A DNA stretch of 25,773 bases from a virus. A program made the translations under genes and the position numbers. The stretch lies in the IMG/VR virus record IMGVR_UViG_3300009152_000182, positions 1 to 25,773 of that record, one strand, 5' to 3'. This document shows, piece by piece, positions 1 through 25,773 of this stretch (position 1 is its first letter; each line of letters begins with the position of its first letter). Under the pieces are notes generated by a model. It made no database searches. It was not told the DNA's origin and saw nothing but the letters and a program-made list of their open reading frames with translations.

Positions 1-105
1 AAAATCGAGTCTATCGACGACTTCCTCAACCTGTTCCTCTGTTGTTTCCAACACGGCAGCGGCGACAAGGGCGGCGCAGCGTTCAAGTTCTTCCTGCGTC
101 ACCAT
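1..105 (-). CDS. Partial CDS, N-terminal 35 codons of an unknown acidic protein
   Basis: An open frame starts with ATG at 105-103 and runs off the left edge still in frame, so the C-terminus is missing. The visible peptide begins MVTQEELERC and continues with an Ala-rich helix and a Glu/Val-rich stretch ending in VDRLDF. It looks helical and acidic. The ATG lies one base after the TAA of the upstream coiled-coil gene, and a GAGG sequence about 9 nt upstream (inside the end of that gene) can serve as ribosome binding site, so the two genes should be translationally coupled. I do not recognise a family. Codon use is GC-rich like the upstream gene and unlike most of the window. Confidence 0.6.
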   Translation of the reverse strand, partial: MVTQEELERCAALVAAAVLETTEEQVEEVVDRLDF

Positions 106-106
106 C

Positions 107-499
107 TTACGCAACCTCAATAATGGTAACATCAGATGCCTTGCGAGCTGCACGCATACGCTCAGCAGCGAGTCTCTCTGCAAGTTTCTCGATGCGCTTA
201 TTACGCCGCAGCTCCCGCTGGTCCTCGAGAACAATCTTGCGCAGCTGCGCTTCGCGACGCTTTTCTTCGATCGCATTTTTCTTCTCGGTACGCACCGCAT
301 CGCGCAGATTGCGAATAACCGATCGCTTGAATCTGATCTTGAATCTGATGTCCTGGCGAATTATCTTCGCGTTAGCGATAGCACGCACCAACTCCCGTTT
401 GTGCGCAACGATATTCTGCTGGGACTCCCTCAGCGCTGAGCGATACGCTTTGAGCTCAGAGACTGCATCTTCGAGTGCCGTTACATTTCCGCTAGTCAT
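107..499 (-). CDS. Small basic coiled-coil protein of unknown function
   Basis: Predicted 130-residue protein, almost wholly helical and very rich in Arg, Lys and Glu, with heptad-like spacing from about residue 10 to 115. No enzymatic motif is visible. The frame is open up to an ATG at 520, but the ATG at 499 (MTSGNV) is preferred because GAGGAGA lies about 5 nt before it, while the earlier ATG has no such site. A promoter of the box-containing class lies just upstream (527-585), and the next gene follows after one base. The charged, extended helix would suit a nucleic-acid-binding, scaffolding or inhibitor-type phage protein, but this is only inference. A long plus-strand frame over the same bases is a shadow. 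I do not recognise the family. Confidence 0.6.
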   Translation of the reverse strand: MTSGNVTALEDAVSELKAYRSALRESQQNIVAHKRELVRAIANAKIIRQDIRFKIRFKRSVIRNLRDAVRTEKKNAIEEKRREAQLRKIVLEDQRELRRNKRIEKLAERLAAERMRAARKASDVTIIEVA

Positions 500-526
500 A
501 CATCTCTCCTCATTCATCATAGTATC

Positions 527-585
527 ATTATGCCTGAATACACGAAAAAGGCAATATTGAAAACTTTAATAAAATCAATGACTTA
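527..585 (-). promoter_or_regulatory. Sigma70-like promoter with upstream 13-bp box
   Basis: On the minus strand: TAAGTCATTGATT (585-573), 18 bp, TTGCCT (554-549), 16 bp, CATAAT (532-527). It sits about 30 bp before the start of the coiled-coil gene. Alone the hexamers are only moderate, but the same box occurs exactly 18 bp before the -35 hexamers of two stronger promoters (13987-14045 and 16271-16330), which makes the assignment more credible. Confidence 0.55.
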
Positions 586-588
586 CGC

Positions 589-633
589 AATGGGGTAATA
601 GAATGGGGTAATAGCCGAATAAATGGGGTAATA
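589..633. repeat. Three direct copies of AATGGGGTAATA
   Basis: The 12-mer AATGGGGTAATA occurs at 589-600, 602-613 and 622-633 (start-to-start distances 13 and 20 bp). The block lies between two copies of the 13-bp box (573-585 and 644-656), in the non-coding region 500-725. It could be a cluster of protein-binding sites or a small iteron set. The spacing is not one clear helical phase. Confidence 0.75.
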
Positions 634-643
634 ATACCAATTA

Positions 644-656
644 AATCAATAACTTA
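644..656 (-). promoter_or_regulatory. Extra copy of the 13-bp box without an obvious promoter
   Basis: TAAGTTATTGATT on the minus strand, identical to the copies at 14033-14045 and 16318-16330. The sequence 18 bp downstream reads CATTTA and no good -10 follows, so this copy is not paired with a recognisable sigma70 promoter. It lies between the hairpin at 661-687 and the AATGGGGTAATA repeats. Confidence 0.5.
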
Positions 657-660
657 GCAG

Positions 661-687
661 AGCCTCCCAGGACGTCCCAGGGAGGCT
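661..687. terminator. GC-rich hairpin after the HAD gene, possible terminator
   Basis: Perfect 8-bp stem AGCCTCCC (661-668) with GGGAGGCT (680-687) and an 11-nt loop, about 40 bp beyond the stop codon of the HAD nucleotidase. There is no T-run on either strand, so it may be a Rho-dependent or weak terminator or an RNA-stabilising stem rather than a classic intrinsic terminator. The remaining bases from 688 to 725 show only a weak AGGG/CCCT pairing. Confidence 0.45.
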
Positions 688-725
688 GCAAAGCGGTTTA
701 GGGATGACTCGCTACCCTGACCCTT

Positions 726-1220
726 CTACCAGTATGCGCTTTCGTAGAGGAAGCTGTGGAGAGTTTTGAGTGTGCTTTTCAAGTCTGTGTGGATTATACC
801 CAATCCACCAGATTTTACAAATGAGTCAATAATACTAGGCTTGTCGTCAATAAGCAGCCTAGATGGAGTTGCATACTTTGCTTTGTGTTCTTTTCCTGGG
901 ACAATATTGACTGGTGCGAAAATATTATTTTGTGTCAGCCAGTGTTTCTTTTGTCGCTCAACTTCTTTGTGATGAGTATTACCACCAGACGAAGAAAGTA
1001 TCTGATAATGAATTCCTGTATTATGCACAAACTCAAACAATTCCTTGCCACCAGGATACCAGGGAAGATCGCTGAAATGGTTTCCTTGAATAAATTTTGT
1101 CCAGTTTATTCCCCAAGCTTCGTCTCTAACTTTCTTTGGAGCAACTCCAAACAATTCAATGTACCGATGATCAAAGTCAGCCAACACACCATCCATATCC
1201 AAGTAAATCAAATTAATCAT
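726..1220 (-). CDS. HAD-superfamily 5'(3')-deoxyribonucleotidase-like phosphatase
   Basis: A 164-residue protein of the HAD superfamily resembling 5'-nucleotidase, deoxy (NT5C type). Motif I is DMDGVLADFD (nucleophile Asp8, acid Asp10), motif II is the Ser in the LSSS stretch, a conserved Lys lies in GKEHKAKY, and motif IV is LLIDDKP. Such enzymes remove phosphate from deoxynucleoside monophosphates and can adjust the dNTP pool. The frame is open further upstream, but the start MINLIYLD at 1220 gives the usual HAD N-terminus. It overlaps the dCMP deaminase gene by 8 nt (ATGATTAA), implying translational coupling. Third gene of the hsp20 - dCMP deaminase - HAD unit. The substrate is inferred from family and neighbours. 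Confidence 0.8.
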   Translation of the reverse strand: MINLIYLDMDGVLADFDHRYIELFGVAPKKVRDEAWGINWTKFIQGNHFSDLPWYPGGKELFEFVHNTGIHYQILSSSGGNTHHKEVERQKKHWLTQNNIFAPVNIVPGKEHKAKYATPSRLLIDDKPSIIDSFVKSGGLGIIHTDLKSTLKTLHSFLYESAYW

Positions 1221-1653
1221 GTTTAATAACTCCAATACCAGCTTTTTTGAGCAAATTGATTCCATCAGCAGATCTGTAATCTGCTTTATAATAAACCACA
1301 CTAATTCCGCTTTGTAGAATTAGTTTAGCGCACTCAACACAAGGCGAGTGTGTAATGAAAATAACAGCGCCATCAGTAGAATCTCCACTTCTAGCAACTT
1401 TGACGATTGCATTTGTTTCAGCATGAATAACCTCTTGCTTTGTAACTGTATATGCGTCTATAACTGTTCCAATTTGTTCTGGTACATATAACTCACAATC
1501 GTTATCAAATCCTGGTGGAGTTCCATTGTAGCCATAAGAGAGTATGCGGTGATCTTTTACAATCACCGCACCAACTTTAAGTCGGCGAGCGTGGGATAAC
1601 GCAGATACTCTCTCGGCTATATCAAAATACAATGATATAAATTTTTGTTTCAC
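1213..1653 (-). CDS. cd: Deoxycytidylate (dCMP) deaminase
   Basis: A 146-residue zinc-dependent deaminase that converts dCMP to dUMP, feeding dTMP synthesis. The zinc site is visible: HAE at residues 77-79 (His ligand and catalytic Glu79) and PCVEC at 104-108 (Cys105 and Cys108). The segment GYNGTPPGFDNDCE (41-54) is typical of the dCMP deaminase branch. The start codon is GTG at 1653, supported by AAGGA 6 nt upstream, inside the end of hsp20; only 2 nt separate the two genes. T4 encodes the same activity (gene cd). The enzyme favours thymidine rather than cytidine nucleotides, and together with dUTPase (4099-4632) it would channel both dCTP- and dUTP-derived nucleotides to dUMP. Confidence 0.93.
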   Translation of the reverse strand: MKQKFISLYFDIAERVSALSHARRLKVGAVIVKDHRILSYGYNGTPPGFDNDCELYVPEQIGTVIDAYTVTKQEVIHAETNAIVKVARSGDSTDGAVIFITHSPCVECAKLILQSGISVVYYKADYRSADGINLLKKAGIGVIKHD

Positions 1654-1655
1654 TA

Positions 1656-2123
1656 TTATTCCTTGGTCACCTTTGTAATTTCAATCTTACGCGGTTTCCT
1701 TTCTTCAGGAATTACATTCTCAATTCTCACAGAGAGAATACCATCTTTAAGAGTTGCTTCACGAACTACGATAGTATCAGCTAGAAGAAATGAACGCTGA
1801 AATGAACGTCCAGCAATACCCTTTACAAGATATTTGCGTTCATCTTTTTCTGCTTTCTTACCTGTAATTGTGAGCAGGTTTTCTGCGCTAGAGATTTCAA
1901 CCTCATCATCTGTAAAGCCAGCAATTGCAAGTTCAATTGTATAGTTGTATTCGTCAACTCGAATTACATTTACTGGCGGGAATGAAAGATTCCCTGAATT
2001 GATAATGTTATGTGCATGATCTAGCTTTTCAAAAACACGATCAAATCCAAGTGTTGAAGGTAGATAATTGTCGAGGAAAGATGTCGACCATGTAGGCGCA
2101 GTGATATTGCTTGATTTTGTCAT
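1656..2123 (-). CDS. Small heat-shock protein, Hsp20/alpha-crystallin (IbpA-like)
   Basis: A 155-residue small heat-shock protein, an ATP-independent holdase for unfolded proteins. The alpha-crystallin domain spans about residues 47-145: PPVNVIRVDEYNYTIELAIAG, a beta region with LLTITGKK, and the IbpA-type segment GIAGRSFQRSFLLAD. It ends with a Lys/Arg-rich tail and an I-x-I motif (IEI) that usually docks on neighbouring subunits. The frame is open to 2174, but the start MTKSSN at 2123 is chosen because AAGGAG lies 6-7 nt before it. First gene of its unit, behind a good promoter at 2183-2211. Hsp20 genes are common in T4-like phages of cyanobacteria and other aquatic hosts. Confidence 0.93.
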   Translation of the reverse strand: MTKSSNITAPTWSTSFLDNYLPSTLGFDRVFEKLDHAHNIINSGNLSFPPVNVIRVDEYNYTIELAIAGFTDDEVEISSAENLLTITGKKAEKDERKYLVKGIAGRSFQRSFLLADTIVVREATLKDGILSVRIENVIPEERKPRKIEITKVTKE

Positions 2124-2182
2124 TTTTGACTCCTTATTTAAGCAAGTACAACAACGTGAACCCCAAATGGGCATTCACATAC

Positions 2183-2211
2183 ATTATATAGGCAAAATTA
2201 TGAAAAATCAA
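2183..2211 (-). promoter_or_regulatory. Sigma70-type promoter for hsp20 - dCMP deaminase - HAD
   Basis: Minus strand TTGATT (2211-2206), 17 bp, TATAAT (2188-2183). The -10 is a perfect consensus and the spacer optimal. It lies in the short gap between the GT2 gene and hsp20, about 60 bp before the hsp20 start, so host RNA polymerase could read this unit early. Confidence 0.75.
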
Positions 2212-2220
2212 ATAAAAAAA

Positions 2221-2814
2221 TTAATTATGGATGTAAAATAATTTTTTCATATGCTTTATTGATCCATATTCCTTACAGTACATATCCCAATAATCTGCAG
2301 CGAATTGCCCATCAGCCCAATGCAATTCTTTTCTGAATGGTATTGTTTTTGCCATTTTAGTTCTAGTTGCAAAGGCGCCAATATCTAATCCTTCATATCT
2401 ATTACCAACTTTACGAAGCTGGGATTCTCCTGGAACATAACCGCCATAATTATGCAAACAATCACAATAAATGAAATTAGTTTTTTCGTCAACACAAGAA
2501 TTAAAAGCTTCTAAAAAACATGGAAGATAATAGTTATCATCTCCTGTCATAACTAGCCATTCTTCGGATGCATTCATCATACCATATATTCTTGGCGTAT
2601 GTCCCCAATCATTATGGGGACCACCGTCAAGAATTTTAAAAGATATTCTTGAATCACCATCAAAATAGTTAATTACTTTATCTAAGCCATTGTATGGTGC
2701 ATCAGCAACAACGCTTATTTTCCAATTATTTACAGTTTGACTATAAATTGAGTGAATCGTCATCATCAATTGATGTGGGCGATTATATGTTGGAATAACG
2801 AATTCAAAGTTCAT
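2221..2814 (-). CDS. Family 2 (GT-A) glycosyltransferase
   Basis: A 197-residue GT-A fold glycosyltransferase. The N-terminus FEFVIPTYNRPHQL is the typical nucleotide-sugar binding start of GT2 enzymes. TGDDNYYLPCF near residue 100 holds the DXD-like metal site, and the later HWADGQFAADYWDMY could contribute the acceptor side. At under 200 residues it is short for GT2, a single catalytic domain with no membrane segment. The start ATG at 2814 lies 2 nt after the epimerase TAA, with GGAAG upstream; a TTG at 2829 is possible but less likely. Gene pair with the epimerase, which may supply its UDP-sugar. The acceptor (phage DNA, virion protein or host glycan) cannot be read from sequence. Confidence 0.87.
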   Translation of the reverse strand: MNFEFVIPTYNRPHQLMMTIHSIYSQTVNNWKISVVADAPYNGLDKVINYFDGDSRISFKILDGGPHNDWGHTPRIYGMMNASEEWLVMTGDDNYYLPCFLEAFNSCVDEKTNFIYCDCLHNYGGYVPGESQLRKVGNRYEGLDIGAFATRTKMAKTIPFRKELHWADGQFAADYWDMYCKEYGSIKHMKKLFYIHN

Positions 2815-2816
2815 AA

Positions 2817-3803
2817 TTATATCTTCCAATAAGAATAAATATTTTTATCAACCTCATACTTATCCCAAACAAATCTATCTCTCATTGGCTGTTTTTTTGC
2901 CCATTCCCACATAGCAGTTAATCCTTCCTTCATGCTAGTCTTATCCTGATATCCAAGTATCTCAACAGACTTATCATAAGTTGGATGAGCAACTCTTACT
3001 TCAACGCGAGGTTCAAAATGAATAGTTTCTCCACCACCGATAACTTCTCTTAAAATATTATTAGCTTCTTTTATTGATACGCTTTTTGTTCCACCAAGAT
3101 TAATAATTTGTTTTGATGCCTTTTCGCTTATACCAGCCTTCCACAATGGCTCTAAACAGTCATCAATATAACTAAATGCTCTGACTTGTTCTCCGTCACC
3201 ATAAATACTCATTGGTTGTCCATTTAAATGCTGGTACATCCAAATACCCAAAACATTACGATATTTATCCCAAATATTTTGTTTTATTCCATAAACATTA
3301 TGTGGGCGAATAATACACCAATCTAATCCATGTTGATCACCAGCAATTTGAATATCTTGTTCGCAAGAAAATTTCGCAACGCCATATGGATCAATTGGCT
3401 TCTGCTGATGGCTTTCGTCAAATGGCGGTGTGCCGTCACCATAAACTGACATAGAAGATGTAAATACTAAACGCTTAACATCATAATTGATACAATAATT
3501 TACAATCTTAGCAGTTGCAACTAAATTATTTGTATAATTAAATTCTCTTATAAATGGAGAAAGACATTCAGCAGCGTATGCAGCAAAGTGGTATACATAA
3601 TCAATACCACCTTCAAAAACATGAGTAAGATCAGCAGTTGAAAGATCTAATTTATGAAACTCAACTTTTGGATTGACGTTTTCAATATATCCACCACTTA
3701 AATCATCAATTCCAATTACTTGAACATCAGGAATATTATCTATTAACCAGTCAGAAAATCTGGCTCCTATAAGTCCTGCTACACCAGTAACTAATATTCT
3801 CAT
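2817..3803 (-). CDS. NAD-dependent sugar-nucleotide epimerase/dehydratase (extended SDR, GalE-like)
   Basis: A 328-residue extended short-chain dehydrogenase. The Rossmann NAD site GVAGLIG is at residues 7-13, the acidic residue for NAD ribose follows in IGIDD, the catalytic TSSMSVYG is near 115-122, and the YGVAK pair Tyr140/Lys144 is intact. A late segment with SIYGDGEQVRAFSYIDD is typical of UDP-glucose 4-epimerase-like enzymes. It probably interconverts a UDP- or dTDP-hexose in the cytoplasm. AAGGAG precedes the ATG by about 8 nt. It is followed directly by the GT2 gene, and it lies at the end of the 44-62-regA-dut unit. The exact sugar cannot be assigned. Confidence 0.9.
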   Translation of the reverse strand: MRILVTGVAGLIGARFSDWLIDNIPDVQVIGIDDLSGGYIENVNPKVEFHKLDLSTADLTHVFEGGIDYVYHFAAYAAECLSPFIREFNYTNNLVATAKIVNYCINYDVKRLVFTSSMSVYGDGTPPFDESHQQKPIDPYGVAKFSCEQDIQIAGDQHGLDWCIIRPHNVYGIKQNIWDKYRNVLGIWMYQHLNGQPMSIYGDGEQVRAFSYIDDCLEPLWKAGISEKASKQIINLGGTKSVSIKEANNILREVIGGGETIHFEPRVEVRVAHPTYDKSVEILGYQDKTSMKEGLTAMWEWAKKQPMRDRFVWDKYEVDKNIYSYWKI

Positions 3804-3814
3804 TATTTTTCTCC

Positions 3815-4099
3815 TTAGTTAACAATTTCTATCTTTAATACCTGTTCTATAATACCATCAATAAGTTGTTCTGTTCTGTACTGATGCTTTGAATTGCGTA
3901 TAAGATATGGTTTCATCGTTTCAATGCATTGTTGAGTTGCAAACTTTAGTTCAGGATTTTCTCTTGTATAGAGAACCATAGTTCGTATGACTCTAGCAAA
4001 TTCAGCATTACTTTCGTTAGGCTCTCCGCAAAGTGTGTCTAGAAGAAATACTATCCACTCGACCCTTTTTGGTTTTGCGCCAGAAGTTTCATCATTCAT
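3815..4099 (-). CDS. Conserved-looking small protein of unknown function
   Basis: A 94-residue soluble protein, mostly helical, with no motif I recognise. It has a hydrophobic N-terminal helix (WIVFLLDTLCG), a central amphipathic stretch and a C-terminal helix ending in KIEIVN. The start codon shares one base with the dUTPase stop (TGATG), so it is most likely read by termination-reinitiation. It sits between dut and the sugar epimerase in one operon. It is a real gene by packing and frame, but I give no function. Confidence 0.65.
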   Translation of the reverse strand: MNDETSGAKPKRVEWIVFLLDTLCGEPNESNAEFARVIRTMVLYTRENPELKFATQQCIETMKPYLIRNSKHQYRTEQLIDGIIEQVLKIEIVN

Positions 4100-4632
4100 C
4101 AGAGTTTACCAGTTGAACCAAAACCACCATTACGATCAGACAGCTTTTCAGGTCTGTCTACCAATTCTTCAAGAATAAATCTTTCGTTTTTAACAATTTC
4201 AGCCTGAGCAATTCTTTCCTGATCAGTTACAGTATAAGGTAAATTAGAGATGTTTGTTAATATAACAAAAATTTCCTCTTGATAATCAACATCAACAATC
4301 CCTTGTGAATTACCTAAAACAATTCCGTGCTTTAGAGCCAAACTCGATCTTGCATGAAGGCGAATTGAATAACATCCCAAATAAGTCGAATCTTCAGGAC
4401 TCTGTTTAATTTTAAGAACAAGTCCAGTTGGAACAAGTACTCTTTCTTTTGGATAAATTACGAAACTTCGATCTTCACAAATTAGTCTATTAACTTCGAA
4501 ATTCAAACAATCATATGTCTTTAATGTTTTTTCTGTAGCACAATATCTAATGTCAAAACATGCTGACATTATTGTACCAAAAGAAGGAATAAGAACTCTC
4601 GGATTTAACCGATGAAAACCTAGATTCACCAT
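4099..4632 (-). CDS. dut: dUTP diphosphatase (dUTPase)
   Basis: A 177-residue trimeric-type dUTPase that hydrolyses dUTP to dUMP and pyrophosphate, keeping uracil out of DNA and supplying dUMP. All five motifs are present: SACFDI (23-28), HARSSLA (93-99), GIVDVDYQEE (111-120, with the catalytic Asp and the uracil-binding region), ERIAQAEIV (139-147) and the C-terminal lid RNGGFGSTG (167-175). It is slightly longer than bacterial dUTPases because of an insertion around residues 45-62. Start ATG at 4632 has TGAGG about 7 nt upstream. It follows regA closely, in the place where T4 carries DNA polymerase gene 43. Confidence 0.95.
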   Translation of the reverse strand: MVNLGFHRLNPRVLIPSFGTIMSACFDIRYCATEKTLKTYDCLNFEVNRLICEDRSFVIYPKERVLVPTGLVLKIKQSPEDSTYLGCYSIRLHARSSLALKHGIVLGNSQGIVDVDYQEEIFVILTNISNLPYTVTDQERIAQAEIVKNERFILEELVDRPEKLSDRNGGFGSTGKL

Positions 4633-4648
4633 AATATAACCTCACATG

Positions 4649-5062
4649 TTATTCAGTTTCAGATTCAACTTTTCTTTTCTTTCCAATGTTATATTTTGCA
4701 ACCAACTCCCAGTCAGCTTTATCCTTATGCGGTAGGATTTTGATTTGAGAAAGTGGTGCTACTGGTTCCTTGCTCTTATCAGCATCAACAAGCTTTACCA
4801 AACCCCATTCTGTGATGAGATTAGCAATAGTGTTTCTACGAGCAATGTCATTCTCAGAAATATTACTTGGTTTACCATCAAGAGCAAATAACTCTTTAAA
4901 GTGTACGATGTAATACTTGCCTTGCTTATGCAAAATGTGGCAAGACTGATAGAGAACATTTTGATTTTTTGCGGCAACGCCAATTCGCGTTAGAGTTTCG
5001 CGAACCTTCAAAAAGTCATTTTTTTCAGCCAACTCGACTTCTACTAAGTTTTCTAAGTTCAT
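4649..5062 (-). CDS. regA: RegA translational repressor
   Basis: Homologue of T4 RegA, the RNA-binding repressor that blocks ribosome access at start sites of early phage mRNAs, including those of 45, 44 and regA itself in T4. The match is recognisable over most of the length: NDFLKVRETLTRIGVA, VLYQSCHILHKQGKYYIVHFKE and a C-terminal DWELVAKYNIG, against the corresponding T4 segments. About 137 residues, a little longer than T4 RegA, with an N-terminal insertion and a Lys/Glu-rich tail. The ATG at 5062 is preferred (AAAGGTG upstream); a GTG at 5071 would give MIEMNL and cannot be ruled out. It follows gp62 after 1 nt, as in T4. Confidence 0.94.
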   Translation of the reverse strand: MNLENLVEVELAEKNDFLKVRETLTRIGVAAKNQNVLYQSCHILHKQGKYYIVHFKELFALDGKPSNISENDIARRNTIANLITEWGLVKLVDADKSKEPVAPLSQIKILPHKDKADWELVAKYNIGKKRKVESETE

Positions 5063-5063
5063 T

Positions 5064-5444
5064 TCAATCACCTTTATACGTTTTTTTTCTTATCTCATTA
5101 ATCTGTTCATCGTTTAGAATAGTAAGAACATCCATAGCTTTGGCTGTCGAATAACCATAATATTCTTTCACGACTTCTAGATCATCTGACATACTTTTCT
5201 TATGCCATTTCGCATAAGATCTTTTGTATGCTCTAAGTATATTTAGTAAAAAATGATACTGTAGTTTGCTGTCAAGTTGATGGTGCATGTTCATTTCATT
5301 AGCGCAATGAACATCACCTTTATTTTGCGATAGAGCTTTATTCACAATGAATGCATTATATTCCTTCTCATCCTGTGTAGTTAGCAAAACATCTTTCTTT
5401 GTAGAAAAGATACTTGGAAGAACTTCTTTAAACAGATCAGCCAT
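5064..5444 (-). CDS. 62: Clamp loader small subunit gp62
   Basis: Small (126-residue) homologue of T4 gp62, which joins the gp44 tetramer to load the sliding clamp. It is much shorter than T4 gp62 (187 residues) but resembles the compact gp62 of T4-like cyanophages: EYNAFIVNKALSQ, then CANEMNMHHQLDSKLQYHF, then a basic stretch with AKWHKK and a C-terminal LNDEQINEIRKK. The start codon shares one base with the gp44 stop (TAATG), coupling synthesis of the two subunits. Identification rests on these segments and on its strict position between 44 and regA. Confidence 0.88.
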   Translation of the reverse strand: MADLFKEVLPSIFSTKKDVLLTTQDEKEYNAFIVNKALSQNKGDVHCANEMNMHHQLDSKLQYHFLLNILRAYKRSYAKWHKKSMSDDLEVVKEYYGYSTAKAMDVLTILNDEQINEIRKKTYKGD

Positions 5445-6376
5445 TATACAAACCTACACTCACTCATGAGTTCAGTCATACAGGCAACCAGATTAATTTC
5501 CTGATCTGCAACGAATGCAGCCTGATACTGATACTTTGCAATAATGATAACTGCATTGGGTATGGTAGATTTATCTAGATTCTCGTATAATCCATCATAG
5601 ATCCTACGAAAGATGGTGTTATGATCAATGCTAGTTTGAGCAACCCATTTACGCATATCAGAAAAATTCTGATCTCTCAGCGAAGAAATAAGTTCATTGA
5701 TAGTGCTATCGCTTACGCTACTAAGTATACCAATATCAATTTTCCCAAGAGAAGAATAGCGTTGAAGTTCATTTAGAATTCTTCGATAATCAGGGAAATG
5801 CTTTTTTATCAATTCAGCTACAACTGGAGCGTCAAACTGAACTTCTTCCTGCTTTAGAATAGAAGTTGCACGCTTCATAAACTGCCCTGCCATCTTTGGC
5901 TTATCTTCTTTAGTCAGTCGAAACTCAACAACTGCACAGCGAGAATGTAGTGGTTCAATAATCCTTGCCTTATAATTACAAGTCATAATGAAAGTACAAT
6001 TATGCGCGAATTCTTCCATAGCATTACGCATAGCCGGCTGAGTTGAATTTGGATTCAGATAATCTGCTTCATCAATAATAATGACCTTCTTTGTTCCAGA
6101 GAAAGACATCGTAGAGGCATAGTTCTTAATCTTCATGCGGAATGTATCAATGCCAGATTCATCTGATCCATTGATAATTATATAATCACATCCAACTTCT
6201 TCACACAGTGCCTTGGCAATTGTAGTCTTTCCAACTCCTGCTGTACCGCAAAGCAGAAGATTTGGAATATCTTTCTTGTCGACATAGTTCTGAAAGACGT
6301 TCTTAAGATTATCAGGAAGAATACATTCCTGCACAGTCTTAGGTCGGTATTTTTCAACCCAAAGTGATTCACTCAT
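5444..6376 (-). CDS. 44: Clamp loader ATPase subunit gp44
   Basis: A 310-residue AAA+ ATPase of the replication factor C type that opens and loads clamp gp45 on primed DNA. Visible are the N-terminal WVEKYRPK signature, Walker A GTAGVGKTT (44-52), Walker B IIIDEAD (99-105) and the SRC arginine-finger motif (145-147). The C-terminal collar region is helical. Length matches T4 gp44 (319). The start MSESLW at 6376 is preferred over the in-frame ATG at 6388 because GGAGA lies about 6 nt upstream. It is the first gene after the structured element at 6392-6464, which may control how much transcript from the gp45 unit continues into the loader genes. Confidence 0.96.
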   Translation of the reverse strand: MSESLWVEKYRPKTVQECILPDNLKNVFQNYVDKKDIPNLLLCGTAGVGKTTIAKALCEEVGCDYIIINGSDESGIDTFRMKIKNYASTMSFSGTKKVIIIDEADYLNPNSTQPAMRNAMEEFAHNCTFIMTCNYKARIIEPLHSRCAVVEFRLTKEDKPKMAGQFMKRATSILKQEEVQFDAPVVAELIKKHFPDYRRILNELQRYSSLGKIDIGILSSVSDSTINELISSLRDQNFSDMRKWVAQTSIDHNTIFRRIYDGLYENLDKSTIPNAVIIIAKYQYQAAFVADQEINLVACMTELMSECRFV

Positions 6377-6391
6377 ACATATCTCCATAAT

Positions 6392-6464
6392 AAAAAAGGG
6401 GATGGGAGGGTGAGTCCTCAGTGAGCAGTCTGGCGAGTGTACTGACGCGCAATGCGCATCCCCT
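6392..6464 (-). terminator. Structured RNA / terminator-like element before gene 44
   Basis: On the minus-strand transcript an 8-bp closing stem AGGGGATG (6464-6457) with CATCCCCT (6404-6397) runs straight into a T-run (6397-6392). Inside are three smaller hairpins: GCGC/GCGC (6457-6447), CAGT/ACTG (6444-6426) and GAGG/CCTC (6419-6406). The outline is cloverleaf-like, but the tRNA conserved bases are missing. Position between dsbA and 44, immediately before the gene 44 ribosome binding site, suggests a terminator, attenuator or RNA-processing signal that sets clamp-loader expression. A small AAACT/AGTTT hairpin (6465-6479) overlaps the dsbA stop. Confidence 0.6.
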
Positions 6465-6477
6465 AAACTTATATAGT

Positions 6478-6723
6478 TTATTTCACTACTTCTTCATAGG
6501 TTGCAGTCAGTTCTTCATTTGCTGCAACTTCTTCTTCGATATTACGCTTGTGATATACTTTTGCAAGACGACGCGAAAGTCGCTTGTTCATCTCAAACTC
6601 ATCAGCCATTTTCTGAATAATTTCTTTAACGTGATCGCGCTCTGCTTCGATTCTGGTGTAGGAATTTGAAATTTCCTGCAGGCAGTTTTTTACTTCCAAC
6701 TTTTGCTGTTCTGTAAACGTCAT
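6478..6723 (-). CDS. dsbA: DsbA-like double-stranded DNA-binding protein (late transcription)
   Basis: An 81-residue helical protein. Its C-terminal half, LSRRLAKVYHKRNIEEEV then EELTATYEEVVK, matches the corresponding part of T4 DsbA (LALYHKDN, then an acidic stretch and VVELYDTVF). DsbA binds double-stranded DNA and is linked to late-promoter transcription in T4. The N-terminal half is an amphipathic helix (QQKLEVKNCLQEI). The ATG at 6723 is chosen because GAGGAT lies about 7 nt before it; the longer frame to 6768 would overlap gp45. It is placed between 45 and 44, genes that are adjacent in T4. Assignment from a short similarity read by eye. Confidence 0.7.
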   Translation of the reverse strand: MTFTEQQKLEVKNCLQEISNSYTRIEAERDHVKEIIQKMADEFEMNKRLSRRLAKVYHKRNIEEEVAANEELTATYEEVVK

Positions 6724-6733
6724 TGTGTAATCC

Positions 6734-7408
6734 TCACTCAAAGGTTGACTGTGCTGATTCAATAGCAACGAAATATTCTAGTTCCTTTTGCTTATGCTTG
6801 AATCGGGCAAGTCCACGCTTAGAAATTTCAACAGTGTAAGAACCATCAATCATCTTTAGGTTATCAAACTTCAGCGTGATATTAAACTTACTGCCATTAC
6901 CTTCGCAAAGTACAGTCTTAGAATAGTCAGATGAATCATCCTTAACATCAGTTGAAACTAGATTGACTGTTTCACCATCGCTATTGAAAATCATATAGGG
7001 AGAACCAGAAATTCCCGCAGTCTTACGCTGCCATTGTAGATCTTCCTGAGAAACATCAAATGTATAATCTACACTGCCAATAGACAGTTTCTTTTCTGGC
7101 GGTGTCACAATTACCTTTGCGCTACAAAACTTAATGTAATCGCTACGACGCTTATCCTTGCTAGTAAACGTAATACGATCGTCACCAATATCAAGATCGC
7201 AGTCACCATAAAGAGAAAGTTTTGACAGCAGCTTTGTCAAATCATACAAAGCAAATTCTGCTGGAAATGTTTCATCCACAGTGGCAGTTGCCATTGTAGT
7301 CTTCAATGCTGAAATAGTAGCAATTACATTTCCTTGCTTAAACAGCATGCTTTGATTAATAGTTGAGAAATTTTTTAAGATCTCAACAGTTTCAGGACTC
7401 AAATTCAT
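6734..7408 (-). CDS. 45: DNA polymerase sliding clamp gp45
   Basis: A 224-residue homologue of T4 gp45, the trimeric processivity clamp, which also tethers late transcription machinery. The N-terminus MNLSPETVEILKNFSTIN aligns with T4 MKLSKDTTALLKNFATIN; the ISALKTT and FALYDLTKLLSKLSL strands follow, and the C-terminus YFVAIESAQSTF matches T4 YVVALEAD. Length equals T4 gp45 (228). The start overlaps the dNMP kinase stop by 4 nt (ATGA). The leader AATGAGGTGATTAT resembles the RegA operator of T4 gene 44, so RegA repression is likely. It is the clamp for the loader encoded downstream. Confidence 0.93.
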   Translation of the reverse strand: MNLSPETVEILKNFSTINQSMLFKQGNVIATISALKTTMATATVDETFPAEFALYDLTKLLSKLSLYGDCDLDIGDDRITFTSKDKRRSDYIKFCSAKVIVTPPEKKLSIGSVDYTFDVSQEDLQWQRKTAGISGSPYMIFNSDGETVNLVSTDVKDDSSDYSKTVLCEGNGSKFNITLKFDNLKMIDGSYTVEISKRGLARFKHKQKELEYFVAIESAQSTFE

Positions 7409-7422
7409 ATAATCACCTCATT
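7405..7422 (-). promoter_or_regulatory. Candidate RegA-binding site over the gp45 ribosome binding site
   Basis: The mRNA AAUGAGGUGAUUAUAUG (7422-7406) covers the Shine-Dalgarno and start codon of gp45. It is close to the RegA target of T4 gene 44 as I recall it (AAUGAGGAAAUUAUG). The leader of regA itself carries AAAGGUGAUUGAAAUG, sharing AGGUGAUU before the start codon, and dut has UGAGGUUAUAUUAUG. Function is inferred. Confidence 0.4.
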
Positions 7423-8064
7423 AGGTACATAATCTTCAACGGTCTTATTATAAGCGAAACTAGCTAAATTGTCAACTCTTTTCGGGAGATCATAGAGTTG
7501 GCAGTTATTGTCGAAATGGTAATCGAAGCTTTGACCAATCCATGCCCACTCGCTATAATGTACTTCTGGATATTTTTCAGCCATAATATAAAAGTCTTTT
7601 TTCATATTAACATGCAAGGCACTTGTATACCAAATTGGGTTTGATCCTCTTTGAACACGAACTATCTTACCACCAATTTCTCTGATAGCAGCAATTTCAT
7701 TCGGAAAACGAACGTCAGCTACAACATAATTTTTACCTTGCTTGATTCTATTTTTTAAAGATAGAACCCAAAGATTTTCTCCAAATACATGCCGACCTGA
7801 TTCAGTTCCAAGTAGCTGTAGTGCCTTTCTTGGTGAAAGTTCAATACCTAGATTTTTTGACCACCATTCATCTGGCTTTTCTCTCCACTCTCTAGATTTT
7901 GGAGTATCACCTTCAAGCATACTACGATCCCAACCAAATATAACAGATGCAGCATCTTTTCCAGCTGCTGCAAATGATTCCTTTATAAATCCATGATGAG
8001 TGCACAGTAGATCTGCAATCGTGCCTTTACCGCTGCCAATAAATCCAACAAGACCTATAATCAT
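7405..8064 (-). CDS. 1: Deoxynucleoside monophosphate kinase (T4 gp1-like)
   Basis: A 219-residue P-loop kinase. Walker A is GFIGSGKGT (7-15); DVRFPNEIAAIREIGGKIVRV in the middle is a hallmark of the T4 gp1 / phage dNMP kinase group and lies near the catalytic region. Such enzymes phosphorylate dTMP, dGMP and, in T4, hydroxymethyl-dCMP to the diphosphates. It overlaps the methyltransferase stop by 4 nt and the gp45 start by 4 nt, so modification genes, kinase and clamp share one transcript. Whether it accepts a modified nucleotide here is unknown; its place next to the oxygenase and glycosyltransferase genes makes the question reasonable. Confidence 0.87.
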   Translation of the reverse strand: MIIGLVGFIGSGKGTIADLLCTHHGFIKESFAAAGKDAASVIFGWDRSMLEGDTPKSREWREKPDEWWSKNLGIELSPRKALQLLGTESGRHVFGENLWVLSLKNRIKQGKNYVVADVRFPNEIAAIREIGGKIVRVQRGSNPIWYTSALHVNMKKDFYIMAEKYPEVHYSEWAWIGQSFDYHFDNNCQLYDLPKRVDNLASFAYNKTVEDYVPNEVII

Positions 8065-8699
8065 AGTTTAGCCCTCAAAAATTCATCAACTGAAATTAAA
8101 CCAAGATCATTTTTTCTATTTTTACTCATAATACCATACTCAAAAAAGAAATTAGTATGTTGTATTTTTTCCGTAAATTTACTTTTATCTAAAATACCAC
8201 AACCACCATCAGTATCTATGGTATATACATCATAATTTGATGTTGTACGCATAAAATAAATTGTTTTCCAACAAGTACCATTCCAATAATGTGGAGAATT
8301 TATAAAAAAATCATAATCTGAATGAGCATGATACCATTCAACTGGACAGCAATCATGCATAACAATAATGCTGTTTTCGTGTGTATGATTTATTGAATTT
8401 GTTATATCTTTTAATAGCTGTGGCGCTAAATGTAAAGCATCAATAAAAATTATATCCCATTTATGGTCTGGCTTAAACTCTGTTTCAGATTTTTCTAATC
8501 TGTCAAAAAAATCATCAGAAGTCATATTATAGTCATAAACTATACCATCAATTTCAACTCCTGGATCGACTGATGTTTTTTTAACAGCTTTGACAATATT
8601 GAAACATTCATCTAAATTTCTTGCACCAATTTCTAAATAGTTACTATTATTTGGAAATCTAGTTTCAATGAATTTATTAATAATATCGAATCTATACAT
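8061..8699 (-). CDS. Class I SAM-dependent methyltransferase (Methyltransf_24-like)
   Basis: A 212-residue Rossmann-fold methyltransferase. Motif I is YLEIGARNLDECF (21-33), the acidic ribose-binding part is SVDPGVEIDG (43-52), WDIIFIDALH forms the strand-4 region, and IIVMHDCCPVEW follows. This pattern occurs in small-molecule or sugar methyltransferases found beside glycosyltransferase genes. It lacks the Pro-Cys and Glu-Asn-Val motifs of cytosine-5 DNA methyltransferases and the DPPY-type motif of adenine methyltransferases, so it is unlikely to make 5-methylcytosine. The start MYRFD at 8699 shares one base with the preceding glycosyltransferase stop; an earlier in-frame start at 8717 would overlap it. 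It could methylate the added sugar. Confidence 0.78.
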   Translation of the reverse strand: MYRFDIINKFIETRFPNNSNYLEIGARNLDECFNIVKAVKKTSVDPGVEIDGIVYDYNMTSDDFFDRLEKSETEFKPDHKWDIIFIDALHLAPQLLKDITNSINHTHENSIIVMHDCCPVEWYHAHSDYDFFINSPHYWNGTCWKTIYFMRTTSNYDVYTIDTDGGCGILDKSKFTEKIQHTNFFFEYGIMSKNRKNDLGLISVDEFLRAKL

Positions 8700-9496
8700 T
8701 AAATTGTACCTACCCAATTAGCAACAGCTGCCATGTCACCAGTAAATGCATAAGTTCCAATATGGTGAGTCTTCATCCATGGACATAGCCAAATCTGTCC
8801 ACCCATTTTACGCCACCATTGGCAAAACATGTAATCCTCGGATAGATAACGGTCAGATACCCCATGATCAATTACAGTATCAAAATATGCATGGATATAT
8901 CTTGATCCGTCAAAATTAGCCTGTCCAACATGATCTGGCTTATATCGTAGTTCTGGATATTGTTTCTCAAACTTTTCAAATACTTCTCTCTTAACCATCA
9001 TGAAACCAGTTCCGATTTCCAAAACTTCAACTGGCTCAGCAACACTAAATCGATTAGTTCCTGGGGCTGGATTAAAAACGTAATCTCCAACAACTTTTTC
9101 AATCTCTCCTGGCGAGATGGTTGGATTCTTTTTTATAGCGTCAACTACTGATGTCCATTTAATGGACTTTTTAGGATATGGCGCACCAATAACATCTTTA
9201 TCCATTGCTAACAGAGCAACTACATCCTTTGGGTCAAAATGAATGTCGGAATCTAGAAACAGCAAATGGGTGCTTCCAGATCTAAGAAACTCATCTACCA
9301 GATAATTTCTTGCTCGAGTGATTAGAGATTCATTAAAAATGAACGAAAATCTGACATTAATTCCATACTGAGTGCAAAGACCTTGCAAATCTAGAACAGA
9401 CTTAGCGTACATCCCATAACACTGACCACCATACATTGGTGTTGCTACAAATAACTTTTTTTTCTTTAATTCATCAACGGAAATTTCTATTTTCAT
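8699..9496 (-). CDS. GT-A type glycosyltransferase
   Basis: A 265-residue GT-A glycosyltransferase of the ANP1/MMN9-like kind. It starts with KLFVATPMYGGQCYGMY, has ESLITRARNYLVDEFL (substrate-loop region common in this group) and the metal-binding DSD in LLFLDSDIHFDPKD (82-84), followed by IGAPYPKK. A C-terminal SEDYMFCQWWRKMGG segment is typical of the catalytic Glu-Asp region, and THHIGTYAF ends the domain. No membrane anchor, so it acts in the cytoplasm. The start MKIEIS at 9496 has TTGGAG 7 nt upstream. Third gene after the TET/JBP oxygenase and GT-B genes; the acceptor could be modified DNA bases, inferred from context. Confidence 0.85.
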   Translation of the reverse strand: MKIEISVDELKKKKLFVATPMYGGQCYGMYAKSVLDLQGLCTQYGINVRFSFIFNESLITRARNYLVDEFLRSGSTHLLFLDSDIHFDPKDVVALLAMDKDVIGAPYPKKSIKWTSVVDAIKKNPTISPGEIEKVVGDYVFNPAPGTNRFSVAEPVEVLEIGTGFMMVKREVFEKFEKQYPELRYKPDHVGQANFDGSRYIHAYFDTVIDHGVSDRYLSEDYMFCQWWRKMGGQIWLCPWMKTHHIGTYAFTGDMAAVANWVGTI

Positions 9497-9509
9497 TTTA
9501 TACTCCAAT

Positions 9510-10835
9510 TTATCCGAATAAGTCCTCAAGTGTGGATATTGGATTCATCTTATTGTCAAATCCAAAATGATCACACCAAACAGAATCAACAGTATTATCT
9601 AGGTTGCTGTCATACTTACCTACAACAGTTTTTAGTTCACCATTTGCAAGATTAATATATTCTTGCGCAATCTTTTTACGATCAAATAATTGTAACAACT
9701 TCCAATTATTGTTAACAATTTTCTGGTATTCATCCTCAGGCATATCTAACCATTGGTTAATTAAATCACCAAACTGTTTCGGTGTTGCATTCCAAGGAAT
9801 CATCAGATAGTTCTTGTTCGGTTTAAAAAACCCAATTCCTTCTTCATTGTCTGATACGCCCAAATTTCTTGCGATGGGAACAACACCTTGCCTCATTGCA
9901 TCAACAATGACACGATTAAAATGTTCTCCATATGTTTTTGACCAAGAAGGGTCAAGAAGAAATTTCGCTTCCTGAAGAATCTCATCTCGTTCAGCTTCAG
10001 ATACAAATCCCATATACCGCATACCACAATCTTCAGCATTCTTCCATATTGGATTACCAATCCTGTCAGCTGTAGCATCAGGATCTCGTTCTAGAGTGCA
10101 ATAATATTCAGGCTTACACTTATCTTTTGATGCCATGTAAGCACGCTCAATACCATCACCAGCAATACCAACCTCTGCTTTTATATAAGGAATTGCTGCT
10201 ACAAGATCATCTACTCGCTTCCATCGCTTAAATGTTTGCAAAGAAAAGATGGTATTAGTTCTATCACTGAACTTTATATCAGGAATTGCATCAATCTTTT
10301 GTGGATTCAAAATTAGTGCTCTAGGTATTTCCATAGAAGCTGCTTGATTAAATGCACTTGGGTGAACACAAGCAAGTCCAGTAATTTTATCGCGGAAATG
10401 ATGAATCCAAGGATAGTTCTTCCTAAGATTACCATCATGCACAATAACAATTTGCTTAGGTGTAATCTCAGTAATCATTCTAAGCCAAGAAGTTTTCCCT
10501 TCAGTTTCCTGGCACTTGAATCCAAAAATAGATTGCCAAATTACAATGTCAAACTGATTTGCCTTTTGTATAAAAATATCAATATCAATGTCGTTGATGA
10601 TTGACAAATACTCTCCGCGCCAACCTTTTCCTTGGTGCACTTTTCTACCAGTGCCGACGCCAACATCATATCCGATATCGCTATCTCCTGATATTGTTCC
10701 ACCCGACTTGGTGGTACGCAAATACACAAAATCAGTTTCATGACCAAGGTCTTTAAACCCAGCAATTAACTGCTCTGTATGAGAGATAATACCACCAAAA
10801 TTATTAAAGTCATGGACAACAGTTAATATCTTCAC
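9510..10835 (-). CDS. GT-B type glycosyltransferase (GT4/GT1-like)
   Basis: A 441-residue two-domain GT-B enzyme. The N-terminal MKILTVVHDFNNFGGIISHT is the acceptor-side Rossmann start with the glycine loop. IFSLQTFKRWKRVDDLVAA opens the C-terminal nucleotide-sugar domain, AGDGIERAYM follows, and SWSKTYGEHFNRVIVDAM is the Glu-rich donor site resembling the EX7E motif, though the second acidic residue appears as Asp. Start codon GTG at 10835 overlaps the oxygenase stop by 4 nt (GTGA). This direct coupling to a TET/JBP oxygenase suggests it glycosylates the hydroxymethyl base the oxygenase would produce; similar TET-glycosyltransferase linkages are known in phages. No membrane segments. Confidence 0.87.
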   Translation of the reverse strand: MKILTVVHDFNNFGGIISHTEQLIAGFKDLGHETDFVYLRTTKSGGTISGDSDIGYDVGVGTGRKVHQGKGWRGEYLSIINDIDIDIFIQKANQFDIVIWQSIFGFKCQETEGKTSWLRMITEITPKQIVIVHDGNLRKNYPWIHHFRDKITGLACVHPSAFNQAASMEIPRALILNPQKIDAIPDIKFSDRTNTIFSLQTFKRWKRVDDLVAAIPYIKAEVGIAGDGIERAYMASKDKCKPEYYCTLERDPDATADRIGNPIWKNAEDCGMRYMGFVSEAERDEILQEAKFLLDPSWSKTYGEHFNRVIVDAMRQGVVPIARNLGVSDNEEGIGFFKPNKNYLMIPWNATPKQFGDLINQWLDMPEDEYQKIVNNNWKLLQLFDRKKIAQEYINLANGELKTVVGKYDSNLDNTVDSVWCDHFGFDNKMNPISTLEDLFG

Positions 10836-12181
10836 GCAAAGAAATCCTCCAAAGATGCATCCTTTATATATGCTTCTGGGTGATACTTAGACAGCATATC
10901 TTTCCCGCCCTTTTCAAGAAGGTAATCATACCACTCTTGGTCTGTCCACATACCTTCGCTTACACCATTCCACAAGTTTTTCCAAAGTCTATGAGATTTA
11001 TTTTTTCTTCGCTGTTCAACATATTCAAATCGAAGATTCTCATATTCGTAGGATCCCAATTCTAGCATTTTTTCGCGGAAATAGCAAACTAAACTGATTC
11101 TTTCTGATCCTTCTTCACATACAATAGGCGTATTGCCATGAATAACTTCATGATTGTTTACAAGAAGAAGATCACCAGGACGTACATTTACAGCTATACG
11201 ATATTCTGGAAACACAAGATATCCGCCAGTATATCTACCATCATTAGATAATACAAGAAGATTACTAAGACCATCACTGAAATCTCCAGCGTCACGATGA
11301 CATGCTGTACGGAATGTTTTATTAACTGTTATTGTGGTGAATACAGTTTCAGGAACTAGAAATCTTGAGTCAATTTTATTAGCAGCTGCTCTTTGATTCT
11401 TCCAGCGCCATGGCATCAACTCTTTGAATCCGTTGTTAAGTGACTGTAAAAACGGAAAAGATAGTTTGAATTTATCAAAATGATTTTGCGTATAAGATGT
11501 GGCGCGCCCATAAGGAATACGCGGATAACGATCAAACCAGCCAGCAATACCTGAGTTGACTGGATTCGCGTATGTCGTATCTGAGATATACATCTCTTTC
11601 AAATCTTTTGTTTGCTGTTTTCTTTCAGCAACTGAAAGATTCATTGCTGATTCAAGCCAATCATCAAACTTGAAATTATCTTCTTTAATCTTTGCTGAGA
11701 GCCAAACTAGTCCTCTAGAAGATTCAGCATTCTTATATTGTGCTTTTATATCTTCTACTAATTGTTTTAGATTGTCAGCAACTATTGCATTTTCATCTTG
11801 TTTCAAGAAGCAATCAATAATGCGAAGTTGGTATTCTGCAACCCAATCTCTCCCTAAACACTTATCTCCCTTTGGTCCTGCAGCTAATCCTCTATTCTGG
11901 GATTGTGTTGCTGCTTCGCGCAGTCCAATGTATGCTTGCTCTTGTTCTTGTTTGCTGAAAAAGTTTTTGCGAAACTTGAATGCAATCTTGCGCTCATCAG
12001 CGCCAATGTCGCATTCATTACAGTCTTTAGTACAATTATGTTTTGTTAATACATCACAGCTTGGTACTGTGTAACAATCTGTATCTTCTTCTATAAGAAG
12101 ATCATAATGAGACGCATCTACGAATTGCCCAAGCAAATCTTCGCAGTCTATTTTATCTCTTGCTACAATTACTTTTACCAT
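10832..12181 (-). CDS. TET/JBP-family 2-oxoglutarate/Fe(II) dioxygenase
   Basis: A 449-residue protein whose C-terminal part (about 275-375) is a double-stranded beta-helix dioxygenase of the TET/JBP type. VNKTFRTACHRDAGDFSDG gives metal ligands His295 and Asp297, YTGGYLVFPEYRIAVNVRPGD is the family's core strand pair, HEVIHGNTPI gives the third ligand His348, and ERISLVCYFREKM gives Arg361 for 2-oxoglutarate. Relatives oxidise 5-methylcytosine or thymine in DNA to hydroxymethyl bases. The N-terminal region is unfamiliar and has five cysteines between residues 36 and 57. The start MVKVIV at 12181 has AAAGGA upstream. It heads an operon behind a strong promoter and overlaps the GT-B gene. Substrate base unproven; no cytosine-5 methyltransferase is in the window. 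Confidence 0.85.
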   Translation of the reverse strand: MVKVIVARDKIDCEDLLGQFVDASHYDLLIEEDTDCYTVPSCDVLTKHNCTKDCNECDIGADERKIAFKFRKNFFSKQEQEQAYIGLREAATQSQNRGLAAGPKGDKCLGRDWVAEYQLRIIDCFLKQDENAIVADNLKQLVEDIKAQYKNAESSRGLVWLSAKIKEDNFKFDDWLESAMNLSVAERKQQTKDLKEMYISDTTYANPVNSGIAGWFDRYPRIPYGRATSYTQNHFDKFKLSFPFLQSLNNGFKELMPWRWKNQRAAANKIDSRFLVPETVFTTITVNKTFRTACHRDAGDFSDGLSNLLVLSNDGRYTGGYLVFPEYRIAVNVRPGDLLLVNNHEVIHGNTPIVCEEGSERISLVCYFREKMLELGSYEYENLRFEYVEQRRKNKSHRLWKNLWNGVSEGMWTDQEWYDYLLEKGGKDMLSKYHPEAYIKDASLEDFFA

Positions 12182-12207
12182 TATATTATTCCTTTGGGTA
12201 TATGACA

Positions 12208-12236
12208 ATTGTATATAAAAAAGTTTGTATTGTCAA
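12208..12236 (-). promoter_or_regulatory. Strong sigma70-type promoter of the TET/JBP operon
   Basis: Minus strand TTGACA (12236-12231), 17 bp, TACAAT (12213-12208). The -35 is a perfect consensus and the -10 matches in five of six. It starts 8 bp after the terminator of the winged-helix gene and lies about 30 bp before the oxygenase start. It should drive the 12181-6478 unit through gp45 and dsbA. Confidence 0.8.
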
Positions 12237-12244
12237 AATAAAAT

Positions 12245-12265
12245 GTGGGGGCAATGCGCCCCCAC
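12245..12265 (-). terminator. Intrinsic terminator of the winged-helix gene
   Basis: Stem GTGGGGGC (12265-12258) with GCCCCCAC (12252-12245), 5-nt loop, followed on the minus strand by ATTTTATTTTG. A further hairpin CACACT/AGTGTG (12271-12288) precedes it. It separates the winged-helix transcript from the oxygenase operon. Confidence 0.85.
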
Positions 12266-12297
12266 GATATCACACTAGAATAAGTGTGAATATCTTA

Positions 12298-12585
12298 TCA
12301 GGCAGTAAGAGCCTGAACATAGAGTGCCTTGCGCGCACGACCATAGCGGCTCTTCTCAAGATTGCGCAGGAACTTCTCCGAAGGAGTTCCAAGACGATAG
12401 GCGAAAACTTCCTCGCCCTTCGAGTTGGTGATGCGATTAGTATAAACAGGCATCCCTTCATTGCGAAGACGATAGATAACGTCACTGACGTTGGCTACCT
12501 TGAACATAGAACGACCCTGACGAACGGTCAGAGTATTACCGTTGCGGAGCCATACCGCAATTGAATTAATAGCAGACGTAGACAT
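12298..12585 (-). CDS. Small winged-helix/helix-turn-helix DNA-binding protein
   Basis: A 95-residue protein with a likely winged helix-turn-helix in residues 15-67: LTVRQGRSMFKVANVSDVIYRLRNEGMPVY forms the helices with the turn around VANVSD, and TNRITNSKGEEVFAYRLG forms the beta wing. The C-terminal part is basic (EKSRYGRARKALY). Similar small phage proteins are annotated only as HTH-domain proteins. GAGGTG lies 6-7 nt before the ATG. It is a single-gene unit with its own promoter (12656-12684), a leader inverted repeat (12621-12650) and its own terminator (12245-12265), an arrangement that fits a regulator. It may act on the promoters in this region, but nothing proves a target. GC content looks higher than in the flanking operons. 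Confidence 0.75.
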   Translation of the reverse strand: MSTSAINSIAVWLRNGNTLTVRQGRSMFKVANVSDVIYRLRNEGMPVYTNRITNSKGEEVFAYRLGTPSEKFLRNLEKSRYGRARKALYVQALTA

Positions 12586-12620
12586 ATATTACACCTCAAA
12601 TAAACACCGCTCAAATTTTA

Positions 12621-12650
12621 CATCGGTCGATTGCGGCATTTCAACCGATG
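12621..12650 (-). promoter_or_regulatory. Inverted repeat at the transcript start of the winged-helix gene
   Basis: Half-sites CATCGGTTGA (12650-12641) and TCGACCGATG (12630-12621) are inverted copies matching in 9 of 10 positions around a 10-bp centre. With the -10 at 12661-12656 the repeat begins at about +1. In RNA it forms a 10-bp stem with one G-U pair. It could be an operator, perhaps for the encoded protein, or a 5' mRNA-stabilising hairpin. Confidence 0.6.
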
Positions 12651-12655
12651 CATTA

Positions 12656-12684
12656 ATTATACCCTATTTTTGTTGTAAGGTAAA
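12656..12684 (-). promoter_or_regulatory. Sigma70-type promoter of the winged-helix gene
   Basis: Minus strand TTTACC (12684-12679), 17 bp, TATAAT (12661-12656). Perfect -10 and optimal spacing. It resembles the TTTACT hexamers of the CobS-like and vWA promoters but lacks their 13-bp upstream box. Confidence 0.78.
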
Positions 12685-12721
12685 ATTAAAATGTTGGGGA
12701 TTTTTTGAGAAGATCCCGCAT

Positions 12722-13957
12722 TTAAAATGGGGGATCTTCTGACGTAGTATCTTTTACATCTGACGTAGTATCTTTTACATCTGACGTAGTATCTTTTACA
12801 TCTGACGTAGTATCTTTTACATCTACAGTTTCATCAACTGCTTTTTCATCAAGCTTAGTGTAAAAGTCCAGGAACGAAATTTTGGTTTCGGTGTCAAACC
12901 GATTCAAGCACAACTCAATCGCCTTCTTACGATTGTTGAAGATGCTGTAAGCTTTAGCAATATGAACCAGACGACGGGTCGAGATAACTTCGGAGACGAA
13001 ACCGTCCTGAAATCCCTTACGAACGATATCAGCCCAGAGTACAAGCTTCTTGATGAAGTCAGCATCAGTCAAACCGAGTTCAGCGAAATTCTTCACGAGA
13101 ATATTGCGCTCAACTGCCATCGACGGATACTCTTGTTCAACCGTAATCGCGAATCGCTCAAGGAATGCTTCGTTTAGCACGTTGGCGCCGATGAAACGAC
13201 CATCATCACTGCCTTTACCTTTCGTGTTAGCAGTTGCGATGATATTGAATCCTTCTGCGGGATGAATCACTTCACCAGTTTTCTTGTCGAAATACGGTTT
13301 GCCTTCCAGCACACCATTCAAACAAAGAAGATCTTCGGTGCCATAATCCGTCTCGTCAAGAAGCAGAACGGCACCACGACGCATTGCGGTAATCACAGGA
13401 CCCTCGCGGCGAACCGTATTACCGTCAATCAATTCATAAGAGCCGATAAGATCGGTCTCGTCGGTGCGCTTCGTGATATTGACGCGAATCAATTCGCGCT
13501 TGAGCGAAGCACAAACTTGCTCAACCATCAGCGTCTTACCGTTGCCCGACAAGCCGGTGATGTACATCGGATAGAATGCTTTGGATGCAATCACATTCTT
13601 AAGATCATTGAAGAAGCCGAACGGAACATAGGTGCTAAGTTTGTTCGGAACAAACGACTCAGTTGTATTCTGAGCACGTTTCGGAGTCAGATTGACTACG
13701 GTGGCAGCCATAGCCATCGGTGCAGTTTGCGCAGCAGCGACAGCTGGCTTAGGCGATGCAGTTACAGTAGGAACAATGCTGAAGGTATTCCGAGCAATCT
13801 TGCGTTCGCGTAGAATGAAATACGGGAACGAATCGATGCTGTTGTCGTCAACGTATTCGTTGAGCTGTTTCAGGGTGATGGTCTCGCAACCAAAATGCGC
13901 ATGGATCTTCTCGAGGAAGGCGACCTGCGCGGCGGAATCATAACTAGGCTTTCTCAT
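12722..13957 (-). CDS. cobS: CobS/MoxR-type AAA+ ATPase
   Basis: About 411 residues. The N-terminal 70 residues look like the CobS N-domain, followed by an Ala/Pro-rich linker. The AAA+ core has Walker A GLSGNGKT (near 135-142), Walker B AVLLLDETD, sensor 1 NIIATANT and a Ser/Gly-rich SDDGRF loop. CobS with CobT powers cobalt insertion in cobalamin synthesis, and T4-like marine phages often carry a cobS gene. Here it precedes no cobalamin gene other than the vWA partner, so a MoxR-like remodelling role is as likely. The tail holds four perfect DVKDTTS repeats. Start ATG at 13957 is favoured; a GTG at 13969 (4 residues longer) is possible. Confidence 0.85.
   Translation of the reverse strand: MRKPSYDSAAQVAFLEKIHAHFGCETITLKQLNEYVDDNSIDSFPYFILRERKIARNTFSIVPTVTASPKPAVAAAQTAPMAMAATVVNLTPKRAQNTTESFVPNKLSTYVPFGFFNDLKNVIASKAFYPMYITGLSGNGKTLMVEQVCASLKRELIRVNITKRTDETDLIGSYELIDGNTVRREGPVITAMRRGAVLLLDETDYGTEDLLCLNGVLEGKPYFDKKTGEVIHPAEGFNIIATANTKGKGSDDGRFIGANVLNEAFLERFAITVEQEYPSMAVERNILVKNFAELGLTDADFIKKLVLWADIVRKGFQDGFVSEVISTRRLVHIAKAYSIFNNRKKAIELCLNRFDTETKISFLDFYTKLDEKAVDETVDVKDTTSDVKDTTSDVKDTTSDVKDTTSEDPPF
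12739..12822. repeat. Four perfect 21-bp tandem repeats in the cobS 3' end
   Basis: Four identical units at 12739-12759, 12760-12780, 12781-12801 and 12802-12822. They encode four copies of DVKDTTS in the acidic C-terminal tail of the ATPase. Being in frame and free of differences, they suggest recent slippage expansion. Part of the unit (CTGACGTAGTATCTT on the plus strand) also occurs in the acidic linker of the vWA gene near 15502-15516. Confidence 0.95.
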
Positions 13958-13986
13958 ATCATCACTCACTTTATATTACAAAAAAG

Positions 13987-14045
13987 ATTATATATTAAAA
14001 CAAGGAAAAGTAAATAGAAATAACCATATATAAATCAATAACTTA
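13987..14045 (-). promoter_or_regulatory. Promoter of the cobS-like gene with upstream 13-bp box
   Basis: Minus strand TAAGTTATTGATT (14045-14033), 18 bp, TTTACT (14014-14009), 16 bp, TATAAT (13992-13987). The TAA of the box is also the stop codon of the vWA gene. The -35 region (TTTACTTTTCC) is identical to that of the vWA promoter, and the spacing from the box is the same. Confidence 0.8.
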
Positions 14046-16244
14046 CGCAGCAGCGATATCTGTAGCGAATTTACTGATAAGCATACGGTTCTTTGACTTA
14101 TTCACGAACGAATTCTTGAATGCCTTTCCGATACTGGCTTTCGTCATATTCTTATCAATTACCAAGTTTTCGTTGATTTTCTTAGTTTGGTTCTTTACGA
14201 AATAGTATGAATCGTAACCAATTTTTTCAACAATCACGAAATTGTTCTGATTGAACAGTTTCTTACACTTCACAAACTCTTCTTCAGAAGAAGTCATATA
14301 TCGACAAAAATTGTCAGTGATATAATACGCAATATGCTTACATCCAGTCAACTCTCGGATGAACTTAGTCAATTCAGTCTGAATTGTAAAATGGTGATTT
14401 TTTTGTATGTTTGCACTGTCAAGGATAAACTGTTTTTTGGTTTTCTTATCAGTCAAGACAAATCGAAAGGCAAATCGAGAGCTCTTGCCAGAATATGTTG
14501 ATGATCCGAGTTGCCCTGAAACAGAAAGGTATCTAATATTGTCTTTTTCTGCGTCAACATAATTCAATACATTATGATTGCCCTCGCCATCGGTGAGGTA
14601 TATCACATTGACAATATCAACTTTTTTATTGTTCTTGAAATTTTCAATAATGTTACGCGAAGCAAACAAAGTTTCGGTGAACGGAGTTTCATTCAGTTTG
14701 AAATTGAATCCAGGAACATGCGTCAATATCACTTGAATGTTATTACGCATAACATTAAACAATTCGCCCCAATTATTGTAAGCAACAATCGACATCATTT
14801 CCAGTGATTTTTTGAATTGTGCATTGGATGAAGAGGAACTCATCAACTGAACAAGACCGAAACCAGTAGACCTAATATCAAACTTATCAGATTCGAACTG
14901 TTTCTTTTTACAGGTATGAATACAATCGCTGAAGCCATAAAAGTCGAAAGGAATATTTGCTTTCTTACAAAAGATTCCAAGAATCATCAACTGCTCGATC
15001 ATCAAACTGAACGAATTCATCATGGATCCAGACATATCGAGGAACAGCACAAGACCGTGATTCTTGCCTTTCGGTACAATAGTCATCTTGCGGAAGATGT
15101 CATTGCTGTACTTGTACTTGTGCAATAGCGACGTATCAATATCGCCACTACGGCTGGTTTGGCGCCGAGCATACTGCGATGCATTTTTGCGCATCTCGAA
15201 TTCTTTCAGAAGCATCGAGATATAGTTCAAATTGTTCATGTTGAACTTATCCATGCATGTTTTTTTCATGCATGTAACATCAATACCAGATTCTTTTGCA
15301 TAAGCATAATATTTGTCGAACAACGCCAGCTGGTCATTATTAGACACAACGATATTCTCAAGAATAGCTTCAGGGAAGTCGCCGACATAAACTGTGCAAT
15401 TCTGCGCAAGAAGTTCATTCTCGCGGAAACGAAAGATCTTATCAGTTACAGACTGTGGCTCTTGGTCAAGATTTTCATCAGACATGTCACCAGTTGTTTC
15501 TGACGTAGTATCTTCTTCTGAATCAGCTGAGTCGTCTTGCTCGCCAATCTCTTTAGCTTGCGGTTCAGAATCAAATTCTGAATCGTACTCGACATCAGAT
15601 TCATCTTCGTCGCCTGACTCAGAATGAGTCTCGTCATAGAGAGCATCCATAAGATCTTTAGTGTTTGAGATCTTGTCTTGTTCTTCCTGTTTGATGTAAT
15701 CGCGCAAGATTTTGGCAATTCGAACGGTATCTTCCCAGGACTCAGCTGCTGCTACCTGTTCCACAATTTCACGTTCCTTCTCGTCGAAGGGAACGATCAA
15801 CAAACTACCAAGTTTGAAGTACAGGTTGATACGATCAGCGAGGTTGAGTTTAGACAGATTCTGCAGCTTTTCGACGCCGAAGAATCCACGATCATACAAT
15901 TCTTTGTAGCCGCGTGCAAACGGTCGAGAGAGACCTTGGTATCGTCGCTTCTGCCGTTTCTCGATACGCGCATCTTCGCAAATATTGAGAATGCTCTTGA
16001 ACCCAGGATTTTCGCTGAGTTCATTGTGCCAGCCATCAGCTGGCGTATCAATAGCGTGACCCGTTTCGTGACCATGGAGCAGATCGTACAAATCTGCACT
16101 CATCTCGCGCCATACAGGAAGTTGAATCGTGCGCGATTTCGGGTCAAACGATGCAGTCTGTGCACTAGAAGAATACACAATATTCAGATTCTCGCCAGCT
16201 AATAGGCGAGCCAGAGTACCTTTGGTGTCTTTGAGGTTATTCAT
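14043..16244 (-). CDS. Zincin-like metallopeptidase/vWA protein (CobT-like partner of the AAA+ ATPase)
   Basis: A 733-residue protein. Residues 57-63 hold HGHETGH, an HExxH zinc motif (His59, Glu60, His63), and EDARIE at 90-95 fits a third ligand. An acidic low-complexity linker spans about 205-262. A vWA domain begins near 397 with the MIDAS motif DMSGS (403-407) and continues with a Thr-bearing loop and YLTDGEGNH (549-557). The layout (N-domain, acidic linker, vWA) is that of CobT, the partner of CobS, but the intact HExxH suggests proteolysis rather than a chelatase role. AAGGG lies about 8 nt before the ATG. It has its own box promoter, and the partner ATPase follows behind a second one. 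Cofactor and substrate are unknown. Confidence 0.85.
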   Translation of the reverse strand: MNNLKDTKGTLARLLAGENLNIVYSSSAQTASFDPKSRTIQLPVWREMSADLYDLLHGHETGHAIDTPADGWHNELSENPGFKSILNICEDARIEKRQKRRYQGLSRPFARGYKELYDRGFFGVEKLQNLSKLNLADRINLYFKLGSLLIVPFDEKEREIVEQVAAAESWEDTVRIAKILRDYIKQEEQDKISNTKDLMDALYDETHSESGDEDESDVEYDSEFDSEPQAKEIGEQDDSADSEEDTTSETTGDMSDENLDQEPQSVTDKIFRFRENELLAQNCTVYVGDFPEAILENIVVSNNDQLALFDKYYAYAKESGIDVTCMKKTCMDKFNMNNLNYISMLLKEFEMRKNASQYARRQTSRSGDIDTSLLHKYKYSNDIFRKMTIVPKGKNHGLVLFLDMSGSMMNSFSLMIEQLMILGIFCKKANIPFDFYGFSDCIHTCKKKQFESDKFDIRSTGFGLVQLMSSSSSNAQFKKSLEMMSIVAYNNWGELFNVMRNNIQVILTHVPGFNFKLNETPFTETLFASRNIIENFKNNKKVDIVNVIYLTDGEGNHNVLNYVDAEKDNIRYLSVSGQLGSSTYSGKSSRFAFRFVLTDKKTKKQFILDSANIQKNHHFTIQTELTKFIRELTGCKHIAYYITDNFCRYMTSSEEEFVKCKKLFNQNNFVIVEKIGYDSYYFVKNQTKKINENLVIDKNMTKASIGKAFKNSFVNKSKNRMLISKFATDIAAA

Positions 16245-16270
16245 TTCCTGATCCCTTATCCAATACCAGC

Positions 16271-16330
16271 ATTCTATATTGGAAACGCGGAAAAGTAAAC
16301 CAAAAAAACTCTAATAAAATCAATAACTTA
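16271..16330 (-). promoter_or_regulatory. Promoter of the vWA gene with upstream 13-bp box
   Basis: Minus strand TAAGTTATTGATT (16330-16318), 18 bp, TTTACT (16299-16294), 17 bp, TAGAAT (16276-16271). The TAA of the box is the stop codon of the upstream 82-codon gene. Same architecture as at 13987-14045. Confidence 0.78.
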
Positions 16331-16576
16331 GCCAACCCTGAAAAAAGCCGACCTTTTTTTCAGTTTTTCGACGTATCCAACCTTCTGTAACATCCTGGCA
16401 CGCAGTTCAGCAAAGTAACAAGATGTATGAGTACTGTCTGTGTACCAAATATATTGGCACATGAATCCTGTTTTCTTTTTGTATTGAACGTGCCACTTGT
16501 TATCTGTACCTGCTATTCGTACAAGAACAATAGGTTCTTTCTCAACCTCAAATCCGAAATGTTCTATTTTACTCAT
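16328..16576 (-). CDS. Small protein of unknown function
   Basis: An 82-residue soluble, basic protein with several aromatic residues in a probable beta-rich half (VRIAGTDNKWHVQYKKKTG, then CQYIWYTD) followed by a C-terminal helix (FAELRARMLQKVGYVEKL). I do not recognise it. The start overlaps the peptide deformylase stop by 4 nt (ATGA), so it is the last gene of the uvsY-to-def run. Its stop codon is part of the 13-bp box of the next promoter, a tight fusion of gene end and regulatory element. Confidence 0.65.
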   Translation of the reverse strand: MSKIEHFGFEVEKEPIVLVRIAGTDNKWHVQYKKKTGFMCQYIWYTDSTHTSCYFAELRARMLQKVGYVEKLKKRSAFFRVG

Positions 16577-17148
16577 TTTAGTAATGCCTCATTACCGACT
16601 CGAGCCATTTTTTTCAGATTTCCTTTTATCTTACGTTTTGCTCTCATAAGATGAAATGGATGCACTAGATCAGTATATAGTATTCCATCAAGATGATCAA
16701 GTTCATGCTGAACGCAAGTTGCTGTCAATCCATCAAATGTTTGTGTTATTTCTTCACCATCAATTGAATTGAACTTTAGTGTTACAGTTTGCGATCTTGA
16801 TAGCTTCAGGAATAATCCTGGATACGACAAACATCCCTCTTGATAAGAAGATTTCAAAACACTCTTATCAACAACAACAGGATTAATAATACACCAAATT
16901 TTATCTCCCATATTGAGTGCGAACATTCTATTTGAAAGACCAACTTGATTGGCTGATAAACCTAAACCATTCATCTCACTCAAAGTTTCCATTAGAGAAA
17001 GAGCTAGAAATTCTATTTCTCTTGGACTAATATTATTAAAATCGATTGGTATTGTTGGCTTTTTTAATATTGGATCGTGAACGTCAACAAGTTTAAGTAA
17101 CTCGTATTCATACATCGAACCATTCATATATTTAAGTTTTCTACTCAT
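16573..17148 (-). CDS. def: Peptide deformylase
   Basis: A 191-residue peptide deformylase that removes the N-formyl group from nascent proteins. The three family motifs are intact: GLGLSANQVG (61-70), EGCLSYP (104-110, metal ligand Cys106) and HELDH (148-152, metal ligands His148/His152 and catalytic Glu149). Unlike many short phage deformylases it keeps a C-terminal extension of about 40 residues, rich in Lys and Arg. The start at 17148 overlaps the gp46 stop by 4 nt, with GAGG about 8 nt upstream. Phage deformylases are known from T4-like cyanophages and other aquatic myoviruses, where they are thought to support processing of short-lived proteins. Confidence 0.95.
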   Translation of the reverse strand: MSRKLKYMNGSMYEYELLKLVDVHDPILKKPTIPIDFNNISPREIEFLALSLMETLSEMNGLGLSANQVGLSNRMFALNMGDKIWCIINPVVVDKSVLKSSYQEGCLSYPGLFLKLSRSQTVTLKFNSIDGEEITQTFDGLTATCVQHELDHLDGILYTDLVHPFHLMRAKRKIKGNLKKMARVGNEALLK

Positions 17149-18857
17149 ATTATCATCCTCGAAAAATTCTGTTTCTTTTCAAATCGTATTGCCTGAGTAA
17201 ACTTATCATGTAATTGATCTTTATGTGATATCACGAATATGTTCGTATTGTCGGGCATTGTATGCAATATCTGTAATAGTGCATCAGTTCCTTTAGCATC
17301 AAGACTTGAATCAAATGTCTCATCCAATATCAACAAATTAGTATTGACGCTGTTCTTTAGTCTTGCTACTGATCTCCAAGTTAACAGCAAAGCCAAGTCA
17401 ATCTTTTGTTTTTCTCCCTCAGAGAAATTTTCATAACTAAAGTCATCACGATGACGCGATTTAATAGTTTCTTTAAATTCCTCATCCATATTGAAATTAA
17501 CAAAGAAGTCCATCGCTGCAAGATATTTATTTACTAACTTATTAATAATAGGCAAATACTGCTTAATGATTTTAGACTTGATTCCACCATCTTTTAACAG
17601 TTGAGCTGCAATATCATAATACTGCTTTTCTTCAGTGACAATTTTTCTACGCTCAATATAGGAAGATAGTTCGTCAAAAAGTTTCTTAGACTGTTCTTCT
17701 GTATCTCCACTGATTACTTTATTTGAAGTTAATTCTTCAACTTCCCTTTCAAGTACAATGATATACTTTCTAATATTATTAAGATCAGAAGTATGCTTAG
17801 TAATATTGGACTCAAGAGTTTGTAGAGTTTTGTTGGTTTGTGCAATGTTATTGAGTCTTTGTAGAATGGCATTCTGTTCTTCCTTTAGTTTCTCAAGTCC
17901 TGCATTTAGTTCTGAAACTTTATGGTTGCATTCTGTAATTGTAGAAGATTTAAAATTATCATCAATAATCTGCTTACAAGTAGGGCAGTTGTCATTATCA
18001 TTATAGAATGAGATTTCTTTTTCTAACTTTCCTTTATTAGCGTCAATCTTAGCTTCAAGTGAAGTTAGTTTCTGATTCTTCTTTAACATATCATTATGAT
18101 CGCTAATGGTATCTAATAATTCAGTAATCTTTACTTGTGTATTAGAAATTTCTGATTTGGTTTGGGTGACTAGTAAGTTGTTGTTTGCGATTTCTTGTTG
18201 CTTACGTTCAATCATATCCTGATTGTTTTTCTTCATTTCGTCTAAGTGACTTTTATGAAGATCAATCTTTTCTTTTACATTTTGTAGCCTTATTTTTATT
18301 TCGTTAGATTCATCTTTAAGAGATGTCAGCTTTTCTTTCACAATAACATTCATATTAGAAAAAATTTGAATATCAAGCAGATCTTCAATAACAGCTCTAC
18401 GGTCTGAAGCTGATAGTTGCATGAATGGTGTAAAAGAAGTTGCACCTAGAATAACAATCTGTGTAAATGATTTATAGTTCATTTTGATTATCATTTTCTC
18501 AAGGATTTCCTGATAATCTTTTGAACTTGCAGACTGATTTAATAAATCGCCATCAACATATATTTCAAACACATTTGGCTTGATTCCACGTCGAATCAAA
18601 TATTCTTTATCTGAAATTGAAAAGATTAATTCTACCAAGCAGTCTTTATTGTTGATAGAGTTTACAAGCTGTGGTTTATTGATATTTCTGTATGGCTTAC
18701 CAAAAAGCGCAAACGTCAACGCATCTAGTATGGTTGATTTGCCTGCACCATTCTCACCGACAATTAATGTATTATTATGTTTGTTTAATTGTATTTCAGT
18801 AAAAACATTGCCAGTGGACAGAAAGTTTTTCCACTTGATTGATTTAAGAGTTATCAT
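17145..18857 (-). CDS. 46: Recombination endonuclease subunit gp46 (Rad50/SMC-like ATPase)
   Basis: A 570-residue Rad50-type ATPase that works with gp47 to resect DNA ends for recombination-dependent replication. Walker A GENGAGKST is at 34-42; a long coiled coil (about 170-420) is interrupted by the zinc-hook CPTC at 291-294; the ABC signature FSEGEKQKIDLALLL and Walker B LLILDETFDS lie in the C-terminal lobe, with ISHKDQLHD as switch region. Length is close to T4 gp46 (560). The start overlaps gp47 by 4 nt with no clear ribosome binding site, so translation depends on coupling to gp47. Confidence 0.96.
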   Translation of the reverse strand: MITLKSIKWKNFLSTGNVFTEIQLNKHNNTLIVGENGAGKSTILDALTFALFGKPYRNINKPQLVNSINNKDCLVELIFSISDKEYLIRRGIKPNVFEIYVDGDLLNQSASSKDYQEILEKMIIKMNYKSFTQIVILGATSFTPFMQLSASDRRAVIEDLLDIQIFSNMNVIVKEKLTSLKDESNEIKIRLQNVKEKIDLHKSHLDEMKKNNQDMIERKQQEIANNNLLVTQTKSEISNTQVKITELLDTISDHNDMLKKNQKLTSLEAKIDANKGKLEKEISFYNDNDNCPTCKQIIDDNFKSSTITECNHKVSELNAGLEKLKEEQNAILQRLNNIAQTNKTLQTLESNITKHTSDLNNIRKYIIVLEREVEELTSNKVISGDTEEQSKKLFDELSSYIERRKIVTEEKQYYDIAAQLLKDGGIKSKIIKQYLPIINKLVNKYLAAMDFFVNFNMDEEFKETIKSRHRDDFSYENFSEGEKQKIDLALLLTWRSVARLKNSVNTNLLILDETFDSSLDAKGTDALLQILHTMPDNTNIFVISHKDQLHDKFTQAIRFEKKQNFSRMII

Positions 18858-19906
18858 GATTCAATAGACAATGCTTCCGTGTAGATCTCTTTTATTATAC
18901 TCTTCAATTTATCTTTATTCAAATCAATTTCAATGCTATCAATATACTTATCCAAAATAACAGCTGTATCATCAGCCTGATCAACTTCATGTAAATCAGA
19001 TGACGCAGTTATCTCAGAAAAATCTTCAACAATAGAAAGATCATGTGGATTTGACTTTAATATTCCATCAACGAAACTTTCGAATAAAAATGTATTGGTT
19101 TTCTTTGTTACAACAACTTTAACATACTTGCCTTTGAATTGATCGAAGTCAAATTTCTTAAGATCATTATAAAACAGTTCGTCATCGTTATAGTTAAACT
19201 TTCTAAAAATTGTATGTGTATTTTCAATAAATTCAACTTCACGTGTTACTGTGTCAAAAATGTGGAATCCTCTTGGATCATTATAATCTGACCAAGTCAT
19301 CTCTCCTGGACTGCCAACATAAAATATATTACCAGTCTTAGAGCGATGATGAAAATGCCCTGTGAATACAGTGTCATATTTTGATAGCTTAGATGAATCC
19401 CATCCTTCGTGACATATATTTCCACGATCCATCTCAAATCCGGCAAGTTCAAAATGACCAAAACAAATATCATTCTTAGAGTTTTCGATGAACTCTAGAA
19501 TTTCTTTTTCGTTATTTTCGCAGACCCAAGGAATAATATCCATTCCTAGAGCTTCAGTTGGCTTGTCGAAAATACTGATGTTCTGATATTCTTTTAAGAC
19601 TAAACTTGTAGAATTAATTTCAAGTGTATTCTTATAAAAGATATCGTGATTACCAATCAGTGTATATAGTTCTATATTCTCATCGCGCAAAATATCAAAG
19701 AAATATTTCTTAGCTAATGCTAGTGAATTGAAATTGATATATTTTCTGCGATCAAATAGATCACCTAGTTGTATTACTAACTTAATGTTGTTTTGTTTCA
19801 GATATGGAAAGAAAGTTTCTGAATAAAACTTTGAGTACAGATCATGAAATATCACACTATCGTTTCTCATACCGAAGTGTGTATCACCCAATATAGCAAT
19901 TTTCAT
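18854..19906 (-). CDS. 47: Recombination endonuclease subunit gp47 (Mre11-like nuclease)
   Basis: A 350-residue calcineurin-like nuclease, partner of gp46. Metal-binding motifs are complete: DTH (Asp8, His10), GDLFDRR (Asp49), GNHD (85-88), FGHFE (His151) and GHFHHRS (His184, His186). The C-terminal 130 residues form the cap and Rad50-binding region. Length agrees with T4 gp47 (339). The start ATG overlaps the gp55 stop by 4 nt. Order 55-47-46 in the direction of transcription agrees with T4-like phages. Confidence 0.96.
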   Translation of the reverse strand: MKIAILGDTHFGMRNDSVIFHDLYSKFYSETFFPYLKQNNIKLVIQLGDLFDRRKYINFNSLALAKKYFFDILRDENIELYTLIGNHDIFYKNTLEINSTSLVLKEYQNISIFDKPTEALGMDIIPWVCENNEKEILEFIENSKNDICFGHFELAGFEMDRGNICHEGWDSSKLSKYDTVFTGHFHHRSKTGNIFYVGSPGEMTWSDYNDPRGFHIFDTVTREVEFIENTHTIFRKFNYNDDELFYNDLKKFDFDQFKGKYVKVVVTKKTNTFLFESFVDGILKSNPHDLSIVEDFSEITASSDLHEVDQADDTAVILDKYIDSIEIDLNKDKLKSIIKEIYTEALSIES

Positions 19907-20430
19907 TCTTCAATAAACTTCTCTAAATTAATCTTTTTCTTCTTAGCGTTGATCTTCTGAGACTTCTCAAAGTTCTCTATGAACTCTGCAATGTTATCGT
20001 ACATTTCAAACTGACGATTATGACCATCGTCAGATTCTAGTTGGTCATATTCATCTAATACACCAACAATCTCAGTGCTTTTGTACTTGATATACAGGTG
20101 CTGCTTTTCGCGTTTAATTCTTCGCAAGAATGCATAATATACTATTTGTGTGAAGTAAGCAAATGGATTCTTTGACTTTGTTGGATCAAAGTTATCTGCA
20201 TACATTACACAATTTTCTATAGCATCAGAGATCATTTCGTCTCTAAATGTATAGGATAGGAAATTTGGTTTATGTGATAAATTTTCAGCAATCATCATGA
20301 AACACTTACCAACATATTCAGGCAACTTTGGTTTCGCTTCCTTTAATCGTTTGGCTTTTCTAACTGCCTTCTTGTAATTCACCATTTCAGTGAAAAATAA
20401 CTTATTGTCGATATAATGATTCTTTGCCAT
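19903..20430 (-). CDS. 55: Late-transcription sigma factor gp55
   Basis: A 175-residue minimal sigma factor that directs host RNA polymerase to phage late promoters together with gp33 and the clamp gp45. The conserved region-2-like block is clear: LSYTFRDEMISDAIENCV followed by NFDPTKSKNPFAYFTQIVYYAFLRRIKREKQ, the same pattern as in T4 and cyanophage gp55. The N-terminus is basic and the C-terminus ends in a Lys-rich helix that could contact the clamp. The start at 20430 has only a weak ribosome binding site. A plus-strand promoter-like sequence begins 8 bp upstream of the start codon. Confidence 0.94.
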   Translation of the reverse strand: MAKNHYIDNKLFFTEMVNYKKAVRKAKRLKEAKPKLPEYVGKCFMMIAENLSHKPNFLSYTFRDEMISDAIENCVMYADNFDPTKSKNPFAYFTQIVYYAFLRRIKREKQHLYIKYKSTEIVGVLDEYDQLESDDGHNRQFEMYDNIAEFIENFEKSQKINAKKKKINLEKFIEE

Positions 20431-20437
20431 AATTTAC

Positions 20438-20466
20438 TTGACTAACCCCTTTACCTTCGGTATAAT
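20438..20466 (+). promoter_or_regulatory. Antisense sigma70-type promoter upstream of gene 55
   Basis: Plus strand TTGACT (20438-20443), 17 bp, TATAAT (20461-20466). Eleven of twelve hexamer bases match consensus. It points away from gene 55 into the 3' end of the LSm-like gene, opposite to all genes of the window. No plausible plus-strand gene follows, so any product would be an antisense RNA. It may also be chance in AT-rich DNA. Confidence 0.45.
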
Positions 20467-20485
20467 AGACTGTGTCGTCCATGAT

Positions 20486-20530
20486 AAGGATAAATTTATA
20501 TACAGTATATTAGTGTACTGGTTTATCCTT
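20486..20530. other. Long stem-loop at the end of the LSm-like gene
   Basis: Stem AAGGATAAA (20486-20494) with TTTATCCTT (20522-20530), extended imperfectly by GAT/ATC, and an inner stem CAGTA/TACTG. It overlaps the last codons and stop of the LSm-like gene and precedes gene 55. It has no T-run, so an RNA-processing or stabilising role fits better than termination. Confidence 0.5.
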
Positions 20531-20905
20531 CTTATCTATCATATTAGCTATAGCTTCAGCCATAGAAATAATTTTATTCTCATCATCAGTGCTTATCTTT
20601 TTGTTCTTCTTTATTGGCTTAGTGTTGAAAAGATAGTCGCAAACGCTAACATAGTATTCTGCAAAGTCTTCACTAACTTCTAATGTAAACATTACTTCTG
20701 TTGCTGGAAGTGCAACTTCATTAACCTTTACCATTGAAGCTGGTAACCAATCTCTAAAATTGATTAGTTGTTTACCATCTTCGAAGAAGTTATCAATTGT
20801 AAAAGATACTGGTTTCTCAAGAATTACGTTGTTTGGAAATTCTTCTACCAAAGCAACTAGCTCTTCTCCGTTGCGTAGCTTAACAAATTTTGTTGTTCTT
20901 GACAT
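20510..20905 (-). CDS. Conserved phage protein, possible LSm/Hfq-like fold
   Basis: A 131-residue protein. The N-terminal half, VKLRNGEELVALVEEF then NVILEKPVSF, has the strand pattern of an Sm1-type beta-barrel, and INFRDWLPAS with a later VMFTLEVSEDF could give the remaining strands. The C-terminus is Lys-rich and helical. Proteins of this look are found in T4-like phages near uvsW, without a known role as far as I recall. The start shares one base with the uvsW stop (TAATG). An RNA-binding function is only a possibility suggested by the fold-like pattern. Confidence 0.72.
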   Translation of the reverse strand: MSRTTKFVKLRNGEELVALVEEFPNNVILEKPVSFTIDNFFEDGKQLINFRDWLPASMVKVNEVALPATEVMFTLEVSEDFAEYYVSVCDYLFNTKPIKKNKKISTDDENKIISMAEAIANMIDKKDKPVH

Positions 20906-22368
20906 TAAATTATTCCTATGTTATGGGTTTTAAATGGGAACCGTTCTTCGCTATAGAGTTTAACTCTTTCTTCGTAATGTTTTAGTGCAAAATTTGTATA
21001 TGATTTATAGCGAAGATCATCAGCAATATCATATAATACTGCTTTTTGTTTGTTATCTCCCAATCGTAACCCTCTTCCGATTGATTGTAGATTACGCACT
21101 CTACTCTTAGAAGGAGAAGCAAATATAATATTATGTAGGTTTTTTATATTGATACCTGTAGAGAATGTACCATAAGAGGCTACGATGATGGCATTATTTT
21201 CTTTTTCTGTAATATGCCTAACAGCTTCTCTATCAGCAACATCAACACCACCATGAACAAAAAAGACTCTACGATCTTTTCCAACTTGTTCATTGATGAG
21301 TTCATGTAGTATTTTACCGTGTTTCTCGACATAATTAAAGAGAATTAGTGAATTTCCTTCTAAAGATATCGCTAAGTTTTTGATAAAATTATTTCTTTTA
21401 TCGTTTGAAATAATGAATTGAATTTCTTCTTGGTATGAAAGATTAGAGACTGCCTTGCATATTGCTTCCGGATACTTTAATACCATGCATTTAATGTTGA
21501 GGGAAGCTAGCTGTTTCTTGTCAATAAGATCTTTTGTATTTACTATTTTCTTAACAGGACCAAACAAGCCTTCGAGTACTAATTTATTTACCTTAGTTCC
21601 ATCAAGTGTTCCTGTTGTACCAATACGATAGTCGCAGTTGACAAGTTTAGTCATGATAGCAGTAAGAGACTTAGCCTTGAATGTATGAGCCTCGTCACCA
21701 ATAACAAAATCAAACTGCGAGAAATATTTTTTAGGCATCTCATAGATAGATTGCCATGTTGAAATAGTCAGAAAAGAATCAATCTCTCGTGACATTCCTT
21801 GATATATCTTTTGCGTATATTTGTCAACATCCCAACCATAATTCTTAAAATCTCCTTGCATCTGTTCAACAAGGGAAATAGTTGGGACAATGAGCAGACC
21901 TCTTTTCTTTCCTTCTGCTTTTAGATGTCTAACAATAAGATAGATAATTAACGATTTACCTGAAGCTGTAGGAGAAACAATCATGCTACGCTTTTTTAAT
22001 ATAGCATAACTATAGGCAAACATTTGATAATCGCGTGGTGTTAATGTTAGATTATTTGGTTTTCCTAACTTGGTATCATCTATATTCGACAATTTTCCAA
22101 TACAATATGAGTTATCTTCATAGGTATAATTATTGATTTTACAAAATTCAATGACATGATTAACTAATCCAGCATATATTTGGTTAGTCTTAATAGAGAA
22201 CAGTCTTATTTTACCATCCCAGTGTTTTCCTCTGTATTGCGGTGAGAATTCAGCGCCAGGAACAGTGAATGTAAAAAAATCGCTCAATTCCTGAGCGATT
22301 GATGGTTCACAATCAATCTTTATGTATATGTTATTGAGTTGGTTTATTACAACGTCAGTGCTGACCAT
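20905..22368 (-). CDS. uvsW: UvsW-type DNA/RNA-DNA helicase
   Basis: A 487-residue superfamily 2 helicase. The N-terminal domain (1-100) has the YRGKHWDGKIRLF segment typical of UvsW. Motif I is SPTASGKS (132-139), motif Ia VPTISLVEQM, motif II DEAH (225-228), motif III TGTLDG, and the C-lobe has VASYGTFSTGINIKN and motif VI QSIGRGLR. In T4, UvsW unwinds R-loops and branched intermediates and shuts off origin-dependent replication in favour of recombination. Length close to T4 UvsW (502). It overlaps the uvsY gene by 14 nt. Confidence 0.95.
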   Translation of the reverse strand: MVSTDVVINQLNNIYIKIDCEPSIAQELSDFFTFTVPGAEFSPQYRGKHWDGKIRLFSIKTNQIYAGLVNHVIEFCKINNYTYEDNSYCIGKLSNIDDTKLGKPNNLTLTPRDYQMFAYSYAILKKRSMIVSPTASGKSLIIYLIVRHLKAEGKKRGLLIVPTISLVEQMQGDFKNYGWDVDKYTQKIYQGMSREIDSFLTISTWQSIYEMPKKYFSQFDFVIGDEAHTFKAKSLTAIMTKLVNCDYRIGTTGTLDGTKVNKLVLEGLFGPVKKIVNTKDLIDKKQLASLNIKCMVLKYPEAICKAVSNLSYQEEIQFIISNDKRNNFIKNLAISLEGNSLILFNYVEKHGKILHELINEQVGKDRRVFFVHGGVDVADREAVRHITEKENNAIIVASYGTFSTGINIKNLHNIIFASPSKSRVRNLQSIGRGLRLGDNKQKAVLYDIADDLRYKSYTNFALKHYEERVKLYSEERFPFKTHNIGII

Positions 22369-22804
22369 TTATAAATCTTTCCCATTGCATAAACTCTTTT
22401 AGTTGCCATGTTCTATTATTCAATTCTTTCATAACATTAGTACAGAATGCAGCTGCTTCTTCGTGATATATTTTCTTACGCTGCAAATTAGTAAGATCAA
22501 CATCTCCGTCTAAATATACTGTAATATCACTTTTAAGTACAAACTGAAATGGTTCCCAACCATGCTTTTGTAATTCTTCGTTAGACATCTTACCTGTATA
22601 ATATGCCCATTTAATCTTGCGCATCTTTTGATATTCAATTATTGCGCGCTTTGCTGCAAGATTGTGCAGAGTAAGAAATTTATTATACTTGTTATGCAAC
22701 ACAGGAATTCTTAGAATTTCTTTTCCTGGTTCTAGACTATCAACTTCAGAATCATTAGTCCAAGAGTTGATTAATTGCTCAAGAGATGGTGCTTCAAGTT
22801 TCAT
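22355..22804 (-). CDS. uvsY: UvsY-like recombination mediator
   Basis: A 149-residue helical protein matching the plan of UvsY, which loads UvsX recombinase on gp32-coated single-stranded DNA. The N-terminal LEQLINSWTNDSEVD, the central basic YQKMRKIKWAYYTGKMS (a Y-Y-S/T-G-K element recurs in T4 and cyanophage UvsY), YLDGDVDLTNLQRKKIYHEE and the C-terminal NRTWQLKEFMQWERFING follow the family pattern. Length is near T4 UvsY (137). Adjacent uvsW gives strong support. A possible promoter flanked by two AGTATACT sites lies just upstream. Confidence 0.85.
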   Translation of the reverse strand: MKLEAPSLEQLINSWTNDSEVDSLEPGKEILRIPVLHNKYNKFLTLHNLAAKRAIIEYQKMRKIKWAYYTGKMSNEELQKHGWEPFQFVLKSDITVYLDGDVDLTNLQRKKIYHEEAAAFCTNVMKELNNRTWQLKEFMQWERFINGQH

Positions 22805-22811
22805 AATGATA

Positions 22812-22859
22812 AGTATACTAGTGAATAGTAATTATAGTATACTCTTTTTTAACTGAAAT
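22812..22859 (-). promoter_or_regulatory. Twin AGTATACT sites around a possible uvsY promoter
   Basis: The palindrome AGTATACT occurs at 22812-22819 and 22836-22843, 24 bp apart. Between and partly under them, minus-strand TATAAT (22836-22831) would be a -10, but the -35 16 bp away (TTTCAG) is poor. The two copies extend to a 9-bp stem with a 14-nt loop; read on the plus strand it is followed by CTTTTTT and looks like an intrinsic terminator. Operator pair and terminator are both possible. Confidence 0.4.
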
Positions 22860-22860
22860 T

Positions 22861-23406
22861 TCAAATTCTTTCTATATTATAGTATGAAAATCTAAATGAA
22901 ACGTCTGCTGTCAATACATTATCAGCACTATCGCTAGAGTTGAACAATATAGAGCTAAGTGTAGTAGGAAATAAGTCTTTATAAACAATTTTTAAGTTCA
23001 AATTGTTTTTGTTAGTATAAACAGACATAGTAGCATCAGTATATTGTGGTGGAAGTTTATTATAACGTCTGATTGCTGATGTTTCAGATAATTTACCTAG
23101 ATCACGATATTCCTGAAAATCAGTAGGAAATGTCATAGCACGAATCCAATCATGTATTTCTTGCCATGCTCTAATATCTTCATCAATAAGCAGCGTTACG
23201 TTTAGTGTTTCATACATCATTTTTTCACCAGGAACATATAGATCAACAAATGGCGTGTGCCTTGGAACTTCAGATAAAGAAACTCCAGGAACATTTATTG
23301 ATTGACAGAAATATGTTGTGCCAGGAAGTCTAGCAAACTCTAATCTAAACTTTGTAGACTGCAGTAAATCTTTGTTGGTAGGATTTCTATCAAGGACTGT
23401 TGCCAT
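22861..23406 (-). CDS. 19: T4 gp19-like tail tube family protein
   Basis: A 181-residue virion protein of the gp19 tail-tube fold. The segments STKFRLEFARLPG, SINVPGVSL, VPGEKMMYETLNVTLLIDED and WIRAMTFPTDFQEY form the usual strand and helix pattern, and the C-terminus has KDLFPTTL and DVSFRFSYYNIERI, like the conserved GLWPT and final strand of T4 gp19. AGGAGGG is 4 nt before the ATG, a very strong ribosome binding site suited to a structural protein. Position between gp23 and uvsY differs from T4, where gp19 follows the sheath gene, so it could be a tube paralogue such as gp54, or the tail completion gene some T4-like phages carry here. Confidence 0.75.
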   Translation of the reverse strand: MATVLDRNPTNKDLLQSTKFRLEFARLPGTTYFCQSINVPGVSLSEVPRHTPFVDLYVPGEKMMYETLNVTLLIDEDIRAWQEIHDWIRAMTFPTDFQEYRDLGKLSETSAIRRYNKLPPQYTDATMSVYTNKNNLNLKIVYKDLFPTTLSSILFNSSDSADNVLTADVSFRFSYYNIERI

Positions 23407-23425
23407 TTACCCTCCTGCTTTCACT

Positions 23426-23433
23426 TATTTAGT
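23426..23433 (-). promoter_or_regulatory. Possible T4-type late promoter element
   Basis: ACTAAATA on the minus strand, about 20 bp before the tail-tube-family start, matches T4 late consensus TATAAATA in 6 of 8 positions. The location after the gp23 terminator and before a structural gene is right for a gp55-dependent promoter. Confidence 0.35.
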
Positions 23434-23435
23434 AT

Positions 23436-23464
23436 AAAAGAAAAGGGGGAGCCGAAGCTCCCCC
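23436..23464 (-). terminator. Intrinsic terminator after major capsid gene 23
   Basis: Stem GGGGGAGC (23464-23457) with GCTCCCCC (23452-23445) closed by a C(UUCG)G tetraloop and followed by TTTTCTTTT on the minus strand. It lies 50 bp after the gp23 stop and ends the gp22-gp23 transcript. Confidence 0.95.
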
Positions 23465-23514
23465 TAATTCATCGCTTATTATTATTATAACTTTGCGATT
23501 CTTGTCACCATTTA

Positions 23515-24843
23515 TTACTGCTGGACGCCAAATACAGCGAACTTGCGGTAATATACGTTTGTACCAGTAGTAATTGCGCCGTTTAGACCAGTATTGGTAC
23601 CACCTGCGAATGGATTTGAGACCATGCCATAGCGGGTCTTGAATCCAACCTTTGGTTGATAGTTATCTGGATCAATTGCACGAACCATCTGTAGTGGTAC
23701 ATATGGGCAGTAGAACAAACCAGCATCATAAGGAGTTGCTCCCTTATAACCAACAACGACCCAATCAGAGTTTGTGATTGAATATGGATCGACATATACT
23801 TTGATACGTCCGAAGAGCATACCTGCATATGTATTGCCAGTATCATCAACAGCTAGATTGGTGTTGTTAACAAGAGCTGAGTTATAGTCGAGAAGACCTG
23901 TCATTGCAAGAGCTGATGCTACATCTGTTGAAACAAGGATCATATTACCCTTGCCACGACGTGTATCTTTGGCAACCTTGTTAGCAGATCTTTCAATTGC
24001 GAACAACAACGACTTATACTTTTCAACCTGCCAACGACCAGTAGTACCAACACCAGCAGTTACGTTTGCTGCGTCAGTTCTATTTAAGTCAAAGATTGAT
24101 GAAGTAACACCAGTGATACCAAGGTTTGCTGTTGCAACAACTGTTCGGACAACTTCACGATTGATTTCAGCAAGGATTTCTGTTGACAGAATGTTTGTTA
24201 ATTCTGTTTCAGCATCAAGACCATGAATTGCCTTGAGATCCTGTGCGAGTTCCATTGTATAAGAAGCTTGCAATCCACGTGTCACGGCAGTAACAGATAC
24301 ACGCTCAATTGAGAATGCCATGTTTGCCAAATTTAATGTTTCAAAATAGGCTGTTGAACCGCCAGTACCAGTGTTACCGACCTGCAGGTTTGCAACGTTG
24401 GTTGAAATGTTCATTGTTGTTTCAAGTGTACCAGATGCAGCATTACCAGCGAATACTGTATTGGCTTCGTTATACAAGGCTTCTGTTCCAGAAGGGGTGC
24501 CATAACGTGAACGCATTGCAAAGATAAGTCCTGTTGGACCTGTCATTGGCTGAACGCCGCAGATATCATATGCCATTAGATTTGGAAGTGCACGACGAAC
24601 CAAACCAATTAGGATTGGATCAAAGCCCTGAATATTACCAGATCCTGGTGCTGTTGGGGCTACGTTGATTGGTGTGGCTTCGAACAAGCGGTTCATATTT
24701 GCGGCTTCTTCGAGGATTGCCTTTTCCTGGTTCTCGAGGATTACCGCAGTTACAGCACGCTTGTAGTTGTCTGTAATCTTTGGTAGTTCTGGGTGATCCA
24801 ATACTGGACCCCACTTATTTGCATGTGTTTCTGATAGATACAT
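23515..24843 (-). CDS. 23: Major capsid protein gp23
   Basis: A 442-residue T4-type major capsid precursor. The segments GFDPILIGLVRRALPNLMAYDICGVQPM, GPTGLIFAMRSRYG and the C-terminal RAIDPDNYQPKVGFKTRYGM are classic gp23 blocks. The N-terminal 55 residues form the prohead scaffold-binding delta region; LFE followed by Ala at residues 53-56 fits the gp21 protease consensus (hydrophobic-x-Glu before a small residue), so the mature protein would be about 387 residues. It is shorter than T4 gp23 (521), as in cyanophages, lacking most of the insertion domain. CGGAG precedes the ATG. It follows gp22 after 36 nt and is ended by the UUCG terminator. Confidence 0.97.
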   Translation of the reverse strand: MYLSETHANKWGPVLDHPELPKITDNYKRAVTAVILENQEKAILEEAANMNRLFEATPINVAPTAPGSGNIQGFDPILIGLVRRALPNLMAYDICGVQPMTGPTGLIFAMRSRYGTPSGTEALYNEANTVFAGNAASGTLETTMNISTNVANLQVGNTGTGGSTAYFETLNLANMAFSIERVSVTAVTRGLQASYTMELAQDLKAIHGLDAETELTNILSTEILAEINREVVRTVVATANLGITGVTSSIFDLNRTDAANVTAGVGTTGRWQVEKYKSLLFAIERSANKVAKDTRRGKGNMILVSTDVASALAMTGLLDYNSALVNNTNLAVDDTGNTYAGMLFGRIKVYVDPYSITNSDWVVVGYKGATPYDAGLFYCPYVPLQMVRAIDPDNYQPKVGFKTRYGMVSNPFAGGTNTGLNGAITTGTNVYYRKFAVFGVQQ

Positions 24844-24879
24844 TTTTCTTTTCTCCGTTAGAGTGTTAAGTTAATTACT

Positions 24880-25773
24880 TCACTTCGGAAGTGTTTTACT
24901 GATTGCCTTTACATAATAATCCATTACGCCACTTAAATCCCTTGCTTCCTCTGTTTCAACAACAGTTTGAGGAGCTTCGCGCTTCACTGATTTAGATGGG
25001 AAGTAATTCTCGCGAATCACTGCGAGCTTATCTGTATACTCACCTTCTGTGGTGAACTTAACACCCTCTGCGAGTGCTTTAATCTTCTCGACTTGTACTT
25101 CGGTTAAACCTTCACAAATCTTACGAAGAATTTCTTTTGACTTTGACTCGTTAAGAGCTTCAGTCAAGGCAGCAAACTGCTCTGCTTGTTCAGCAAGAGC
25201 TTCTTCTGCTTCTACTACCTTAGCAGCCATTTCTTCGACTAGATCTGCCTTCTCTTGTGGCACTTCAATGTAGTGCTCAGCAAAGAGATTCTTTAGACCA
25301 GCCATGAAGTCTTCGGCGATTTCAGCGCGGAGACCTGTTTCAACGGCTAACTGATTATCTTCTAACCAACCTTCGACGACTCGCTTTAGATACTCATCGA
25401 CTTGGGTTGACATTTCTTCCTGTAGGCTTGCAACTGTATCTGCAAGAATCTTTTCGTTTTCAGCAAAGATTTCCTCAGTCACTGTTTCAACGCGAGCGCG
25501 AACAGCTGCTTCGAAAATTGTTGTTGCTTTTGTACGGAATTCTTCAGAAAGAGACTCGCCATTGAAAAGAGCATCAACATCTTCCTTGCATGAAGACATT
25601 TTATCAGATACCATCTTCTTCATTGCTGCTTTACGTGCTTCAGCAATTTCTTCTTCTGACATTTGCTCGACTTCTTCTTCAACAACTTCTTCTGCTGATT
25701 CTTCAGAATCTTCTTCTGAAGTTTCAGATACTAGTGCTTCTAGTTCTTCTTCTGTTAGAGAATTGAGATATTC
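24880..25773 (-). CDS. 22: Prohead core scaffolding protein gp22 (5' end outside window)
   Basis: Internal scaffold of the prohead, later degraded by the gp21 protease. The frame stays open to the right edge: an ATG at 25662 exists, but 37 further in-frame codons without a stop precede it and continue the Glu/Ser-rich character (EYLNSLTEEELEAL at the edge), so the start is probably outside. The visible 297 residues are helical and acidic; VEGWLEDNQLAVETGLRAEI and GLKNLFAEHYIEVPQEKAD match the T4 gp22 blocks AKEWLAENKLAVDKGIKAEL and LKELFVEHNVVVPEES. It directly precedes gp23, as in T4. Confidence 0.93.
   Translation of the reverse strand, partial: EYLNSLTEEELEALVSETSEEDSEESAEEVVEEEVEQMSEEEIAEARKAAMKKMVSDKMSSCKEDVDALFNGESLSEEFRTKATTIFEAAVRARVETVTEEIFAENEKILADTVASLQEEMSTQVDEYLKRVVEGWLEDNQLAVETGLRAEIAEDFMAGLKNLFAEHYIEVPQEKADLVEEMAAKVVEAEEALAEQAEQFAALTEALNESKSKEILRKICEGLTEVQVEKIKALAEGVKFTTEGEYTDKLAVIRENYFPSKSVKREAPQTVVETEEARDLSGVMDYYVKAISKTLPK

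Follow-up and report, generated by a model that had tools for sequence, protein, structure and literature searches.

A CobS-like AAA+ ATPase and its zincin-vWA neighbour in a T4-like phage: relatives of CobS/CobT that are probably a metallopeptidase and not a cobalt chelatase

Introduction

Whether a CobS-like AAA+ protein and the vWA protein encoded beside it serve cobalt chelation or the remodelling and cleavage of proteins is the question raised by the window analysed here, a stretch of 25,773 nucleotides from a T4-like, marine-type phage. Cyanophage cobS has traditionally been counted among the core "auxiliary metabolic genes", with vitamin B12 as its assigned role (PMC3037559, PMC2984593), and it has been proposed that the two proteins act as CobS and CobT in an aerobic cobaltochelatase, hijacking the CobN of the host to boost cobalamin (Liu et al. 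2021, PMC8651126; the proposal recurs in PMC9503304 and PMC12043954); the text tying cobS to cobT regards "peptidase" as a mislabelling (Liu 2021, PMC8651126). The sequence-only reading of the window had offered instead an AAA+ protein driving a vWA metallopeptidase, an idea favoured by the plan of the pair, the invariant zincin site, the predicted fold, the failure to find CobN and the promoters; it is not new in kind, however, because a MoxR plus metallopeptidase-vWA pair of another family has been proposed for other T4-like jumbo phages, group 2.2 (Iyer et al. 2021, PMC7824862). What is added here is a test of the active site, together with the presence of this module in an SXT-type element and in IncC plasmids.

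The gene pair and its promoters

Two reverse-strand ORFs (14043-16244 and 12722-13969) encode the pair (Table 1), the AAA+ ORF having an in-frame ATG at 13957 besides its GTG start. The zincin-vWA protein matches PHROG_459 over its full length (E 5e-153), and the two genes of the pair are those conserved in cyano- and pelagiphages as "peptidase" (PHROG_459) and "cobS" (PHROG_249); no Pfam, NCBIfam or PADLOC family names the zincin-vWA protein at its cut-off, and a scan of viral contigs with its single sequence gave no match, whereas the corresponding profile found homologues. The Walker A/B, sensor and Arg residues of the AAA+ protein are invariant among homologues, and this AAA_5 protein with intact motifs adjoins a vWA domain with an intact MIDAS, as in pairs of the MoxR-vWA type, so that both the ORFs and the CobS/CobT and MoxR-vWA plan read earlier from the sequence stand.

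Each gene is preceded by a copy of a 48-nt element (13998-14045 and 16283-16330; 77% identical), made up of the box AAGTTATTGATTT and a -35/-10-like TTTACT-16/17-TATAAT or TAGAAT. This predicted promoter element, common to both genes, is rare (the extended pattern has just two occurrences in one 83-kb relative), and its box is kept before both genes in related contigs, in agreement with the earlier claim that each gene has its own promoter of the same box class.

Table 1. Positions of the gene pair, its domains and motifs, and the predicted promoter elements within the window.
Feature	Position	Strand	Remarks
Zincin-vWA protein	14043..16244	-	733 aa, ATG start; PHROG_459 "peptidase", T4-GC 146
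N-terminal zincin domain (predicted), residues 1-201	15642..16244	-	predicted alone: pLDDT 92.8, pTM 0.88
HETGH, residues 59-63	16056..16070	-	two predicted zinc-ligand His and predicted catalytic Glu60
N87-ICEDARI-E95 helix	15960..15986	-	D91 probable third ligand; E90, R93 conserved neighbours
Acidic low-complexity linker, residues about 205-262	15459..15632	-	pLDDT under 50 over most
vWA domain, residues 391-733	14046..15074	-	closest solved folds: NorD vWA (NorQ partner), Rea1/MDN1 MIDAS
MIDAS D403-M-S405-G-S407	15024..15038	-	alignment conservation
Further MIDAS residues T520, D552	14685-14687 (T520), 14589-14591 (D552)	-	alignment
CobS-like AAA+ ATPase	12722..13969	-	415 aa from GTG; PHROG_249 "cobS", T4-GC 150
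Walker A GLSGNGKT, residues 139-146	13532..13555	-	alignment
Perfect 21-nt repeats, C-terminal (VKDTTSD)n tail of AAA+ protein	12738..12821	-	
Promoter element before vWA gene	16271..16330	-	box AAGTTATTGATTT, TTTACTTTTCC, -10-like TAGAAT
Promoter element before AAA+ gene	13987..14045	-	box AAGTTATTGATTT, TTTACTTTTCC, -10-like TATAAT

Relation to CobS, CobT and cobalt chelation

To judge from sequence comparison, the pair is homologous to CobS/CobT; the plan noted earlier was right, and the term "look-alike" too modest, since this is a real homologue of CobST. The AAA+ protein matches solved CobS with an E of 3e-36, a homology that speaks for the cobaltochelatase reading; it scores, however, 84.9 bits against the CobS equivalog TIGR01650, whose cut-off is 558.55, and in the tree cellular CobS is monophyletic and apart from the T4-like AAA+ proteins, each group with support of 100/99 and with long branches flagged. 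The zincin-vWA protein is matched by none of the CobT families TIGR01651, PF06213 and PF11775. Since hhalign comparison with CobT is weak both over the whole length (probability 2.6%) and for the N-domain alone (probability 47%, p 2e-4; a weak direct profile link), bridging sequences were used; the CobT link, a weak one on these sequence grounds, rests partly on such bridging phage proteins, which pass the CobT Pfam cut-offs and to that extent also favour a chelatase.

The window holds no cobalamin gene besides the cobS label, as noted earlier. A search for CobN (PF02514), in which 5 of 14 controls were positive, found none in 8 complete genomes of related phages or in 6 long related contigs, the window phage being itself a fragment; one control, Synechococcus elongatus, does have a CobN-family gene, as a chelatase completed by the host would need. 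The pair is probably not a cobalt chelatase.

Active site and predicted fold

The HExxH reported at residues 59-63 is present as H59-E-T-G-H63 and is invariant among homologues; a coincidental motif is ruled out because of this invariance. H59, E60, H63 and D91 do not vary in 138 of 138 diverse phage homologues; among 92 distinct homologues (mean pairwise identity 37%) H59, E60, H63, N87, E90, D91, R93 and MIDAS D403/S405/S407 are 100% invariant, and in an 83-sequence alignment reaching down to 13% identity P43, H59, E60, H63, E90, D91 and G104 are the sole invariant columns of the N-domain. E60 is also present in both plasmid/ICE proteins read (n=2). In cellular CobT, HExxH is absent from all 24 extracted CobT-locus proteins and, in the 22 of these used for site counts, E60 is replaced by D in 19 and D91 lost in 21; the phage protein, with HETGH and D91, does not have the N-domain of cellular CobT, which lacks HExxH and an Asp at the third-ligand place.

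A conserved HExxH together with an acidic third-ligand residue is the sequence signature of a zincin. The EDARIE motif suggested as the source of this ligand lies at exactly 90-95; within it E90 comes second to D91, which is the more likely predicted ligand because Vibrio JSF23 has V at 90 and keeps D91, because DUF2201 proteins show NxxxD, and because CobT retains E90 and not D91.

The N-domain model (a helix, a three-stranded sheet, the HExxH helix 50-66 and the ligand helix 83-101) has a predicted zincin-like fold: its strongest PDB matches are zinc metallopeptidases, each of them modest, with a Foldseek list headed by jannalysin, ArdC and selecase (best E 0.04) and a VIA list with ArdC, BlaR1, abylysin, selecase, IrrE and SPRTN at the top (best Z 6.6). 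The top matches of the vWA domain are those of AAA+ partners (NorD, Z 15.6; Rea1, Z 14.6). CobT was not among the fold-search matches, an absence that does not exclude a likeness to CobT, though its chains are in the PDB (9uka, 21vu).

Distribution and gene neighbourhood

In 72 of the 82 testable loci the AAA+ gene follows its partner downstream within 2.5 kb and in the same orientation, and the record counts of the two genes in cyanophages are equal (365/365, 61/61, 24/24); for the "cobS" of Staphylococcus phage K no vWA partner is annotated within 5 kb. In relatives the neighbours are gp46/47, gp45/44/62, Pol III alpha, bet/exo/ssb and radC. Near recombination genes, the same module is also carried by IncC plasmids and by an SXT-type element; no title or abstract retrieved by a literature search on IncC/SXT CobS/CobT concerned it.

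Proposed mechanism and alternative explanations

The pair is probably an AAA+/vWA metallopeptidase; with reasonable though not strong confidence, it is seen as a protein-remodelling module with its own metallopeptidase, kin to CobS/CobT, whose client would be a replication, recombination or DNA-bound protein. The CobS-like protein would form the ATPase ring, the vWA/MIDAS part would grip the client and couple it to the ring, ATP hydrolysis would pull or remodel it, and the N-terminal zincin domain would cut it, with zinc held by H59, H63 and probably D91, and E60 as putative general base. In cellular CobT, which shares ancestry with the phage pair, the catalytic residues would have been lost as the protein turned into an adaptor of the chelatase. 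As client, a protein belonging to the element's own DNA replication or recombination is most likely, or else a DNA-bound one; the gene neighbourhood is an indirect pointer to it, and nothing among the results points specifically to host proteins.

A bolder version, to be held as speculative and rather unlikely, would make the module a metalloprotease of mobile elements that is powered by ATP and associated with DNA, a functional analogue of p97 with SPRTN/Wss1; it would cut or strip proteins trapped on DNA during replication or recombination, with cellular CobT as a catalytically dead descendant or sister. On this view it would be common to T4-like, SSU5-like, Rhizobium and Vibrio ICP2-like phages, to IncC plasmids and to SXT/R391 elements.

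Also rather unlikely is a role in virion assembly, as a chaperone with a second task in the processing of structural proteins, the reading put forward for the DUF2201-type pair (Iyer et al. 2021, PMC7824862): the same AAA+ plus metallopeptidase-vWA plan is found there, and p618/p892 of the Acidianus two-tailed virus offer a precedent without a peptidase (cited in PMC7824862, PMC7911831), but across phages the pair adjoins replication/recombination and clamp genes and not the virion module, and neither the conjugative plasmid nor the SXT-type element builds virions. A MoxR-type chaperone, with a zincin domain that binds a peptide or metal but makes no cut, is improbable; cellular CobT does show the domain serving without catalytic residues, and the DUF2201 protein of Atu_ph07 has HQILH, but the constancy of E60 in the phage, plasmid and ICE proteins counts against such a role, because structural use alone needs no E60. 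Least probable is the cobaltochelatase, given a zincin site intact in all mobile-element versions and lost in cellular CobT, the negative search for CobN in related phage genomes, scores far short of the equivalog cut-offs, and the presence of this module in E. coli, Klebsiella and Salmonella phages and plasmids, these bacteria not being known to have CobN.

If the preferred AAA+-driven protease is correct, what has been inferred about B12 from ocean metagenomes and from several hundred phage genomes needs revision; a function that is core to highly abundant viruses of the sea, and present also in IncC plasmids, would become testable by one point mutation (E60).

Comparison with known systems

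With the PHROG_459/PHROG_249 pair of T4-like cyanophages and pelagiphages the window pair shares gene order and the slot between gp46 and gp45; it differs in its divergence, with about 30% and 50% identity to the proteins of isolates, and in a promoter box class of its own. CobS/CobT share the AAA+ and N-domain plus vWA plan, the acidic linker and the adjacency of the genes, and differ in the missing HExxH and D91 of cellular CobT, in the equivalog thresholds that the phage pair misses, in the CobN not found in related phage genomes, and in gene order (T-S in most phages, S-T in cells). Set against the families named in the sequence-only reading (CobT, DUF2201 and MoxR-vWA), the window protein keeps a site lost in CobT, is not matched by PF13203 (DUF2201; E up to 1) and has a vWA domain nearest to NorD and Rea1. 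The pair of group 2.2 jumbo phages (Iyer 2021; Atu_ph07 ASV44728/9) has the same architecture and the same proposed coupling, but its vWA protein belongs to PF13203/DUF2201 (PHROG_1314) with HQILH in place of HETGH.

NorQ/NorD, CbbQ/CbbO and Rea1/Midasin likewise join an AAA+ ring to a MIDAS vWA partner; the NorD and Rea1 matches cover the vWA part only, and we know of no N-terminal zincin domain in partners of the NorD, CbbO or Rea1/Midasin type. Finally, the zincins ArdC, IrrE/PprI, SPRTN/Wss1 and the minigluzincins share the predicted N-domain fold with its HExxH helix, whereas the phage domain shows no significant sequence similarity to solved proteins, is fused to a vWA domain and is paired with an AAA+ ATPase.

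The gene pair and its control

Judged from gene content, the 25.8-kb virus record comes from a T4-like myovirus, its gene order being head scaffold and major head protein, UvsW-type helicase, late sigma factor, gp47/gp46, peptide deformylase, vWA gene, AAA+ gene, sliding clamp, clamp loader and RegA. Both ORFs of the pair, together with their motifs, were found at the positions assigned to them by the sequence-only reading.

Features of the gene pair and of neighbouring sequence in the window
Feature	Coordinates	Strand	Description
vWA gene	14043-16244	-	PHROG_459 'peptidase', full-length match, E 5e-153
AAA+ gene	12722-13969	-	PHROG_249 'porphyrin biosynthesis' (cyanophage cobS), E 1e-109
Peptide deformylase gene	16573-17148	-	Directly before the pair region
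AAA+ tail repeats	12738-12821		Perfect 21-nt repeats encoding the (VKDTTSD)n tail of the AAA+ protein
Repeat string in vWA gene	15499-15517		Single copy, in the acidic linker, of the TCTGACGTAGTATCTT string of the AAA+ tail repeats
Third box	640-655	-	AAGTTATTGATTT without the TTTACTTTTCC part, ~120 nt before ORF 107-520 (-)

Each gene of the pair is preceded by a 48-nt element (77% identical between the two) in which a -10-like hexamer comes after AAGTTATTGATTT and TTTACTTTTCC; in the nearest relatives (loci L010-L012), a AAGTTATTGATT box lies upstream of both genes, and the extended promoter pattern has only two occurrences in an 83-kb contig. The co-regulation proposed from boxes of the same class is supported.

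Active site and relation to CobT

In 92 distinct homologues (mean pairwise identity 37%), the residues H59, E60, H63, T67, N87, E90, D91 and R93 are invariant, as are D403, S405 and S407 of the MIDAS. A second, very distant phage group includes SSU5-like phages of Klebsiella, Salmonella and E. coli and phages of Rhizobium and Pseudomonas, several of them annotated CobT; in this group plus Vibrio JSF23, each of the 46 members that include the N-terminus keeps HExxH and the D91 equivalent. The sequence-only reading placed a possible third zinc ligand within EDARIE, where conservation favours D91 over E90 as the putative ligand: D91 is present in every mobile-element sequence of the joint alignment, including JSF23, where E90 is replaced by V; the DUF2201 pattern in this region is NxxxD; and CobT, in which catalysis has been lost, keeps E90 but loses D91.

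The cellular comparison set consisted of alphaproteobacterial CobT proteins pulled from genomes by PF06213. HExxH is absent from all 24 proteins extracted; after two poorly extracted ones had been dropped, the joint alignment showed D at the E60 position in 19 of 22 and D at the D91 position in only one, with H59 and E90 retained. Independently of this, an unconstrained profile alignment (p 1.9e-4) matches GHA-x-x-TP..EDARIE of the phage proteins with H-x-x-x-x-P..EQARVE of CobT, and a Klebsiella phage protein bridges the groups (PF06213, E 2.6e-23; PF11775, E 5e-100; PHROG_459, E 7.7e-5 over the zincin region). Because of the site comparison, the profile alignment and this bridging protein, the phage vWA protein and CobT are, as judged from their sequences, homologous, CobT being the degenerate member. 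In Roseobacter phage CRP-810, the pair stands in the cellular order cobS-cobT with HExxH intact, and its AAA+ protein groups beside cellular CobS (99/93, on a long branch); this pair is possibly an intermediate.

The AAA+ protein has invariant residues in Walker A and Walker B and at the sensor and arginine positions. Among solved single-ring relatives, CobS is nearest to it in sequence (E 3e-36), with CbbQ and NorQ further off, and it scores 85 bits against a CobS equivalog cut-off of 559; T4-like AAA+ proteins and cellular CobS form separate groups with full support in a tree to which a long-branch warning applies. Among PDB entries with CobS and CobT chains, 21vu combines an N-terminal fragment of CobT, 206 residues long, with a C-terminal fragment of CobS, a chain content suggesting that a CobT-type N-domain may sit on the AAA+ lid.

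Predicted structure

The full-length model of the vWA protein (mean pLDDT 76) has a vWA part most like vWA domains that partner AAA+ rings, namely NorD, which works with NorQ (Z 15.6), and the Rea1/MDN1 MIDAS (Z 14.6). In the N-domain predicted alone (pLDDT 92.8, pTM 0.88), helix 50-66 carries HExxH and helix 83-101 carries NxxED. Its best PDB matches are zincins, by Foldseek jannalysin, ArdC and selecase (best E 0.04), and by a second PDB fold search ArdC (Z 6.6), BlaR1, abylysin, selecase, IrrE, SPRTN and Wss1; the single matches are modest, but the tops of the lists agree. Among viral predicted structures, further matches are the vWA proteins of haloarchaeal viruses (HCTV-2, HVTV-1, HHTV-2) and 'CobT-like' proteins of Gordonia phages.

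Distribution among phages and mobile elements

The vWA and AAA+ genes are a known syntenic phage pair, and cobS has been listed as a cyanophage core gene (Sullivan 2010, PMC3037559). By tblastn, the vWA gene occurs in 463 phage records and the AAA+ gene in 754, with equal counts under cyanophage names (Synechococcus, 365/365; Cyanophage, 61/61; Prochlorococcus, 24/24). At 72 of 82 testable loci, the AAA+ gene follows on the same strand no more than 2.5 kb downstream (no more than 300 bp at 54); no AAA+ gene stands beside the zincin-vWA gene at ten (L029, L032, L033, L035, L037, L042, L048, L053, L054 and L072), and the contig of one of these, L072, carries cobS elsewhere. The order gp46 - peptidase - cobS, with a few inserted genes, is found in S-SM1, P-HM1, Sf-CH11, S-SSM7, S-SRM01, P-TIM68 and Ochrobactrum phage OC, gp45 adjoining the pair wherever the annotated stretch of these seven reached that far; in Pelagibacter phage Mosig the pair precedes the sliding clamp. 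Peptide deformylase also lies directly before the pair in phage OC, and near it in Mosig. T4-like copies occur in bacterial and archaeal genome contigs (L090-L095; Nonlabens, a Woesearchaeota MAG, Prochlorococcus and others), which are probably phage contigs or contamination in those assemblies.

The module of zincin-vWA and CobS-like AAA+ genes is present in enterobacterial phages and, as newly found here, in an IncC plasmid and an SXT/R391-type element (L184, L185, L186, L187); a gene similar to that of the AAA+ protein is found in 4117 plasmid records. The IncC/SXT-type vWA protein has an intact HEAAH with EDCRIE or EDVRIE. Genes for ssb, bet and an exonuclease lie between the two module genes or next to them, and in the SXT-type element radC and a primase gene come after.

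Chelatase or peptidase

CobNST is not known to be used by E. coli, Klebsiella or Salmonella. A search for CobN (PF02514) gave no match in 8 complete phage genomes and 6 contigs (controls positive in 5 of 14 genomes). The reading of the pair as a putative peptidase, and not a chelatase, appears largely right, and usefully corrects a label in wide use.

The ATPase motifs, the MIDAS, the zincin residues and the gene pairing can be read directly from the sequences; mechanistically, the AAA+ ring would remodel a client protein held by the MIDAS, and the zincin domain would cut it. The neighbours of the pair belong to DNA metabolism (gp46/47 and gp45/44/62; Pol III alpha; helicase and Pol I; bet/exo/ssb and radC), and several of the closest zincin folds (SPRTN, Wss1, IrrE and ArdC) are DNA-linked; gene location and folds are suggestive of a client in DNA metabolism.

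Comparison with known systems

At L181:2254-3543, a DUF2201 metallopeptidase-vWA protein (PF13203, E 8e-37) is matched by PHROG_1314, whose name 'HNH endonuclease' is a probable misannotation. In group 2.2 jumbo phages, a MoxR AAA+ protein and an N-terminal metallopeptidase-vWA protein have been proposed to act in virion assembly/processing (Iyer 2021, PMC7824862); unlike the protein described here, that of Atu_ph07 is a DUF2201 member with HQILH and not PHROG_459. The idea of an AAA+/metallopeptidase-vWA system is thus not new, the family assignment of the cyanophage pair is contested, and the active-site comparison favours the peptidase side. With NorD, the partner of NorQ, and with Rea1/MDN1, the phage protein shares a predicted vWA fold of the kind that works with an AAA+ ring.
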